Of a stretch of DNA of 64,000 nt, positions 1-64,000 are shown piece by piece; position 1 is the first letter of the stretch; the number at the start of each line of letters is the position of its first letter. The translations under genes and the position numbers were made by a program. Location: the NCBI GenBank assembly GCA_023666335.1, contig JAMPCE010000008.1, forward strand, positions 1 through 64,000, written 5' to 3'. This DNA is from a bacterium (lineage in GTDB: Bacteria; Bacillota; Clostridia; Lachnospirales; Lachnospiraceae). The notes under the pieces were generated by a model, which was given only the letters and a program-made list of their open reading frames with translations, had not been told where the DNA came from and ran no database searches.

Positions 1-2
1 AC

Positions 3-98
3 CAGATCAAGGGACGCTTCTGTCTGTCTTATTCCTACAATAAACTTACGCTATCAAGTAGCTATGAAGTCTTGAAGTCTTTGAAGAAAATGATATAA
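3..98 (+). CDS. possible C-terminal end of a gene that begins before the window
   Basis: Frame 3 is open from the window edge to a TAA at 96-98 and encodes about 31 residues ending LKSLKKMI. The composition is protein-like and helical, but it is too short to assign a family. The stop overlaps the -10 of the promoter proposed for the next gene. It could equally be chance, because another frame is also open to position 76. Confidence 0.3.
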   Translation, partial: QIKGRFCLSYSYNKLTLSSSYEVLKSLKKMI

Positions 99-99
99 T
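72..99 (+). promoter_or_regulatory. sigma-A type promoter for the 98-residue gene
   Basis: TTGAAG at 72-77 and TATAAT at 94-99 are 16 bp apart. The -35 lies in a short direct repeat in which TGAAGTCT occurs twice. The predicted start of transcription is about 45 bases before the ATG at 153. Confidence 0.5.
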
Positions 100-152
100 A
101 AAATTAGGAACGGTATATTTTACATATTGATTTAGAAAAAGGGGGATTTATT

Positions 153-449
153 ATGGAGCAGCTTATTTATGGAAAAAACGGACAAGTACATTTTGATAAT
201 GCGACTGAAAAAAGAGAAGCAATAGAGTATATATTAACATCTTCGAATGTCGATTTTAATATACACGAGGATAACCAATATCAAAATGCTTGGGGACCTG
301 AAGAAAGAATTCATTTTAAAAGAGAAGAGGGGGTTCCAGAGTCTTTGAAAAAGTTGATGACCGCAGGCAGACCTGGGTTATACGGAAGAATTAATTGTGC
401 AGAATTTTGTGCAGAAGTACGAGAAGAAGCGCGAAAAAGAGGATTATAA
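153..449 (+). CDS. hypothetical protein, 98 residues
   Basis: I do not recognise this small soluble protein. It has a charged, partly helical sequence with no signal peptide or membrane segment, and ends in a basic tail (EEARKRGL). GGGGG at 140-144 gives a good ribosome site for the ATG, and a promoter with a consensus -10 lies upstream, so the gene looks real. It is AT-rich like its neighbours to about 3.5 kb. A mid-protein stretch with WGPEERIHF is the only distinctive patch. No function can be given. Confidence 0.6.
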   Translation: MEQLIYGKNGQVHFDNATEKREAIEYILTSSNVDFNIHEDNQYQNAWGPEERIHFKREEGVPESLKKLMTAGRPGLYGRINCAEFCAEVREEARKRGL

Positions 450-540
450 GCATCAATGATACCATATGAGTCAAAACAACGGGGTTAAAATGCCGGATTA
501 GGGAGTTCGAGTGATGAAATTTTGATATGAGTTGTTTGAG

Positions 541-571
541 ATGGCAGATAGCCTATATAGTTATCTGCCAT
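541..571 (+). terminator. inverted repeat, possible terminator
   Basis: ATGGCAGATA (541-550) and TATCTGCCAT (562-571) pair perfectly over 10 bp around an 11-base loop, 92 bases after the stop of the 98-residue gene. The sequence that follows is AT-rich but has no clean U run, so termination is plausible rather than certain. The rest of the 450-689 gap holds a TATAAT at 646-651 without a convincing -35. Confidence 0.45.
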
Positions 572-689
572 TATCTATAGTATTTGTGTTTTGTGAAAAT
601 AGATAGAAATTCTGTACACAATAGTTTTGTTAGAATTTTTTGCAGTATAATGTTTGCAATGCTGGAAATAAAGAAAGCGAAGCAGGAAT

Positions 690-1082
690 ATGAAAGACAG
701 TATAATTGCATATATCAAAAAGAAATATAGAGTGCAGCCGGAGACTCCCTGGCGGAAGAATCCTGAAAATATCGTTTTCAGGCACGCGGATAACAATAAG
801 TGGTTCGCACTTTTTATGGATGTACATAGGGACAAGCTTGGAATGTCCGGCACGGATTATGTAACGGTAATAAACCTAAAGGTTAATGACATGTTCTTCC
901 GTGATATTCTGATACAGGAAGAAGGAATTATGCCGGCATATCACATGAATAAACAGCATTGGATCACGGTGCTCTTAGATGGCACAGTGCAGCCGGAACG
1001 CGTTTATGACCTGCTTGATATGAGCTATATGGCTACGGCATCCGCAAAGAGAAAAGAAAAGATCCAACCGTCAAAGGAATGA
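690..1082 (+). CDS. MmcQ/YjbR family DNA-binding-like protein
   Basis: This 130-residue soluble protein matches the MmcQ/YjbR family (a double-wing, CyaY-like fold). The evidence is the order PWRKNPEN, a strand with WFALFM, INLKV near the middle, a YHMNKQHWITV strand, and a closing helix in which LLDMSYMATA carries the usual last-helix signature. Family members are mostly uncharacterised; DNA binding has been suggested from the fold only. AGGA just upstream supports the ATG at 690. The gene stands alone between AT-rich gaps. Confidence 0.8.
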   Translation: MKDSIIAYIKKKYRVQPETPWRKNPENIVFRHADNNKWFALFMDVHRDKLGMSGTDYVTVINLKVNDMFFRDILIQEEGIMPAYHMNKQHWITVLLDGTVQPERVYDLLDMSYMATASAKRKEKIQPSKE

Positions 1083-1161
1083 TCGTCCCTGCAAATAAAG
1101 AATCGCATCGGAACTGCCGATCCGTGGAGCGATGTGAATGCGATCAAGAAAGGAATATACT

Positions 1162-2574
1162 ATGTTATTTCAGTCTTTTGAATTTATCCTTTTCCTTTTG
1201 ATTATATGGATCTGTTATTGGAAAATACCATCGCGCTGCAGATGGTGTTTGATGGTGGCTGCGGGATGCTTTTACTATTCCTTATGGAATATAAAATATA
1301 TTTTGTTAGTCTTGACCGTAGCTACGCTATCTTTTACAGCGGGACGTTGTATAGAAAAAACGGGGCGGGTCGGAAGAAAAATAGTATTCGCAGTGGATAT
1401 TATTTTTGAACTGTCTGCTCTATTTATCTTTAAATATCTTGGCTTTTTCGGAGAAATATGCAACAATATTTTATCTTTGGCTGGAAGCTTTTCCCAGATT
1501 TCTGTTTTTCAATTGATTCTGCCGGTTGGAATTTCTTTCTATATTTTTCAGACGCTTGCTTATGTGATAGACGTATATATGGGGAAGATTTCAGCGGAAA
1601 GGCATTTTGGATATTTTCTGGAGAGCGTCGTTTTTTTTCCTGTCTTGTTGGCAGGTCCTATTGAGAGAGTTCAGTATTTGACTGCACAGTTTAAACAGGA
1701 AAAAGAGTTTTCCTATGAAGACGAATGCGCGGCTTTGCAACAGATGATGATAGGGTTTATAAAAAAGATGGTCATTGCGGATAGTCTTTCCACTGTGACC
1801 CGATGGGTTTATTCTGATCTGGAAACACACAAAGGGCTCCCTTTGCTTTTAGCAATATTTTTGTATTCTCTCCAGATTTATTGTGACTTTTCGGGCTATT
1901 CGGATATTGCGATCGGTACAGCCGGATTGTTTGGGATTCATATACATTCCAATTTTAAGCAGCCGTACTTTGCAGATTCAGTTAGAGACTTTTGGAAAAG
2001 ATGGCATATTTCTTTGACTTCATGGTTTCGCGACTATGTATATATTCCACTCGGCGGCAACAGGGTATCAACTTGGAAAATCTACAGAAATATTTTGTGT
2101 GTGTATTTGTTGAGTGGTTTATGGCATGGCGCATCTTGGACTTTTTTGGTGTGGGGAGGAATCAATGGCATTGTACAGATTGTAGAAAATATGTGTAGAG
2201 AGTGTAAACACGTTCCGGCGCTTCCTAAGATTTTCCGGCAGATTGTTACATTTGTGGTGGTGAGTATGATGTGGGTCTTTTTCAGAATGGATTCTGTGCC
2301 GGATGCTATTTTTGTCATAAGCCATTGTTTGGATGGTATTGGGGCGTTTCGCACTTATGTAACGGAAGGTATTCGATTGCTGCCGCTTTCGGGAATGCAG
2401 ATTTGTTTTTTGGCGGCATTTCTGCTGTTGTTATTCTTTTATGACTGGATGCAGGAAAAGGGGAAAGAAAGAATATTTCGTGGATATCAGATCAGTATTG
2501 TGCTTTTTGCTGCTATGATTTATTATTTTAAATACGGAATTGAGAGCAGTGCGTTTATTTATTTTCAGTTTTAA
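1162..2574 (+). CDS. MBOAT family membrane O-acyltransferase (AlgI/DltB-like)
   Basis: A polytopic membrane-bound O-acyltransferase of 470 residues. Such enzymes move acyl groups, usually acetyl, across the membrane to an extracellular polymer. The start MLFQSFEFILFLL is typical of the family. The conserved region includes ILPVGISFYIFQ, LAGPIERVQYL, the DFSGYSDIAIG segment, RDFWKRWHISLTSWFRDYVYIPLGG, and the catalytic-type His in LSGLWHGASW. An in-frame ATG at 1138 would add eight residues, but AAAGGA lies correctly for 1162. The next gene, 26 bp on, encodes an SGNH-like exported partner, as in other MBOAT acylation modules. The acceptor polymer is unknown. Confidence 0.9.
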   Translation: MLFQSFEFILFLLIIWICYWKIPSRCRWCLMVAAGCFYYSLWNIKYILLVLTVATLSFTAGRCIEKTGRVGRKIVFAVDIIFELSALFIFKYLGFFGEICNNILSLAGSFSQISVFQLILPVGISFYIFQTLAYVIDVYMGKISAERHFGYFLESVVFFPVLLAGPIERVQYLTAQFKQEKEFSYEDECAALQQMMIGFIKKMVIADSLSTVTRWVYSDLETHKGLPLLLAIFLYSLQIYCDFSGYSDIAIGTAGLFGIHIHSNFKQPYFADSVRDFWKRWHISLTSWFRDYVYIPLGGNRVSTWKIYRNILCVYLLSGLWHGASWTFLVWGGINGIVQIVENMCRECKHVPALPKIFRQIVTFVVVSMMWVFFRMDSVPDAIFVISHCLDGIGAFRTYVTEGIRLLPLSGMQICFLAAFLLLLFFYDWMQEKGKERIFRGYQISIVLFAAMIYYFKYGIESSAFIYFQF

Positions 2575-2600
2575 GGCTGGCTGTGAGAGGGAGCTGAGTA

Positions 2601-3509
2601 ATGAAAAAGTTTTTGCTTAGAACAGTATGCATTCTATCCGGAGCATTTTTTATGTTTTTGTCGGTAAACGTAGTGTATTATCAATTCGCGAAAGATCAAA
2701 GACAGTCGGCTTCTGAAGTATATGATGCAATTGACAGAACAGGGATGAATGAAGGGTATACGGGATTGGTCTTGGGCGATAGTGTGGCAAGACAAATTTT
2801 TTCACCGAAATATCAGGATGAGAGCAGCGACATCTGTTATCTGGCAACGAATCAAGCTGTTACAACAGTCGGCAACTTTATCCTGCTGGAAAGATTTATA
2901 GAGAATAATCCGCAGTTGGAAGATGTGTATTATGTGGCAAGACCGGACAGTATCATGGGAAATCCTAATTTTGTATACACATACAGTTATTTTGTTACAC
3001 CTTTGTATAAGGAGCCTTTTTTACAATATTTGGGATTGGAGACAAGAGAGGAAATAGAGACTACATTCGGCAGCTTTTGCGCACGAAAGGAATTTCCAAA
3101 ATGGATGCTTGCAAAATACCCGAAACTGCTGGATATTTATCAAAATACTTGTAGCAATTTGCGGGAGTTCCGCAGATGGAGTGTGGGCGGCGAGGAACTG
3201 GATATGGCGGCGTTGTATCTCGGACAAATGAAAGAGGTTTGTGATAAAAAGAATATCAATTTTTATCTGGTGGCATCACCGCTTCCGGAGAGTTATCAGT
3301 ATCCTTTTGAAGAGATGAGAAACAGACTGGATTTTGAGGGCGACGAAGAGCTGCTGGATCAATATATAGACAGTGTAATATATATAAAAAAAGAAGAATT
3401 TGTAGATGGTGTTCATATGAACGATTCTTTTCTGGAGGAAAACAGAGAGAGGATTCGGGAGTGTATCATGCAGACGCGGATATCATGTGTGAGAAATCAG
3501 ACGGATTGA
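2601..3509 (+). CDS. SGNH-like exported partner of the MBOAT acyltransferase
   Basis: A 302-residue protein with one N-terminal membrane segment (about residues 5-25) and an extracytoplasmic domain. VLGDSVARQ near residue 58 looks like SGNH block I (GDS), and DGVHMND near residue 271 looks like the D-x-x-H block V, so a serine/histidine esterase or acyltransferase fold is likely. In alginate, peptidoglycan and teichoic-acid systems an MBOAT protein works with such a partner that places the acyl group on the polymer. The gene follows the MBOAT gene by 26 bp with a GGGAGCTGAG ribosome site, so the two are co-transcribed. The precise substrate is not visible from sequence. Confidence 0.75.
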   Translation: MKKFLLRTVCILSGAFFMFLSVNVVYYQFAKDQRQSASEVYDAIDRTGMNEGYTGLVLGDSVARQIFSPKYQDESSDICYLATNQAVTTVGNFILLERFIENNPQLEDVYYVARPDSIMGNPNFVYTYSYFVTPLYKEPFLQYLGLETREEIETTFGSFCARKEFPKWMLAKYPKLLDIYQNTCSNLREFRRWSVGGEELDMAALYLGQMKEVCDKKNINFYLVASPLPESYQYPFEEMRNRLDFEGDEELLDQYIDSVIYIKKEEFVDGVHMNDSFLEENRERIRECIMQTRISCVRNQTD

Positions 3510-3543
3510 AGAACGGGGGATTGTAAAAGGGTTTTCCATATTG

Positions 3544-3572
3544 TTGATTCTTGCAACGCTTTTGTTTATAAT
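3544..3572 (+). promoter_or_regulatory. promoter for the NUDIX-chemoreceptor operon
   Basis: TTGATT at 3544-3549 and TATAAT at 3567-3572 with a 17-bp spacer, about 50 bases upstream of the ATG at 3626. It marks the switch from the AT-rich left block to the GC-richer remainder. Confidence 0.55.
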
Positions 3573-3625
3573 GGTAAAGAAAATATTGTGGTGGTGCAAT
3601 TTAGGCATTTGGGAGTACAGAAGAT

Positions 3626-4024
3626 ATGAAAACAATCAAAGTTGTCGCTGCCATCATCACTCACGACAACAAAATCTTCGCCACCCAGCGCGGCTATGGA
3701 GAATTCAAGGACGGCTGGGAATTCCCCGGCGGCAAGATCGAACCGGACGAGACTCCGCAGCAGGCTCTTATTCGGGAGATCCGGGAAGAACTGGATACGG
3801 AGATCGAAGTGGGCGAACTGTTTGATACGGTGGAATATGATTATCCGGCATTTCATCTGTCGATGGACTGTTTTCTCTGTACGGTTCGGTCGGGAAATCT
3901 GGTATTAAAGGAACATGAAGCCGCAAGGTGGCTGACGAGGGAAACTCTCGAGGGCGTGGCATGGCTGCCGGCGGATCGGGGGCTGATAGAGAAGCTGAAG
4001 AAGAAGTTATACGAAACTAACTAA
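3626..4024 (+). CDS. NUDIX hydrolase, MutT-like
   Basis: A 132-residue NUDIX protein. The box runs from GGKIEPDE through REIREEL (about residues 36-58), with the Glu residues that bind the metal intact. The last Gly of the usual consensus is Asp. Size, the WEFPGGK entry and the preceding ATQRGYGEFKDGW match the MutT/8-oxo-dGTP diphosphatase group, which cleans oxidised nucleotides from the pool, but other nucleoside diphosphate derivatives are possible substrates. The chemoreceptor gene begins 13 bp after its stop. Confidence 0.85.
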   Translation: MKTIKVVAAIITHDNKIFATQRGYGEFKDGWEFPGGKIEPDETPQQALIREIREELDTEIEVGELFDTVEYDYPAFHLSMDCFLCTVRSGNLVLKEHEAARWLTRETLEGVAWLPADRGLIEKLKKKLYETN

Positions 4025-4037
4025 AGGAGATGGCATC

Positions 4038-6020
4038 ATGGAATTACAAAGGCTCAGTTCAAATGTCAACAAAAAGGCAGGCTTATTGATCAGGCGGATC
4101 ATTTTCCTCTTATGTCTGTTGGCGGGGATTGCCGTGCTTGCGATCGTCCTTTCCGATACGATCAAGGACAATAAGAAACAGGTGCAGTTGTACAGTGCAC
4201 AGATCGATAATACCATGTCGGAAAAACTCGCCTTTATCAATACGGTGGCAAGCGGCGCTTCCTCGGGTGCGGTAAACGGCGATTATTATGCCTATGTCGA
4301 TACAATGGCGGAGCAGTATGACGATGTGTCGGCGGTCTATGTCTGCGTGGAGCAGGAGGATGTGATCTACTCGGACGGAATTATGACATATATGTCAGGC
4401 GGATGGTTGCCGGGAGAAGATTTTGTGGTGTCGGACCGGGCATGGTATGCGGGCGCGATCGGGACGCAGGATGTGTATGTGACTGAGCCGTATGTAGACG
4501 AGCAGTCCGGAAATATCTGTATCACGGTTTCCCGGGCGGTCTATCGGGACGGGAAAGCGATCGGCGTGGCAGGAATGGATATGTATATGGACGATCTGGT
4601 GACGTTGATCGAAAATTCTTACGACGGCGGGAATTATGTGTTCCTGGTGTCAAAGGAAGGGACGATCCTGACGCACCCGAATGAGGAGATCGCATTGAGC
4701 AATGCGAAGAGCACAGCGGTGTCGGAGGCTTTGAACGGAAAATATGAGGGCGTATGTGAAAAAAATCTGGCGACAAAATTGATTCTGGATTACAATGGCG
4801 GCTTAAAGTTTGCGATCAGTAATGCTGCGGAAACAACGGGCTGGAATGTGGTGGCGGTGATCTCCCTGACATGGGTGCTTGCGGTCATTGCGGTCATTAT
4901 CATCCTGACGGTCGTGCTGGGCGTTGTTCTGGGCAGAGTGGCGAGGGGGCAGTTGACAAACGGAATCAATTCGATGTTTTCTCCGCTGGAGGAATTGGCG
5001 GCAAATGTGAGTAAAATATCGGACGGCGAACTTGGGTATGTTTTCAACGTAGATGAGCAGTCGCAGGAGGTCAATGCGCTGTCTGTCGCGTTGAACGATA
5101 CGATGAAGGGGCTGCAGCACTATATTTCGGAGATCACAAATGTGGTCACTTCGATCTCGGAGAAAAATCTGGATTTTAGCGTAGACGGCGTGTATACCGG
5201 AGATTATGAAAAGATAGAAATGGCGCTGGTCAATATTATGGAAGTGCTGAATCAAAGTTTTCGGGAGATCAATGAGCAGGCGGCGATCGTGCTGCAACAC
5301 TCGGAAGAATTATCAAAGACGAGCGAAAATGTCGCTGATGCGGCGAATTTGCAGAGTGAGTCGGTTCTGAACGCTTCCGACGCCATGAAAAATCTGACTG
5401 ACAATATGGAAAAGATCGCTGAGTTTGCCGTGACGATCAAATCCAATACGGATAACGTCAACGAGGGGCTTGCCGTCGGAAGGACAGAGATGAATGAGCT
5501 GGTCGCGGCGATCGATGAGATCGCGGGCTGTTATGAAGAGATTGCCGGATTCGTGACGGAGATCAATGCGATCGCGAGTCAGACGAATCTGTTGGCGCTC
5601 AATGCGTCGATCGAAGCGGCGAGGGCAGGAGAAGCGGGCAAAGGTTTTGCGGTAGTGGCGGATGAGATCGGCACGCTTTCTGCAAGCAGTTCGCAGTCGA
5701 GCGCAAAGATTCATGAAGTGATCGCACATTCTCAGGCGTCTGTGGAAAAGGGCAAGGAACTTGTTGCAAAAACAGACAGGACCATTTCGGCGAGTGCGGA
5801 TTATTCGGCAAACAATACGCATATGGTTGACGAGATCGTGCATTTTGTAGAGACGCAGAAGGATTCCGCGGATAAGATTTCCGCGAATATCAACAAGATC
5901 AGCGAGATGGTGGAAAGCAATGCGGCCAATGCGGAAGAAAACTCCGCGATCTCCACGCAGTTGGGCGAGTGCGCGCAGGCATTGATGGATACCATATCGC
6001 AGTTCCATTTGAAAAAATAG
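4038..6020 (+). CDS. methyl-accepting chemotaxis protein with extracellular Cache-type sensor
   Basis: A 660-residue chemoreceptor. A first membrane helix lies at about 14-37, then an outside domain of about 230 residues with the dCache-like features [19 protein letters not shown] and ISRAVYRDG-type strands, then a second helix at about 270-300. The cytoplasmic part carries the highly conserved hairpin tip near 509-545 ([20 protein letters not shown]), which binds CheW/CheA in known receptors. Cache domains usually sense small organic ligands such as amino acids. GGAGATGG precedes the ATG. No other chemotaxis or flagellar gene is in the window apart from a distant MotA-like protein, so its partners lie elsewhere. 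Confidence 0.92.
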
Positions 6021-6035
6021 GGAATGGTGACGGAT

Positions 6036-7379
6036 ATGAAACGAAAGATCAAAATGGCTGCCATAGGAATGGTTATACTCCTGACAGGGATGGCGGTGAC
6101 GGGATGCGGCACGGCGGAAAACGATCTACAGGCAGCGAATAACGAAACGGCGGAAGCGGTCGATACGGACGCTCCCGTGGAGGAAGCAGATTTGCAAGAG
6201 GGCGATGCGGCAGCAGCGGAACCCGCAGACCCTGGTGAAGAGGAAGCGGTGGCGAAAGAAGCCGCGGATGCCGGGGAGGATATGCCGGAGACAGAGAGCG
6301 CAGATGGGGAAGAAGTCGAAGCGGCGGAAGCGGAACCGGCTGCAGACGCCGTGCGGAATATGCGGATAGGATGGAATCTGGGAAATACGCTGGACGCCAC
6401 GGGCGACTGGATCCCTAAGAGCGCGCACGGAAATATCGCAAAGTTTGAGACCGCCTGGGGCAATCCGGTGACGCCGCCCACATTGATGCCGAAATTAAAA
6501 ACGCTGGGATTTGGCGCGGTAAGAATCCCTATCACCTGGAACTATCATTTTGATGAAGAGGGTAATATTGATGCCGTGTGGATGGCGCGGGTAAAGGAAC
6601 TTGTCGATCAGGCGATTGCGGCGGATCTGTATTGCATCATCAATATCCATCACGATACCGGATCGGACGGATGGCTTCGCGCTTCTAAGGCAAATTACGA
6701 GAAGAATCAGGCGGTCTTTGCGAGACTGTGGGAACAGATCGCCACAGAATTTAAGGATTATCCGGATACGCTCGTCTTTGAGGGCTTTAACGAGATGCTG
6801 GACGAAAATTCGGAGTGGAACGATCCGGGACCCGAGGCGGTAGAAGTGATCAATCTGTATAATCAATTGTTTGTGGATACCGTCCGCAGCACTGGGAAAA
6901 ATAATGAGACACGGAATCTGATCTGCTGTACCTACGCGGCGGCTACGGGACATTCTGTCATTGACGGCTTTCAACTGCCAAAAGACAGTGCACAGGGGCA
7001 TCTGATCGCGGAAACGCATTTCTATGCACCTTACGAATTTATTACGGACGAGGGTGTTACCTGGACAACGCCGCTCAAAGAATATACGGATTATGTGGAA
7101 CAGCAGATCGACGAGGTTTTTTTGCGGTTGGAGCAGCGGTTTACGGATCAGAATGTGCCGCTTATCATCGGAGAATTTGCGACGATTGACAAAGATAATA
7201 CGGAAGAGCGTGTCAAGTGGTATACGCATGTGATCGAGAAAGCGAAAGAACTGAATGCGCCCTGCTTTATCTGGGATAATGGAAATGGATTCAATATGGG
7301 GCATATCGACAGAGAGGGCGATGCGGATGCTTTTCCGCAGATCATAGAAGCCTGTATCAAGGCTGCTGACGAAAATTGA
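6036..7379 (+). CDS. glycoside hydrolase family 5 (cellulase-like) lipoprotein
   Basis: A 447-residue secreted lipoprotein. The signal helix ends in the lipobox V-T-G-C (Cys24), followed by about 80 acidic Ala/Glu/Asp-rich linker residues and then a GH5 TIM barrel. WNLGNTLDA opens the catalytic domain, FNEM supplies the acid/base Glu (residue 253) and IIGEF the nucleophile Glu (residue 380); HHDTG and FYAP are also typical. GH5 enzymes cut beta-1,4-glucans, mannans or related glycans. The linker suggests tethering at the cell surface. I prefer the ATG at 6036 over the one at 6024 because the basic n-region then follows directly. The gene is 15 bp after the chemoreceptor and 10 bp before a large membrane protein gene. 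Confidence 0.9.
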   Translation: MKRKIKMAAIGMVILLTGMAVTGCGTAENDLQAANNETAEAVDTDAPVEEADLQEGDAAAAEPADPGEEEAVAKEAADAGEDMPETESADGEEVEAAEAEPAADAVRNMRIGWNLGNTLDATGDWIPKSAHGNIAKFETAWGNPVTPPTLMPKLKTLGFGAVRIPITWNYHFDEEGNIDAVWMARVKELVDQAIAADLYCIINIHHDTGSDGWLRASKANYEKNQAVFARLWEQIATEFKDYPDTLVFEGFNEMLDENSEWNDPGPEAVEVINLYNQLFVDTVRSTGKNNETRNLICCTYAAATGHSVIDGFQLPKDSAQGHLIAETHFYAPYEFITDEGVTWTTPLKEYTDYVEQQIDEVFLRLEQRFTDQNVPLIIGEFATIDKDNTEERVKWYTHVIEKAKELNAPCFIWDNGNGFNMGHIDREGDADAFPQIIEACIKAADEN

Positions 7380-7389
7380 GGAGAAACAG

Positions 7390-9714
7390 ATGTTATCAAA
7401 GATTAGTAATCGAAAAAAAATCTGGTGCGGCATTCTGGCGGCGGAACTTTTGCTGCTGCTGTTGTACGGCCTGAAACTGGAAAGGCGGCAGACGGCGGAG
7501 ATTGATCTGACCCAGGACGAGCTGCTTTATGATACTGACGAGAGCGGCTTTTATCTGGACACTTCCTTTGAAGGCAGATCTATCAAAACGCCGGATCTTA
7601 CCCTGCAGAAAGGGTTGTATAGGCTGGAGGCGGAAATTGAATGTGCGGGCGATCATATCCTGGAGATCCGCTATAAGGATGAACAGCTCCGATACGATAT
7701 GAGCGGGGAGATCCTTTTTTCTGATTCCGGCGTGATATCTTATGACTTTGAAGTCAAATATGACGATCGGCCGTTTCAGGTATGGGGAAAGCTTGGTACG
7801 AATGCAGAAGAGGGGCAGTATATTCTGATCAGGAATCTCAAGATCGCACCCTCTCCTTTTGCAGTCAGATTTTATCTGTTTCGGCTGCTGCTGATTCTGG
7901 CGGTGGCGGACTTTTTCGTTCTTCTCTATACGCTGCGGGATAGATTTCAGATCAGCAGGGAAACGGGCGATCATCTGAAAATTCTTGTTCTGCTGATCGT
8001 TGTCAGCAGTATCCCGCTGATGGTGAATTATGTTTTTTCGTCGGATCTGCTGTTTCACCTGACGCGGATCGAGGGCATTAAAACGGGTCTGCAAAAGGGA
8101 ATGTTTCCGGTGAAGATCCAGCCAAACTGGCTGAACGGACACGGTTATGCGGCGTCGGTATTTTACGGGGATCTCTTTTTATATGTTCCCGCCGTTTTGC
8201 GGCTGTTGGGGCTGTCTTTGCAGGCATCCTATCAGATTTATGTACTGTTGGTAAATACGGCGACGGTGTTTGTGGCGTATTATTGTTTTACCAAAATGAG
8301 CAGCGGCAGGATCGGACTGGTCTGTACGATTGTTTATTCCCTCAATATATACCGCCTTGTCTGCATCTATAGCAGAGGCGCGTTGGGAGAATATACGGCG
8401 ATGATCTTTCTGCCGATCGTTCTGTACGGTATGTGGCGTATCTATATGCTGCCGGAAGAGGAAAAGGAACACGGGACAAGCTGGCTTACGCTTACAATCG
8501 GATGCAGCGGCATTTTCCTGTGTCATATGATATCGACGGAGATCGTCGGCTTTTTCCTGATCGTAACGGCGCTTATCCTGTGGAAAAGGACATTTCGTAA
8601 GAAAACGCTCTTAACGCTTGCCAAAGCTGCGGCGGCGACAGTTCTTCTGAATCTCTGGTTTCTCGTGCCGTTTTTGGATTATATGTGTAACGGCAGTTAT
8701 CTGATCAACGGTTCGGATCTGTACCAGCCCTATCAAATGGAGGAGAAGGGCGCCGCGCTGGCGCAGCTCTTTATGCTTCCTTATTCCGCATATGGAGTTT
8801 ACGGAGCGGGAAGGGGTGTTAAGGGAGAAATGCCGCATACGGTCGGTCTTGCCGCCATTTTGGCATTAGCCGGATGGCTGTTTCTCTGTGTTGGCAGAAA
8901 GGAAAGAGAGAAGGAGGAAAGGCGTCAGGAGTATTTGGCGGTCTTTTTGTCCGTGTTGAGCCTGTTTATGGCAACGCATCTGTTTCCTTATACATGGCTG
9001 GCACAGAAGCTGCCTTTTTTGAAAATGCCGGTAGGGAGCATTCAGTTTCCGTGGAGATTTTTTACGTTTGCGGGGATCGCGCTCGTATATTTGCTTTGTC
9101 TGCTCTTAAAAAAGGAATGGATCGCAAAAAGGACGCGGACATTGTTTGCGATAGCGGTCGTCTGCCTGTCTCTTTGGCAGAGCGTCACATATCTGAGCGA
9201 GTGCCTGAATTTCTACGGTCCGTCCCGCGTGTATCAGGCGGAGAATCTGACGACTTTTAATGTGGGGAACGGAGAATATCTGCCGCATGACGAGGGGGAG
9301 GCATTTCAGTATGAGACATGGCTTGCCGCTTTTCAAAACACGCTTACTTATGATGAAAGCGCCGTAAGCGTAGAGGATTGGCGGCGGAGTAAGGACGGCG
9401 TGGAAGTAAGGCTTACCAACCGTTCGGAAGATATGGTTTCGGTGGAAGTGCCGCTGCTGCTCTACAAAGGCTATCATGGTGTGGCGGAGAATGGAGAAGA
9501 ACTGGCGCTTGCGCCGGGGAAATCGCATCGTATCGCTGTTGCGGTCCCAGGAGGATTTGATGGAACTATCAGGGTATTTTTTGCAGAACCGTGGTATTGG
9601 AGAGTGTGCGAGGTAATGTCTGTGCTGACAGCGGTCTGCATAGTGCTGCTTTTGGTGAGGAAAAAACATGTTACGCGACAGGGAGAAACAGGGATTGCAG
9701 AAAATAAGAATTGA
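7390..9714 (+). CDS. polytopic membrane protein, PTPS-related/YfhO-like (paralogue 1)
   Basis: A 774-residue integral membrane protein. One N-terminal helix (about 10-27) is followed by an extracytoplasmic beta-rich domain (about 35-155), then roughly a dozen membrane helices and a C-terminal outside domain closed by a last helix. The stretch FHLTRIEGIKTGL...GYAASVFYGDLFLYVPAVL resembles the 6-pyruvoyl-tetrahydropterin-synthase-related membrane domain (PF10131) and GT-C/YfhO-like proteins, some of which help glycosylate surface polymers. No pterin chemistry is implied. GGAGAAAC precedes the ATG. The next gene is a clear paralogue and overlaps the end of this one by 47 bp. Confidence 0.75.
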   Translation: MLSKISNRKKIWCGILAAELLLLLLYGLKLERRQTAEIDLTQDELLYDTDESGFYLDTSFEGRSIKTPDLTLQKGLYRLEAEIECAGDHILEIRYKDEQLRYDMSGEILFSDSGVISYDFEVKYDDRPFQVWGKLGTNAEEGQYILIRNLKIAPSPFAVRFYLFRLLLILAVADFFVLLYTLRDRFQISRETGDHLKILVLLIVVSSIPLMVNYVFSSDLLFHLTRIEGIKTGLQKGMFPVKIQPNWLNGHGYAASVFYGDLFLYVPAVLRLLGLSLQASYQIYVLLVNTATVFVAYYCFTKMSSGRIGLVCTIVYSLNIYRLVCIYSRGALGEYTAMIFLPIVLYGMWRIYMLPEEEKEHGTSWLTLTIGCSGIFLCHMISTEIVGFFLIVTALILWKRTFRKKTLLTLAKAAAATVLLNLWFLVPFLDYMCNGSYLINGSDLYQPYQMEEKGAALAQLFMLPYSAYGVYGAGRGVKGEMPHTVGLAAILALAGWLFLCVGRKEREKEERRQEYLAVFLSVLSLFMATHLFPYTWLAQKLPFLKMPVGSIQFPWRFFTFAGIALVYLLCLLLKKEWIAKRTRTLFAIAVVCLSLWQSVTYLSECLNFYGPSRVYQAENLTTFNVGNGEYLPHDEGEAFQYETWLAAFQNTLTYDESAVSVEDWRRSKDGVEVRLTNRSEDMVSVEVPLLLYKGYHGVAENGEELALAPGKSHRIAVAVPGGFDGTIRVFFAEPWYWRVCEVMSVLTAVCIVLLLVRKKHVTRQGETGIAENKN

Positions 9715-11962
9715 CAGAAAAGTATGGATTGGTATTATCATAGCGCAGCTGTTGTTTCTGGGGATCGCGGGCGTCCTTTTTGACAGGCGGGAAACCGTGA
9801 GCCTGCAATATGCGCAGGAGGAAATTTCCTATTCATCCGGAGAAAGCGGCGCTTATGTGGATGCGACGACAGACTCGCGCTATGTCGCTACGCCGAAATT
9901 CATACTGCCGAAAGGCATGTATACGTTGGATGTGAAGTATGATCATCAGGGCGATGCGAAATTAAATATCGTGTATGTGGACGAACAATATGACAGTAAT
10001 GTCAGTGGCGATATTGCCGCAGAAAATTACAGCGGATCGACTTTTACGTTTCGTGTGAAATATGCAGATCGTCCGATGCAGATCAGGGGGAGTCTGGGAG
10101 ACGAGGCGGTAGAAGGGGATTATCTCCTGATCAGGAGCGTTGCGGTCACGACGTCCGATTTCGCATTAAAAAATGTTCTCTTTTGGATCGCACTCTGCTT
10201 TTTGGTTCTGGACGGGCTGCTTCTTTTGTATAGCGGGAAAGGGCGATGGAGTGTTCGGGAGGAAACGAAGAATCATGCTAAATTTCTGCTTTTGCTGCTC
10301 TTTGTCCAGAGCATACCGCTGATGGTAAATTATCTTACTTACGGGCACGATCTGAGATTTCATCTGATGCGGATCGAGGGACTCAGCGCCGGTCTGATGG
10401 AAGGTATCTTTCCGGTCAGGATCCAGCCGGAATGGCTGGACGGCCACGGCTATGCCGCTTCTGTTTTTTATGGAGATCTTTTCCTGTATCTTCCGGCAGT
10501 TCTCCATATATTCGGTGTTACCGTGCAGGCGGCTTACAAGTGTTATGTAGTGCTGGTCAATGTTGCTACCGTGTGCATATCCTATCATTGCTTTTCCAAA
10601 ATGAGCGATCGCAACACCGGGCTGCTGTGCACCACGGTGTATTCGCTGAATATCTACCGTCTTGTCTGCATTTATACGAGGACGGCGGTGGGCGAATATA
10701 CGGCGATGGTCTTTCTGCCGCTCGTGGCATACGGGCTGTGGAAGATCTACACGCTGCCGGAAGAGTCAAAGGAACACGGGCGGAGCTTCATTACGCTTGC
10801 GGCGGGATGCAGCGGTATTTTTATGTCCCATATGATATCGACGGAGATGACTGCCTTTTTCATTGTGTTGATATGTGTCTTGTTGTGGAGAAAGACGTTC
10901 CGCAAAAAAACGTTTTTGGTTCTTATAAAATCAGCGGTAATGGCGGCACTGTTATGCCTGTGGTTTTTGGTTCCTTTTTTGGACTATATGTTGAATGGAG
11001 AATACAAAGTCAATGCGGCAAATTCTTTTCCGGTTTATTTGGTGGAAAACAGAGGAACCTTTGTGGCTCAGTTTTTTATGAATGTTTATGACAGTGTAAG
11101 TTCTTCAGGAATGATCGTTGACGGCGCGACAAGGAAAATGCCGAAAACGATAGGCTGTGCGTCTATGGCGGTACTGGCCGGTTGGATTTTCTTCTGCCTG
11201 TTTAGAAAAGAACGAGATAAAAAGGAAAAGAAAGAAGAGTATTTTGCAGTTTTTTTGCTGTGTTTCGCTCTTTATATGGCAACATATCTGGTGCCGTACA
11301 CATTGATTGCCAAGCGTATTCCGGTTTTACAGACAGCAATCAAAAGCATACAGTTTCCCTGGCGATTCCTTTCTATAGCCGGAATTGCGGCGGTGTATCT
11401 GCTTTGCCTGCTAATGCGGAAAAACTGGATTGAAAAGAAGAAAAAAACGATTTTTGCCGTGCTGTTGTTATGCCTGTCTTTCTGCCAGAGTTACTCCTAT
11501 GTGAGCAGTTTTCTGAATGAATCGACGCAGGAGGGCAATGTATCGGGTTTTAGCATCATCGGCGGCGAGTACATGCCAAAATCTTATAATATCGGGCATT
11601 ATAAAAATAAACTTACTTATCATGAGGACACGATCGCGGTGGCGGATTGGCACAGAATCAAGGGCGGGGTAGAACTTTCCCTGACCAGCCATGCAGACGA
11701 AACGGAGCAGGTAGAAGTGCCGCTGCTTTTGTACCGCGGCTATCAGGCAGTCACCGAAACGGGTGAAACGCTGGCGATTCAGGCTGGCAAATCGAGCCGG
11801 ATATCCGTTTCCGTTCCTTCGGGCTTTGCGGGAACGATTCGGGTGGCATTTCGGGAACCCTGGTATTGGAGGGTATGTGAGGTGATCTCATTCCTTGCGG
11901 CGGTGGGACTTCTTTATCTTTTGGCAATTCCTCGCTCAATGATCACAACCCCCAGAGGATAA
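9668..11962 (+). CDS. polytopic membrane protein, PTPS-related/YfhO-like (paralogue 2)
   Basis: A 764-residue membrane protein colinear with the preceding one along its whole length: same N-terminal helix, same outside beta domain (ISYSSGESGAYVD), same FHLMRIEGL and GYAASVFYGDLFLYLPAVL block, same C-terminal GTIRVAFREPWYWRVCEV segment. The pair therefore arose by tandem duplication. The ATG at 9668 lies inside the 3' end of the first gene with GGTGAGG at 9655-9661, which suggests translational coupling. Its own last 49 bp overlap the 3' end of the convergent degV-like gene. A GT-C-like role in surface glycan assembly is inference. Confidence 0.75.
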   Translation: MLRDREKQGLQKIRIDRKVWIGIIIAQLLFLGIAGVLFDRRETVSLQYAQEEISYSSGESGAYVDATTDSRYVATPKFILPKGMYTLDVKYDHQGDAKLNIVYVDEQYDSNVSGDIAAENYSGSTFTFRVKYADRPMQIRGSLGDEAVEGDYLLIRSVAVTTSDFALKNVLFWIALCFLVLDGLLLLYSGKGRWSVREETKNHAKFLLLLLFVQSIPLMVNYLTYGHDLRFHLMRIEGLSAGLMEGIFPVRIQPEWLDGHGYAASVFYGDLFLYLPAVLHIFGVTVQAAYKCYVVLVNVATVCISYHCFSKMSDRNTGLLCTTVYSLNIYRLVCIYTRTAVGEYTAMVFLPLVAYGLWKIYTLPEESKEHGRSFITLAAGCSGIFMSHMISTEMTAFFIVLICVLLWRKTFRKKTFLVLIKSAVMAALLCLWFLVPFLDYMLNGEYKVNAANSFPVYLVENRGTFVAQFFMNVYDSVSSSGMIVDGATRKMPKTIGCASMAVLAGWIFFCLFRKERDKKEKKEEYFAVFLLCFALYMATYLVPYTLIAKRIPVLQTAIKSIQFPWRFLSIAGIAAVYLLCLLMRKNWIEKKKKTIFAVLLLCLSFCQSYSYVSSFLNESTQEGNVSGFSIIGGEYMPKSYNIGHYKNKLTYHEDTIAVADWHRIKGGVELSLTSHADETEQVEVPLLLYRGYQAVTETGETLAIQAGKSSRISVSVPSGFAGTIRVAFREPWYWRVCEVISFLAAVGLLYLLAIPRSMITTPRG

Positions 11963-12822
11963 GGTCCGGTGTGCACGGCGATGGTAGCCCCGATCTGGTA
12001 AAGGGGTATCTCGTCTATGGCATATCCTTCTTCGCGCAGGGCGGAAAGCGCCTGATCGCGGAAAGCGATCCCTTCCTCCCGGTCATAGCCGTATCCGACG
12101 GAAAGGCTGCAGTGTCTGATGTCTAAATGGTTCTCCTGTAAGTATTTCAAAAGGAGAGCCATTACTTTTTTCAGGGTGCGTTTCCGTCCCCGGTCGAGAC
12201 CGGAAGGAAAGATCTCCCCCTCTTTCAGCGTGATGATGGGGCGGATGTCCAGCGCGCCGCCCGCAAGAGCCGCCACTTTTCCGATGCGTCCTCCGTGTCT
12301 TAAGTATTCCATATTCCCCACAGTAAAAAAGATCCGTCCGGTGCGCTTGATGGTCTCCAGCCGCGCGACGGTATCTTCGTAGCTTGCGCCGTGATCCCGC
12401 AGTTCGGCAGCTTCAAGGACATATTGTCCCTGCAAGACCGTATCGACGGTTGAGTCGATGACAGTGATCCTGGCATGCGGATATTTTTCCAGGATGAGCG
12501 CTCTCGCGTTGAGGGCGGACTGCATGGAACCGCTGAATTTTGTGGTGATGCAGATGCATATGACAGGCGTGTCATTTTTGATAAAGGGCAAAAAAGCCTC
12601 CTCGTAATCCTGAATGGAAGGCATGGAGGATTTCGGATAGACGCCCTTTCGATCTACCATCATCTGATAGAAGTCCCGGACGGAGATGTCCACGTTTTCC
12701 TTGAGGTAACGCTTCTCGTCGAAGGACACATAAAAGGGTACGATCGTGATGTTTTTTTCCTGTGCCAGCGTGGGATCCAGATCGCAGGCGCCGTCGCTGA
12801 TAATGTGAAATGTCTCATGCAT
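11914..12822 (-). CDS. DegV family fatty-acid-binding protein
   Basis: A 302-residue DegV-family protein. The N-terminal HIISDGACDLDP, the SKSSMPSIQDYEEAF segment and CICITTKFSGSMQSA are the usual conserved stretches around the fatty-acid pocket. In Firmicutes such proteins (for example FakB) hold a fatty acid while a separate kinase phosphorylates it; no such kinase is in this window, so the partner is elsewhere or the ligand differs. AAGGAAGTG lies upstream of the start on this strand. The gene is convergent with the membrane protein gene to its left and divergent from the regulator gene to its right. Confidence 0.88.
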   Translation of the reverse strand: MHETFHIISDGACDLDPTLAQEKNITIVPFYVSFDEKRYLKENVDISVRDFYQMMVDRKGVYPKSSMPSIQDYEEAFLPFIKNDTPVICICITTKFSGSMQSALNARALILEKYPHARITVIDSTVDTVLQGQYVLEAAELRDHGASYEDTVARLETIKRTGRIFFTVGNMEYLRHGGRIGKVAALAGGALDIRPIITLKEGEIFPSGLDRGRKRTLKKVMALLLKYLQENHLDIRHCSLSVGYGYDREEGIAFRDQALSALREEGYAIDEIPLYQIGATIAVHTGPYPLGVVIIERGIAKR

Positions 12823-12858
12823 AGTAAATCACTTCCTTTATTAACCGATCCTGCGACG

Positions 12859-12864
12859 ATTATA
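12859..12864 (-). promoter_or_regulatory. possible -10 for the degV-like gene
   Basis: TATAAT reads on the minus strand at 12864-12859. The hexamer 17 bp further upstream (TTTTCA) is a weak -35, so only the -10 is proposed. It faces away from the stronger plus-strand promoter next to it. Confidence 0.3.
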
Positions 12865-12880
12865 TCATATTTGAATTTGA

Positions 12881-12909
12881 TTGAAAATAGCGAATAAAAC
12901 TGGTATAAT
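12881..12909 (+). promoter_or_regulatory. promoter for the regulator-kinase-transporter operon
   Basis: TTGAAA at 12881-12886 and TATAAT at 12904-12909 with an exact 17-bp spacer, leaving a leader of about 70 bases before the ATG at 12989. No further promoter is obvious before 18 kb, so the regulator, the kinase and the first ABC genes may be one transcript. Confidence 0.65.
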
Positions 12910-12988
12910 ATACATGTTTGCAGTTTGATACCAGTGGCGGCGCGCGACAGAAACGGCTGCGATATGGAAAGAAAAGGAGTAAAATGCC

Positions 12989-13867
12989 ATGAAATATAAG
13001 ATTTTGCTTACCGGAAACAACAAAATGATCATCAACGAATTTTTCACCTATATGGATTTCAGTTTTGAGTGCCTGAGCACCTCGGACCGTTACGACGATA
13101 TCGTGAACCATGTAAAGTACATACAGCCGGACGCGCTGGTCTATTGTCTGTACGGAGAGAATCCGGACGATCTGAAACGTTTTGTCAACGTGGAGCGGAA
13201 GATCGCGGAAAATCGGATCCCCATCATCGTCGTGGGGGATGGCGACGAGTGCGATCAGTTTGAGCGGATTGCGCCCAGCATGGAAGTGACGATGTTCCGC
13301 AAGCCCATTTCTTCCCAGAAGCTGGAGGAGGGGATCGTTGAACTGTTAAAGAAGAAACGACCTCATGCAGGCGAGGCGAGCCGTTCCGTGACGGTGAAGA
13401 AGGATGATATCAAGGCGAAAGACGTCATGCGCGTGGCGGAGCAGCTTCTGGCGGAGATCGCGAAAGAAGAGGAAAAAGAAAAGGCGGAGCAGGCGGAAGC
13501 AGAACGCAAAAAGCATATTCTCGTTGTGGACGACGACAGCAGCGTCTTAAAGCTCTTAAAGGGATATCTGGCGGAGCGTTACGATGTGGCTACGGCGATC
13601 AGCGGAAAGATCGCCATGAAATTTCTGGAGACCAAAAAGACGGATATGGTGCTCTTAGATTACGAGATGCCGGTAGAGAACGGTGCGGCGGTCCTTACGA
13701 AGATTCGGGAAAATCAGGCGACGGAAAAACTGCCGGTCGTGTTCCTTACGGGCGTTACCGACAGGCAGAAGATTCTCGAAGTGCTGGCGTTAAAGCCGCA
13801 GGGCTATCTTACCAAACCGATCGACATGGAAAAACTTTCATCCACCATCAAGGGTGTGCTGGGCTGA
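12989..13867 (+). CDS. response regulator with a degenerate and an intact receiver domain
   Basis: A 292-residue protein with two receiver-like halves and no DNA-binding domain. The N-terminal half (about 1-130) has the alternating strand-helix pattern but lacks the acidic cluster and the phospho-acceptor Asp (ALVYCLYG in its place). A charged helix (about 130-170) leads to an intact receiver with HILVVDDDSS, the acceptor Asp224 in LLDYEMP and the Lys in YLTKPID. It probably passes signals by protein contact. The partner is likely the hybrid kinase whose gene starts 30 bp downstream. AAAGGAG precedes the ATG. Confidence 0.85.
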   Translation: MKYKILLTGNNKMIINEFFTYMDFSFECLSTSDRYDDIVNHVKYIQPDALVYCLYGENPDDLKRFVNVERKIAENRIPIIVVGDGDECDQFERIAPSMEVTMFRKPISSQKLEEGIVELLKKKRPHAGEASRSVTVKKDDIKAKDVMRVAEQLLAEIAKEEEKEKAEQAEAERKKHILVVDDDSSVLKLLKGYLAERYDVATAISGKIAMKFLETKKTDMVLLDYEMPVENGAAVLTKIRENQATEKLPVVFLTGVTDRQKILEVLALKPQGYLTKPIDMEKLSSTIKGVLG

Positions 13868-13897
13868 CAGGATGAACATTGACAGGAGGAGGAAGCT

Positions 13898-16609
<2,712 letters not shown>

Positions 16610-16613
16610 GAGG

Positions 16614-17291
16614 ATGACGGAACTGACCGATCTCTTTTATAAATGTTTTATCAGGGAAGACCGATATAAACTATTGTTGAGCGGTATCGGCGTGACCATC
16701 AAGGTCTCGCTCTTGGCGATCGTCATCGGGATCCTGATCGGAATGCTGATCGCGATGTGCAATCTGTCAAAGAAAAAAGCGCTCCGCCTGATCGGCGGCA
16801 TCTACACGGATGTGATCCGCGGGACGCCTTCGGTGACGCAGTTGATGATCATCTATTTTGTCATCTTCGCTTCGGTGCAGCTTGACAAATGGATCATCGC
16901 GGCGATCGCTTTCGGCGTCAATTCCGGCGCCTATGTGTCGGAGATCATTCGGGCGGGCATCCTTTCGATCGACAAGGGACAGACGGAGGCGGGCAGGTCG
17001 CTTGGCTTAAACGCTTTTCAGACCATGAGCCGGATCGTGATCCCGCAGGCGGTCAAGAATATCTTTCCCGCGCTGTGCAATGAGTTCATCGTGCTGATCA
17101 AGGAGACGGCAATTGTCGGTTACGTCGGGCTGATGGATATCCAGAAAGCGGGCGACTTTATCAAGAGTGCGACTTTTGAAGCCTTTATGCCGCTTATCGG
17201 CGTCGCCGTTATCTATTATGTGTTGATCAAGATCCTGACGCTGGCGTTAAAACAGGTAGAGAACAGACTGCGCAGAGCCGACGCGCATTAA
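16614..17291 (+). CDS. polar amino-acid ABC transporter permease
   Basis: A 225-residue inner-membrane permease of the HisMQ/GlnP type with about five helices. The EAA loop [22 protein letters not shown] sits at about residues 123-144, and [13 protein letters not shown] is the usual early signature. It forms a homodimer or heterodimer channel with the ATPase encoded next. The gene is nearly fused to the kinase gene (4-bp gap, shared AATGAGAGG ribosome site), so kinase and transporter are probably made together. Confidence 0.93.
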
Positions 17292-17326
17292 AGGACGGAT
17301 GGAAACGCTTCGGAATGAGGAATGAT

Positions 17327-18049
17327 ATGATTAAAGTAAAAAACCTACATAAAAAATTCGATGATCTGGAAGTCTTAAACGGGATTGACGAGCACATCAC
17401 GCAGGGCGAAGTGGTGGTGGTGATCGGGCCGTCCGGCTCGGGCAAGAGCACTTTTCTGCGATGCCTGAATCTGTTGGAGGTGGCGACCGCGGGCGAGATC
17501 TATGTGGACGATGAGCTGATCACGGCTCCGAAAGTCAATGTCAACCGCGTGCGGCAGAAGATGGGCATGGTGTTTCAGCAGTTTAACCTGTTTCCGCATC
17601 TGAGCATTATGGATAACATCACGCTTGCGCCGGTACTTTTGAAAAAAATGACAAAGGACGAGGCGGTAAAGCGGGGACAGGAACTTTTGGAGCGGGTCAA
17701 TCTCGGAGAAAAGGCGAATGCGTATCCGGCGCAGCTCTCCGGCGGGCAAAAGCAGCGGGTGGCGATCGCAAGAGCCCTGGCGATGGATCCCGAGATCATG
17801 CTCTTTGACGAGCCGACGTCGGCGCTCGACCCGGAGATGGTGGGCGAGGTGCTGGATGTCATGAAAGATCTGGCAAAGTCCGGCATGACTATGGTGATCG
17901 TCACGCACGAGATGGGGTTTGCCAGAGAGGTGGCGTCCAGAGTGCTTTTCATCGATCAGGGCGTGGTCATGGAGAGCGGTACGCCGGAGGAAGTGTTTGG
18001 GAATCCGCAGAATGAGAGGACGCGGAATTTTCTCTCAAAAGTTTTGTGA
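17327..18049 (+). CDS. amino-acid ABC transporter ATPase
   Basis: A 240-residue ATPase of the GlnQ/HisP type with Walker [10 protein letters not shown], signature [16 protein letters not shown], Walker [13 protein letters not shown] and the switch His in VTHEMGFA. An in-frame ATG at 17315 is possible, but GAGGA lies just before the ATG at 17327. It powers uptake with the permease upstream and the binding protein downstream. Confidence 0.95.
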
Positions 18050-18059
18050 TATATTGCAG

Positions 18060-18082
18060 ATAATTGTGAGTTTCACAATTAT
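18060..18082 (+). promoter_or_regulatory. perfect inverted repeat between ATPase and binding-protein genes
   Basis: ATAATTGTGA (18060-18069) and TCACAATTAT (18073-18082) pair over 10 bp around a 3-base loop. It lies 10 bases after the ATPase stop and 35 bases before the binding-protein ATG. It could be an operator, or a transcript-stabilising hairpin that lets the binding protein be made in excess. It has no U run, so it is not a classic terminator. Confidence 0.55.
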
Positions 18083-18117
18083 TGAATAGAGAGTAGGAAA
18101 CAAGGAGGAGAAAAATT

Positions 18118-18927
18118 ATGAAAAAAGCAACGAAGAAACTGACAATGGCGTTTGCCGCGATTTTGGCGGCGGGTGCGCTGACGGCATGCGGCGGCGACGC
18201 GGCAGAGACTGCGGGCGGAAACGGCGCGGCTGCGGAGACTTCCGGCGGCACGATTACGTTCGGTACGAACCCGGAGTTCCCGCCGTTTGAGTTCGTTACC
18301 GCAAGCGGTGTGATCGGCGAGTTTGACGGCATCGACATGGCGATCGCCAAGCAGATCGGGGAAGACAACGGCATGGAAGCCAAGATGGAGAGCATGGAGT
18401 TTGACTCCCTGCTGATCGCGCTGCAAAACGGCCAGATCGACGCGGTCATCGCGGGTATGACGGCGACCGACGAGAGAAGGGAGACTGTGGATTTCTCCAC
18501 CCCTTACTACACGGCAACACAGGTCATGATCGTGAAAGAGGATTCCGATATCGCGACTGCTGCGGATATGGCGGATAAAAAGATCTGCGTGATCCAGGGT
18601 TACACCGGCGAGGTCTGCGTGCAGGATATGGGCTATCCTTACGAGGCGTTCAAAAAGGGAACCGAGGCGGTCATGGAGCTGGTGAACGGCAAGTGCGACG
18701 TGGTAGTGCTTGACTCTGCGACGGCGCAGAAGTATGTCGGCGACAATGAGGGCTTAAAGATCGTGGAGGATGCTTCGGCGTTCGAGGCGGAAGAGTATGC
18801 GATCGCGGTGCAGAAAGGCAACACGGAGCTGCTTGAGAAGATCAACAAGTCTGTCGAGAAGATGCTGGCGGACGGCACGATCAACGAGCTGGCGGTGAAG
18901 TATACCGAGGAAGCAGCGGCGGAGTAA
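18118..18927 (+). CDS. amino-acid ABC transporter solute-binding lipoprotein (normal domain order)
   Basis: A 269-residue SBP_bac_3 lipoprotein. The signal helix ends in L-T-A-C (Cys24). The mature protein shows the usual order: lobe 1 with FGTNPEFPPFEF, FDGIDMAIA, and GMTATDERRETVDFS, which contains the Arg that binds the amino-acid carboxylate, then lobe 2 with VIQGYTGEV, VVLDSATAQKYV and a closing helix. It captures polar amino acids outside the membrane for the permease/ATPase encoded upstream. AAGGAGG precedes the ATG. It is a useful internal comparison for the rearranged binding protein at 19890. Confidence 0.95.
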   Translation: MKKATKKLTMAFAAILAAGALTACGGDAAETAGGNGAAAETSGGTITFGTNPEFPPFEFVTASGVIGEFDGIDMAIAKQIGEDNGMEAKMESMEFDSLLIALQNGQIDAVIAGMTATDERRETVDFSTPYYTATQVMIVKEDSDIATAADMADKKICVIQGYTGEVCVQDMGYPYEAFKKGTEAVMELVNGKCDVVVLDSATAQKYVGDNEGLKIVEDASAFEAEEYAIAVQKGNTELLEKINKSVEKMLADGTINELAVKYTEEAAAE

Positions 18928-18950
18928 ATACAGTATCATAGAATCATCGG

Positions 18951-18992
18951 AAGTGCTTCAGGATCTGTGTAAACACAGCGCCTGAGGCACTT
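18951..18992 (+). terminator. long hairpin after the first transporter operon
   Basis: AAGTGC, TCAGG and CTGTG on the left arm pair with CACAG, CCTGA and GCACTT on the right around TAAA, with small internal mismatches. It begins 24 bases after the binding-protein stop. The following bases (TCAGATTATG) are not a strong U run, so it may end transcription weakly or protect the 3' end. Confidence 0.6.
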
Positions 18993-19042
18993 TCAGATTA
19001 TGACTGCGGAAATTTTCCGGCACAGGAGAAACGGATAAAAAG

Positions 19043-19798
19043 ATGAAGAGAATATGTAAACAATGCGGTGCAGAATTTACTTTGACAGAGCAGGAGATTG
19101 CTTTTTATCAAAGTAAAAATCTGCATTTGCCGAAGCGCTGCGAAGCGTGCCGCAGAGAGAATAAGGAGAGCGCGAACAAAGCGCAGCAGGTGGTAAGACC
19201 TTACCAAAGCAGCAGAAACGCTGGCAGCAGAGGAAAAATAGGGGCGGCAGCAGCGGCTGTTGTTGTTTTGGCGGCCTGCATTGGCGTATTTTGGTATGGC
19301 AGGTCGTTTGAACAGGAGCAGAGCGGGATCGTAAATGAGGTGATCGCGGAAAGCGCGGCTGACTTTTCGCAGACGGCGGAGACACAGGAGGCGGCGAATG
19401 CGCCGGCAGATGTTCCGGCAGAGGAAGAGGCGGCGAAAGCGTCGGCAGATGTTCCGATAGAGGAAGAAGCAGAAGCGGAACCGCCAGAGGAGATACAGCC
19501 GGCAGAGACGCCCGCCCCTGCTTCGACATCTCTCTATTTCTTTCGCAAAGAGCAATATTTGCAGGAACATTTTGAAAAACATGGCGCAGAATTTGGCTAT
19601 GCGTCGGCGGACGAATATCTGGCGGGCGCAAACAGGGTGATCGCATCGCCGGAGGCGCTGCATAAACTGGAAGCGGAAGACGGGGATGACGTATACTATC
19701 TGGAAGCATCGAATGAGTTTGTGATCGTTTCTACGGATGGATATATTCGGACGTATCTAAAGCCTGACGACGGGAAGGCATACTTTGACAGACAATAA
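19043..19798 (+). CDS. zinc-ribbon membrane protein with conserved C-terminal domain
   Basis: A 251-residue protein with three parts. Residues 1-38 form a zinc ribbon (CKQCGAEFTLTEQE, then RCEACR), similar to the 'probable zinc-ribbon' family PF13451. A single membrane helix at about 70-88 (AAAAAVVVLAACIGVFWYG) and an acidic Ala/Glu/Pro linker (about 95-165) follow. The C-terminal ~85 residues (EHFEKHGAEFGYASADEYL, ANRVI, EDGDDVYYLE, EFVIVSTDGYIRTY) form a compact domain that I recall from small secreted Clostridia proteins and that loosely resembles barnase/BECR-like folds; that likeness is tentative. The ribbon would be inside and the C-terminal domain outside. Function unknown. Confidence 0.7.
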   Translation: MKRICKQCGAEFTLTEQEIAFYQSKNLHLPKRCEACRRENKESANKAQQVVRPYQSSRNAGSRGKIGAAAAAVVVLAACIGVFWYGRSFEQEQSGIVNEVIAESAADFSQTAETQEAANAPADVPAEEEAAKASADVPIEEEAEAEPPEEIQPAETPAPASTSLYFFRKEQYLQEHFEKHGAEFGYASADEYLAGANRVIASPEALHKLEAEDGDDVYYLEASNEFVIVSTDGYIRTYLKPDDGKAYFDRQ

Positions 19799-19820
19799 CT
19801 TCTGTTTGCGATTTTGCACA

Positions 19821-19849
19821 TTTACTTTAGCGTACTACTATGATAAAAT
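19821..19849 (+). promoter_or_regulatory. promoter for the second ABC transporter operon
   Basis: TTTACT at 19821-19826 and TAAAAT at 19844-19849 with a 17-bp spacer, 40 bases upstream of the ATG at 19890. The spacer contains TACTACTA, a motif that also appears in other control regions of this window. Confidence 0.5.
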
Positions 19850-19889
19850 ACAAAAGTATCAGAAAACCATTTTGGAGGAGGAGAACATT

Positions 19890-20675
19890 ATGAAAAGGAA
19901 AACGGCGCTTTTACTGGCGCTCTCGATGACGGTGTGCGCGGCGCTCACGGGCTGCGGCGGTAAAAAAGAGAGCAAGGATATGGTGTATGCCGTGGAGGCA
20001 GGAAGCGCGGGGGAAGCGGCAGCGCAGGAGAAAGGCTGGCAGATGAACAGTGTAGCTTCGCAGGCGGACGCGCTCATGGAAGTGGCTTCCGGAACGTCGG
20101 ATGCGGCGATCATCGATCTTCTGATGGCGGGCGCCATGATCGGGGAGGGAACAAGTTACCCGAATCTGGTACATACGGATGAACTGACAACGGAGGAGTA
20201 CGGCGCGGGCTGCCGCAAAGGTTCCGATCTGGCTTCCTTTATCAATTCCGTGCTCGCGGAGAGCTATGCGGACGGTTCCATGCAGGAGACGGCTGCAACG
20301 TACGGCGTGCAGGAGGCGCTGGTGGAGCAGAAAGCAAGCGAATATGCGGACAACGGTTCCGGCGATGTGGCATACATTCAGGGCAAGGGCACGCTGATCG
20401 TGGGTATCACGGAGTTTGAGCCTATGGATTACAAGGATGCTTCCGGCGAGTGGATCGGTTTTGACGCGGACATGGCGCGTCTCGTGGCACAGAAGCTGGA
20501 TGTGGAAGCGCAGTTTGTGGTGATCGACTGGGATAACAAGATCATGGAACTGGATTCCAAGAACATCGATGTTGTCTGGAACGGCATGACATTGACCAAT
20601 GAAGTCACTGAGGCTATGGAGTGCACGAACGCCTACTGTAATAACGCGCAGGTGGTCGTGGTATCAGGAGAATGA
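19890..20675 (+). CDS. solute-binding lipoprotein with circularly permuted lobes
   Basis: A 261-residue lipoprotein (lipobox L-T-G-C, Cys22) with SBP_bac_3 sequence in reversed order. Residues about 30-150 match the second lobe of normal binding proteins (VEAGSAGEAAAQ, DALMEVASGTSDAAIIDLLMA, EEYGAGCRKGSDL, closing helix ADGSMQETAATYG). Residues about 166-261 match the first lobe (GTLIVGITEFEPMDY, WIGFDADMARLVAQKL, IDVVWNGMTLTNE) and end at the hinge strand AQVVVV. The usual carboxylate-binding Arg after GMT-x-T is absent (TNEVTEAM), while the lobe-2 Asp (IID) is kept. GGAGGAGGAG supports the ATG at 19890; the earlier in-frame start at 19785 would bury the signal peptide. Permease and ATPase genes follow directly, so it serves its own transporter. 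Confidence 0.88.
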   Translation: MKRKTALLLALSMTVCAALTGCGGKKESKDMVYAVEAGSAGEAAAQEKGWQMNSVASQADALMEVASGTSDAAIIDLLMAGAMIGEGTSYPNLVHTDELTTEEYGAGCRKGSDLASFINSVLAESYADGSMQETAATYGVQEALVEQKASEYADNGSGDVAYIQGKGTLIVGITEFEPMDYKDASGEWIGFDADMARLVAQKLDVEAQFVVIDWDNKIMELDSKNIDVVWNGMTLTNEVTEAMECTNAYCNNAQVVVVSGE

Positions 20676-20678
20676 GTG

Positions 20679-21335
20679 ATGTTTTTGAGTGTAACGCAGT
20701 CGCTGCTTGGAGGTCTCTGGACGACTTTTCAAATCTTTATTTTTACGCTGCTCTTTGCGCTGCCGCTGGGACTGATCCTGGCGTTTGGCGCGATGAGCAG
20801 GTGGAGACTGCTGCGCGGTCTGGTGGAAACGCTGGTCTGGATCATACGGGGAACGCCGCTGATGCTGCAGCTCATCATCATTTTTTACGGACCGGGGCTT
20901 TGGCTCTCCCACAATATCTGGAGCGGCAGTGAGGCGGGACGGATCACGGCTACCGTGGTGGCGTTTTCCATCAATTACGCCTGTTATTTCTCGGTGATCT
21001 TTCGCGGCGGCATCGAGGGCGTTCCGATCGGACAGCGGGAGGCGGGCGAGGTGCTTGGCATGACGAAGAGCCAGATTTTTTTCAAGGTCACGCTCTTACA
21101 GATGGTAAAGCGCGTGGTGCCGCCGATGTCCAACGAGATCATTACGCTGGTGAAAGACACGTCGCTGGCGCGGATCATTGCGGCTTATGAACTGACTTTT
21201 GCGGGCTATTCCTTTATGAAGAGTAACGGCATTACCTGGCCGCTCTTCTATACGGGGGTGTTTTATCTTCTGTTCGTGGGGATCCTGACGCTGCTGTTCC
21301 GTCATGTGGAGCGCAGGCTGGACTATTTCAGGTAG
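20679..21335 (+). CDS. amino-acid ABC transporter permease, second system
   Basis: A 218-residue HisMQ/GlnP-type permease. IIRGTPLMLQLIIIFYGP and the EAA loop EAGEVLGMTKSQIFFKVTLLQ are clear, and VKDTSLARIIAAYEL is the usual C-terminal signature. AGGAG at 20666-20670 suits the ATG at 20679; a GTG three bases earlier is the alternative. It starts 3 bp after the permuted binding-protein gene. Compared with the first system's permease it has a longer loop (SHNIWSGSEAGR) before the third helix. Confidence 0.93.
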   Translation: MFLSVTQSLLGGLWTTFQIFIFTLLFALPLGLILAFGAMSRWRLLRGLVETLVWIIRGTPLMLQLIIIFYGPGLWLSHNIWSGSEAGRITATVVAFSINYACYFSVIFRGGIEGVPIGQREAGEVLGMTKSQIFFKVTLLQMVKRVVPPMSNEIITLVKDTSLARIIAAYELTFAGYSFMKSNGITWPLFYTGVFYLLFVGILTLLFRHVERRLDYFR

Positions 21336-21346
21336 GTGGAGGAAGT

Positions 21347-22123
21347 ATGGCTGTATTAGAAGTAAAGAATATCGGAAAACGGTTCGGCTCCACAAAGGTA
21401 CTGAATGATGTGAGTTTTACGCTGGAAGAGGGAAAGGCGCTTGCGATCATCGGTTCCTCCGGCTCCGGAAAGACGACGCTTCTGCGGTGCCTGAACTTCC
21501 TCGAGACGCCGGACCGCGGTTCCATTACGGTAAAGGGTGAGACGCTGTTCGACGCGGACGATCCCGCAAGCGGTCAGGGGAGCGATCTGCGCACCAAAAG
21601 GCTGCATTTTGGCATGGTATTTCAGGCGTTTCATCTCTTTCCGCAGTATACGGCGTTAGAGAACGTGACTTTGGCGGAAAAACTGTTGGCGAAAGAGCGA
21701 TCGGATTTTAAACAGAAGAAAAAGGAACTCTATGAGGAGATCGACGCGCACGGGAAAGAACTGTTAAACCGGATGGGACTGGCGGAGCGCATGGAGCACT
21801 ATCCGCACCAGCTTTCCGGCGGGCAGCAGCAGCGTGTGGCGATCGCGAGGGCGCTTGCCCTACAGCCGGATATCCTCTGTTTCGACGAGCCGACTTCGGC
21901 GCTCGATCCGGAACTGACAGGCGAGGTCTTAAAAGTGATCAGAGGGCTTGCCGACCAGCACACGACGATGATCATCGTCACGCATGAGATGGCTTTCGCC
22001 AGAGATGTGGCGGATCAGATCATCTTTATGGATGAGGGCGTCATCGTGGAGCAGGGCGATCCGAAACAGGTCATCGACCATCCGAGGGAGGAGCGGACGA
22101 GACAATTTTTGACCAGATATTGA
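21347..22123 (+). CDS. amino-acid ABC transporter ATPase, second system
   Basis: A 258-residue ATPase with Walker [10 protein letters not shown], signature [16 protein letters not shown], Walker [13 protein letters not shown] and the His in VTHEMAFA. It is longer than the first-system ATPase because of an insert around residues 115-140 ([19 protein letters not shown]). GTGGAGGAAG precedes the ATG, 11 bp after the permease stop. It is the last gene of the operon; a strong terminator follows. Confidence 0.95.
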
Positions 22124-22131
22124 AATGAGAG

Positions 22132-22158
22132 GAGTCTGCTTTCGGGCAGGCTCTTTTT
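22132..22158 (+). terminator. Rho-independent terminator of the second transporter operon
   Basis: GAGTCTGC (22132-22139) pairs with GCAGGCTC (22146-22153), with one T-G wobble and a 6-base loop, followed directly by TTTTT. It lies 9 bases after the ATPase stop. Confidence 0.85.
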
Positions 22159-22163
22159 GTAAA

Positions 22164-22189
22164 TACTACTTTTTATGGAAAAGGTAGTA
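22164..22189 (+). promoter_or_regulatory. inverted repeat with ACTAC/GTAGT half-sites, copy 1
   Basis: TACTAC-TTTTT and AAAAG-GTAGTA form an 11-bp imperfect palindrome around ATGG. It lies upstream of the MotA-like/LuxR operon and shares its half-site with the repeat at 22263-22277. A regulator site is likelier than a terminator. Confidence 0.4.
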
Positions 22190-22262
22190 TAGCGTTTTGC
22201 ATGCGGTCTGTGCTATGCTTTTGCTGTAGATGGCGGGTGGTCCGTCATAAATTCTGAGTGCG

Positions 22263-22277
22263 ACTACTGGATGTAGT
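22263..22277 (+). promoter_or_regulatory. inverted repeat with ACTAC/GTAGT half-sites, copy 2
   Basis: ACTAC-N5-GTAGT, 18 bases before the ATG of the MotA-like gene and just ahead of its AGGAGGGG ribosome site. If bound by a repressor it would block the transcript start or leader. The adjacent LuxR-type protein is an obvious candidate binder, but that is inference. Confidence 0.4.
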
Positions 22278-22294
22278 AAAAGGAGGGGTATGAT

Positions 22295-22885
22295 ATGGTA
22301 ATGGAGATCGTCAGCATTCTATTGGGGGTTTTGATCCTGCTTTTTGGCGGTTTGCAGGCGGGCGGTTTCAGGAGTTTGGTGTTCAGACTGCTGGATCTGC
22401 CGTCGCTGATTATTGTTCTGGTATTTACGGTGCCGGTGCTGATCCGAAACGGCGTCTGGAAAGATTTTAAGCGGGCATTTCTTCTTTTGAGAAAGAACTA
22501 CACCTGTCATTTGGGCGAACTGAGACGGACGCAGGATGTGCTGGAAATGGTGCAGCGTCAGGTGATCTGCGCGGGGATCCTGTCGATGCTCGTCACGTTT
22601 GTCATTATTTTGGGCAGTCTCTATGACCTGGCAGCGCTCGGACCGAATGTGGCGGTGGCGATCATGACCGTGCTCTATGCAACGGTGATCGTGATGCTGC
22701 TCCTGCCATTGCAGTTGGAAGTGAAGCGGCGGATTCTCGATTATATGGAACTGGGCGATGAGCCGGATAGCGCAATGACTGCGGAGAAAATGGCGAATGC
22801 GGCAGATTTTCAGGAAAAACGCGGAATGGAAGCGGATGATGTGATGCGGACAGGCGGAGAACAGGACGGAGACGGAAAAGCATGA
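22295..22885 (+). CDS. MotA/ExbB-like membrane protein
   Basis: A 196-residue membrane protein with about four helices. The N-terminal arrangement GVLILLFGGLQAGGF...LLDLPSLIIVL and the short WKDFKRAFLLLRK segment resemble the first third of MotA stators. The third and fourth helices with VAVAIMTVLYATVIVMLLLPLQLEVKRRI resemble the MotA/TolQ/ExbB channel end. The cytoplasmic loop is much shorter than in true MotA, and no MotB-like gene adjoins. It may be a stator-like or ion-channel-like signalling partner. AGGAGGGG precedes the ATG. Its last 4 bp overlap the start of the LuxR-type gene (ATGA). Confidence 0.6.
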   Translation: MVMEIVSILLGVLILLFGGLQAGGFRSLVFRLLDLPSLIIVLVFTVPVLIRNGVWKDFKRAFLLLRKNYTCHLGELRRTQDVLEMVQRQVICAGILSMLVTFVIILGSLYDLAALGPNVAVAIMTVLYATVIVMLLLPLQLEVKRRILDYMELGDEPDSAMTAEKMANAADFQEKRGMEADDVMRTGGEQDGDGKA

Positions 22886-23424
22886 GAAGACGCGCGCTTC
22901 GATTTTTGCTGGCGTCCGGCTATTGTATGCTCCTGACGATTCTGCTGTTATATCAGGCGGGCGCATTCGGCGGCAGGCGGGATTGGGCGGTTGCAAGTCT
23001 CGGTACGCTGTTTCTGGGCGCGGCGCTTGCAGTCGTCCTTGTGCTCTATATGCGGGTCAATGATCAGATTCGGAGAGAGGGCGGAACGATCGGAAAGGAC
23101 AGCCGGGAGGGCGTCGAAGCGGGAGGCAGAGAGAACGCAGGGAAGGCGGACGGGACGGGAGGCGCAGAAAATGTGGCAGAAGCCAGGAGTTATGAGGAAA
23201 TCTGGCAAAATTTTCTGCGTGCCTGTGAAGGACGCGGGCTCTCCGAGCGCGAGCTGGAAGTGGCGTGGCTTCTCTACAAGGGGCGCACGAATCGGCAGAT
23301 CGGGGAGGAACTTTTTATCGCGGAGACGACGGTGAAAAAGCATGTGTCCCATATTTACGAAAAGACAGGAGTATACAGCCGGAAAGATTTCCGCGCTATG
23401 GTGCAAACAGATCTTCTCTGGTGA
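22882..23424 (+). CDS. membrane-anchored LuxR-type transcription regulator
   Basis: A 180-residue protein with two N-terminal membrane helices (about 8-28 and 35-58), a Gly/Glu/Arg-rich linker (about 65-100) and a C-terminal LuxR/GerE helix-turn-helix (LSERELEVAWLLYKG, NRQIGEELFIAETTVKKHV, KTGVYSRKDF). A DNA-binding domain tethered to the membrane without a receiver suggests that it senses something at the membrane, perhaps the MotA-like protein with which it is translationally coupled. Its 3' end overlaps the convergent MATE gene by 29 bp. Confidence 0.85.
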   Translation: MRRRALRFLLASGYCMLLTILLLYQAGAFGGRRDWAVASLGTLFLGAALAVVLVLYMRVNDQIRREGGTIGKDSREGVEAGGRENAGKADGTGGAENVAEARSYEEIWQNFLRACEGRGLSERELEVAWLLYKGRTNRQIGEELFIAETTVKKHVSHIYEKTGVYSRKDFRAMVQTDLLW

Positions 23425-24763
23425 TATTTTTCAGCCACTTGCCGCTGCGGTAATGTTTGATGACCCAGGGCCATTTGACAAATTCGTCGGTACACAGCAG
23501 AAAGTACACCCAGAGAACGGGGAGTTTGAACAGAAAAGCCGCGAGAAAACCGATCGGAACTGCATAGCACCACATGTCGATCGTGTCGCAGATCAGACCG
23601 AAACGGCTGTCGCCGCCTGCGCGGAACACACCCGCGATCAACGTGGTGTTGACGGCGGCGCCCATGACATAGTAGGTGTTGATGAGCAGCATATATTTCA
23701 GATAGTGCATGGCTGTTTCCTCCAGTTTTGCAAAATGCAGCACAAACGGGGTAGCAGCCAGAATGAGCGCACCGCCGATCGCGCCCGTGATGATCGTGAG
23801 TTTCATTAACTGAGAAGCGTATGTCTTTGCGCGCTCCATATCATTTTCGCCCATCACATTGCCGAGCAGGATGCCGCCCGCGCTGGCGGTGCCGAAGCAG
23901 AGCACCGTGCCGAAATTTCTGACGACAACGACCAGAGAATTGGCGGCTACCGCGTCGGAACCCATGTGCCCCAGGATCACGGAGTACATGGAGAAAGCCA
24001 CGCTCCACGAAAGGTCGTTGGCGAGAGCGGGCAGTGAGAGGCGGATAAAATCTTTATACAACAATTTGTTGTGTAAAAACAGGTAGCTGAATTTCAACTT
24101 GATGTCCCTGCTCAAGCAGGACACGACAAAGCACCCTGCCAGTTCGATGGCGCGGGACAGGGCGGTGGCGATGGCTACGCCGACCGCGCCCAGCTTCGGC
24201 GCGCCGAACAGGCCGAAGATAAAGACGGCGTTTAGGAGAATATTCAGGGTGAAAGCCATGACATTTAACGCCATGCTGACAGTCACGCGGCCGATGCTCC
24301 GAAGGATCGCCAGGTAGACTTCCGTTACGCCCCAGCACAGATAGGTGACAGCCATCACGCGCAGATAGCCGGCGCCGATTTCGATCAGTTCCGCGTCGTT
24401 TGTAAAGAGCATCATCATCGGCTTTGGCGCAAAGAAAGCGAAAGCGGAGAAACACACGGAAATAATGAGGGAAAAGCGCATGGCGATCCCCAAAACGGCG
24501 CGGATCGGCTGGAGATCGCCCTTTCCCCAATACTGGGCGCTCAACATGGCGGCGCCCGTTCCCAGACCGTAGTAGATCATAAAGAGGATGCTTGCGTAGT
24601 TGGCGGCCAGCGATACGGCGGAGATAGAGGACTGTCCTACATAATTCAGCATCACCACGTCTGCGGAATTGACCGCCGCGCTTAGGAGATTCTGGATGAC
24701 GATCGGGATCACCAGTTTTACGATCTGCGTATAAAATCTGTTTTTGTCGGGTGTGGCGTTCAT
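23396..24763 (-). CDS. MATE family efflux transporter
   Basis: A 455-residue, 12-helix exporter of the multidrug and toxin extrusion family, driven by Na+ or H+. The repeated halves are visible: LVIPIVIQNLLSAAVNSADVVMLNYVG in the first and LSLPALANDLSWSVAFSMYSVILGHMG in the second, with the family's GAAMLSAQYWGKGD and ANSLVVVVRNF stretches. The open frame extends 52 codons further upstream, but GGAGG six bases before the ATG at 24763 and the family's usual length fix the start there. A second MATE gene lies divergently. Confidence 0.92.
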   Translation of the reverse strand: MNATPDKNRFYTQIVKLVIPIVIQNLLSAAVNSADVVMLNYVGQSSISAVSLAANYASILFMIYYGLGTGAAMLSAQYWGKGDLQPIRAVLGIAMRFSLIISVCFSAFAFFAPKPMMMLFTNDAELIEIGAGYLRVMAVTYLCWGVTEVYLAILRSIGRVTVSMALNVMAFTLNILLNAVFIFGLFGAPKLGAVGVAIATALSRAIELAGCFVVSCLSRDIKLKFSYLFLHNKLLYKDFIRLSLPALANDLSWSVAFSMYSVILGHMGSDAVAANSLVVVVRNFGTVLCFGTASAGGILLGNVMGENDMERAKTYASQLMKLTIITGAIGGALILAATPFVLHFAKLEETAMHYLKYMLLINTYYVMGAAVNTTLIAGVFRAGGDSRFGLICDTIDMWCYAVPIGFLAAFLFKLPVLWVYFLLCTDEFVKWPWVIKHYRSGKWLKNITREDLFAP

Positions 24764-24806
24764 GGGCTGCCTCCGTCGTTCGGGTATTTTTTCGTAAAGT
24801 GATAAC

Positions 24807-24835
24807 ATTCTAGTACATTCTGATTTTGTTGTCAA
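24807..24835 (-). promoter_or_regulatory. promoter for the minus-strand MATE gene
   Basis: On the minus strand TTGACA (24835-24830) and TAGAAT (24812-24807) are 17 bp apart, about 45 bases from the start codon. The -35 is consensus. Confidence 0.65.
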
Positions 24836-24892
24836 TCGCATTTCCCGGGTTTTCCCTGTTTTTAAAATTTCTCTTTTTTCCCGCGCGGGTAC

Positions 24893-24920
24893 TTGTGTTT
24901 TTGGCACAGTGTGATACAAT
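24893..24920 (+). promoter_or_regulatory. promoter for the plus-strand MATE gene
   Basis: TTGTGT at 24893-24898 and TACAAT at 24915-24920 with a 16-bp spacer, about 90 bases before the ATG at 25011. The 247-bp divergent region 24764-25010 holds only these two promoters and T-rich tracts. Confidence 0.5.
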
Positions 24921-25010
24921 CGTCGTTACAGGATTAAAATTATGTATATGACACGGGTGTCAGGTTTGCGATCGCTGCGGAGGATTCGTGTTCGAAATGG
25001 AGAGTATTTT

Positions 25011-26396
25011 ATGGAAAAAGATATGACAAAAGGCAGCCCCATGAAGCTGATTCTGGGGTTTGCCGTGCCTTTGTTGTTCGGGCTTGTTTTTCAGCAGTTT
25101 TACAGTATGATGGACGCGGTCATTGTCGGGCATTACTTAGGCGTGGACGCGTTGGCGGCGGTGGGCGCGACAGGTTCCGTCAATTTTCTGATCATCGGTT
25201 TCTGCATGGGCGTCTGCAACGGGTTTGCCATTCCCATTGCGCAGGAGTTCGGCGCAAAACATGAGGAGAATCTGCGTAGATTTGTGGCGAACAGCGTATG
25301 GCTGTCCGTGATCTTTTCTGTGGTCATCACGGTCATCGTGTCGCTTTTGTGCCGCCCTATTTTGCAGCTCATGCGGACGCCGGAAAATATCATAGACGGT
25401 TCGTACCGTTATATCATTCTAATCTTTCTGGGGATACCGGTGGTGTTTCTCTATAATATGACGGCGGCAATCCTGCGCTCTCTGGGGGACAGCAGGACGC
25501 CGGTGGTATTTCTGGTGACGGCGTCGCTCTTAAATATCGTTCTCGACGTATTCTGCATCGTCGTGCTGCACATGGATGTGGAGGGCGCGGCGATCGCCAC
25601 GGTCGTCTCGCAGGCCGTTGCGGGATTTGCCTGTCTGATCTATATGCGTAAAAAGTTTTCTATCCTGAAACTGTCGGAAGACGAGCGCAGGTGGAACCGG
25701 AATTATGCGGCGAAGCTCTGCAATATGGGCATTCCTATGGGATTGCAGTATTCGATCACAGCCATCGGCAGCGTGATCTTGCAGAGCGCGGTGAACAGCA
25801 TTGATTCCAACGCGGTGGCGGCGGTGACTGCGGGCGGCAAGGTGAGTATGCTTCTGATCTGTCCTTTCGATGCGATGGGGTCCACGATGGCGACCTACGG
25901 CGGACAGAATGTGGGTGCGGGAAATCTGGAGCGCGTGGATAAGGGCTTGAAAAGCTGTTCTCTGCTGGGGCTCATCTACTCCCTGATCGCGCTGGCAGCG
26001 GTCTGGCTGTTTGGAAAACAGCTCCTGCTATTGTTTTTGGATGCGGGGGAGGCGCAGATCATTGCAAACGCTTACTCTTTCCTGCGGATCAATGCGCTGT
26101 TCTATTTCCCGCTGGCGCTGGTCAATATCATCCGCTTCCTGATCCAAGGCATGGGGTTCAGCAGGCTGGCGGTCTTTGCGGGGGCTTTTGAGATGCTGGC
26201 GAGAGGGCTGGCGGGCTTTCTGCTGGTGCCGCAGTTCGGATTCAGTGCAGTGCGGTTTGCGAATCCGCTGGCATGGATCTTTGCGGATATCTTTTTGATT
26301 CCGGCATTTTTCCATGTGCGGAAGAAGCTGGCGGGGATCCTTAGCAAAAAGAGAGAAGATGCGCGGAATGCGGGCGATGAAGCGCAGGCAGTCTGA
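25011..26396 (+). CDS. MATE family efflux transporter
   Basis: A 461-residue MATE exporter from a different branch than its divergent neighbour. MTKGSPMKLILGFAVPLLFGLVFQQFYSMMDAVIVGHYLG opens the protein, and GMPIPL-type MGIPMGLQYSITAIG begins the second half. The YGGQNVGAGNLERVDKG loop is typical of the DinF/NorM-like subgroup common in Clostridia. The frame is open to 24942, but GGAG at 24999 and the family's usual start favour 25011. The C-terminal tail is charged and cytoplasmic. The DUF4422 gene follows after 14 bp. Confidence 0.92.
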   Translation: MEKDMTKGSPMKLILGFAVPLLFGLVFQQFYSMMDAVIVGHYLGVDALAAVGATGSVNFLIIGFCMGVCNGFAIPIAQEFGAKHEENLRRFVANSVWLSVIFSVVITVIVSLLCRPILQLMRTPENIIDGSYRYIILIFLGIPVVFLYNMTAAILRSLGDSRTPVVFLVTASLLNIVLDVFCIVVLHMDVEGAAIATVVSQAVAGFACLIYMRKKFSILKLSEDERRWNRNYAAKLCNMGIPMGLQYSITAIGSVILQSAVNSIDSNAVAAVTAGGKVSMLLICPFDAMGSTMATYGGQNVGAGNLERVDKGLKSCSLLGLIYSLIALAAVWLFGKQLLLLFLDAGEAQIIANAYSFLRINALFYFPLALVNIIRFLIQGMGFSRLAVFAGAFEMLARGLAGFLLVPQFGFSAVRFANPLAWIFADIFLIPAFFHVRKKLAGILSKKREDARNAGDEAQAV

Positions 26397-26410
26397 GCGA
26401 TGGAGATACT

Positions 26411-27529
26411 ATGAGCGTAACGATCTTTACCATGACACACAAAAAATTTCCCACGCCCGGCGATCCCGTCTATGTACCGTTACAGGTGGGCAGGGCAGGC
26501 GCGGCGGATCTGGGATATATCGGAGATGACACGGGTGTCAGTATTTCGGAGAAAAACTGTTATTACGGGGAACTGACAGGCATTTACTGGGTGTGGAAAA
26601 ACATAAGGACTTCGGACTATGTGGGCATCTGCCACTACCGTCGGTATTTCTGCACGGAGGAGGGGCGGATCCTCACCGCGCGGGATTATGAAGAGATCCT
26701 TTCCTCGCACGATATCATCACGTCCAAGCTGTTGAAGCTGAATTTCAGCTATTATGAGGGCTATGCGGGGGATTACAATATCCGCGATCTGGAAGCGGTG
26801 GGAGAAGTGATCCGCAAGGATCATCCCGCGTATTATGAGACGTTTGAGCGGCTGGTGCAGGGCAAGGGCACCTATTTTGGCAATATGATGGTCTGCAAAA
26901 AGGAACTTTATGACGCCTATTGCGCGTGGCTGTTCGATATTTTTGAGAAAGCGGAAGAGAAGATCGACGCCTCCGGATATGATGACTACCACAAGCGCGT
27001 CTACGGTTTTATCTCGGAATTTCTCCTCTATGTCTGGACGCAGGTGCAGGGGCTTAAAGTCTATGAATGCAAAGTAGGCATGACGGACGAGAAGCGGGAG
27101 ACGGCGGAGAGTAAAGAGAAGCTGGCGGCGTACTTTGCGAAAAAGGACATTGCCGGGGCAAAAGCTTATCTGCTGCAATGTCTTACGAAGCGCCCCGATG
27201 TGCTGATGGAAGCCTCTGACATTACGGGAGAGTTAAAACTCTCCATGCAGGTCATTGCGGTATGTGAACTGGAACAAGAGGCTTACGGCAGCAGTACGAT
27301 CGATCGGATTCAGGCGTTTGATGCGCTGATGGCGCATTTTCGAAAGTTGAATGATATCATTCAGGGCATAAAAGCGGGAGAGACGAAATTGTCTCCCCCG
27401 GCAGTAGAGTTTTTGCGAAAGGAAGCGGTCACGGAGATCGCATTGGAAGCCTCAGCCAGACTGTTCGGGACACCGGAGGAGGCGAAGCGGATCAGTGATA
27501 TAGCCCTCCAGACGCTCTTTGAAGAGTAG
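26411..27529 (+). CDS. DUF4422-type glycosyltransferase
   Basis: A 372-residue cytosolic protein. The first 230 residues match the DUF4422 family, which is found in capsule and surface-polysaccharide loci and regarded as glycosyltransferase-like: IFTMTHKKF, YYGELTGIYWVWKN, YVGICHYRRYF, and GNMMVCKKELYDAYCAWLFDI with a late FISEFLLYVW. The C-terminal ~140 residues are helical and charged and have no clear family. There is no surrounding polysaccharide cluster, so it is an orphan. Its last 78 bp overlap the 3' end of the convergent lipoprotein gene. Confidence 0.8.
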   Translation: MSVTIFTMTHKKFPTPGDPVYVPLQVGRAGAADLGYIGDDTGVSISEKNCYYGELTGIYWVWKNIRTSDYVGICHYRRYFCTEEGRILTARDYEEILSSHDIITSKLLKLNFSYYEGYAGDYNIRDLEAVGEVIRKDHPAYYETFERLVQGKGTYFGNMMVCKKELYDAYCAWLFDIFEKAEEKIDASGYDDYHKRVYGFISEFLLYVWTQVQGLKVYECKVGMTDEKRETAESKEKLAAYFAKKDIAGAKAYLLQCLTKRPDVLMEASDITGELKLSMQVIAVCELEQEAYGSSTIDRIQAFDALMAHFRKLNDIIQGIKAGETKLSPPAVEFLRKEAVTEIALEASARLFGTPEEAKRISDIALQTLFEE

Positions 27530-28888
27530 TTCCTTTTCCGGCGTGTATTGGAAAAGATAGGTGTAGTGATTGCGGCTTTGCAGCGTAGAGCCGTCCGCGC
27601 CGTCCTCGTAGACAAATTCCGTGAACAGCACGGCGATCTCGGTCAGACCGTCGTTTGGATCCTGATCGTAGAGAACATAGGCGGTTTCATTATAGCCGTG
27701 ACTTAGATCAAGCTGTGAAATCAGTACGTCATTCCAGTCGTTGCCGTCAATGTAGAGGGAGTATTTACATTTGCCTTCTCCCTCGCCGCTGTAGACGAAA
27801 TTATAGAAAGCAATTCCTTCCTCTGTGCCGTCTCCGTTTAAGTCAAAGCTGTATTCCGGCTTCCCATCGACCTTGAACTCCATGTCAGCATCATATTGGG
27901 AGGTGTAGTAGCGCTCCATCATAAAAGGGCCGGTGTAGCGGTAGTCTCCTTTCAGACCGATCTCGTATGCCTGTTCGTAAGGAAGCGTAAAGTCGATCTC
28001 GCCGGAAGCATAGGGTCCTAACACATAGGGATCACTGAAAAAGCAGATGCCGCTGCCTGTAAAGTACCAGCTTCCTGTCTGGAAGAGGGCGCTGTCAATG
28101 TCTGCTTTCGTAGGCTCGAAAAGTCTTTCCTGATAGGAGGGCGTTTCGGACAGACTCACGAAATAATCGAGCGCGGCGGAATGAAAGTCGGAAACATTTT
28201 CGGACAGCGTATCAAAGGTGATCAGCTCCCCTGTTTTCATATCATAATTTTTCCCGACTGAACCGTAATTGCCATGTGCGCCGCCGGCGTATTCTCCGAA
28301 GGTCAGTTTGTAGGAGAGCACGGAATCGTCCATGCGGGTCACGTCTGCGGTGAGTTCCTGCGAGTAGCCGGTAAAATATACGTCGGTCTCATCTTCTTTG
28401 CGGGCGGCATAGTCAGACTTTGCCCATTCGAGGAGTTCTCCGCCGCTTTCGTCTGCCGATGCGGCGCTTTGATAGACGGCATCGATATCAGCATTTATTT
28501 TTGCGGCGATGTCGTCTGCGCCCTCGATGCTTACGACAGGCATGGAGGTGTAGTTTGTCAGAAGCACCGTGCCGTCGTCGTCCTGAAATTCGTTGCAGGT
28601 TTCTACGAAAGTGACTTTGATGTTATCGGCGGTTTCCTGTGATGCTTCGGCTGCGGGTGTGTCTGCACCTTCGTTTGTGACAGTTGTGTCAGAAATATCG
28701 CTGTTGTCTGTGCTGTCCGTTGCCGTCGGATCCGACACATTTTCCGAGGATGCCTCCGCTTTGTCAGGTTTCTCGGAATCGGCGGTATTTTGCGTTTCCT
28801 GCTCGGATGGGGCGGATGTGCCGCAGGCGCTGAGTGCCAGGGAAAGCAGAGTGACGGAGAGTAGGGTAGAAATGAGTCTTTTCTTCAT
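27452..28888 (-). CDS. lipoprotein with DUF3298/RsiV-like domain
   Basis: A 478-residue lipoprotein (lipobox L-S-A-C, Cys22). A long acidic, Ser/Thr-rich linker (about 25-90) leads to a DUF4163/DUF3298-like domain (about 95-310), recognisable by YTSMPVVSIEG, YKLTFGEYAGGAHGNYG and LITFDTLSENV. In characterised proteins this fold binds lysozyme or modifies peptidoglycan, but the exact role here is open. A C-terminal region contains DLNGDGTEE, a Ca-binding-loop-like motif near residue 350. AAGGAG precedes the start. The 3' end overlaps the DUF4422 gene tail. Confidence 0.82.
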   Translation of the reverse strand: MKKRLISTLLSVTLLSLALSACGTSAPSEQETQNTADSEKPDKAEASSENVSDPTATDSTDNSDISDTTVTNEGADTPAAEASQETADNIKVTFVETCNEFQDDDGTVLLTNYTSMPVVSIEGADDIAAKINADIDAVYQSAASADESGGELLEWAKSDYAARKEDETDVYFTGYSQELTADVTRMDDSVLSYKLTFGEYAGGAHGNYGSVGKNYDMKTGELITFDTLSENVSDFHSAALDYFVSLSETPSYQERLFEPTKADIDSALFQTGSWYFTGSGICFFSDPYVLGPYASGEIDFTLPYEQAYEIGLKGDYRYTGPFMMERYYTSQYDADMEFKVDGKPEYSFDLNGDGTEEGIAFYNFVYSGEGEGKCKYSLYIDGNDWNDVLISQLDLSHGYNETAYVLYDQDPNDGLTEIAVLFTEFVYEDGADGSTLQSRNHYTYLFQYTPEKELLFKERLEGYITDPLRLLRCPEQSG

Positions 28889-28931
28889 AATATTAAAACA
28901 CTCCTTGTTTTTTTAGTAGGTGTTTATGAAA

Positions 28932-29084
28932 TGCTTGCTGATAGTACAAATGGCACAACCAACGCAGACACGCTTGCGCTCCATTTCGGACGTAACAGTA
29001 CTAAACTCGTGAAAAACCTCGTTAAGTACTGACGTCCTACAAGGATCTGCTTATGGTTATGTCATTTGCACTATCATTATAGCA
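28932..29084. repeat. 153-nt imperfect palindromic element (MITE- or REP-like)
   Basis: The outer arms TGCT...GATAGTACAAATGG (from 28932) and CATTTGCACTATC...AGCA (to 29084) pair with a few mismatches, continue through AACCA/TGGTT, and an inner stem pairs GGACGT-CAGTACT-CTCG with its mirror around TGAAAAACC. The whole element folds into one long, bulged hairpin. It fills the gap between divergent genes and contains no open frame. Size and shape fit a small non-autonomous mobile repeat, but a second copy is not present in this window. Confidence 0.6.
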
Positions 29085-29110
29085 CTATTTTCAGCAATGG
29101 TAAAATTTCG

Positions 29111-29140
29111 TTGAGAGGAAAGCGGCTCTCGTGTTATAAT
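29111..29140 (+). promoter_or_regulatory. promoter for the UDP-sugar pyrophosphorylase gene
   Basis: TTGAGA at 29111-29116 and TATAAT at 29135-29140 with an 18-bp spacer, 43 bases before the ATG. The spacer holds a small GAGAG/CTCTC inverted repeat that overlaps the -35. Confidence 0.6.
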
Positions 29141-29183
29141 CGTTGCAAGAGAGAAATACTGATATGATATCGGAGGGGGCACT

Positions 29184-30410
29184 ATGACTTACAGGGAAGC
29201 ATACGACAAACTGGAACGATACGGGCAGCAGCATGTGCTGCGGTATTATGACGAATTAAACGAACAGGAAAAAGAGGAACTGCTCACGCAGGTCGCGGAG
29301 ACGGATTTCGAGGTGCTGTCGCTGTGCGGGCAGAAAGAGACTTTGAATCCCCGCGGAAAGATCGAGCCGATCGCGGTCATGGAACTTCCCGAGATCGAGG
29401 CGAAAAAGGAAGAATATACAAAGATCGGTTTGGAGGCGATCCGCGCGGGAAAAGTGGGCGCGGTGCTCCTTGCGGGCGGCATGGGAACAAGGCTTGGGTC
29501 CGACGCGCCGAAAGGCGTTTACAACATCGGTCTGACAAAGGACGTCTTTATCTTCCAGCGGTTAGTCGAGAATCTGTTGGATGTGGTGGAGCAGGCGGGC
29601 GCTTGGATTCCTCTCTATGTAATGACCAGCGACAAAAATCATGACACGACTGTCAGTTTTTTTGAAGAGAAACATTATTTCGGCTACGATGCGGATCATG
29701 TGACCTTTTTTAAGCAGGACATGGCGCCCGCGGCGGACCGCGCGGGAAAAGTCTATCTGGAAGAAAAGCATAAGATGGCGACTTCCCCCAACGGGAACGG
29801 CGGGTGGTTTTTGTCCATGATGAAATGGGGCGTGACGGATAAGATCAAACAGGCGGGCGTGGAATGGCTCAACGTGTTTGCGGTGGACAATGTATTGCAG
29901 CGCATCGTGGATCCCTGCTTCGTGGGGGCGACGATCGCAACAAACAGCGCGGTGGGCGCAAAAGTGGTGGCGAAGACGGCGCCGGACGAGAAAGTGGGCG
30001 CGATGTGCCTTGAGGATGGAAGACCGTCTATCGTGGAATACTATGATATGACGCCGGAACTGATGGAGGCGAAGACACAGGACGGAAAGCCTGCTTATAA
30101 CTTCGGCGTAATCTTAAATTATCTGTTCCGGGTGAAAGACCTTGTGGAGATCGTGGAGAAAAAACTCCCCCTGCACATCGTGGAGAAAAAGATTCCTTAT
30201 ATCAATGAGGCGGGCGAAGCGGTGAAACCGGAGGAGCCGAACGGCTATAAATTTGAGCAGCTGGTGCTGGACATGATCCATGAGCTGGATTCCTGCCTGC
30301 CTTATGAGGTGGTCAGAAACAAAGAGTTTGCGCCGATCAAAAATAAGACCGGGGTGGATTCGGTGGAGAGCGCACGGGCGTTGTGCAAAGAGAACGGGAT
30401 TGAACTGTAG
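29184..30410 (+). CDS. UTP--sugar-1-phosphate uridylyltransferase (UDPGP/UAP family)
   Basis: A 408-residue enzyme of the eukaryotic-type UDPGP family that makes UDP-sugars (UDP-glucose, UDP-GlcNAc or UDP-GalNAc) from UTP and the sugar 1-phosphate. The nucleotide loop is LAGGMGTRLGSDAPKG (about residues 96-111). MTSDKNHDTT, SPNGNGGW, the FAVDN metal-site segment and IVEYYD are typical. It is distinct from the bacterial GalU family. GGAGGGGG precedes the ATG. galE follows after 124 bp, consistent with UDP-hexose supply for surface glycans; the sugar specificity is not readable. Confidence 0.88.
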   Translation: MTYREAYDKLERYGQQHVLRYYDELNEQEKEELLTQVAETDFEVLSLCGQKETLNPRGKIEPIAVMELPEIEAKKEEYTKIGLEAIRAGKVGAVLLAGGMGTRLGSDAPKGVYNIGLTKDVFIFQRLVENLLDVVEQAGAWIPLYVMTSDKNHDTTVSFFEEKHYFGYDADHVTFFKQDMAPAADRAGKVYLEEKHKMATSPNGNGGWFLSMMKWGVTDKIKQAGVEWLNVFAVDNVLQRIVDPCFVGATIATNSAVGAKVVAKTAPDEKVGAMCLEDGRPSIVEYYDMTPELMEAKTQDGKPAYNFGVILNYLFRVKDLVEIVEKKLPLHIVEKKIPYINEAGEAVKPEEPNGYKFEQLVLDMIHELDSCLPYEVVRNKEFAPIKNKTGVDSVESARALCKENGIEL

Positions 30411-30448
30411 CATACAACAAAACGACAGCTTTTCATAACATTCGCGCC

Positions 30449-30478
30449 TTGTGAAGCGCGGGAAACAGGGTGTACACT
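30449..30478 (+). promoter_or_regulatory. possible promoter for galE
   Basis: TTGTGA at 30449-30454 and TACACT at 30473-30478 with an 18-bp spacer. A short CGCGC/GCGCG hairpin (30443-30460) overlaps the -35 and could be the tail of a terminator for the gene before. Confidence 0.35.
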
Positions 30479-30534
30479 GAAAGCACGAAAAGAACATTGC
30501 GTCCGGTTTGAAAAAGAAAGGGAGGGCATGGAAA

Positions 30535-31551
30535 ATGGCGATCTTAGTGACAGGCGGCGCGGGATATATCGGTTCCCACACGGTGGTAGAGCTGCAGAAT
30601 GCGGGCTATGAAGTGGTGGTAGTGGACAATCTGGTCAATTCCAGTGAGAAATCCCTCGACAGGGTGGAGAAGATCACGGGAAAATCGGTAAAGTTTTACA
30701 AGGCGGATATTCTGGACAGGAACGCGCTGGAAGAAGTGTTCACAAAAGAGCAGATCGATTCCTGCATCCACTTTGCAGGATTGAAAGCGGTGGGCGAGTC
30801 GGTACAGAAGCCCTGGGAGTATTATGAGAATAATATTGCGGGAACATTGACGCTTGTGGATGTGATGAGAAAGCACAACGTAAAGAACATCATCTTTTCC
30901 TCCTCGGCGACGGTGTACGGCGATCCCGCGGTGATTCCGATCACGGAGGAGTGCCCGAAAGGACAGTGCACGAACCCTTACGGCTGGACGAAATCCATGC
31001 TGGAACAGATCCTGACGGATATCCAGAAAGCGGATCCTGCGTGGAATGTGATCCTGCTGCGGTACTTTAATCCGATCGGCGCACACAAGAGTGGTACGAT
31101 CGGCGAGAACCCGAACGGTATCCCCAATAACCTGATGCCTTACATCACGCAGGTGGCGGTTGGGAAGCTCAAAGAGCTGGGCGTTTTCGGCAACGACTAT
31201 GATACGCCGGACGGCACGGGCGTGCGCGACTACATTCATGTAGTCGATCTGGCGGCGGGTCATGTGAAAGCCCTGAAAAAGATCGAGGAGAAAGCGGGGC
31301 TTTGCATTTACAATCTCGGGACCGGCGCAGGCTACAGTGTGCTTGATATCGTCAAGAATTTCGAGGAGGCGACGGGCGTAAAGATCCCTTATGTGATCAA
31401 GGAGAGACGCGCGGGCGATATCGCCACCTGCTATTCCAATGCGGATAAGGCAAAGAGAGAGCTTGGCTGGGAAGCGCAGTACGGCATCAGGGAGATGTGC
31501 GCGGATTCCTGGAGATGGCAGAGCAATAATCCGAACGGATATGACGACTGA
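30535..31551 (+). CDS. galE: UDP-glucose 4-epimerase
   Basis: A 338-residue short-chain dehydrogenase/reductase of standard GalE length. [10 protein letters not shown] is the NAD-binding loop at the N-terminus, [10 protein letters not shown] and YGWTK hold the catalytic Ser/Tyr/Lys set, and [12 protein letters not shown] with [10 protein letters not shown] are the usual substrate-site stretches. It interconverts UDP-glucose and UDP-galactose. GGGAGGG supports the ATG at 30535. Confidence 0.96.
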
Positions 31552-31583
31552 TTGATTGGATGAGCCTATATTGATGTTGCAGA

Positions 31584-31612
31584 CGGGCAGAGTCGGTTTT
31601 CGGTTCTGCCCG
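31584..31612. terminator. hairpin between convergent galE and hemolysin III genes
   Basis: CGGGCAGAGTCG pairs with CGGTTCTGCCCG over 12 positions, including two G-T wobbles, around a T-rich loop. Its position between two converging stops fits a bidirectional terminator, although neither side has a long U run. Confidence 0.6.
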
Positions 31613-31613
31613 C

Positions 31614-32270
31614 TTACGCGACATATAAATACATGAAGATAAAATGGCACACGCTCCCGCCCATCACAAAGAGATGAAAGATCTCGTGGGAACCGAAGTT
31701 TTTATGCTTCGCGTTAAACAGGGGGAGTTTGAGCGCGTAAATCACGCCGCCCACCGTATAGAAGATACCGCCTGCGAGCAGCCACAGGAAAGCGCCGCGC
31801 GACAGGGTGTTCATCAGGGTGCCGAAAACGGCAAGGCACGCCCAGCCCATAGCGATGTAGAGGATCGAGGAAAACCATTTCGGGCAGGTGATCCAGAACA
31901 TTTTAATGAGCATTCCGGCGACGGCGATGCCCCACACGGCTGCAAGCAGCATATAACCGCGGCGGTCACCTAAGATCACCAGACAGACCGGAGTGTAAGA
32001 ACCCGCGATCAGCACGAAGATCATCATGTGATCCAGCTTGCGGAAGATTTTCAGGATATTCTCTTTGACGGTGACACTGTGATAGAGGGCGCTTGCGGCG
32101 TAGAGAGCGACCATGCTGCCGATGAAGACCGTCAGGGCAAAAAACGAGATGCGGTCTGTATCTGCATCGCCTGCCGCCTTTGCCAGCAGCGGTGTAGCCG
32201 CCATGATAGCCATCATCATGCCGATAAAATGGGTGATGGCGCTTCCGGGTTCCCGAATGGTGATCTGCAT
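31614..32270 (-). CDS. hemolysin III / PAQR family membrane protein
   Basis: A 218-residue, seven-helix protein of the hemolysin III (YqfA/PAQR) family. The three metal-site motifs are present: REPGSAITH near the N-terminus, ALYHSV in helix 2-3 and the C-terminal HEIFHLFVMGG. The bacterial members' role is uncertain; the adiponectin-receptor relatives are zinc-dependent ceramidase-like hydrolases. AAGGACT lies upstream on this strand, behind a strong promoter and a palindromic site. Confidence 0.9.
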   Translation of the reverse strand: MQITIREPGSAITHFIGMMMAIMAATPLLAKAAGDADTDRISFFALTVFIGSMVALYAASALYHSVTVKENILKIFRKLDHMMIFVLIAGSYTPVCLVILGDRRGYMLLAAVWGIAVAGMLIKMFWITCPKWFSSILYIAMGWACLAVFGTLMNTLSRGAFLWLLAGGIFYTVGGVIYALKLPLFNAKHKNFGSHEIFHLFVMGGSVCHFIFMYLYVA

Positions 32271-32314
32271 AATTGGTAGTCCTTCTTTCTTGAAATAAAT
32301 GTCATTATTACATC

Positions 32315-32335
32315 ATGTAGTTTTCAAAACTACAT
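32315..32335 (-). promoter_or_regulatory. perfect palindrome, probable operator of the hemolysin III gene
   Basis: ATGTAGTTTT and AAAACTACAT are perfect 10-bp arms around one central base. On the minus strand it lies 13 bp downstream of the -10, at about +6 to +27 of the transcript, where a bound repressor would block initiation. The regulator is not identifiable. Confidence 0.55.
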
Positions 32336-32348
32336 CAACCATAGTGTA

Positions 32349-32377
32349 ATACTACTACTTAAAATATACAAAGTCAA
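32349..32377 (-). promoter_or_regulatory. promoter for the hemolysin III gene
   Basis: On the minus strand TTGACT (32377-32372) and TAGTAT (32354-32349) are 17 bp apart. A palindromic operator-like site follows immediately downstream. Confidence 0.6.
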
Positions 32378-32416
32378 CAGTTTTATACAATTTTTTAGAA
32401 AAGAAAGGGAGCAAAC

Positions 32417-33112
32417 ATGAACAGCGCACTTTTGACGATCGATGATTTTTCTTCCAAAAACACGCCTGCGATCGTGGATTATCTGAACGAAAAAGGCATC
32501 AAAGTGATCTTTTTTGCCACAGGGCAGAATGTGGAACGCTATTATAAGGAGGCGGTCTACGCCCTGAAAAAGGGAATGATCGTAGGGAACCACAGTTATT
32601 CGCATCCGGCGTTTTCCAAGCTTACGCTGGAAGAGGGCATACGGGAGATCGAAGCCTGTGAGGAGGTCCTTGACCGCCTGTACCGGGACAGCGGCGTAGA
32701 GCGGAAATACCGCCCGTTCCGCTTTCCCTACGGAGACAAGGGCGGCGAAAACAAGGCGGCTTTACAGGCGTATCTGAAAGAAGCGGGATTCCATAAAGTG
32801 GACGACACGAAATTCGATTATCCGTGGTGGAAAGAAGAGGGGCTGGACACGGATATCGACACGTTCTGGACGTTTGATTTCGGGGAGTATAACATCCGCC
32901 CCGGTTCCGATTTCACGAAAGAGTCCGTGTGGGAAAGGATGCACGACAAGGCGCCGGAATACGGTGCGGTCCTGTTTGCGGAGAACAACAGTCATCTGCT
33001 TCTTTTGCACGCGCACGACGAGACGGAGGAACTGCTTCCGGAATATTATAAGCTGTTCATCGATCATCTGCTGGAAAACGGCATGACCTTTGACGAGCCG
33101 CGGTTTCTGTAA
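32417..33112 (+). CDS. polysaccharide deacetylase (NodB domain), cytosolic form
   Basis: A 231-residue NodB-homology protein. Motif 1 TIDDF supplies the catalytic and metal Asp pair, motif 2 HSYSHP the metal His residues, motif 3 RFPYGDKGG, and LLLHAHDE the last motif. It removes N- or O-acetyl groups from glycans such as chitooligosaccharides or peptidoglycan fragments. It has no signal peptide or membrane anchor, which is unusual because most relatives act outside; a different start does not add one. AAAGGGAG precedes the ATG. Confidence 0.85.
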   Translation: MNSALLTIDDFSSKNTPAIVDYLNEKGIKVIFFATGQNVERYYKEAVYALKKGMIVGNHSYSHPAFSKLTLEEGIREIEACEEVLDRLYRDSGVERKYRPFRFPYGDKGGENKAALQAYLKEAGFHKVDDTKFDYPWWKEEGLDTDIDTFWTFDFGEYNIRPGSDFTKESVWERMHDKAPEYGAVLFAENNSHLLLLHAHDETEELLPEYYKLFIDHLLENGMTFDEPRFL

Positions 33113-33122
33113 AAGGCGGGCG

Positions 33123-33139
33123 CCCCGTTCGCATCGGGG
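33123..33139. terminator. short GC hairpin between convergent genes
   Basis: CCCCG and CGGGG pair around a 7-base loop between the stops of the deacetylase gene and the minus-strand 88-residue gene. It has no U run, so termination is only suggested by position. Confidence 0.35.
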
Positions 33140-33142
33140 AGG

Positions 33143-33409
33143 CTAGTCCTCCTCGATCACATGGATCTCCAGATAGTCGAAAGGAATCTCTTCTATAAAA
33201 TTATCCTGTGAAAAGCGTGCCTTGCTGTGGCGTTTGAACTCGGAAACGGTGGCGTTAAGCCAGATCGGTTTTCCGAGATCGAATCGCAGGCAGACCTCTT
33301 CCAGCGCGTCAAACACCTTGTGGGTGCGCGTCTCCTGCCGCGCATCCTCGATCACGGTGTCTTTTACCATGCGGTTATCCTTAAATTCTTTTGCCCACAG
33401 ACGAAACAT
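33143..33409 (-). CDS. conserved small protein, 88 residues
   Basis: A small acidic soluble protein that I recall as conserved in Lachnospiraceae but without known function. WAKEFKDNRMVKDTVIED, THKVFDALEEVC, LGKPIWLNATVSEFKRH and FDYLEIHVIEED give a mixed alpha/beta pattern with no metal or nucleotide motif. GGAGG lies just upstream of the start. It is convergent with the deacetylase gene and divergent from the DUF6020-like gene. Confidence 0.7.
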   Translation of the reverse strand: MFRLWAKEFKDNRMVKDTVIEDARQETRTHKVFDALEEVCLRFDLGKPIWLNATVSEFKRHSKARFSQDNFIEEIPFDYLEIHVIEED

Positions 33410-33487
33410 ATCGCCGCCTCCGTTCTTCGGTGTCAGTTACCGTTCTTTTACCAATATACAAATCCCAGCGGCAAAAGTAAAGCAAAA

Positions 33488-33516
33488 TTGTCTTGCGGCG
33501 GATATTGTGTTATATT
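33488..33516 (+). promoter_or_regulatory. promoter for the DUF6020-like gene
   Basis: TTGTCT at 33488-33493 and TATATT at 33511-33516 with a 17-bp spacer, about 50 bases before the ATG at 33567. Confidence 0.5.
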
Positions 33517-33566
33517 AGACGCAGATTCGGCAAAGATAACAGCTTTTGAGAATGTGATGTACACCT

Positions 33567-35366
33567 ATGGAAAAGAAAAAGAAACGGGCATATTTGCAAA
33601 AAAACTGCATAACCATATATTTGGCGGAAAACAGGAGGCTTCTTGGGTTTTCCGGCATGTGGGGCATTCCGTTTTCTCTGTCCTGCGTGCTGGGATGGCG
33701 GCTGGTCCATAGGGGAACGGTGTTCTGTCAGGGTGGTTCGGCAGCGGTTCATGCGGCGAGCTTCCTCCTTTTTTGGCTGACGGCAGCGGTTTTGTCGCTG
33801 CTGACGGGCGGACTTGCGGCGTTTGCCCTGTATGGCATGAAAAAACTGCGCGCAAAAAGATGCGGCACGGGGAATGGCGCAGAAAGACAGGACAGCCCGC
33901 ACGAGAAGCGGCAGGATCAGCGGAAAGTGTGGCTTTTTTACACGGCGGTCATTTTTTTGTGCTGGCTGCCCGTCTTTCTCGCCTACTATCCGTCCGTTTT
34001 TGCCTACGATGCGGAGGGGCAGCTTTATCAGGTGCTCGCCGGGGATTACAGCACGCATCACCCGCTTCTGCATACGTTATTTCTGGGAGCCTTTTTTAAA
34101 CTGGGCGGCGCGCTCGGTTCTTACCAGGCGGGGATGGCGGTGCATTCGGCCGTGCAGATGCTTTTGATGGCGCTTGCCTTTGGCAGGGCGCTTGCCTGGC
34201 TGTACGAGAAGAAGACGCCGCGTAGTATCCGATTTGTGCTTCTCGCATTTTACGGTCTGTTTCCAGCAAATTCCATCCTTGCCCTGAGTACGACGAAAGA
34301 TGTGCTCTTCTCGGCGCTCGTGCTCTTGTGTACGCTGCGCATGTACCGCCTGACGGCGGATCAGGACAGCGGATCGGAGGCAGGGGCAGGAGAGCGGGCG
34401 GTCTATGTGTGCCTTGCGGCGCTGATGCTTTTATTCCGCAATAATGCCGTGTATGCCTTTCTGCTCAGTGTGCCGATCCTGTATGCGGCGCTGCGGGGAA
34501 AAGGAGAACAGGGCGATTCTGCAATCTTGCGGGAGAAAAGGAGTCACCTGTATGGCGGCGCGGGTAGAAAGTGGCTATTTACGGCGGCAGCAGCCCTGCT
34601 TCTCTACGGCGTCTGCGCCTCTTCCTTAAAGGCGGTTACTCATGCGGAGAGCGGCAGTCCCCGGGAGATGCTGAGTGTGCCTTTGCAGCAGATGGCGCGT
34701 GTCAGGGTAGAGGCGGAAGAGCAGATCGATCCGGCGATGCGGCAGGAACTTGAAAAGTACATACCGTCAGCATGGGTCTTTGCGGCATATGATCCCCATC
34801 TGGCGGATCCGGTCAAAAACCGCGCGGTGATCCACGATGATCCGGCAGGGCTGATCAAAACCTGGGTGCGGCTGGGGCTGCGGTTTCCGGGGATTTATGT
34901 GGATGCGTTTCTCGACAATTCACGGGGAGCTTGGTACCTGTGGGATACTTCTCATGCCGAGGTATACGGTATCGGAACGGAGAGCGGTTTCGGCTACCTT
35001 TCCACGGATAACCGCACCATGCCCGCGGGCTGTGAGATCGTGGAGAGAAGTTTCCTGCCGGGTCTGCGCGCTTTTCTGGAGCGGATCGTGTCGGACAATC
35101 GTTATCAAAGGGCGCCGATCGTCCGTCTGCTCTTTGCGCCCGCGCTGTACTGGTGGCTTCTCTGGTTTTATCTGACAGCGGCGCTGTATCAAAGAGAGAG
35201 CAGGGAGGCGCTGCCGGCGGTGTTTTTGGCGGCTTACAGCCTGACGCTCCTGCTGTCGCCGACGGTGATCGTGCGGTATTTCTATCCGCTGATCGTGACG
35301 ATTCCCGTCATTTTGTCCTATCTTTTGACGGCGGGTCCTGATGGGGGACAGGAAAATAGACAATAA
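33567..35366 (+). CDS. DUF6020-like polytopic membrane protein (GT-C-like)
   Basis: A 599-residue membrane protein with about 11-12 helices. YYPSVFAYDAEGQLYQVL, STHHPLLHTLFLGAFF and LALSTTKDVLFSA are the stretches I associate with the DUF6020 family. The acidic residue in the first outside loop and the general topology resemble GT-C glycosyltransferases that use lipid-linked sugars, so a surface-glycan role is likely but unproven. The ribosome site before the ATG at 33567 is weak. A long extracytoplasmic segment (about 355-475) lies between the last helix groups. Confidence 0.75.
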   Translation: MEKKKKRAYLQKNCITIYLAENRRLLGFSGMWGIPFSLSCVLGWRLVHRGTVFCQGGSAAVHAASFLLFWLTAAVLSLLTGGLAAFALYGMKKLRAKRCGTGNGAERQDSPHEKRQDQRKVWLFYTAVIFLCWLPVFLAYYPSVFAYDAEGQLYQVLAGDYSTHHPLLHTLFLGAFFKLGGALGSYQAGMAVHSAVQMLLMALAFGRALAWLYEKKTPRSIRFVLLAFYGLFPANSILALSTTKDVLFSALVLLCTLRMYRLTADQDSGSEAGAGERAVYVCLAALMLLFRNNAVYAFLLSVPILYAALRGKGEQGDSAILREKRSHLYGGAGRKWLFTAAAALLLYGVCASSLKAVTHAESGSPREMLSVPLQQMARVRVEAEEQIDPAMRQELEKYIPSAWVFAAYDPHLADPVKNRAVIHDDPAGLIKTWVRLGLRFPGIYVDAFLDNSRGAWYLWDTSHAEVYGIGTESGFGYLSTDNRTMPAGCEIVERSFLPGLRAFLERIVSDNRYQRAPIVRLLFAPALYWWLLWFYLTAALYQRESREALPAVFLAAYSLTLLLSPTVIVRYFYPLIVTIPVILSYLLTAGPDGGQENRQ

Positions 35367-35476
35367 AATATTAAAAATTTGAAAAATTTTGTCTAAAATA
35401 TACATTTTCGAAAACGAGTATGGTATACTATAAATAGATTTGGCGACAACATTTGTTTTACTGGGGGATTATTGCT

Positions 35477-36127
35477 ATGGAAGTGATCGTTGAGAGAGAA
35501 AAAGACGGCGATATCGACAGCTGGAAAGAGGTACAGCTGATCTATAATTCCGCCTTGAAGCAGATATCCACGAAACTGGAAATCCTGAACGACGAGTTTC
35601 AGCACGTTCACCGCTACAATCCGATCGAGCATATCAAATGGCGGATCAAGACGCCGGAGAGCATCGTCAAAAAGTTAAAAAAGCACGGGCTGGAGTCCAC
35701 GCTGGAAAATATGGTGAAACACGTCAATGACATTGCGGGCATCCGCGTGATTTGTTCGTTTGCATCGGATATTTATCAGATCGCGGAGATGATCAGCAGC
35801 CAACGTGACATTCGTGTCATTTCTGTCAAGGACTATATCGTGAATCCGAAAGCCAGCGGCTATAAGAGTTATCATATGCTGGTGTCGGTTCCTGTGTATC
35901 TCTCGGACCGGATCGCGGACACGAAGGTGGAGATCCAGATCCGTACGGTGGCGATGGATTTCTGGGCGAGCCTCGAGCATAAGATCCACTATAAATTCGA
36001 GGGGAACGCGCCGGAGCATATCAGGGAGCAGCTGGTGGAATGTGCGCAGATGGTGGCGGCGCTGGATGCGAGGATGATGTCGTTAAATGAGGAGATCTTA
36101 CATATCGGGCAGGAGGAAGAGGACTAG
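35477..36127 (+). CDS. small alarmone synthetase (RelQ/YjbM-like GTP pyrophosphokinase)
   Basis: A 216-residue single-domain (p)ppGpp synthetase. DIAGIRVICSF, KASGYKSYHMLV and VEIQIRTVAMDFWASLEHKIHYK are the catalytic-site stretches of RelA/SpoT synthetase domains, and no hydrolase, TGS or ACT domain is present. In Firmicutes such enzymes form tetramers that answer cell-envelope stress. GGGGGA suits the ATG at 35477; the longer frame would need a TTG. TATACT at 35424-35429 is a plausible -10 with a poor -35. The stop lies inside a terminator hairpin. Confidence 0.92.
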   Translation: MEVIVEREKDGDIDSWKEVQLIYNSALKQISTKLEILNDEFQHVHRYNPIEHIKWRIKTPESIVKKLKKHGLESTLENMVKHVNDIAGIRVICSFASDIYQIAEMISSQRDIRVISVKDYIVNPKASGYKSYHMLVSVPVYLSDRIADTKVEIQIRTVAMDFWASLEHKIHYKFEGNAPEHIREQLVECAQMVAALDARMMSLNEEILHIGQEEED

Positions 36128-36141
36128 GCGGTCCTCTTTCT
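36116..36141 (+). terminator. Rho-independent terminator of the alarmone synthetase gene
   Basis: AGAGGAC pairs with GTCCTCT around TAGGCG, with the TAG stop in the loop, followed by the T-rich TTCTTGTTTGTTTT. Confidence 0.75.
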
Positions 36142-36462
36142 TGTTTGTTTTATGCGCGGACATGAGGAGTGCCCGGACACCTTGCGGCGCCCGGGCTATT
36201 ATGAAAAAATTTATCTATGTGTGTAATAATTACACGACATCTCGTTTGGATTTCTATAAATTGAGTATACATTCCTAATATGAATAAATTATGAACAAAA
36301 TGTAAAGTTATAGTTAATATTCCTAACAATGTAAAAAGCGGAGAGAAAAATATGTGCAATATGCACAAAAAATCGGCTCTAATCGACGAAGCACCGCGTG
36401 AAAGACTTTTCCCTGTTGTCAAAGAAAGCGGAAATATGGTAAGATGTACGCGATAGCAATGA

Positions 36463-36581
36463 GCAATGCGCAGACGTAAGATGGAAAAATGACTGCTTGC
36501 AGTCAATTTTGACAGATTACGGCTGCATAGGGCGAAGCCCGCGAACGAGAAAATCCGAAGGATTTTCGAGTGACGCATTGC
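36463..36581 (+). ncRNA. cloverleaf-like structured RNA or repeat element
   Basis: An 8-bp perfect closing stem (GCAATGCG 36463-36470 with CGCATTGC 36574-36581) encloses three hairpins: a long one at 36474-36521 (CGTAA/TTACG base, AAAAATGACTGC paired with GCAGTCAATTTT), GGGC-GAA-GCCC at 36530-36540, and AAAATCC-GAA-GGATTTT at 36550-36566. Two loops are GAA. It ends 31 bases before the start of the coiled-coil gene, so it could be its leader, a separate small RNA, or a dispersed intergenic repeat. It matches no riboswitch class I know. The rest of the gap 36142-36462 is AT-rich, with a GCCCGG/CCGGGC inverted repeat near 36171-36196. Confidence 0.5.
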
Positions 36582-36612
36582 GAAATAAAAGCGATGAAAA
36601 CGAGGCGAAGAC

Positions 36613-37134
36613 ATGGACACTTTCATTGATAAACTGGCACAGAAAAAGAACGCGCAGGAAATGATCCGCGCAAACTCCGCGGCGGAGGCGGCCAAGATGG
36701 CGCAGATGCAGAATCAGTTAAATGCCTACGATGAGGTCATGCAGGAGATCCGCCGGGTCAACTTAAAGACTTCCGAGAACGTGGAGAGTGTGCGCAGGGT
36801 CCTTGCGGAGTGCATGGAAAAGCTGGAGACGCTGGAAGCGGAAAACAAAGACGCGGAGAACGTGGAAAAGGAACTTGCCGCGGTCAAGGCGCTTCTGGAG
36901 GAGCGGTTTTCGCAGTCCGAGGACTTGATGCACAAAGAAAATGTGAAAGTCTACCGCAATGTGCAGGCGGCTTTCACGGAAGAACTGGCAAAGCAGACAG
37001 AGCAGGAGAGGAGGACCAGAGGGAAGGGGACGCCCCTGTGGCTTTCGATCGTGATTTTGGCGGGTGTGGCGGTGGATATCGCGGTCACGCTGATTCCGCT
37101 TCTTCTGCGCCTTGCGAATAGTAAACTGTTTTGA
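36613..37134 (+). CDS. coiled-coil protein with C-terminal membrane anchor
   Basis: A 173-residue protein of unknown function. Residues about 1-135 are almost wholly helical with heptad-like spacing (MAQMQNQLNAYDEVMQEI, ECMEKLETLEAE, ELAAVKALLEE), and residues about 143-165 (WLSIVILAGVAVDIAVTLIPLLL) form one membrane helix near the C-terminus, so it is tail-anchored with the coil in the cytoplasm. GAGGCG lies upstream. The gene stands behind the structured element at 36463-36581 and in front of an M23 peptidase gene, which hints at an envelope role, no more. Confidence 0.7.
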   Translation: MDTFIDKLAQKKNAQEMIRANSAAEAAKMAQMQNQLNAYDEVMQEIRRVNLKTSENVESVRRVLAECMEKLETLEAENKDAENVEKELAAVKALLEERFSQSEDLMHKENVKVYRNVQAAFTEELAKQTEQERRTRGKGTPLWLSIVILAGVAVDIAVTLIPLLLRLANSKLF

Positions 37135-37182
37135 GGGCAGGCTAAGAGCGGACGGCACAAATCGGCTGAATCCTGAATCATT

Positions 37183-38760
37183 ATGAAATTATTGAGCAGA
37201 CATTATAAAAAAATGAGAATTGCATATATTAAGGTTGCAGCGTTCGCCTGCATTGTCGCCGCCTTTTTTCTGCCCCAGCGGCAGAGCCTCGAGAGCACCG
37301 GAGATAATTATTTTACGGTGTATTTGAATGGTGTGCAGGTCGGCGTGATGGGCGATGCCGAGGCGGCGGACGACTGCCTGATCGCGGCAAGAAAACAGCT
37401 TGCCGCCGAGAGCGACGAGATGGTGCTTGCGGAGAGCGATCTTACCTGGGAGGGCGAGGAAGTGCTCTGGGGGCAAATAGATGACAGGAGTGTCATAATT
37501 TCCAATATGCTTTCCGCGCTGCGGGGCAGCGTCAAGGAAACCTTGAACCGCTCCTACACGGTGAAGATCAACGAGTACACTGTCAATCTGGCGAGCACGG
37601 AAGAAGTGCTGGCGCTCTTGCAGGCGTCCCTTAAAAAGTATGACAGCGGGCGGCATTATTATGCGGATCTCGTGCTTGATTCCAGCAGGGAGTTGAGCGT
37701 GCTGACGACGCAGATCTATTCCACGGATGAGCTAAGAGAGACGGAGGCGGAGGAGACCATGACCAGCGCCGGGATCAATGCTGCGCTGGATGAGATCTTT
37801 TCGGATATCGAGCCGACGTCCGAGAAAGATTTCGAAGACTACGAGCTGGGACTTTTGGATCTGAAATTCGGCGATACGGTGGAGGTGGTGGAGTCCTATT
37901 TGCAGGACTATGAGTTGACGCCGCTTGCCACAGCGATCGAGGAAGTGACAAAGGATCAGGAAAAGGAACAGATCTACGAGGTGGTCGCGGGGGATACGCT
38001 GTCCCAGATCGCGGAGAAAAACGAGATTCCGCTGGACAGGCTGATCGCCATGAATGAGACCATTGAGGATGAAAATTCCCTGATCCGAGTGGGGGATGAA
38101 TTGATCGTGACGGTGCCCGAGCCGGAACTTTCCGTCGAGCGCACGGAGCAGATGTATTATGAAGAAGACTACGAGGCGGAGATCATCTATGTCGATAACG
38201 ACGACTGGTACACGAACCAGACGCAGACTTTGCAGGAGCCTTCCGCAGGTCACCGCAAGGTCGTGGCGGATGTGTCTTACCGCAACAGCGAGGAAGTCTC
38301 CCGCGAGATCTTGAAAGAGGAGATCACTTACGCGGCTGTGCCGAAGATCGTGGAGCGGGGCACGAAGATACCGCCCACTTATCTGAAACCGATCTCGGGC
38401 GGAAGACTGTCCTCGGGATTCGGCAGACGAAAAGCGCCCACCAGAGGCGCGAGCACTTATCATAAGGGCGTAGATTGGGCAACGCCCGTCGGCACGGCGG
38501 TCATGGCGTCCTGCACGGGAACGGTCGCGAAAGCCGGCTGGGGAAGCGGTTACGGCTATGTGGTCTACATCAACCACTCGGACGGCAGGCAGACCCGCTA
38601 CGGGCATTTGAGCAAGGTGCTGGTGAAGCAGGGACAGACCGTGACGCAGGGGCAGAAGATCGCCTTGAGCGGCAATACCGGCGTCAGCACGGGACCGCAT
38701 GTCCACTTTGAGATCCTGATCAACGGCACACAGGTGAATCCGTTCGACTACTTGAACTGA
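37183..38760 (+). CDS. M23 peptidoglycan endopeptidase with LysM and G5 domains
   Basis: A 525-residue exported cell-wall hydrolase. A basic N-terminus and membrane helix (about 13-30) lead to an extracellular region, then LysM at about 265-310 (YEVVAGDTLSQIAEKN), a G5-like domain at about 315-395, and an M23 zinc peptidase domain from about 400 (GFGRR, HKGVDWATPVG, YGHLS, HVHFEI). The metal ligands in HKGVD and HVH are intact, so it is probably active against peptide cross-links. No strong ribosome site precedes the ATG at 37183 and no other in-frame start is better. Confidence 0.93.
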   Translation: MKLLSRHYKKMRIAYIKVAAFACIVAAFFLPQRQSLESTGDNYFTVYLNGVQVGVMGDAEAADDCLIAARKQLAAESDEMVLAESDLTWEGEEVLWGQIDDRSVIISNMLSALRGSVKETLNRSYTVKINEYTVNLASTEEVLALLQASLKKYDSGRHYYADLVLDSSRELSVLTTQIYSTDELRETEAEETMTSAGINAALDEIFSDIEPTSEKDFEDYELGLLDLKFGDTVEVVESYLQDYELTPLATAIEEVTKDQEKEQIYEVVAGDTLSQIAEKNEIPLDRLIAMNETIEDENSLIRVGDELIVTVPEPELSVERTEQMYYEEDYEAEIIYVDNDDWYTNQTQTLQEPSAGHRKVVADVSYRNSEEVSREILKEEITYAAVPKIVERGTKIPPTYLKPISGGRLSSGFGRRKAPTRGASTYHKGVDWATPVGTAVMASCTGTVAKAGWGSGYGYVVYINHSDGRQTRYGHLSKVLVKQGQTVTQGQKIALSGNTGVSTGPHVHFEILINGTQVNPFDYLN

Positions 38761-38770
38761 CGTTCGAGAC

Positions 38771-38798
38771 TTTACAAACGGGTAAAATCTGGTATACT
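38771..38798 (+). promoter_or_regulatory. promoter for murA
   Basis: TTTACA at 38771-38776 and TATACT at 38793-38798 with a 16-bp spacer, about 115 bases before the ATG. The leader contains a direct repeat of GCATGACAGA at about 38824 and 38838. Confidence 0.5.
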
Positions 38799-38913
38799 GT
38801 TTGTATCTGACAACTTATGAATGAGCATGACAGATGGCGCATGACAGAACAGTATAACATTTGGATATTAGAGATTTTTCGTTTCTTAATGATAGAAAGG
38901 TAAACAAACCTAT

Positions 38914-40206
38914 ATGGAACAATACGCGATCAAAGGCGGAAATCCGTTGGTCGGCGAGGTGGAGATCGGCGGCGCAAAGAATGCGGCGCTCGCGATCCTT
39001 GCGGCGGCTATTATGACGGACGAGACCGTGGTGATAGAGAATCTGCCTGACGTCAGGGACACGAATGTCATGATGCAGGCGATGGAGAGCATCGGCGTGG
39101 TGATCAATCGGGTGGACAGACACACGGTAAAGATCAATGCCGCACAGGTTCACGATCTGGTGATCGAGGACGACTATATCAAAAAAATCAGGGCTTCCTA
39201 CTACCTTTTGGGAGCGCTTTTGGGTAAATACAACAAAGCGGAAGTGGCGCTTCCGGGCGGCTGCAATATCGGACTCCGGCCCATTGACCAGCATATCAAG
39301 GGCTTTCGTGCGCTGGGCGCGAGCGTCAGGATCGAGCATGGTCTGATCATCACTGAGGCGGATAAGCTCAAAGGCAATCATATCTACATGGATGTGGTGA
39401 CGGTGGGCGCGACCATGAATGTGATGATGGCGGCGGTCATGGCGGAGGGCCAGACGGTGATCGAGAATGCGGCGAAAGAGCCGCATGTGGTGGATCTGGC
39501 CAGCTTCTTGAACAGTATGGGCGCCAATATCAAGGGCGCGGGCACCGATGTGATCCGCATCAAGGGCGTGCCGAAACTGCACGGGACCGAGTACGGCATC
39601 ATCCCTGATCAGATCGAGGCGGGGACGTTTATGTTTGCGGCGGCGGTGACAAAAGGCGATGTGACGGTCAAGAATGTGATCCCCAAACACCTGGAGTCCA
39701 TCAGCGCGAAACTCCTGGAGATCGGCTGTGAGATCGAGGAGTCGGACGACGCCGTGCGCGTGGTGGCGTCGAAGCCTCTCGGACATACCCATGTAAAGAC
39801 CCTGCCTTATCCCGGCTTTCCTACGGATATGCAGCCGCAGATCACGGTGGCGCTGGGACTTTCCGCAGGGACCAGCATCGTGACGGAGAGTATTTTCGAG
39901 AACCGATTCAAATATGTGGACGAGCTTACCTGCATGGGAGCGAATATCAAGGTGGAGAGCAATACAGCGATCATCGACGGCGTTCCCAAATATACCGGAG
40001 CCAACATCACCGCACCGGATTTGCGGGCGGGCGCGGCGCTCGTCATTGCAGCGCTGGCGGCAGACGGGATCAGCACGGTGGATGAGATCAAATATATCGA
40101 GCGCGGCTATGAGGATTTCCACCTTAAGCTGCAGGGACTCGGCGCACAGATCGACATGGTGACGACCGAGCGGGAATTGCAGAAATTCAAATTAAAAGTT
40201 GGTTGA
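38914..40206 (+). CDS. murA: UDP-N-acetylglucosamine 1-carboxyvinyltransferase
   Basis: A 430-residue MurA, the first committed enzyme of peptidoglycan precursor synthesis (transfers enolpyruvate from PEP to UDP-GlcNAc). IGGAKNAAL near the N-terminus has the active Lys, and LPGGCNIGLRPIDQHI has the reactive Cys that fosfomycin attacks in sensitive enzymes. Full family length. AAAGG before the ATG forms a short AGGT/ACCT pairing with the following bases, a weak chance hairpin. Firmicutes often have two copies; which one this is cannot be told. Confidence 0.95.
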   Translation: MEQYAIKGGNPLVGEVEIGGAKNAALAILAAAIMTDETVVIENLPDVRDTNVMMQAMESIGVVINRVDRHTVKINAAQVHDLVIEDDYIKKIRASYYLLGALLGKYNKAEVALPGGCNIGLRPIDQHIKGFRALGASVRIEHGLIITEADKLKGNHIYMDVVTVGATMNVMMAAVMAEGQTVIENAAKEPHVVDLASFLNSMGANIKGAGTDVIRIKGVPKLHGTEYGIIPDQIEAGTFMFAAAVTKGDVTVKNVIPKHLESISAKLLEIGCEIEESDDAVRVVASKPLGHTHVKTLPYPGFPTDMQPQITVALGLSAGTSIVTESIFENRFKYVDELTCMGANIKVESNTAIIDGVPKYTGANITAPDLRAGAALVIAALAADGISTVDEIKYIERGYEDFHLKLQGLGAQIDMVTTERELQKFKLKVG

Positions 40207-40216
40207 TAATGTCTTT

Positions 40217-40330
40217 CTCTTATTCAGAGTGGTGGAGATACAGAGGATCGATGAAGCCACGGCAACCCCTGACAAGGAAGGTGCCAGCCTGAGCGTAGCT
40301 GCCGATGCAGCGATGACCGAACAATAAGAG
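40217..40330 (+). promoter_or_regulatory. SAM-I (S-box) riboswitch aptamer
   Basis: P1 is a perfect 8-bp stem, CTCTTATT (40217-40224) with AATAAGAG (40323-40330). The interior has the conserved S-box core: GGTGGAG, GATGAAGCCACGGCAACC, AAGGTGCCA and GATGACCGAACAA. It binds S-adenosylmethionine and in Firmicutes switches off methionine/SAM genes when SAM is plentiful. It stands directly before metK. Confidence 0.95.
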
Positions 40331-40351
40331 GATTTGATGCTTGGATATCGG

Positions 40352-40393
40352 GTCCCCTTATTTCGAGAGAAGTAGGAGGACTTATTTATATTT
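40352..40393 (+). terminator. expression-platform terminator of the SAM riboswitch
   Basis: GTCC-CC...TTTC and GAA...GG-AGGAC pair around GAGA (40352-40381), followed by TTATTTATATTT. It lies between the aptamer and the metK ribosome site (AAGGAGAGAGG), as expected for a transcriptional OFF switch; the pairing is imperfect. Confidence 0.6.
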
Positions 40394-40420
40394 AAAACAA
40401 AAGTAAAGGAGAGAGGAAAC

Positions 40421-41602
40421 ATGGAGAAGAGATTATTTACATCCGAGTCTGTAACGGAAGGCCATCCCGACAAAGTCTGTGATGCCATTTCCGACGCGAT
40501 CCTGGACGCCTGCATGGCAAAGGATCCTATGAGCCGCGTGGCGTGTGAGACGGCGGTCTGCACCGGCTTCGTGCTGGTGACTGGCGAAATTACCACCAAT
40601 GCGTATGTGGATATGCAGAAAATCGTGCGCGATACCGTCAAAGAGATCGGCTATACCAAGTCCGAGTACGGTTTTGACGGCAATACCTGCGCCGTGCTCG
40701 TCGCGATCGACGAGCAGTCGGCGGATATCGCGATGGGCGTGGACAAAGCGCTGGAAGCAAAGAAAGGCGAGCAGACGGATGACCTCGACACCGGGGCGGG
40801 CGATCAGGGCATGATGTTCGGCTATGCGACCAACGAGACCGAGGAGTATATGCCTTATCCCATCGATCTGGCGCACAAGCTTGCCTTGCAGCTTACAAAA
40901 GTGAGAAAGGACGGCACTTTGAAATACTTAAGACCCGACGGCAAGAGCCAGGTTTCCGTAGAGTATGACGAGGCAGGCAAGCCGGTACGTCTGGAGGCGG
41001 TGGTCTTATCCACCCAGCACGACGATGACGTGACGCAGGAGCAGATCCACGAGGATATCAAAAAATATGTCTTCGATCCCGTTCTGCCGAAAGAGCTCGT
41101 TGATGATAAGACAAAATTCTTCATCAACCCGACAGGCCGTTTCGTGATCGGCGGACCGCACGGCGATGCGGGACTGACAGGCCGCAAGATCATCGTGGAT
41201 ACATACGGCGGCTATGCGCGTCATGGCGGCGGCGCTTTCTCCGGCAAGGACTGCACGAAGGTGGACCGTTCCGCGGCTTACGCGGCGCGTTATGTGGCAA
41301 AGAACATCGTGGCGGCGGGTCTTGCCGACAAGTGTGAGATCCAGCTTTCCTACGCGATCGGCGTGGCGCAGCCCACTTCCATCATGGTGGATACTTTCGG
41401 CACCGGCAGGGTGTCCGACGAGAAGCTGGTGGAGATCGTGCGCGAGAATTTTGATCTGCGTCCGGCAGGCATCATCAAGATGCTCGATCTGCGCCGTCCC
41501 ATCTATAAGCAGACGGCGGCTTACGGGCACTTCGGCCGCAACGACTTGGATCTCCCCTGGGAGAAGCTGAACAAGGTGGATGCGCTGAAAAAATATCTTT
41601 GA
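40421..41602 (+). CDS. metK: S-adenosylmethionine synthetase
   Basis: A 393-residue MetK that makes SAM from methionine and [40 protein letters not shown] and [16 protein letters not shown] are the standard nucleotide, phosphate and metal site motifs. Full length. The upstream S-box gives feedback control by its own product. Confidence 0.97.
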
Positions 41603-41621
41603 TATCGGGAAAGGCAGCATC

Positions 41622-44600
41622 ATGGCATTTGCGCATTTGCACGTCCACACGGAGTACAGTCTCCTGGACGGTTCCAATAAGATCAAAGAATATGTGAAAT
41701 ATGTGAAAGAGCTGGGCATGAACAGCGCGGCAATCACAGATCACGGCGTGATGTACGGCGCCATCGACTTTTACAAAGCAGCCAAAGAGGTGGGCATCAA
41801 TCCCGTCATTGGCTGCGAGGTCTATGTGGCGCCGCATTCCCGCTTTGACAGGGAACTGACGGGCGGTGAGGACCGCTATTATCATCTGGTGCTCCTTGCG
41901 GAGAACAATATCGGCTACGCGAATCTCACGAAGATCGTCAGCAAAGGCTTCACGGAGGGGTATTACTATCGACCCCGCGTGGACATGGAGTTACTGGAGC
42001 AGTACCACGAGGGTCTGATCGCGCTTTCCGCCTGTCTGGCGGGAGAGGTGCCCCGTTACATCCAAAAGGGGCTTGTGGACGAGGCGAAGAAGGCGGCGCT
42101 AAAGTATCAGGCTGTCTTTGGAAAAGACAATTATTTTCTGGAATTACAGGATCACGGGATTCCGGCGCAGCAGTCGGTCAATTCCGTGCTTCTTCGCATG
42201 AGCAAAGAACTGGATATCCCGCTTGTGGCGACGAACGACGTGCACTACACTTACGCGGAGGACGCCCAGCCCCACGATATCCTGCTCTGTCTGCAAACAG
42301 GCAAAAAGCTGGCGGACGAGGACCGGATGCGCTACGAGGGCGGTCAGTATTATGTGAAGAGCGAGGAGGAGATGAAAGGGCTTTTCCCCTATGCCTGGGA
42401 AGCGGTGGAGAACACCCAGCGCATTGCCGACCGCTGCCATGTGGAGATCGAGTTTGGCAGGTATAAAGTGCCGCATTACGATGCGCCGGAGGGGTATGAC
42501 TCCTGGACCTATCTGAACAAACTGTGTCAGGACGGCATGAAAGAGCGCTATCCGGAGGACGACGGCGGGTTGCAGGAACGGCTTATGTATGAGCTTGACA
42601 CCATCCGCAATATGGGCTTTGTGGACTATTTCCTCATCGTGTGGGATTATATCAATTTCTGCCGCGAGAACGGCATTGCCGTGGGGCCGGGCAGGGGTTC
42701 CGCGGCGGGCAGCATCGTGTCTTATTGTCTAAAGATCACAAACATTGACCCGATCAAGTACAGTCTCCTCTTTGAGCGGTTTTTAAATCCGGAGCGCGTC
42801 TCCATGCCGGATATCGACGTGGACTTCTGCTTTGAGAGGCGGCAGGAAGTGATTGACTATGTCGGTCAAAAATATGGCAGCGACAAGGTAGTGCAGATCG
42901 TCACTTTCGGTACGATGGCGGCAAAGGGCGTGATCCGCGACGTGGGCAGAGTGATGGATCTGCCTTACGCTTTTGTGGACCGCATCGCAAAGATGATCCC
43001 CGTCGAGCAGAATCAGGGGGTTCCTATCGTCCGCGCGCTGGAGATGAATCCGGAGCTTAAGAACCTCTACGAGGAAGATGAGCAGGTACACAATCTCATC
43101 GAGATGAGTAAGCGCCTGGAAGGTCTGCCGCGCCATACGTCCATGCACGCGGCGGGCGTGGTGATCTGCCCGGCGGCGGCGGATGATTTCGTGCCGCTCT
43201 CCCGGGGCGCGGACGGTTCCATCACCACACAGTTTCCCATGACCACCATCGAGGAACTGGGGCTTCTCAAGATGGATTTTCTGGGGCTTCGGACGCTGAC
43301 GGTGATCCAGAATGCGGTGCGGCTGGTGAAAGAGAGCAAAGGGATCGACATTGACATCGATGCGATCGACTACGACGACAAAGAAGTGCTCGCCTCGCTG
43401 GGAACAGGGCGGACGGACGGCGTGTTCCAGCTGGAGAGCGGCGGCATGAAAAGTTTCATGAAAGAATTGAAGCCCCAGAGTCTGGAGGATGTGATCGCGG
43501 GCATCTCCCTCTACCGTCCGGGACCGATGGACTTTATCCCGAAATACATCAAGGGCAAGAACCATCCCGAGACCGTGACCTACGACTGCCCGCAGCTCGC
43601 GCCGATTCTTGCGCCCACCTACGGCTGTATCGTGTATCAGGAGCAGGTCATGCAGATCGTGCGGGAACTTGGCGGCTATACGATGGGCAGAAGCGATCTG
43701 GTGCGCCGCGCCATGAGCAAAAAGAAGCAGTATGTCATGGAGCAGGAGCGGAAAAATTTCACCTACGGGAATCCCGAGGAGGGCGTACCCGGCTGTGTGG
43801 CAAACGGCATCGACGCAAAGGTGGCGGATCACATCTACGACACGATGATGGACTTTGCGAAGTATGCCTTTAACAAATCCCACGCCGCCTGCTATGCGGT
43901 GGTGGCATACCAGACGGCTTACCTGAAATATTATCATCCCGTGGAATTTATGGCGGCGCTGATGACCTCCGTGATCGACAATCCGGGCAAAGTGGCGGAG
44001 TATATCATGACGAGCCGCGCGATGGGCATCCAGATCCTGCCGCCCGACATCAATGTGGGCGCGAACGGCTTTTCTGTCGTGGACGGTCAGATCCGCTACG
44101 CCCTCTCCGCGATCAAGAGCGTGGGACGGCCCGTGATCGACGCGGTGGTGGCGGAGCGTGAGGCGAGGGGACCTTATAAAAATCTGGGGGATTTTGTGAC
44201 CCGCGTGACGGACCGCGATATGAATAAGCGCGTCGTCGAACACTTTATCAAGGCGGGCGCTATGGACAGTCTGGGCGGCACGAGAAAGCAGTTTATGACC
44301 GTCTATCTGCAAGTGATCGACGGCATCCAGCAGGATCGGAAAAATAATATGGCAGGGCAGATCACGCTCTTTGACATTGCGGCTGAGGAGGAAAAAGTGG
44401 ACTACCGCGTGAGTCTTCCCGACGTGGGCGAATACTCTAAGGAAATGAAGCTTGCTTTTGAGAAAGAAGTGCTCGGCATCTATATCAGTGGGCATCCGCT
44501 GGAAGAGTATCAGGAACTTTGGAAGAAGCATATCACCAACACCACGGCGGATTTTGCGTGGAACGAGGAGACGAACGAGATCTGCGTGGAGGACGGCGCG

Positions 44601-45077
44601 AAAGCCGTGATCGGCGGCATGATCGCGGAAAAGAAGATCAAATATACGAAAAACGAAAAAGTGATGGCGTTTTTGCAGGTGGAAGATCTGGTCGGCACCG
44701 TGGAAGTGATCGTTTTCCCGAAAGATTATGAACGCTACAGCAACAGCATTGAGGAGGACGGCAAGATCTTTGTCAAAGGCCGCGTCTCTCTGGAGGAGGA
44801 CAAGGACGCAAAGCTGATCTGCGAGCAGATCACGCCGTTCGATCGGGTGCCGCGGAAACTGTGGATTAAATTTCCCACGAAGGACGCCTACGAGGCGAAG
44901 AAAGAGGAGGTCTTCTCCATTCTGCGGGAAGCGGAGGGAAGAGACGGCGTGGTAATCTATGTGGAGAATCCGCGGGCGAAGAACGAACTGCCTGCGAACT
45001 GGAACGTGGCGGCGGACGGGATGCTGGTGGAGCGGCTGGAGGCGGCTTTCGGGGAAGGGAATGTGAAAGTGGTGTAA
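41622..45077 (+). CDS. dnaE: DNA polymerase III alpha subunit, DnaE type
   Basis: A 1151-residue replicative polymerase. PHP domain first (LHVHTEYSLLDG, AITDHGVMYG), polymerase core with the catalytic Asp pair in MPDIDVDFCFERR near residue 397 and GPGRGSAAGS before it, tandem HhH region, and a C-terminal OB fold at about 985-1060 (VIGGMIAEKKIK, VEDLVGTVEVIVFPK). It lacks the exonuclease insert of PolC, so it is the DnaE form, probably the lagging-strand/primer-extending enzyme next to a PolC elsewhere. It begins 19 bp after metK. Confidence 0.97.
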   Translation: MAFAHLHVHTEYSLLDGSNKIKEYVKYVKELGMNSAAITDHGVMYGAIDFYKAAKEVGINPVIGCEVYVAPHSRFDRELTGGEDRYYHLVLLAENNIGYANLTKIVSKGFTEGYYYRPRVDMELLEQYHEGLIALSACLAGEVPRYIQKGLVDEAKKAALKYQAVFGKDNYFLELQDHGIPAQQSVNSVLLRMSKELDIPLVATNDVHYTYAEDAQPHDILLCLQTGKKLADEDRMRYEGGQYYVKSEEEMKGLFPYAWEAVENTQRIADRCHVEIEFGRYKVPHYDAPEGYDSWTYLNKLCQDGMKERYPEDDGGLQERLMYELDTIRNMGFVDYFLIVWDYINFCRENGIAVGPGRGSAAGSIVSYCLKITNIDPIKYSLLFERFLNPERVSMPDIDVDFCFERRQEVIDYVGQKYGSDKVVQIVTFGTMAAKGVIRDVGRVMDLPYAFVDRIAKMIPVEQNQGVPIVRALEMNPELKNLYEEDEQVHNLIEMSKRLEGLPRHTSMHAAGVVICPAAADDFVPLSRGADGSITTQFPMTTIEELGLLKMDFLGLRTLTVIQNAVRLVKESKGIDIDIDAIDYDDKEVLASLGTGRTDGVFQLESGGMKSFMKELKPQSLEDVIAGISLYRPGPMDFIPKYIKGKNHPETVTYDCPQLAPILAPTYGCIVYQEQVMQIVRELGGYTMGRSDLVRRAMSKKKQYVMEQERKNFTYGNPEEGVPGCVANGIDAKVADHIYDTMMDFAKYAFNKSHAACYAVVAYQTAYLKYYHPVEFMAALMTSVIDNPGKVAEYIMTSRAMGIQILPPDINVGANGFSVVDGQIRYALSAIKSVGRPVIDAVVAEREARGPYKNLGDFVTRVTDRDMNKRVVEHFIKAGAMDSLGGTRKQFMTVYLQVIDGIQQDRKNNMAGQITLFDIAAEEEKVDYRVSLPDVGEYSKEMKLAFEKEVLGIYISGHPLEEYQELWKKHITNTTADFAWNEETNEICVEDGAKAVIGGMIAEKKIKYTKNEKVMAFLQVEDLVGTVEVIVFPKDYERYSNSIEEDGKIFVKGRVSLEEDKDAKLICEQITPFDRVPRKLWIKFPTKDAYEAKKEEVFSILREAEGRDGVVIYVENPRAKNELPANWNVAADGMLVERLEAAFGEGNVKVV

Positions 45078-45082
45078 AGTGA

Positions 45083-45111
45083 TTGAAAAACGTAATGCAA
45101 TAGAGTAAAAT
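45083..45111 (+). promoter_or_regulatory. promoter for pfkA
   Basis: TTGAAA at 45083-45088 and TAAAAT at 45106-45111 with a 17-bp spacer, in the 100-bp gap after dnaE. A GC-rich stretch of GGCGGC repeats follows in the leader. Confidence 0.55.
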
Positions 45112-45177
45112 AGAAAGTAGGAAAATTTTGTCGGCGGCGGACGGAGCGGCGGCGCGGCAGAAAGGTGTGGATACGGT

Positions 45178-46146
45178 ATGGCGAAACAGATCAAGACAAT
45201 CGGCGTTCTGACGAGCGGCGGCGATGCGCCGGGCATGAATGCGGCGATCCGTGCGGTGGTCAGAAGGGGAATCGACAACGGCGTTAAGGTAAAGGGCATC
45301 AAAAAAGGCTATCAGGGTCTTTTGAATGAAGAAATAATTGACATGGAAAAGTGGACGGTGTCGGATACGATCCAGCGGGGCGGTACGATCTTAGGAACGG
45401 CGCGCTGTCATGAGTTCCGCACCGAGGAAGGTCAGCAGAAAGGCGCGGATATCTGCCACAAGCACGGGATCGACGGTCTGGTGGTCATCGGCGGCGACGG
45501 CTCCTACCGCGGCGCGCAGGCATTGTCCCGGCACGGGATCAATACCATCGGTCTGCCGGGCACCATCGATCTGGATATCGCGTGCACCGAGTATACCATC
45601 GGCTTTGACACGGCGATCAATACCGCTCTGCAGGCGATTGATAAGGTGCGGGATACTTCCTCTTCCCATGAGCGGTGCAGCATCATCGAGGTCATGGGCA
45701 GAAACGCGGGCTACATTGCCCTCTGGTGCGGTATTTCCTGCGGCGCGGAGGATATTCTCCTGCCGGAGAAATATGACTATAACGAACAGCAGATCATCAA
45801 CAATATCATTGCCAACAGAAAGAAAGGGAAAACGCACCATCTGATCATCAACGCGGAGGGCATCGGGCATTCCACTTCTATGGCGAGAAGGATCGAGGCG
45901 GCGACAGGGATCGAGACCAGAGCGACGATTCTGGGATACATGCAGCGCGGCGGCTCACCCACCTGTAAGGACCGCTACTATGCGTCCATCATGGGCTGCT
46001 ATGCGGCGGATATCCTCTGCGAGGGCAAGACAAACCGTGTCGTCGGCTATCAGCACGGCGAGTTTCTGGACTTCGATATCGAGGAGGCCCTGAACATGGA
46101 AAAGGGCATTCCGGACTATCCTTACGAGATGTCAAAGATCTTATGA
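45178..46146 (+). CDS. pfkA: ATP-dependent 6-phosphofructokinase
   Basis: A 322-residue PfkA, the committed step of glycolysis. SGGDAPGMNAAIRA, GGDGSYRGA (Gly at the position that marks ATP use), PGTIDLDIACTEYTIGFDTA and VMGRNAGYIAL are present. The catalytic Asp of TID and the following metal-side Asp remain, but the middle Asn of the usual TIDND is Leu and the next residues (ACTEY for the usual -GTDY) also differ. Family identity is not in doubt. The RNA methyltransferase gene overlaps its stop by 4 bp. Confidence 0.94.
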   Translation: MAKQIKTIGVLTSGGDAPGMNAAIRAVVRRGIDNGVKVKGIKKGYQGLLNEEIIDMEKWTVSDTIQRGGTILGTARCHEFRTEEGQQKGADICHKHGIDGLVVIGGDGSYRGAQALSRHGINTIGLPGTIDLDIACTEYTIGFDTAINTALQAIDKVRDTSSSHERCSIIEVMGRNAGYIALWCGISCGAEDILLPEKYDYNEQQIINNIIANRKKGKTHHLIINAEGIGHSTSMARRIEAATGIETRATILGYMQRGGSPTCKDRYYASIMGCYAADILCEGKTNRVVGYQHGEFLDFDIEEALNMEKGIPDYPYEMSKIL

Positions 46147-46940
46147 TCACGAGTGTACACAACAAATCGATCAAAGAGACCGCAGCCCTTCTCGCAAAGA
46201 AAAAAGAGCGGGATCGGCGCGGTCTCTTTGTGGTGGAGGGCGTAAAACTCTTCGGCGAAGCGCCCGCAGAGCGGATCGAGCAGGTCTATGTCGCCGAGAG
46301 TGCAAAGAGACAGCTTACAGAACAGTACGGGGAGAAGTTAAAAGCGCTTCCCTGCGAGACCGTATCGGATGAAGTGTTTGCGAAACTGTCTGACACCGTC
46401 ACACCGCAGGGCATTTTGTGTCTGGTGCGCCAGTATTCTTATAATATAGAAGAAATGCTGGCGGCAGAGAAAGAAAAACATCTGTTATTTATTATACTGG
46501 AAGATCTTCAGGATCCGGGCAATCTGGGGACGATCTTCCGCACGGCGGAGGCGGCGGGCGCGGACGGCGTGATCATGAGCGGCGGGACGGCGGATCTCTA
46601 TAGCCCGAAGACCATCCGTGCTACGATGGGTTCCGTTTACCGTGTGCCTTTCCTCTATGCAGAGTCGCTTCTTCCCGTCATGGAGACGCTGAGAAGACAC
46701 GGTGTTCGGGTGTTTGCGGCGCATCTTTCCGGAAAAGCGGATTACGACGCCTTTGACTACAGGGCGGGAACGGCTTTTCTGGTCGGGAACGAGGGGAGAG
46801 GGCTGAAAGAGAAGACAGCGGCGGCGGCAGATGAGCGGATCAGGCTTCCTATGGAGGGAAAAGTGGAATCATTGAATGCGGCGGTGGCTTCTTCTGTTTT
46901 GCTATATGAGGCGTATCGGCAGCGGAGAAACGGGTTGTGA
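46143..46940 (+). CDS. TrmH/SpoU family RNA 2'-O-methyltransferase
   Basis: A 265-residue SPOUT enzyme. An N-terminal substrate-binding domain (KERDRRGLFVVEGVKLF) precedes the knotted catalytic domain with LEDLQDPGNLGTIFRTAEAAG, the IRATMGSVYRVP loop and LVGNEGRGL, plus LNAAVASSVLLYE at the end. It methylates ribose in rRNA or tRNA; the site cannot be read. ATGA overlap with pfkA implies coupled translation. Confidence 0.93.
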   Translation: MITSVHNKSIKETAALLAKKKERDRRGLFVVEGVKLFGEAPAERIEQVYVAESAKRQLTEQYGEKLKALPCETVSDEVFAKLSDTVTPQGILCLVRQYSYNIEEMLAAEKEKHLLFIILEDLQDPGNLGTIFRTAEAAGADGVIMSGGTADLYSPKTIRATMGSVYRVPFLYAESLLPVMETLRRHGVRVFAAHLSGKADYDAFDYRAGTAFLVGNEGRGLKEKTAAAADERIRLPMEGKVESLNAAVASSVLLYEAYRQRRNGL

Positions 46941-46944
46941 TGAG

Positions 46945-46960
46945 TTAAATCATGATTTAA
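46945..46960. promoter_or_regulatory. 16-bp perfect palindrome
   Basis: TTAAATCATGATTTAA is fully self-complementary, 5 bases after the methyltransferase stop. It could be an operator for the proC side or chance in AT-rich DNA. Confidence 0.3.
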
Positions 46961-46972
46961 TTACGAGACGAT

Positions 46973-47018
46973 GCAAAATTCCGCCTCACGGCGCATTTTT
47001 GCTCCAAGGTAGTTTTTT
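46973..47018 (+). terminator. probable terminator of the pfkA-methyltransferase operon
   Basis: GCAAAA...CGCC and GGCG...TTTTGC (46973-47002) pair around TCAC with a small internal loop, and a GTTTTTT run follows at 47012-47018. Confidence 0.5.
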
Positions 47019-47094
47019 GGCGTAAAATCAACAAATATAACGCTTGTTATTGAAAAAATGGCATAAAATTTGCACGGGGAGGGATGAGGGAAAG

Positions 47095-47889
47095 ATGAAA
47101 ATAGGATTTATCGGATTGGGAAACATGGCGCGCGCCATCATCGGCGGTATGCTGCGGGAGGGGATCGCGGCGAAAGAGGATATCCTTGGCTCTGCGAAGA
47201 CGCAGAAGACGCTTGACGCTGTGCGGGAGGAGTACGGCATCGGCGTGGAGGCGTCGAACCGACAAGTGGCAGCGGCGGCGGACGTGCTCATTCTGGCGGT
47301 GAAGCCCCAGTTTCTGGAAGACGTGATCGGGGAGATACGGGATGCGGTGAAAGACGGGGCGCTTGTGATCAGCATTGCCGCAGGCAAGACGCTGTCATGG
47401 CTGGCGCAGACTTTTGACAGACCGCTCGGGCTGGTGCGGTGTATGCCGAATACACCGGCTCTCGTCGGAGAGGGCTGTACCGGGCTCTGCGCAGACGATA
47501 TCGTGACGAAAGAGGAACTGGCGTACAGCCTGCGCCTGATGGGAAGCTTTGGCAAGGCGATCCTTGTGGAAGAGCGGCTGATGGATGCGGTAGGCGCGGT
47601 GAGCGGCTCTTCGCCCGCCTATGTCTTTCTGTTCATCGAGGCGATGGCGGATGCGGCGGTGGCGGCGGGAATGCCGCGCGGACAGGCTTACGAGTTTGCG
47701 GCGCAGGCGGTCTATGGCAGCGCGAAGCTTGTATTGGAGACGGGAAAACATCCCGGAGAATTGAAAGATATGGTCTGTTCTCCCGGCGGCACGACCATTG
47801 AGGGCGTGAAAGTGCTGGAGGAAGCGGGATTCCGCGGCGCGGTGATGGACGCGCTGCTCGCGGCGGTGGAGAAGTCGCGGCGGTTGTGA
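47095..47889 (+). CDS. proC: pyrroline-5-carboxylate reductase
   Basis: A 264-residue ProC, last step of proline synthesis (NAD(P)H reduction of pyrroline-5-carboxylate). IGFIGLGNMARAIIGGM is the Rossmann loop, AVKPQFLEDV and RCMPNTPALVGEG the middle signatures, and GSSPAYVFLFIEAMADAAVAAG with CSPGGTTIEGVKVLE the C-terminal signature. GGGAGGGATGAGGG supports the ATG at 47095. Confidence 0.96.
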   Translation: MKIGFIGLGNMARAIIGGMLREGIAAKEDILGSAKTQKTLDAVREEYGIGVEASNRQVAAAADVLILAVKPQFLEDVIGEIRDAVKDGALVISIAAGKTLSWLAQTFDRPLGLVRCMPNTPALVGEGCTGLCADDIVTKEELAYSLRLMGSFGKAILVEERLMDAVGAVSGSSPAYVFLFIEAMADAAVAAGMPRGQAYEFAAQAVYGSAKLVLETGKHPGELKDMVCSPGGTTIEGVKVLEEAGFRGAVMDALLAAVEKSRRL

Positions 47890-47967
47890 GCCGTGGCGGA
47901 ATATGTTGTGCCCTGTAGAAAAATAGTAACAAAATATTGAGATATTTCAGAGCCAAATTGTATAAAC

Positions 47968-47996
47968 TTGACAAAGAATAGCTGTTTTGCTAAAAT
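47968..47996 (+). promoter_or_regulatory. consensus-like promoter for the cell-wall hydrolase gene
   Basis: TTGACA at 47968-47973 and TAAAAT at 47991-47996 with a 17-bp spacer, giving a leader of about 78 bases. Confidence 0.7.
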
Positions 47997-48015
47997 AATC
48001 CATACTTAATCAAAC

Positions 48016-48032
48016 CGTAACAATTTTGTAAC
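48016..48032 (+). promoter_or_regulatory. WalR (YycF)-like binding box
   Basis: CGTAAC-N5-TGTAAC fits the published WalR consensus TGTWAH-N5-TGTWAH with one mismatch in the first half. It lies about 13 bases after the predicted transcript start of a cell-wall hydrolase gene, the kind of gene WalRK controls. Further GTAAC copies occur at 47927 and 48029. Confidence 0.45.
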
Positions 48033-48080
48033 AAAATTTTGATGTGTTTGGGAGTTATGGAGGAAGACGGAGGGGTGTAT

Positions 48081-49145
48081 ATGCTGAAAAGCTATCAACT
48101 TCTGTGCGCCGGGCTTATTCTTGGGATTTGTTTATGCGGTTTGTCTCTGGAAGTGCAGGCGAGCGGCGCGGAGCCGTTGGAACCCTTAAATGTGGGGATA
48201 TCCCAGATCGTGGACCCTACGGGGAAATCCGCGAATGCGGACGCGCTCCGAGAACTGACAGAGCTGTCAGAAGCGAATGGCGGACAGGCAAAGAAAGAGA
48301 CGGATCTGGTCATGGCAAATGTCCAGATCGCCCTGAACGTGCGCGAAGAAGCCGATGAAGAATCCGCCAAGGTAGGGCTGCTCTACAAGGACTGCGGCGG
48401 CAGGATATTGGAGAGGAAAGACGGCTGGACAAGACTGCGGAGCGGCGAGCTGGTGGGCTGGGCAAGCGACGATTACCTCCTGTTCGGGGAGGATGCGGAG
48501 GCTTTGGCGAACGATGTGGGCAACCTCATCGTGCAGATCGAGACGGAAACGCTCTGTGTGCGGGAGGAGCCGGAAGGCGAAGCGGCGGCAGTCGGTTTTA
48601 TTCCGCAGGACGGAGAACTTGAGATCATCGAAGTGCTCGATGAAGACTGGATCAGCGTGGATTATGAGGGAACGACGGGCTATGTCTCGGCGGAGTATGT
48701 GGATGTCGATTTCCACATCGACGAGGGCGAGACCATGATCGCGATCAAAAAGAGAGAAGAAGAGGAGCGGCAGGCGAAGCTGACGGCAAACCGCGGCGCT
48801 GTCGTGGTGGGCGGCGACGATACCAGACTTTTGGCGGCGCTGATCTACTGTGAGGCGGGCATCGAGACCTACAACGGTAAGCTGGCGGTGGGCGCGGTGG
48901 TCATGAACCGTGTCAGGAGCGCGGCTTATCCGAATACAGTATCAGGTGTTATTTTTGCATCAGGGCAGTTTACGCCCGCGATGAACGGCAAGGTGGCAAG
49001 AGTTTACGGCGGCGACATTCCGGAGAGCTGCTGGGAGGCGGCGCGGGCTGCCATCAACGGGGAGACCAATGTCGGCGGCGCGACCCATTTCAGGCGGGCA
49101 GGGAACCATGACGGACTGCTGATCGACAGACAAGTGTTTTGGTAG
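48081..49145 (+). CDS. secreted cell-wall hydrolase (SleB/CwlJ-type) with two SH3 domains
   Basis: A 354-residue exported protein. Signal peptide of about 26 residues (LLCAGLILGICLCGLSLEVQA), a charged stretch, two bacterial SH3-like domains (IALNVREEADEESAKVGLL and TLCVREEPEGEAAAVGFI as openers), then a Hydrolase_2 domain (LLAALIYCEAGIETYNG, AVGAVVMNRVRS, ATHFRR) with the catalytic-type Glu in YCEAG. Related enzymes are lytic transglycosylases active in spore germination or vegetative wall turnover. GGAGGGG supports the ATG at 48081; the longer frame to 48039 has no ribosome site. Confidence 0.9.
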   Translation: MLKSYQLLCAGLILGICLCGLSLEVQASGAEPLEPLNVGISQIVDPTGKSANADALRELTELSEANGGQAKKETDLVMANVQIALNVREEADEESAKVGLLYKDCGGRILERKDGWTRLRSGELVGWASDDYLLFGEDAEALANDVGNLIVQIETETLCVREEPEGEAAAVGFIPQDGELEIIEVLDEDWISVDYEGTTGYVSAEYVDVDFHIDEGETMIAIKKREEEERQAKLTANRGAVVVGGDDTRLLAALIYCEAGIETYNGKLAVGAVVMNRVRSAAYPNTVSGVIFASGQFTPAMNGKVARVYGGDIPESCWEAARAAINGETNVGGATHFRRAGNHDGLLIDRQVFW

Positions 49146-49164
49146 TGTCGCAGGGAGGAGTAAT

Positions 49165-49608
49165 ATGTATTTGAATATGACGATGGTATGGCTGGCGGTC
49201 CTGGTGCTGCTGGTGGTCATAGAACTTTTGACAATGGGGCTGACGACGATCTGGTTTGCCGGCGGCGCGCTGGCGGCTACGCTCGCGTCCCTGCTGGGAA
49301 TGCCCCTGACGGTTCAGATCGTCCTGTTTTTGGTGGTATCGGGGCTGCTCCTGTTCTTTACAAGACCCATCGCAGTCAAGTATTTCAATAAAGACAGAGT
49401 CCGCACCAACGCGGAGAGTCTGGTAGGGCGGCAGGCGATCGTGATCAGCGAGATCGACAATCTGCAAGGCATCGGTCAGGTCAATGTAGGCGGGATGGAG
49501 TGGTCCGCCAGAAGCAGGGACGAGAACATCACGCTGCCCGTGGGCGCGGTGGTGGTCGTGCTGGCGATCGACGGGGTCAAACTGATCGTAGAAGAGAAAC
49601 ACCAATAA
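49165..49608 (+). CDS. NfeD-like membrane protein
   Basis: A 147-residue short NfeD: two to three membrane helices in the first 70 residues (WLAVLVLLVVIELLTMGL, ALAATLASLLGMPLTVQIVLFLVVSGLLLFF), then a small OB-fold domain (LVGRQAIVISEIDNL, GQVNVGGMEWSARS). NfeD proteins pair with SPFH/stomatin proteins in membrane microdomains, and the next gene encodes one. GGGAGGAG precedes the ATG. Confidence 0.9.
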   Translation: MYLNMTMVWLAVLVLLVVIELLTMGLTTIWFAGGALAATLASLLGMPLTVQIVLFLVVSGLLLFFTRPIAVKYFNKDRVRTNAESLVGRQAIVISEIDNLQGIGQVNVGGMEWSARSRDENITLPVGAVVVVLAIDGVKLIVEEKHQ

Positions 49609-49644
49609 ATAACGTATGTAATTAAAATGGAGGAGGAACGAACA

Positions 49645-50565
49645 ATGGGTGGAGTCATTGCATTTCTGGTATTATTGATTCTTGTGGTGCTGGTGTTGAT
49701 GTCCTGCATCAAGATCGTGCCGCAGGCGCACGCGTATGTGATAGAACGTCTTGGCGCGTACCAGCAGACATGGTCTGTCGGTCTGCACATCAAGGCGCCT
49801 TTTATCGACACGGTGGCAAAACGGGTGAACTTAAAAGAGCAGGTGGTGGATTTCGCGCCCCAGCCCGTGATCACGAAAGATAACGTTACCATGCGGATCG
49901 ACACGGTGGTCTTTTTCCAGATCACGGACCCGAAGCTTTTCGCCTACGGGGTGGAGAATCCGATCATGGCGATCGAGAATTTGACGGCTACGACCTTAAG
50001 AAATATCATCGGTGAGATGGAACTGGACCAGACGCTGACGTCGCGTGAGGTCATCAACACAAAGATGCGGGCATCCTTGGATATCGCGACCGATCCCTGG
50101 GGCATCAAAGTGAACCGCGTAGAGTTAAAGAACATCATCCCGCCTGCGGCGATCCAGGATGCGATGGAGAAGCAGATGAAAGCAGAGCGTGAGCGCCGTG
50201 AGGCGATTCTTCGTGCCGAGGGTGAGAAAAAGTCTACCATCCTTGTGGCGGAAGGGCAGAAAGAGTCGGCGATCCTGGAGGCGGAGGCGGAGAAGCAGTC
50301 CGCGATCCTTAGAGCCGAGGCGCAGAAAGAAAAGATGATCCGCGAGGCGGAGGGTGAAGCGGAAGCGATCCTCAAGGTGCAGCAGGCAACGGCGGACGGT
50401 ATCCGTATGATCCGTGAGGCGGGAGCCGACGAGGCAGTCCTTAAGATCAAGAGTCTGGAAGCCTTTGAGCGAGCAGCCGACGGGCAGGCGACGAAGATCA
50501 TCATTCCCTCGGAGATCCAGGGGATTGCAGGTCTTGCGGCATCCGCAAAAGAGATTCTGAAATAG
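49645..50565 (+). CDS. SPFH/stomatin-like membrane protein (QmcA type)
   Basis: A 306-residue SPFH protein with an N-terminal membrane helix (IAFLVLLILVVLVLMSCI), the band-7 domain (IVPQAHAYVIERLGAYQQTW, LKEQVVDFAPQPVITKDNV, RNIIGEMELDQTLTSRE) and a long Ala/Glu coiled coil (about 185-265, with the ESAILEAEAEKQSAILRAEA repeat). It forms membrane oligomers with the NfeD protein. GGAGGAGG precedes the ATG at 49645; an ATG at 49627 would sit within that ribosome site. Confidence 0.93.
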   Translation: MGGVIAFLVLLILVVLVLMSCIKIVPQAHAYVIERLGAYQQTWSVGLHIKAPFIDTVAKRVNLKEQVVDFAPQPVITKDNVTMRIDTVVFFQITDPKLFAYGVENPIMAIENLTATTLRNIIGEMELDQTLTSREVINTKMRASLDIATDPWGIKVNRVELKNIIPPAAIQDAMEKQMKAERERREAILRAEGEKKSTILVAEGQKESAILEAEAEKQSAILRAEAQKEKMIREAEGEAEAILKVQQATADGIRMIREAGADEAVLKIKSLEAFERAADGQATKIIIPSEIQGIAGLAASAKEILK

Positions 50566-50570
50566 ATTAA

Positions 50571-50584
50571 ATAACATATGTTAT
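50571..50584. promoter_or_regulatory. 14-bp palindrome between SPFH and argF genes
   Basis: ATAACATATGTTAT is perfectly self-complementary, 5 bases after the SPFH stop. A near copy (ATAACGTATGTAAT) lies in the previous gap at about 49611. Either may be an operator or chance. Confidence 0.3.
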
Positions 50585-50600
50585 CAATGGAGACGGCGGC

Positions 50601-51596
50601 ATGGACTTAAAGGGACGGCATTTTTTGAAGCTGCTTGATTTTACGCCGGAGGAGATCCTCTATCTGGTGGATGTGGCGGCGGACTTAAAAGAGAAAAAAA
50701 AGAAAGGGATTCCGGTGGACGTCCTGCGGGGAAAGAACGTTGCCCTGATCTTTGAGAAGACGAGCACCAGGACCCGCTGCGCGTTCGAAGTGGCGGCGCA
50801 CGATCTGGGTATGGGCACTACCTATCTGGATCCGGTGGCTTCCCAGATCGGTAAGAAAGAGAGCATTGCGGACACGGCGCGGGTGCTGGGACGTATGTTT
50901 GAGGGCATCGAATACAGGGGCTTTGGGCAGGATATCGTGGAGGAGATCGCAAAATACGCAGGTGTGCCTGTATGGAACGGTCTGACCAACGAGTTTCATC
51001 CCACACAGATGCTTGCTGACCTTCTCACGATACGGGAACATTTCGGCAGGCTGTCCGGCATCCGCCTGACCTATCTGGGGGATGCGCGCTACAATACGGG
51101 CAATTCCCTGATGGTCATGTGCGCAAAGATGGGGATGCACTTTACCGCCTGCACGAACCGAACGTATTTTCCGGACGAGGCGCTCATAAAGACCTGTCAG
51201 GGGATCGCGCAGCAGACAGGCGGACAAATCCGCCTGACGGAAGATGTGAGTGAGGGCGCGGCGGGCGCCGACGTGATCTGTACGGATGTCTGGGTGTCTA
51301 TGGGCGAGCCGCCCGAGATCTGGGAGGAGCGCTTAAAAGACCTTGCGCCTTATCAGGTCAATGCAAAAGTGATGGCGCTTGCGGATAAGGGTGCGGTCTT
51401 CATGCACTGTCTTCCGGCATTCCACGACCACAACACGGGCATCGGGAAAGAGATCGGCGAGCGGTACGGCATGGCGGAACTGGAAGTGACAGACGAAGTC
51501 TTCGAGTCGCCGCAGTCCGTGGTATTCGACGAGGCGGAGAATCGGATGCACACGATAAAAGCAGTTATGTTGACCACATTGGGCGGAAAAGTGTGA
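50601..51596 (+). CDS. argF: ornithine carbamoyltransferase
   Basis: A 331-residue carbamoyltransferase. [14 protein letters not shown] binds carbamoyl phosphate, [17 protein letters not shown] and [14 protein letters not shown] are standard, and [10 protein letters not shown] is the ornithine-specific HCLP motif. It converts ornithine to citrulline, either for arginine synthesis or, reversed, in arginine breakdown; no arcA or arcC lies nearby. The biotin ligase gene overlaps its stop by 4 bp. Confidence 0.96.
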
Positions 51597-52441
51597 GCGA
51601 ACCGATGAAAAGTGCGAAAGATATTCTCACAGGGAGCAGGATCGCGGACGGTCTCGCCACAAAATGGGCGGGCTGCAAACTTTATTGTTACGAGGAAACG
51701 GGTTCCACCAACGACGATGCGAAACGCTGCGGCGAGGCGGGGGATCCTCACGGCACGGTGGTGACGGCGGATTTCCAGAATGCGGGAAAGGGCCGCAGAG
51801 GGCGGTCCTGGCGGACAAACCCGGGTACGGCGCTCACATTCAGCATCTTGCTGCGCCCCTCTTTTTCGGCGGAGCGGGCTTCCATGATCACGCTGGTGAT
51901 GGCGCTTGCCGTGGCGGAGGCACTGGAGAAAATTTTGCAGAACAAGGCGGCTGTGACGATCAAGTGGCCAAACGATATCGTGGTAAATCGTAAAAAAATA
52001 TGCGGAATATTGACAGAGATGACCGTGGAGACAAAGCAGGACAAGATCGCGTATCTGGTGGTTGGCGTCGGCATCAATGTCAACAACGTAAGCCCGGAGG
52101 AATTTCCGGAACAGATCCGGCAGACGGCTGCTTCCCTGCGGATCGAGACCGGGCGGCGCGTCGATCGGACGGCGCTTTTGCAGGATGTGCTGCGCCGTTT
52201 TGAGAAGTTTTATCAGGTCTTTTTGGAGACGCTGGATCTCTCCGTTTTGCGGGAGGGGTATCAGACCCGCCTGCAGGGCATGGGAGAGGAAGTGCGCGTG
52301 CTGGATCCTGCGGGGGAGTACACGGGCGTATCCAGGGGGATCGACGACAGGGGAGAGCTGATCGTGGAGCGGGCGGACGGAGAACGCGTGGCGGTCTATG
52401 CCGGAGAAGTGTCGGTCAGGGGACTTTACAGTTATGTCTAA
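51593..52441 (+). CDS. birA: biotin--[acetyl-CoA-carboxylase] ligase
   Basis: A 282-residue biotin protein ligase with [28 protein letters not shown] and VGVGINVNN, and a C-terminal SH3-like domain ([19 protein letters not shown]). There is no N-terminal winged-helix domain, so it is a class I enzyme that attaches biotin but cannot repress biotin genes. The start is the GTG at 51593 (GTGA overlap with argF) or the ATG at 51605. Confidence 0.93.
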
Positions 52442-52772
52442 GGAGAACAGAGTCGTGCTCTGCGGCGCGAATGCCTATGAGCAGAAATATTATTTCAACG
52501 AGCAGTTTGCGAAGATCCCACAGTCCATTCAGGAGGAGCTTCATGTGATCTGCGTCCTGTTTACGGAGGAAGTGGGCGGCGTTTTCACCATTGTCTTTGA
52601 GGAGGACGGCAGCATTTCGCTCGAGACGGACGCCGAGGAGGACGATCTGCTCTACGATGAGATCAGCAGTGGTCTTCTGGTGGGAGAGATCCGCAGGAAC
52701 AGGCAGGAACTGCTGGAAGCTTTGCAGCTTTATTACAGGGTGTTTATTTTACATGAGGATATCGGGGAATGA
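52434..52772 (+). CDS. small conserved protein, DUF6145-like
   Basis: A 112-residue soluble acidic protein. [22 protein letters not shown], the ICVLFTEEVGGVFTIVFEEDG strand pair and EIRRNRQELLEALQLYY match what I recall as DUF6145, a family from this gene neighbourhood in Lachnospiraceae. Function unknown. The ATG at 52434 overlaps the birA stop by 8 bp and its own stop overlaps dusB by 4 bp, so it is embedded in the operon. Confidence 0.75.
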   Translation: MSKENRVVLCGANAYEQKYYFNEQFAKIPQSIQEELHVICVLFTEEVGGVFTIVFEEDGSISLETDAEEDDLLYDEISSGLLVGEIRRNRQELLEALQLYYRVFILHEDIGE

Positions 52773-53740
52773 GTTGTCTGTTAAAGCCGCTGACGATCGG
52801 CGGCGTGACGTTCAAAAATAATCTCATACTGGCTCCTATGGCAGGCGTGACGGACCTGCCTTTTCGTTTGCTGTGCAGTGAGCAGGGGGCGGGGCTTGTC
52901 TGTATGGAGATGGTGAGCGCCAAGGCGATCCTTTACGGGAACCGGAATACCGAGGGGCTTCTTGCGATCGATTCTCGGGAAGGTCCGGTGTCCCTGCAGC
53001 TTTTCGGTTCCGATCCGAAGATTGTAAGCGGGATGGCGGCACGCATCGAGGAGCGCCCCTTTGCGGCGCTGGATCTGAATATGGGGTGCCCCGTGCCGAA
53101 GATCGTGAACAACGGCGAGGGTTCCGCTTTGATGCGCGAGCCGAAACTGGCGGGCGAGATCATTGCCGCCACGGTAAAAGCCGTGAAAAAGCCCGTTACC
53201 GTAAAGATCCGCAAGGGGTTTGACGCAGAACACGTCAATGCGGTGGAGATCGCGAAGATCGCGGAGGACGCGGGAGCCGCCGCCGTGGCGGTGCACGGCA
53301 GGACCAGAGAACAGTTTTACAGCGGGCAGGCGGACTGGGAGATCATTGCCAGAGTGAAAGAGGCGGTCTCCATTCCCGTCATCGGAAACGGCGATGTTAC
53401 AGACGGAGAGAGCGCCCGCAGGATGCTTTCGGAGACAAAGTGCGATGCCGTCATGATCGGACGAGCCGCCAGAGGGAATCCCTGGCTGTTTCGGGAGATC
53501 GCCGCGTTCCTTACGGACGGGCGGACGCTGCCTGCACCGTCTCCGGAAGAAAAAAAGGAGATGATCCTGCGCCATGCCGCGCTCCAGCTTGCCGTCAAGG
53601 GGGAGTACACGGGCGTGCGCGAGATGCGCAAGCACCTGTCCTGGTACACGGCGGGGATGCCGCACTCCGCAAGCTTAAGAGGCAGGGTCAATCAGGCGGA
53701 AAGTTTTGAAGAGATCGAGCGTCTGGTGGAATCCCTGTGA
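52769..53740 (+). CDS. dusB: tRNA-dihydrouridine synthase
   Basis: A 323-residue FMN enzyme that reduces uridine to dihydrouridine in tRNA. LAPMAGVTDLPFRLLCSEQGAG, DLNMGCPVPKIVNNGEG with the catalytic Cys, VHGRTREQFYSGQADWE and VIGNGDV are the family's signatures, and the C-terminal helical tRNA-binding domain includes MRKHLSWY. The length matches the DusB subgroup. Confidence 0.95.
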   Translation: MSCLLKPLTIGGVTFKNNLILAPMAGVTDLPFRLLCSEQGAGLVCMEMVSAKAILYGNRNTEGLLAIDSREGPVSLQLFGSDPKIVSGMAARIEERPFAALDLNMGCPVPKIVNNGEGSALMREPKLAGEIIAATVKAVKKPVTVKIRKGFDAEHVNAVEIAKIAEDAGAAAVAVHGRTREQFYSGQADWEIIARVKEAVSIPVIGNGDVTDGESARRMLSETKCDAVMIGRAARGNPWLFREIAAFLTDGRTLPAPSPEEKKEMILRHAALQLAVKGEYTGVREMRKHLSWYTAGMPHSASLRGRVNQAESFEEIERLVESL

Positions 53741-53793
53741 GCCGCCCTGCATATACTGTCTCAGAGAAGACGTAAATATCGGGTGTTATTAAA

Positions 53794-54642
53794 TTGGAGA
53801 GCCTGCTTTATTTTCATCCTGCCCCGGAGGGGATGTATCAAAAGAACGCCGCCAGGAGACACTGGTGGCAGGACGCCGGACTCATGACGCGGGAGCTGCC
53901 CGCGAAGGAGCGGGAGCCTTTTTTTCTGCTGGTGGACTGCCCTGTGCCGCCCTATTATTATAAAAGGCAGCCGTGGCAGCCTGATGTCCTGTCGGCATGT
54001 ATGACGGACGCGGTGCACGGCGCGCGCGGAATGGTGGATGCGTGGCTGCATCCTGAAATTATGACACTTATGTCGGAAAATTACAGGAGGCGGTGGGAGA
54101 CGGCTCCCGACACGGCTGGTCGGCTTTTGGCATGTCTGCTCGCCGTCTCTGCGGCGGATCGGATCAGGGAGAGCGGCGAGGCGGCGGTACTTTTGGGGAA
54201 GCCCTCCGATACGCTGTGGCAGATCGAGATGACGGGAAAGATCCTTGCGCCGTATCTGCCCAGGATCAACCGCCTCGCCTTTTTCTATGAGGAGACGGAG
54301 GGCGTGGATCTCTGGGAGGAGGCGGCGGACAGTCTGGAAACTTACAGTTATGAGTACGGCATTACGCCTGCCCTTGTGCCCTACCGGACAAACGGCGGGA
54401 AGACGGCGGGCGCCGGAAACAGGCAGGCGGGCGGTCGTGTCGGCAGCGGCTTGATCTTAGATCTGGGCGCGCCTGTGGACGGATGCCGCTTACAAGGCGT
54501 GGAGCGGGCTGTCTATGTGGATCTTACGGGGAGCGCCGCAAAGGAGCGGAAATGTCTTGCAAAAAGCGGACGGATTCTCTATGTTTCGCCCCTGAAATAC
54601 CTTGACACTGCGGTGAAAAGTGAGTATGATAGAACAATGTGA
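53794..54642 (+). CDS. hypothetical protein, about 282 residues
   Basis: I do not recognise this soluble protein. It has no signal peptide or membrane helix. PEGMYQKNAARRHWW, VDCPVPPYYYKRQPWQPDVL and RAVYVDLTGSAAKERKCL are its most distinctive stretches, and a Gly-rich insert lies at about 205-225. The frame opens with TTG at 53794, for which the ribosome site is poor; an ATG at 53833 has GGAGGGG too close. The position between dusB and greA and the clean open frame argue that it is real. The greA promoter lies inside its last 45 bp. Confidence 0.6.
   Translation: MESLLYFHPAPEGMYQKNAARRHWWQDAGLMTRELPAKEREPFFLLVDCPVPPYYYKRQPWQPDVLSACMTDAVHGARGMVDAWLHPEIMTLMSENYRRRWETAPDTAGRLLACLLAVSAADRIRESGEAAVLLGKPSDTLWQIEMTGKILAPYLPRINRLAFFYEETEGVDLWEEAADSLETYSYEYGITPALVPYRTNGGKTAGAGNRQAGGRVGSGLILDLGAPVDGCRLQGVERAVYVDLTGSAAKERKCLAKSGRILYVSPLKYLDTAVKSEYDRTM
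54602..54630 (+). promoter_or_regulatory. consensus promoter for greA
   Basis: TTGACA at 54602-54607 and TATGAT at 54625-54630 with a 17-bp spacer, located within the 3' end of the preceding gene and about 85 bases before the greA start. Confidence 0.65.
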
Positions 54643-54721
54643 AATGCGAAAGACCTGAGTAGATCAGACATTATGAGAATGCGTATTGAGCGTATTGAAT
54701 AGAGGGAAAGGATGAATTGCC

Positions 54722-55204
54722 ATGCATGAGAAGAAAAACATCTTAACGTATGAGGGTCTCCGAAAGTACGAGGACGAACTCCATGACTTAAAGGTGGTAA
54801 AGCGAAAAGAAGTGGCGCAGAAGATCAAGGAAGCCAGGGAGCAGGGAGACCTCTCCGAGAACGCGGAGTACGACGCGGCAAAGGACGAACAGCGCGACAT
54901 CGAAGCCAGGATCGAAGAACTGGAGAAGATCCTCAAGAATGCCGAGGTCGTGGTGGAGGACGAGGTGGATCTGGACAAGATCAACATCGGCTGCCAGGTG
55001 AAGATCCTCGATCTGGAGTATAAGGAAGAGATGGAGTATAAGATCGTCGGTTCCACCGAGGCAAACAGCCTGGAGGGGAAGATATCCAACGAGTCTCCGG
55101 TCGGCAAGGCGCTGATCGGCAGCAAGGTCGGAGAGACCGTGGAAGTGGAGACACAGGCGGGCATCCTCCGCTATCAGGTGTTGGAGATCCAGCGGTCTAA
55201 CTAA
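54722..55204 (+). CDS. greA: transcript cleavage factor GreA
   Basis: A 160-residue GreA. The N-terminal coiled coil carries the acidic tip [15 protein letters not shown], which enters the RNA polymerase channel to stimulate cleavage of backtracked RNA; the C-terminal FKBP-like domain has [29 protein letters not shown] precedes the ATG. lysS follows after 34 bp, a common pairing. Confidence 0.96.
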
Positions 55205-55238
55205 GGCGTCAGAGGGAAACGAGAGAGAGGAAGATACG

Positions 55239-56714
55239 ATGGCGGAGGCGCAGAATCAGGATAGCAAACAGCTTTTGAAAGTCAGACGGGAGAAACTTGC
55301 CGCTTTGCAGGAGGCGGGAAAAGACCCTTTTCGGATCACAAAGTACGATGTGACGCATCACAGTCAGGAGATCAGGGATCAGTTTGATGCGCTGGAGGGA
55401 AAGACGGTCTCCGTTGCGGGCCGTGTGATGAGCAAGCGCGTCATGGGAAAGGCGTCTTTCTGCAATGTGCAGGATCTGCAGGGCAGCATCCAGTCTTATG
55501 TGGCGAGGGACAGCATCGGGGAAGAGCCTTATGCGGATTTCAAAAAATATGACGTGGGTGACATTGTCGGCATCGAAGGGAAAGTCTTTAAGACCAAAAC
55601 GGGCGAGATCTCGGTCCATGCAGAAAAAGTGACACTCCTGTCAAAAAGTTTGCAGATCCTGCCGGAGAAATATCACGGTCTGGTGAATACCGATATCCGT
55701 TACCGTCAGCGTTATACCGACCTCATCATGAACGAGGATGTAAAAAAGACCTTTGTGGCGCGCTCGAAGATCATCAGCGCCATCAGGCGGTATCTGGACG
55801 ATCAGGGTTTTCTGGAGGTGGAGACCCCGATGCTTGTCGCAAATGCGGGCGGCGCGGCGGCGAGACCTTTCGAGACCCACTATAACGCGCTGGACGAGGA
55901 TGTGAAGCTGCGCATCTCTCTGGAATTATACTTAAAACGGCTGATCGTGGGCGGCATGGAGCGCGTCTATGAGATCGGCAGAGTGTTCCGCAACGAGGGG
56001 CTGGACGCAAGACACAATCCGGAGTTTACCCTGATGGAGCTGTATCAGGCATACACCGATTACAACGGCATGATGGATCTGACCGAGAATATGTTCCGCC
56101 ATGTGGCGAAAGAAGTCTGCGGCACGACACTGATCCCCTATCAAGGCGAGCAGATCGATCTGGGAAAGCCTTTCGAGCGCATCACGATGGTGGAGGCGGT
56201 GAAAAAATATGCGGGCGTTGATTTTGACGCCGTGGCGGATACCGAAGCCGCGAAGAAGCTTGCGGACGAGAAAGGCGTGCACTACGAGGCGCGCCATACA
56301 AAGGGCGATATCATAAACCTTTTCTTTGAGGAGTTTGTGGAGGAGCATCTGGTGCAGCCGACCTTTGTGACAGACCACCCCGTAGAGATCTCGCCCCTCA
56401 CGAAGAGAAAGCCGGACAAGCCGGAGTATGTGGAGCGGTTCGAGCTGTTCATCACCGCCAGGGAGATGTGCAACGCCTACTCGGAGCTGAACGACCCCAT
56501 CGACCAGAGAGAGCGCTTCAAGGCGCAGGAAGCCGCGCTCGCGGCGGGGGACGAGGAAGCCAACACCACGGACGAGGACTTCATGAACGCGCTGGAGATC
56601 GGGATGCCCCCGACGGGCGGCATCGGCTACGGCATCGACAGACTGGTGATGCTGCTCACGGATTCCCCTGCGATTCGGGATGTACTGCTGTTCCCGACGT
56701 TAAAAAGCCTGTAA
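55239..56714 (+). CDS. lysS: lysyl-tRNA synthetase, class II
   Basis: A 491-residue class II LysRS. N-terminal OB fold ([22 protein letters not shown]), then motif 2 [23 protein letters not shown] and motif 3 [27 protein letters not shown]. All catalytic motifs intact. GAGAGGAAG precedes the ATG. Confidence 0.97.
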
Positions 56715-56736
56715 AAGAAATCGAGGAAAGAAAATC

Positions 56737-56784
56737 AGCCTCTCTTTTTTGTGGAAGATGACGAAAAGGAGAGGCTTGCTTTTT
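56737..56784 (+). terminator. terminator after lysS
   Basis: AGCCTCTC (56737-56744) pairs perfectly with GAGAGGCT (56769-56776) across a 24-base loop, followed by TGCTTTTT. The stem's left arm runs into TTTTTT, so the hairpin may work on both strands. Confidence 0.65.
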
Positions 56785-56812
56785 GGCGCGAGAATGGTAA
56801 ACTGGATATGAT
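56783..56812 (+). promoter_or_regulatory. promoter for the surface protein-sortase operon
   Basis: TTGGCG at 56783-56788 and TATGAT at 56807-56812 with an 18-bp spacer, directly after the lysS terminator. It rules out starts upstream of about 56818 for the surface protein. Confidence 0.45.
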
Positions 56813-56858
56813 AGGAGTTTTGTCGGAAAAAATACGCGAAGATGAGGCGGAGAAAACA

Positions 56859-59800
56859 GTGAAAAGAAGAAAAAGGCGTTTTTACATAAACAAAAAGGCA
56901 TGTACGGCGGTGCTGCTGGCGCTGGCGTTGGCGATTGCTTCGGTGAGTTCCATTTCGACGCAGGCGGAGGAATCGGACGCTGCGCCCATCGAAGAGCAAA
57001 CAGGAGAGGGAGCGCCCGCAGAGGGGGAAGATGGCGGGGAAGCAGAGAGCAATGTGGAACCCGCCTACGTCAGGACGATGGAGGGAGCGGTTGTTCTGAC
57101 CGCTTTTGCGCCTTTGCCGGACGAGCAGGCGCAGATCGTATTGGAAGAGCGGGAAACGCTGGAGCAGCTGACCGCGCGGATGCCGGAAACGCTGACGGCT
57201 TATGCGGACGTCTATCTGACGGATGCGCCAGCCGAAGAGGAAGATCCGGAGAAAGGGGAAAAAGAACCCGGCGAGGAAGAGAAGAATCCGGAGGAGGGCA
57301 GTCAGCCCGGTGAAGAGGAGAAGAATCCGGAAGAGGGCGGTCAGCCCGGTGAAGAGGAGAAAGATCCGGAGGAGGGCAGTCAGCCCGGCGAGGAAGAGAA
57401 GGATCCGGAGGAGGGCGACCAGCCCGGTGAAGAGGAGAAGAATCCGGAGGAGGGCAGTCAGCCCGGCGAGGAAGAGAAGAATCCGGAGGAGGGCAGTCAG
57501 CCCGGCGAAGGAAATCAAGATTCCGGCGAGGGCGATCAGTGGCATTTCTTTGTTGCATCTGGTGAGGAAAGTGCCGACGCGGAGATTCTTGAGGAAGAAA
57601 ACGCAGGTGACGGCGTAGAGCAGCCCCAGCCCGAGCCGTCCACAGGAGGGGAAAGTGAGGAACAGCCCCAGCCCGAGCCGTCCACAGGAGGGGAAAGTGA
57701 GGAACAGCCCCAGCCTGAGCCGCCCGCAGAAGGGGAAAATGAGGAACAGCCCCAGCCTGAGCCGTCCACAGAAGAGGACATTGACGATCAGCCGACGATA
57801 GAACCCATCGAAATGAAGATTCCCGTCACTTGGGAATGCGCGGATTACGAGGAGAGCAGCGGGCAGGAGGAGAGATACGAATATGTCTTTTCTCCGAAGT
57901 GGGATAGTGCGCTGTGGTTCTTTGATGCAGCAGCGGAGGGCGCATTACTCCCGACGATCACGGTGCGCTATGCCAAAGAAGAAGTCAAGACGGAGGTTTC
58001 CACGCAGGAGGAACTTGCGGCTGCTTTTGCCGCGGGCGTAGATCAGATTACCCTGAAAGCGGACATCGCCCTGACGACTACGATCCATCTTCCGGCAGCG
58101 GCAAAGATTGAGCTGGACGGGCAGGGGCATTCCCTGCTTCGCGGAACGGGGGAGGACGGTGTTCTTTTCCCCGGTACGATGATTGCTATGGCGGGCGAGG
58201 GGTATACGCAGGAAAGTTTCGGCACGCTGACGCTTAAGAAGATTACCGTAAACGGAAAGACGGAGACAGACAGCGCGGCGGCGCCTGCGATCCTGGATCG
58301 GGGTGAACTGATCCTGAAGGAGGAAGCGGTCGTCTGCGATAACTATAACTACGGGACTTATCTCGAAGAGGGAACAGAGGGTGCAGAGACGATCCCTGAT
58401 TTTGGCGGCGGCATATCGGTGTACGGCAGACTGTCGCTGACGGAAGAGTCGATGGTCACGGGAAACTATGCGGATGAGCTTGGCGGCGGCGTTTATCTGG
58501 CGGAGGGCGCGACGCTCTGGCTGTACGCGGATGTGATCCGGGGAAATACCGTTTCCGCCGAGCACGGATACGGGGCGGATCTCTATGCCGCTGCGGGAAG
58601 CACGATTTATTACGATCCCTCGATCGATATGACCAGAGAGGGCTTTTATCTCTGTGAGGGCGTGATCCTGATTCCGATGGGAGAGATGGCGCTGATGGCG
58701 AATGCTGCCGGCGCGACGGGAAAGGAGATTTTCCTCCACGTGTCCTCGGAAAGCGGCTATACTGACGAACAGATAGCGGCGATCAAGCAGGGGCTGGAAG
58801 AGAAAGGCTACACCGTCCTGACTGACAGGCGTGTCAATGTTGATGCGTCGGATCTGCGGGACTGGTATGTGTACGATCACTACGAGACAGCGCTCTGGGG
58901 GACAGGAACGACGGCGAATCCGCCTGAATTGTGGTCGAATGCCTATCAGGGTCAGGACAAGCGCAAGTTTTATCCTTATATGGAAAGCCGCTATAAGTCC
59001 AGCGGCTTTGGCTACGATTCGGATGGCAATCCAAAAAAGCCTGCGACAACGATCAAAGAGTGGCTGGAAAGACTGGAGGAATACAAACATTCTGGTACAA
59101 CAAATATATATGATTTGGCACAGTTTGAGGAGCATATCTACAGCCGAAAGGAAGATGGAAAGACGGCGATGACCTTTGCCGGGTACGGATGGCCGGGGCA
59201 TGTCGATTTCCTGTTTTACGACCCGCAGTCCGACGGGGAGAAAGTGGTGAATTTTGATGTGGACTCTTCTAAGGTCAATACGCATACGCTGGCGGGCACC
59301 GGCTTTCTACTCAATACGAAAGTAAGTGGCGGTGCGCTGACTGGTTATGTGGTTTATTACAAATATGTATCGGGAACGACACCGAGCGCCCTAAAACTTT
59401 ACTATATAGATAATGTTCCGGTGGATGAGATGCATAATTTTGACAGAGTCACATCAGCGTCTCTTAACGGGCTTAACTTTTTTGACTATAATGAGATGTA
59501 CAATGATAATGTAAAACTGGTTGGTCAGGTGGCGATTACAGATTGGGCGGATGAGATGTGCATCCAGATCAAGGCGACGCCGACAAAGATCGAGGTCAGG
59601 CAGACGCCGAAGAGAGTCAACGTCACAGATGCGAGCAGGGTTGATGCGGTGCTTACACGCAATATAAGCAGTACGGGCGGCAGCGCGTTCGGACCGTTGG
59701 TGGCGTATAGCGCACACGCATGTAATCAGGCAAGCAGCTTTACCTTTTCCAATCTGAGTATGTATTTCACGGATGCGCAGGAGGAGAAGAGCGACCTCAT

Positions 59801-61142
59801 GCAGGCGTTTGAGCGTGCGGACTTTACGCAGCGGGATACGCAGAAATACTTTGTGAATCTTTTCGGGAAATCGGACGCGCAATATAATGAAGATGTGGAG
59901 ATGGGGCAGTACCGCGAATACTTGAAGTTGTTGCAGGAGGAGGGCGTCGCTCTGGTCACGGACCGCGACACGCCGTTCGACGATTATCTGGGCAAGGCGA
60001 ACGAGAAAGATTCCAATCTTGTGGAATTTACGCATGAGGGCGGAACCGACGGCTTGCTTTCGGTGGAGGACCTGGTCAAACAGATCGACGAGCAGTTGTC
60101 GGGCAGGACGACCACCGATATCAAGGACAGGGTGGGAAAACCCACAGAAGAGGGCGGTCTGAAAGCGCCGGAGCTGCATCATTCGGCGGGAAATATCTGG
60201 TTGAAATCCGTGACGGACGGCAGTCAGGTCAGAACGCTTTACGGCGACGCGTTTGCTGATGGCGGCTATGCGATACAGGTCATGGACAATATCAGCTACT
60301 ATCACGGCGATCGGGCGACGGTCTCTCCCGTCACCTATGACGTCTTAAAGCCGGGCGCCACCGCATATGTGACGGTTTCTACGGCGGGGTCTTCCGGGGA
60401 GGGCGATGCGGCGCCGAGCAGCATGGGAGAGACGGACGACGGCATTACGATCACGCCGCTGCCGTTTACAGTGGAAAAAGATGCGCAGAAGTGGCCGTCG
60501 GGCACTTATGTGGTGCGGCAGTCGATCAATAACGGTTCCATTCGCGGCTATGCTTATTTTGATATGATCTGGGGCGAGCAGCCGCCGGAGCCTCCGGTCG
60601 TACCGGATACGCCGATTCCCGATCCGCCCGGACCGGAGGAACCGGAAGAGCCTGTGACGCCAAGCCCTGATCCGGAACCGACGCCAACGCCGGAACCCGA
60701 TCCGGAGCCTGATCCGGAACCTGCGCCGAATCCTTCACCGACGGGCGACGCTCCGCAGGAACCTCCCGCAGAGGAATACACAGCGGAGACGGTTACGGTC
60801 GCGGCGGGCGAGCCGATGATCACGGCAGCCGAGCCGGAAGAGGAGAAAAAGCCGGGCGAACCGAAAACGGGAGATATGCCGATTCCGGCGCTTCCCGTGT
60901 CAGTAGGCGCGTGCACGGCGTTTGTGATGAAGCTGCGTCTGTGGCTGTATGAGCTGGAGACGGGCATTTCGGAAGATAAGAAGAACGAGATCCTCAGAGC
61001 GATCATCTCCTGGGCGAAGGATACGAATCGGGTGAGAGTCTGTCTGGCGCTCGCGGCGACCGCCGCGGTAGTCACACTCTTCCATCTCCTGAAAACGCTG
61101 AATGACGGCAGGAGACGGGTGGTGGCATTGTTTGAAAGGTAA
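56859..61142 (+). CDS. large repeat-bearing surface protein, sortase B candidate substrate
   Basis: About 1427 residues. A basic signal peptide (KRRKRRFYINKKACTAVLLALALAIASVSS, read in two parts around residue 15) is followed by an acidic region with six 13-residue repeats of the form PGEEEK-N/D-PEEG-x-Q and four 14-residue QPQPEP repeats. Residues about 375-600 look like a right-handed beta-helix (pectin-lyase-like). A long region without a family, a Pro/Asp/Glu stalk, and EPKTGD (residue 1334) come next. A hydrophobic patch, a charged 30-residue stretch, a membrane helix (about 1395-1412) and a basic tail end the protein. The GTG at 56859 with GAGGCGGAG is the best start; the frame is open further up, but there it overlaps the promoter and terminator. 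Confidence 0.8.
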   Translation: MKRRKRRFYINKKACTAVLLALALAIASVSSISTQAEESDAAPIEEQTGEGAPAEGEDGGEAESNVEPAYVRTMEGAVVLTAFAPLPDEQAQIVLEERETLEQLTARMPETLTAYADVYLTDAPAEEEDPEKGEKEPGEEEKNPEEGSQPGEEEKNPEEGGQPGEEEKDPEEGSQPGEEEKDPEEGDQPGEEEKNPEEGSQPGEEEKNPEEGSQPGEGNQDSGEGDQWHFFVASGEESADAEILEEENAGDGVEQPQPEPSTGGESEEQPQPEPSTGGESEEQPQPEPPAEGENEEQPQPEPSTEEDIDDQPTIEPIEMKIPVTWECADYEESSGQEERYEYVFSPKWDSALWFFDAAAEGALLPTITVRYAKEEVKTEVSTQEELAAAFAAGVDQITLKADIALTTTIHLPAAAKIELDGQGHSLLRGTGEDGVLFPGTMIAMAGEGYTQESFGTLTLKKITVNGKTETDSAAAPAILDRGELILKEEAVVCDNYNYGTYLEEGTEGAETIPDFGGGISVYGRLSLTEESMVTGNYADELGGGVYLAEGATLWLYADVIRGNTVSAEHGYGADLYAAAGSTIYYDPSIDMTREGFYLCEGVILIPMGEMALMANAAGATGKEIFLHVSSESGYTDEQIAAIKQGLEEKGYTVLTDRRVNVDASDLRDWYVYDHYETALWGTGTTANPPELWSNAYQGQDKRKFYPYMESRYKSSGFGYDSDGNPKKPATTIKEWLERLEEYKHSGTTNIYDLAQFEEHIYSRKEDGKTAMTFAGYGWPGHVDFLFYDPQSDGEKVVNFDVDSSKVNTHTLAGTGFLLNTKVSGGALTGYVVYYKYVSGTTPSALKLYYIDNVPVDEMHNFDRVTSASLNGLNFFDYNEMYNDNVKLVGQVAITDWADEMCIQIKATPTKIEVRQTPKRVNVTDASRVDAVLTRNISSTGGSAFGPLVAYSAHACNQASSFTFSNLSMYFTDAQEEKSDLMQAFERADFTQRDTQKYFVNLFGKSDAQYNEDVEMGQYREYLKLLQEEGVALVTDRDTPFDDYLGKANEKDSNLVEFTHEGGTDGLLSVEDLVKQIDEQLSGRTTTDIKDRVGKPTEEGGLKAPELHHSAGNIWLKSVTDGSQVRTLYGDAFADGGYAIQVMDNISYYHGDRATVSPVTYDVLKPGATAYVTVSTAGSSGEGDAAPSSMGETDDGITITPLPFTVEKDAQKWPSGTYVVRQSINNGSIRGYAYFDMIWGEQPPEPPVVPDTPIPDPPGPEEPEEPVTPSPDPEPTPTPEPDPEPDPEPAPNPSPTGDAPQEPPAEEYTAETVTVAAGEPMITAAEPEEEKKPGEPKTGDMPIPALPVSVGACTAFVMKLRLWLYELETGISEDKKNEILRAIISWAKDTNRVRVCLALAATAAVVTLFHLLKTLNDGRRRVVALFER
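57267..57539 (+). repeat. 39-bp coding tandem repeats
   Basis: Six copies of a 39-bp unit (57267-57500) and a seventh degenerate one (to 57539) encode the PGEEEK...EEG-x-Q repeat. Copies differ mainly by GAA/GAG and AAT/GAT changes, so the array is partly homogenised and copy number may vary between strains. Confidence 0.9.
57618..57785 (+). repeat. 42-bp coding tandem repeats
   Basis: Four copies of a 42-bp unit encode EQPQPEP-STGGESE and variants. The first two are almost identical at DNA level; the last two are diverged. Confidence 0.9.
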
Positions 61143-62013
61143 GAAAAAAGTACTGTTTTCCGCACAGCGTCGGGTGATGCGCCGCCGCGTAGCTGTCTGG
61201 CAGCACATATTGACGGTTCTGCTGCTTGTCTGCGGCGCGTATCTGCTCTGGTATCGATGGGACAGCAGCGAGGCGGCGAAAAAGAATCGGGAACTGCGGC
61301 GGATCGCCTGGCAGGAGACCGAAGCGGCGACCGCGGAGGCGGCAGTCGGGCAGGAACCCGGGGATGCGGATGCCGCACAGGAGCCGCAGGATGCGGATGC
61401 CGCCGGGAAAACGGGCGGCGCGGAAGAAGCCGCTTCCGGCGAAATGACGGGATTTGATGCGCTTTTGCAGATCAACGGCGATCTGAAAGGCTGGATCAGC
61501 ATTCCGGGCACCACGCTTTCCCTGCCTGTCGTGCAGGGAAAAGATAACGAGTGGTATTTAACGCATGATTTTTACGGGAAGCAGGACAGGCACGGCACGA
61601 TCTTTGCGGACTGCGGGGCGGATCTTGCGGCGGGAGAGCCGAACGTTGTGCTCTACGGCCACCATATGCGTGACGGCAGTATGTTTGGCATCCTGAAAGA
61701 ATACCGCGCGGAGGAATTTTATAAAGAACACCCGTCATTTTATCTTTATCTGCCGGACGGGGAGCGGGAGTACGAGGTTTTTGCCGTTCTCAGGAACGAT
61801 ATCTTTGAGGGAAACGGCGATCCTTTTCAGTATTATGACTACAAGAAGATCAAAGATGAGGAGACCTTTGCGGAATACTGCGGGATCCTTGCGGAAAATG
61901 CGCTCTACGATACCGACGTGGAAGTGCAGGCGGGAGACGAATTGGTGACGCTCTGCACCTGCGATTACGGGAGTGAAGACCAGCGTCTTCTGGTGGTCGG
62001 AAGAAGAAAATAG
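61102..62013 (+). CDS. class B sortase
   Basis: A transpeptidase of 303 residues if it starts at the ATG 61102, inside the end of the surface-protein gene, or 278 from the ATG at 61177; neither has a strong ribosome site. One membrane helix (HILTVLLLVCGAYLLWY) precedes a variable Ala/Asp linker. The class B core has NGDLKGWISIPGT, YLTHDFYGKQDRHGTIFAD, the catalytic His in NVVLYGHHM, the Cys in TLCTCDYG and the Arg in RLLVVGRR. It would anchor the upstream surface protein; C. difficile SrtB uses (S/P)PxTG-type signals, close to the EPKTG found there. Confidence 0.93.
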   Translation: MTAGDGWWHCLKGKKKVLFSAQRRVMRRRVAVWQHILTVLLLVCGAYLLWYRWDSSEAAKKNRELRRIAWQETEAATAEAAVGQEPGDADAAQEPQDADAAGKTGGAEEAASGEMTGFDALLQINGDLKGWISIPGTTLSLPVVQGKDNEWYLTHDFYGKQDRHGTIFADCGADLAAGEPNVVLYGHHMRDGSMFGILKEYRAEEFYKEHPSFYLYLPDGEREYEVFAVLRNDIFEGNGDPFQYYDYKKIKDEETFAEYCGILAENALYDTDVEVQAGDELVTLCTCDYGSEDQRLLVVGRRK

Positions 62014-62051
62014 AACCTGTGTATTTCAGAAAGAGTTAGGCGAAACTACCA

Positions 62052-62080
62052 TTGACATTCCGGCAGGAAAAATGTATAAT
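62052..62080 (+). promoter_or_regulatory. full-consensus sigma-A promoter of the HD-GYP gene
   Basis: TTGACA at 62052-62057 and TATAAT at 62075-62080 with a 17-bp spacer: both hexamers perfect. The leader to the ATG at 62173 is about 85 bases. Confidence 0.85.
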
Positions 62081-62137
62081 CTGAATGGATATGACATTGA
62101 CAGATAGGAATTAAAAAATCTGGGAAAGGGAGGGGAG

Positions 62138-62162
62138 GATCCGTCTGTGCAGAGGGCGGATC
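62138..62162 (+). promoter_or_regulatory. leader hairpin between a strong SD-like tract and the start codon
   Basis: GATCCG (62138-62143) pairs with CGGATC (62157-62162). The purine tract GGGAGGGGAG ends just before it and the ATG comes 11 bases after, so folding would bring the tract close to the start. No better ribosome site exists for 62173. Confidence 0.35.
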
Positions 62163-62172
62163 GAGCGATAAG

Positions 62173-63267
62173 ATGAGTGAGAATACGAGCGGACAAAAAT
62201 TGCTGATCGTGGACGACGAAGAAGTCAACAGAACCATACTCAGTCTGATGTTTGATTCTGATTACGACATCGTGGAGGCCGCGAACGGTATGGAAGCGAT
62301 CGATGCGATCGAGAAGACGGACGATATCGCACTGATCCTGCTGGATGTCATTATGCCGGTTATGGACGGTTTCGGCGTACTTGACTACATGAAGGATAAG
62401 GATCTTCTGGAAAAGATTCCCGTTATCCTGATCACGAGCATGACGCCGCAGGAGAGTGAGGAGAAAGCGTACGAGTACGGCATCGCCGATGTGATGCACA
62501 AGCCTTTCGAGTCGGCTATCGTCAAGAGGCGTGCAAAGAATATCATCGAACTTTATCAAAATAAGAAAAATCTGGAGATTCGCTTAAAGGAGCGCGAAGA
62601 GACCATCCGCGAGCAGGAAAAGGCAATCCGCCAGAACAATGAGTTCATGATCGACGCGCTCGGTTCCGTCGTGGAGTTTCGGAGCATTGAGACGGGCGAC
62701 CATGTAAAACGGATCAAGTACCTGACGAGGATCCTCTTAAAGTACCTTGCAAAGTATTTCCCGAAGTACGGGCTGACGCCGGTGCAGATCGATCAGATCG
62801 CCCGGGCTTCCGCGCTGCATGATGTGGGTAAGATCGGCATTCCGGATTCCATTCTCTTAAAGCCCGGAAAGCTGACGGCGGAAGAGTTTGAGGTGATGAA
62901 GACGCACACCACGATTGGTTGTGAGATCTTGGAGTCCTTTAAACCGCCGTATCCGGATGATTTCTACCAGTACTGCTATGAGATCTGCCGCCATCACCAC
63001 GAGAGGGCGGACGGCAGAGGCTATCCGGATCATCTGACGGAGGATGAGATCCCGATCAGCGCGCAGATCGTATCCATCGCGGATGTGTACGAGGCGCTTG
63101 TCAGCGAGAGAGTTTATAAAAGTGCATATAGCAATGCTGAGGCATATGAAATGATCCTGAATGGGGAATGCGGACAGTTTTCGGATGACGTCATAGAGTG
63201 CTTTAAACTTGCTAAGGAAGATTTCTTTAATCTTGTGGAAGTGATCAATATGTTCAATTTCACATAA
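62173..63267 (+). CDS. response regulator with HD-GYP domain (c-di-GMP phosphodiesterase-like)
   Basis: A 364-residue protein. Receiver domain first (LLIVDDEEVN, acceptor Asp58 in LLDVIMPVMDG, Lys in MHKPFE), a charged helical linker (about 125-160, KEREETIREQEK), then an HD-GYP domain with ETGDHVKRI, HDVGKIGIPD near 215 and HHHERADGRGYPD near 274. HD-GYP proteins degrade cyclic di-GMP; the catalytic His/Asp set is intact. An HPt protein and a PAS protein follow, so a local phosphorelay may control it. Confidence 0.92.
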   Translation: MSENTSGQKLLIVDDEEVNRTILSLMFDSDYDIVEAANGMEAIDAIEKTDDIALILLDVIMPVMDGFGVLDYMKDKDLLEKIPVILITSMTPQESEEKAYEYGIADVMHKPFESAIVKRRAKNIIELYQNKKNLEIRLKEREETIREQEKAIRQNNEFMIDALGSVVEFRSIETGDHVKRIKYLTRILLKYLAKYFPKYGLTPVQIDQIARASALHDVGKIGIPDSILLKPGKLTAEEFEVMKTHTTIGCEILESFKPPYPDDFYQYCYEICRHHHERADGRGYPDHLTEDEIPISAQIVSIADVYEALVSERVYKSAYSNAEAYEMILNGECGQFSDDVIECFKLAKEDFFNLVEVINMFNFT

Positions 63268-63276
63268 AAGGTATCG

Positions 63277-63320
63277 GCGGCGAAGACTGTGAAACAGAGA
63301 AGTTTTGCAGTCTTCGTCGC
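63277..63320 (+). terminator. strong hairpin between the HD-GYP and HPt genes
   Basis: GCGGCGAAGACTG (63277-63289) pairs with CAGTCTTCGTCGC (63308-63320) with one G-T wobble, and AAAC/GTTT extends the stem inside. No U run follows, so attenuation or RNA protection is as likely as termination. Confidence 0.5.
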
Positions 63321-63341
63321 TCTATACGGAAAGGAAAGGAT

Positions 63342-63719
63342 ATGGACGACAAATTCAGGAAGCAGTTGGAGGAGAACGGTGCGGATGTGGAGGCGACCTT
63401 AAAGCGCTTTATGGGAAACGACGCGATCTACCAGAAATTTTTGGGCAAATTTCCCGCCGATCCGAACTATGCAAATCTGGGGACGAACATTGAGGCGGGC
63501 GCTTTTGAGGAAGCCTATAAGTGCGCGCATGCCTTAAAGGGCGTGGTGGGTAATCTGGGTCTGACCCCGATCTTCAACAAGGTGTCCGATCTGGTGGAAG
63601 AGCTGCGCAACAAAGCCTCTGCGGATGTGGATGCAGCCCGCGCGAATGCGCTCTGGCAGGAGATCAAGGTAGTGTACGAGAAGTTCATCGGCATCATCGA
63701 CGAGAACATCTCCCGGTAA
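63342..63719 (+). CDS. HPt phosphotransfer protein
   Basis: A 125-residue stand-alone HPt domain: a helical bundle with the phospho-acceptor His63 in KCAHALKGVVGNLG. It would pass phosphate between a hybrid kinase and a receiver, with the HD-GYP regulator encoded just upstream as the nearest receiver. GAAAGGA precedes the ATG. Confidence 0.88.
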   Translation: MDDKFRKQLEENGADVEATLKRFMGNDAIYQKFLGKFPADPNYANLGTNIEAGAFEEAYKCAHALKGVVGNLGLTPIFNKVSDLVEELRNKASADVDAARANALWQEIKVVYEKFIGIIDENISR

Positions 63720-63750
63720 TACAGAAGAACTTTTTTCCGAGGAAACCAAC

Positions 63751-64000
63751 ATGGAATTTGAATGGTTAAATTCCCGCATTGCGGATGAGACCGTGGAACT
63801 TGTCTTTCTTTTCAATGAGGAGGGCAGTATTCTTTATGGAAATCAGGCGGCGGCGGCGAAACTGGAATACGAGGGGGATAAACTGGAAAAGTGCAGTATG
63901 TCTCAGATCTTCCGAAAGGACTTTCCCAATTCTCCCGACGGGTTTATCACTTTTGTAAAAAAGAGCATGAAAGGCGTCAACGAGATGACCATGTATCGGA
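63751..64000 (+). CDS. PAS-domain sensor protein, cut by the window end
   Basis: The first 83 residues of a larger protein. ELVFLFNEEGSILYGNQAAAAKLEY is a typical PAS opening, and no signal peptide precedes it. In this context (after HD-GYP and HPt genes) a hybrid histidine kinase or a GGDEF protein is likely, but the output domain lies beyond the window. CGAGGAAA precedes the ATG, 31 bp after the HPt stop. Confidence 0.7.
   Translation, partial: MEFEWLNSRIADETVELVFLFNEEGSILYGNQAAAAKLEYEGDKLEKCSMSQIFRKDFPNSPDGFITFVKKSMKGVNEMTMYR

Follow-up and report, generated by a model that had tools for sequence, protein, structure and literature searches.

Natural circular permutation of a family-3 solute-binding protein in a gut bacterium, and its apparent recurrence among related binding proteins

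One gene in the DNA analyzed here raises the question of whether a solute-binding protein (SBP) of an ABC transporter can carry its two lobes in swapped order and still work, and if so, where its chain was cut and how often this has happened. The gene lies in a 64,000-nucleotide stretch, hereafter the window, of a Lachnospiraceae genome (contig JAMPCE010000008.1, positions 1 to 64,000). In this gut bacterium the open reading frame at 19890-20672, with its stop codon at 20673-20675, encodes a 261-residue lipoprotein in an intact frame, on the forward strand like its two partner genes and the neighboring SBP gene described below. A sequence-only reading had described it as a natural circular permutation with an unbroken frame, its own signal peptide, and its own ribosome site, and these three features could be read directly. 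An RBS-like motif (GGAGGAGGAG, 19874-19883) lies 6 nt upstream of the ATG, and the translation opens with a signal peptide and lipobox (residues 1-22, 19890-19955; ALTGC, with Cys22). Cys22 was invariant in alignments of 14 and of 63 rows.

By profile, the window protein belongs to family 3: Pfam SBP_bac_3 (PF00497) matched at 87.1 bits against a cut-off of 26.4 (E = 1.1e-24), family-3 NCBIfam models matched as well, and no cluster-B sugar-binding family was listed among its Pfam, NCBIfam, or PDB matches. The Pfam match covered only residues 170-259, aligned to profile positions 2-91, which is lobe 1 only; lobe 2 was detected by phmmer and by a lobe-2 profile (LOBE2). The best PDB chain, 6svf (TmArgBP), was matched in two pieces of reversed order, with query residues 163-259 on chain residues 6-103 and query residues 33-129 on chain residues 121-217, and no single colinear match over the whole protein was found among the best 60 of 93 PDB chains. 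The searches thus returned reversed pieces, not the colinear alignment to a normal SBP that would speak against a permutation, and the claim that lobe-2 sequence stands before lobe-1 sequence held. In place of the typical family-3 order, lobe 1a, lobe 2, lobe 1b, the chain runs lobe 2, lobe 1b, linker, lobe 1a, and first strand of lobe 2. As judged from these alignments, the window protein is a family-3 (PF00497) SBP with lobe 2 ahead of lobe 1. The Pfam profile shows only half of it, and proteins of this kind may therefore be taken for partial or unusual ones.

To place the cut, we used TmArgBP, for which the published boundaries are residues 23-110 and 210-231 for lobe I, 116-203 for lobe II, and 111-115 and 204-209 for the two connectors (PMC4022495); a numbering offset of 19 was assumed, from the construct length (227 residues = 20-246). 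Lobe 2 from its second strand onward occupies residues ~31-98 of the window protein (19980-20183; phmmer against TmArgBP and LOBE2 match), followed by the putative second interlobe connector (residues ~99-104, 20184-20201; alignment with TmArgBP 204-209) and by lobe 1b, the C-terminal part of lobe 1 (residues ~105-147, 20202-20330), as placed by alignment, profile, and the TmArgBP boundaries. A variable region of the alignment, residues ~148-163 (20331-20378), forms the new linker between the old C- and N-termini. Lobe 1a, the N-terminal part of lobe 1, comes next (residues ~164-248, 20379-20633; Pfam and PDB alignments), then the first interlobe connector YCNNA (residues 249-253, 20634-20648), which aligns with TmArgBP 111-115, and last the strand QVVVV with the new C-terminus SGE (20649-20672), which align with TmArgBP ~116-121. 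In the alignment to 6svf, under the assumed offset, QVVVV corresponds to the first strand of lobe II. The alignment spans both lobes and the two connectors, less ~17 residues of lobe-2 loop and helix (TmArgBP 122-138) for which the chain has no counterpart between its new ends. The sequence-only reading had put the cut at the interlobe hinge; by the published boundaries, it sits within lobe 2, after the first strand. Loss of one hinge crossing through the permutation was considered and dropped: with the QVVVV strand assigned to lobe 2, the alignment retains both crossings between the lobes and places both new ends on lobe 2. The linker of about 15 residues in that reading does join the old termini, with the linker proper better put at about 12-16 residues.

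Because by alignment both lobes and both crossings are kept, the protein is predicted to adopt the usual two-lobe Venus-flytrap fold. Only the chain ends would move, from lobe 1 to the loop of lobe 2 that follows its first strand, with the old ends in lobe 1 bridged by the linker. We infer that solute closes the lobes and that the closed form docks on the dimer of the downstream permease, permB, with the membrane anchor now pulling lobe 2 in place of lobe 1. The lipobox is seen by sequence, and the permease and ATPase genes by profile and context. It is very likely that the window protein is a working, lipid-anchored permuted SBP of the polar-amino-acid type (family 3, cluster F) that serves the permease and ATPase encoded downstream.

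What it binds may be unusual. The arginine of the GMTxTxxR motif holds the alpha-carboxylate of the ligand. The window protein has valine at this position, and the arginine was absent from all 98 ORFs of its permuted clade (group A; valine in 87, threonine in 10, glycine in 1, some loci overlapping). Valine was also found in 16 of 20 rows of normal-order sisters, so the change probably predates the permutation. In the permuted groups B and C described below, the arginine was present wherever the pattern matched (31/34 in group B, 14/24 in fused B, 6/7 in group C, the rest being unmatched). The missing arginine in the permuted clade and its sisters may hint at an unusual ligand. The partner genes were also considered as a guide to substrate, and none is claimed from them: the best NCBIfam matches fell below cut-off (TcyN 307/406 bits, ArtM 113/248 bits).

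A scan of a genome collection returned at least 562 confirmed relatives, and each of the best 80 loci held one ORF in the order 2-1, at 65-90% best-segment identity to the window protein; the ranking favors full-length colinear matches, and these loci are not a measure of the permuted share. Their labels were mostly Lachnospiraceae, with Oscillospiraceae and others, and their named sources included Roseburia porci (L153) and strains 1xD42-87 (L109) and 0.1xD8-71 (L115). Within the family, permuted full-length colinear matches occurred in 7 of 299 genomes, the window's own and six others (67-77% identity), so that orthologues of the same order were found in other Lachnospiraceae both here and among the named loci of the scan. 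Normal-order (1-2) orthologues occurred in 41 of the 299 (lobe-1 identity 54-74%), with the order read from coordinates and, in 25 of the 41, also from lobe profiles. No genome held both, which proves little as only about one overlap would be expected by chance. The dN/dS of the window gene against four relatives was 0.07, 0.08, 0.10, and 0.12. With this and an order common to many assemblies, the sequence-only view of a natural permutation in a probably working gene, not a rearrangement scar, was upheld.

The matching transporter genes named in that reading were likewise recovered, by profile and by operon comparison. The cognate permease permB (BPD_transp_1, 20676-21335) abuts the SBP stop codon if its GTG is the start, with an alternative ATG at 20679, and the cognate ATPase atpB (ABC_tran, 21347-22123) follows. 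An SBP-permB-atpB operon was present in 9/9 normal-order and 6/6 permuted genomes examined; among the first 20 of the 80 named loci, permB was found in 20 and atpB in 19, the exception lying at a contig end. Copies in the normal-order genomes were 60-64% (permB) and 66-73% (atpB) identical to those in the window. A tree of permB and atpB grouped 22 permuted operons with a support of 83 (not starred) and left the branching of the normal-order operon groups unseparated, as one group or several. Since the same operon surrounds both orders, with the normal-order orthologues in other genera, the gene was most likely permuted within an operon that was already there.

Upstream, the window carries a PocR-domain hybrid histidine kinase and then a second amino-acid-type transporter with permease, ATPase, and a normal-order SBP (together 13898-18927), a block that also adjoins the permuted operon in L105, L107, and L112. 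Between the two transporter operons lies a gene for a small zf_Tbcl protein (19043-19798) with one membrane helix by eye and homologues in L105 and L109. The SBP of the second transporter (18118-18927) has the normal lobe order by profile, as had been stated. It was rejected as the parent of the window gene, being 27-33% identical per lobe and placed in the other half of the tree.

Phylogeny argues firmly for a single origin of group A. With the lobes put in a common order, a 73-row tree recovered the clade as monophyletic (support 100/99) and nested with normal-order rows (98/90, then 99/94), and quick trees of 139 and 106 rows also united it (support 99). Its exact sister differed between trees, being an NA subgroup with 98/90 in the 73-row tree and another normal-order group with 86 (unstarred) in the 106-row tree. 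Tandem duplication, in-frame fusion, and trimming of the ends is the textbook route to circular permutation. For group A, an ancestral normal-order gene would have been duplicated in tandem and fused in frame within its operon, and the fused gene would then have shed its leading lobe 1, together with ~17 lobe-2 residues, and its trailing lobe 2. No scar of this route was seen, and extant tandem arrays, given below, indicate that such fusions do occur in these bacteria.

Is the permutation of the window protein an isolated event? Of the ORFs recognized by lobe profiles at 179 loci, 139 have the order 2-1, 48 have the order 1-2, and 7 fall in neither class (some loci overlap; the 139 include L099 and L102, which are type C with a weak last piece). 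Beyond group A, these and further searches revealed several other architectures. Group B is ~30% identical to the window protein, with a cut a few residues upstream that keeps TSVEDL at the N-terminus. Many of its members are long permease-fused ORFs, as read in L040, L041, and L080 and as likely by ORF length in L075-L079; in the three that were read, the permease is attached to the new C-terminus a short way past the first strand of lobe 2. In group C the cut falls toward the end of lobe 2 and the order becomes 2b-1-2a; all three pieces were found in L098, L100, L101, L207, and L211. Of 12 further type-C candidates, ten have three pieces and two (L245, L249) read as 2b-1 with the last piece below threshold, although the tail of L245 reads as lobe 2a by eye. 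Type C occurred in 14 of 110 family genomes (counting L099, L245, and L249, with the last piece under threshold), and the listed loci are L098-L102, L207, L211, L142, and L245-L256. A type-C protein shares its locus with a group-A protein in L142 and L147, weakly supported in the latter.

A phylum search of 299 genomes added group D in five (L240, L242, L243, L259, L260; L264 and L240 are one gene), group E, whose cut inside lobe 2 is at a third site, in three (L241, L257, L258), a single F protein (L236), and one group-A protein (L235). The lineages of groups D, E, and F lie outside the taxonomic order of the window. A separate phylum search with the type-C profile gave one full-length match, in the window's own family. 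Hand counts gave single-unit full-length permuted matches in at least 44 of 392 genomes of the order and, with the normal-order profile A5, a permuted ORF in at least 22 of 60 family genomes, the window's own included. At least 24 permuted ORFs were counted in those 60 genomes, nine of type C and 15 whose cut lies close to the first strand of lobe 2, with both pieces listed for 14 of the 15; no lobe-1 cut was seen among the profile A5 matches listed. In profiles A1 and A4, lobe 2 is split or stands first, which biases them toward lobe-2 cuts.

Tandem fused arrays exist in both phases, 12 and 21. L093 reads 121212-permease, and its copies are identical at 203-206 of 221-223 residues, by which it is a recent tandem triplication of normal-order domains. 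Single ORFs also encode 1212-permease (L290), 2121-permease (L285, L287, L288, L289), and 2121212121-permease (L103).

A common origin of groups A and B was rejected: forcing them into one clade cost 286 log units (AU p 1.6e-34). A single clade of all type-C rows was rejected too (AU p 1.3e-10), and C1 with C2 was not (AU p 0.159). The groups are named by architecture, and long branches separate the halves of the tree. Parsimony on 106 rows counted nine changes between permuted and normal order, which may include reversals and fall partly on weak or long branches. Together, the rejected clades and the distinct cut sites indicate about four to five origins; the cuts fall at three or more sites, each of them within lobe 2. 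The same kind of remodeling has arisen several times in related binding proteins of Bacillota, the phylum being inferred from the labels of the relatives.

Three other explanations of the window protein have to be weighed against a working permuted monomer. An assembly error or a recent rearrangement scar would be the simplest, as the order resembles that of a collapsed tandem copy and most relatives come from metagenome assemblies; we see next to no chance of it, given that the order recurs at the 80 best loci in many assemblies, some from named strains (L153, L109, L115), and that dN/dS stays at 0.07-0.12. A chimera, with its two lobes drawn from separate binding-protein genes, would also yield the order 2-1. 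We hold it to be very improbable, because both lobes match a single normal-order gene in genome G153, at 67% for lobe 1 and 70% for lobe 2, and because that orthologue shares the operon (L265); the lobe trees used re-joined lobes. Alternatively, the protein could be a lobe-swapped dimer, or a unit left over from a tandem array, that pairs lobes between chains, a thought encouraged by the 2121-permease arrays and by the swapping of its own C-terminal helix in TmArgBP (PMC4022495). This we consider unlikely, if somewhat less so than a chimera, since the named loci hold single-unit permuted ORFs and the linker connects two ends of lobe 1, so that pairing within one chain should be easy.

How does this protein compare with known systems? 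Normal family-3 SBPs (TmArgBP, 4prs/6svf; GlnBP, 1ggg; AncQR, 4zv1) match both of its lobes by sequence and are likewise secreted or lipoproteins encoded with a family-3 permease and ATPase. In contrast to these, the window protein begins with lobe 2, has its new ends there, lacks ~17 residues, and is without the GMTxTxxR arginine, which most normal-order sister rows also lack. Natural permutation is known in TpMglB-2, which its authors place in a proposed "Type Ic, Cluster Bc", with tethering suggested as a reason (PMC4990184). Both it and the window protein are natural circular permutations of lipid-anchored ABC binding proteins; TpMglB-2, however, has the type I (cluster B) sugar-binding fold with a cut inside the N lobe, its permuted part is 13% identical to the start of EcMglB, and, unlike for the window protein, a close normal-order twin is not reported in the sections of that report covered here (PMC4990184). 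CPSARST detected a circular permutation among glycine-betaine-binding proteins, which are thus also permutation-related binding proteins, but at <24% identity, by structural comparison, and in another substrate family (PMC2395249).

The nearest engineered case is a sensor built on a permuted LAO-binding protein, which still binds lysine, with a Kd of 107 uM against 3 uM for the native protein, a 36-fold weakening to which the fused fluorescent proteins may contribute (PMC5087393). Like the window protein, cpLAO-BP belongs to cluster F, has its old ends joined by a linker (12 residues), and is cut near the interdomain connector; it is man-made, one interdomain linker was deleted, and its ends lie on different lobes, whereas the window protein, by alignment, keeps both crossings and has both ends in lobe 2 (PMC5087393). 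GlnPQ (6h30), with tandem binding domains fused to the permease, resembles a possible intermediate stage; its phase is normal, unlike the 2121 phase of the arrays at L103, L285, L287, L288, and L289 (PMC8025302). Its two domains gave the only colinear long span on a permuted query among the PDB chains listed. Searches found no permuted family-3 structure among the best 60 of 93, 211, 100, and 96 PDB chains, and the top-ranked matches in the open-licence literature did not describe any family-3 binding protein permuted in nature. Natural SBP permutation is therefore already known, in cluster B, and its repeated origin in family 3 is the surprising part.

Why the permutation recurs may have an adaptive answer or none. 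The cuts seen share one consequence, namely that the N-terminus is placed before lobe 2. We tentatively propose that permutation arises repeatedly in Bacillota in different loops, always of lobe 2, that moving the N-terminal anchor to lobe 2 alters docking or opening, that slippage of 12 arrays into 21 arrays supplies the permutants, and that the window protein is among the results, its normal-order twin occupying the corresponding operon in sister genera. The other reading, to which we give about an even chance, is that permutation is selectively neutral, lobe-2 loops tolerating new ends that tandem duplications supply. Engineered permutants such as cpLAO-BP work and natural ones are known in cluster B, both in keeping with neutrality. 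Among the 139 permuted ORFs, a regular expression missed the lipobox in 20, of which by eye 13 lack it, six have it, and one runs off its contig; with 13 of 139 lacking it, anchor placement cannot explain everything, and moving the anchor becomes less convincing as the only cause. Against neutrality, all cuts seen fall in lobe 2, ~42% of the domain, but the profiles favor such cuts and the independent events are few. Given the ORFs without a lipobox, the profile bias, and the small sample of events, neutrality is at least as likely as an anchor function.

For the family, the value of these proteins lies in the closeness of the two orders. The natural SBP permutations described in the published accounts cited above are between remote relatives, and here permuted and unpermuted orthologues are ~54-74% identical and have the same partner genes, so that natural pairs are at hand for measuring how permutation affects folding, hinge motion, affinity, and transport. 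If one family has indeed been permuted several times at different sites, this would amount to a replicated natural experiment.
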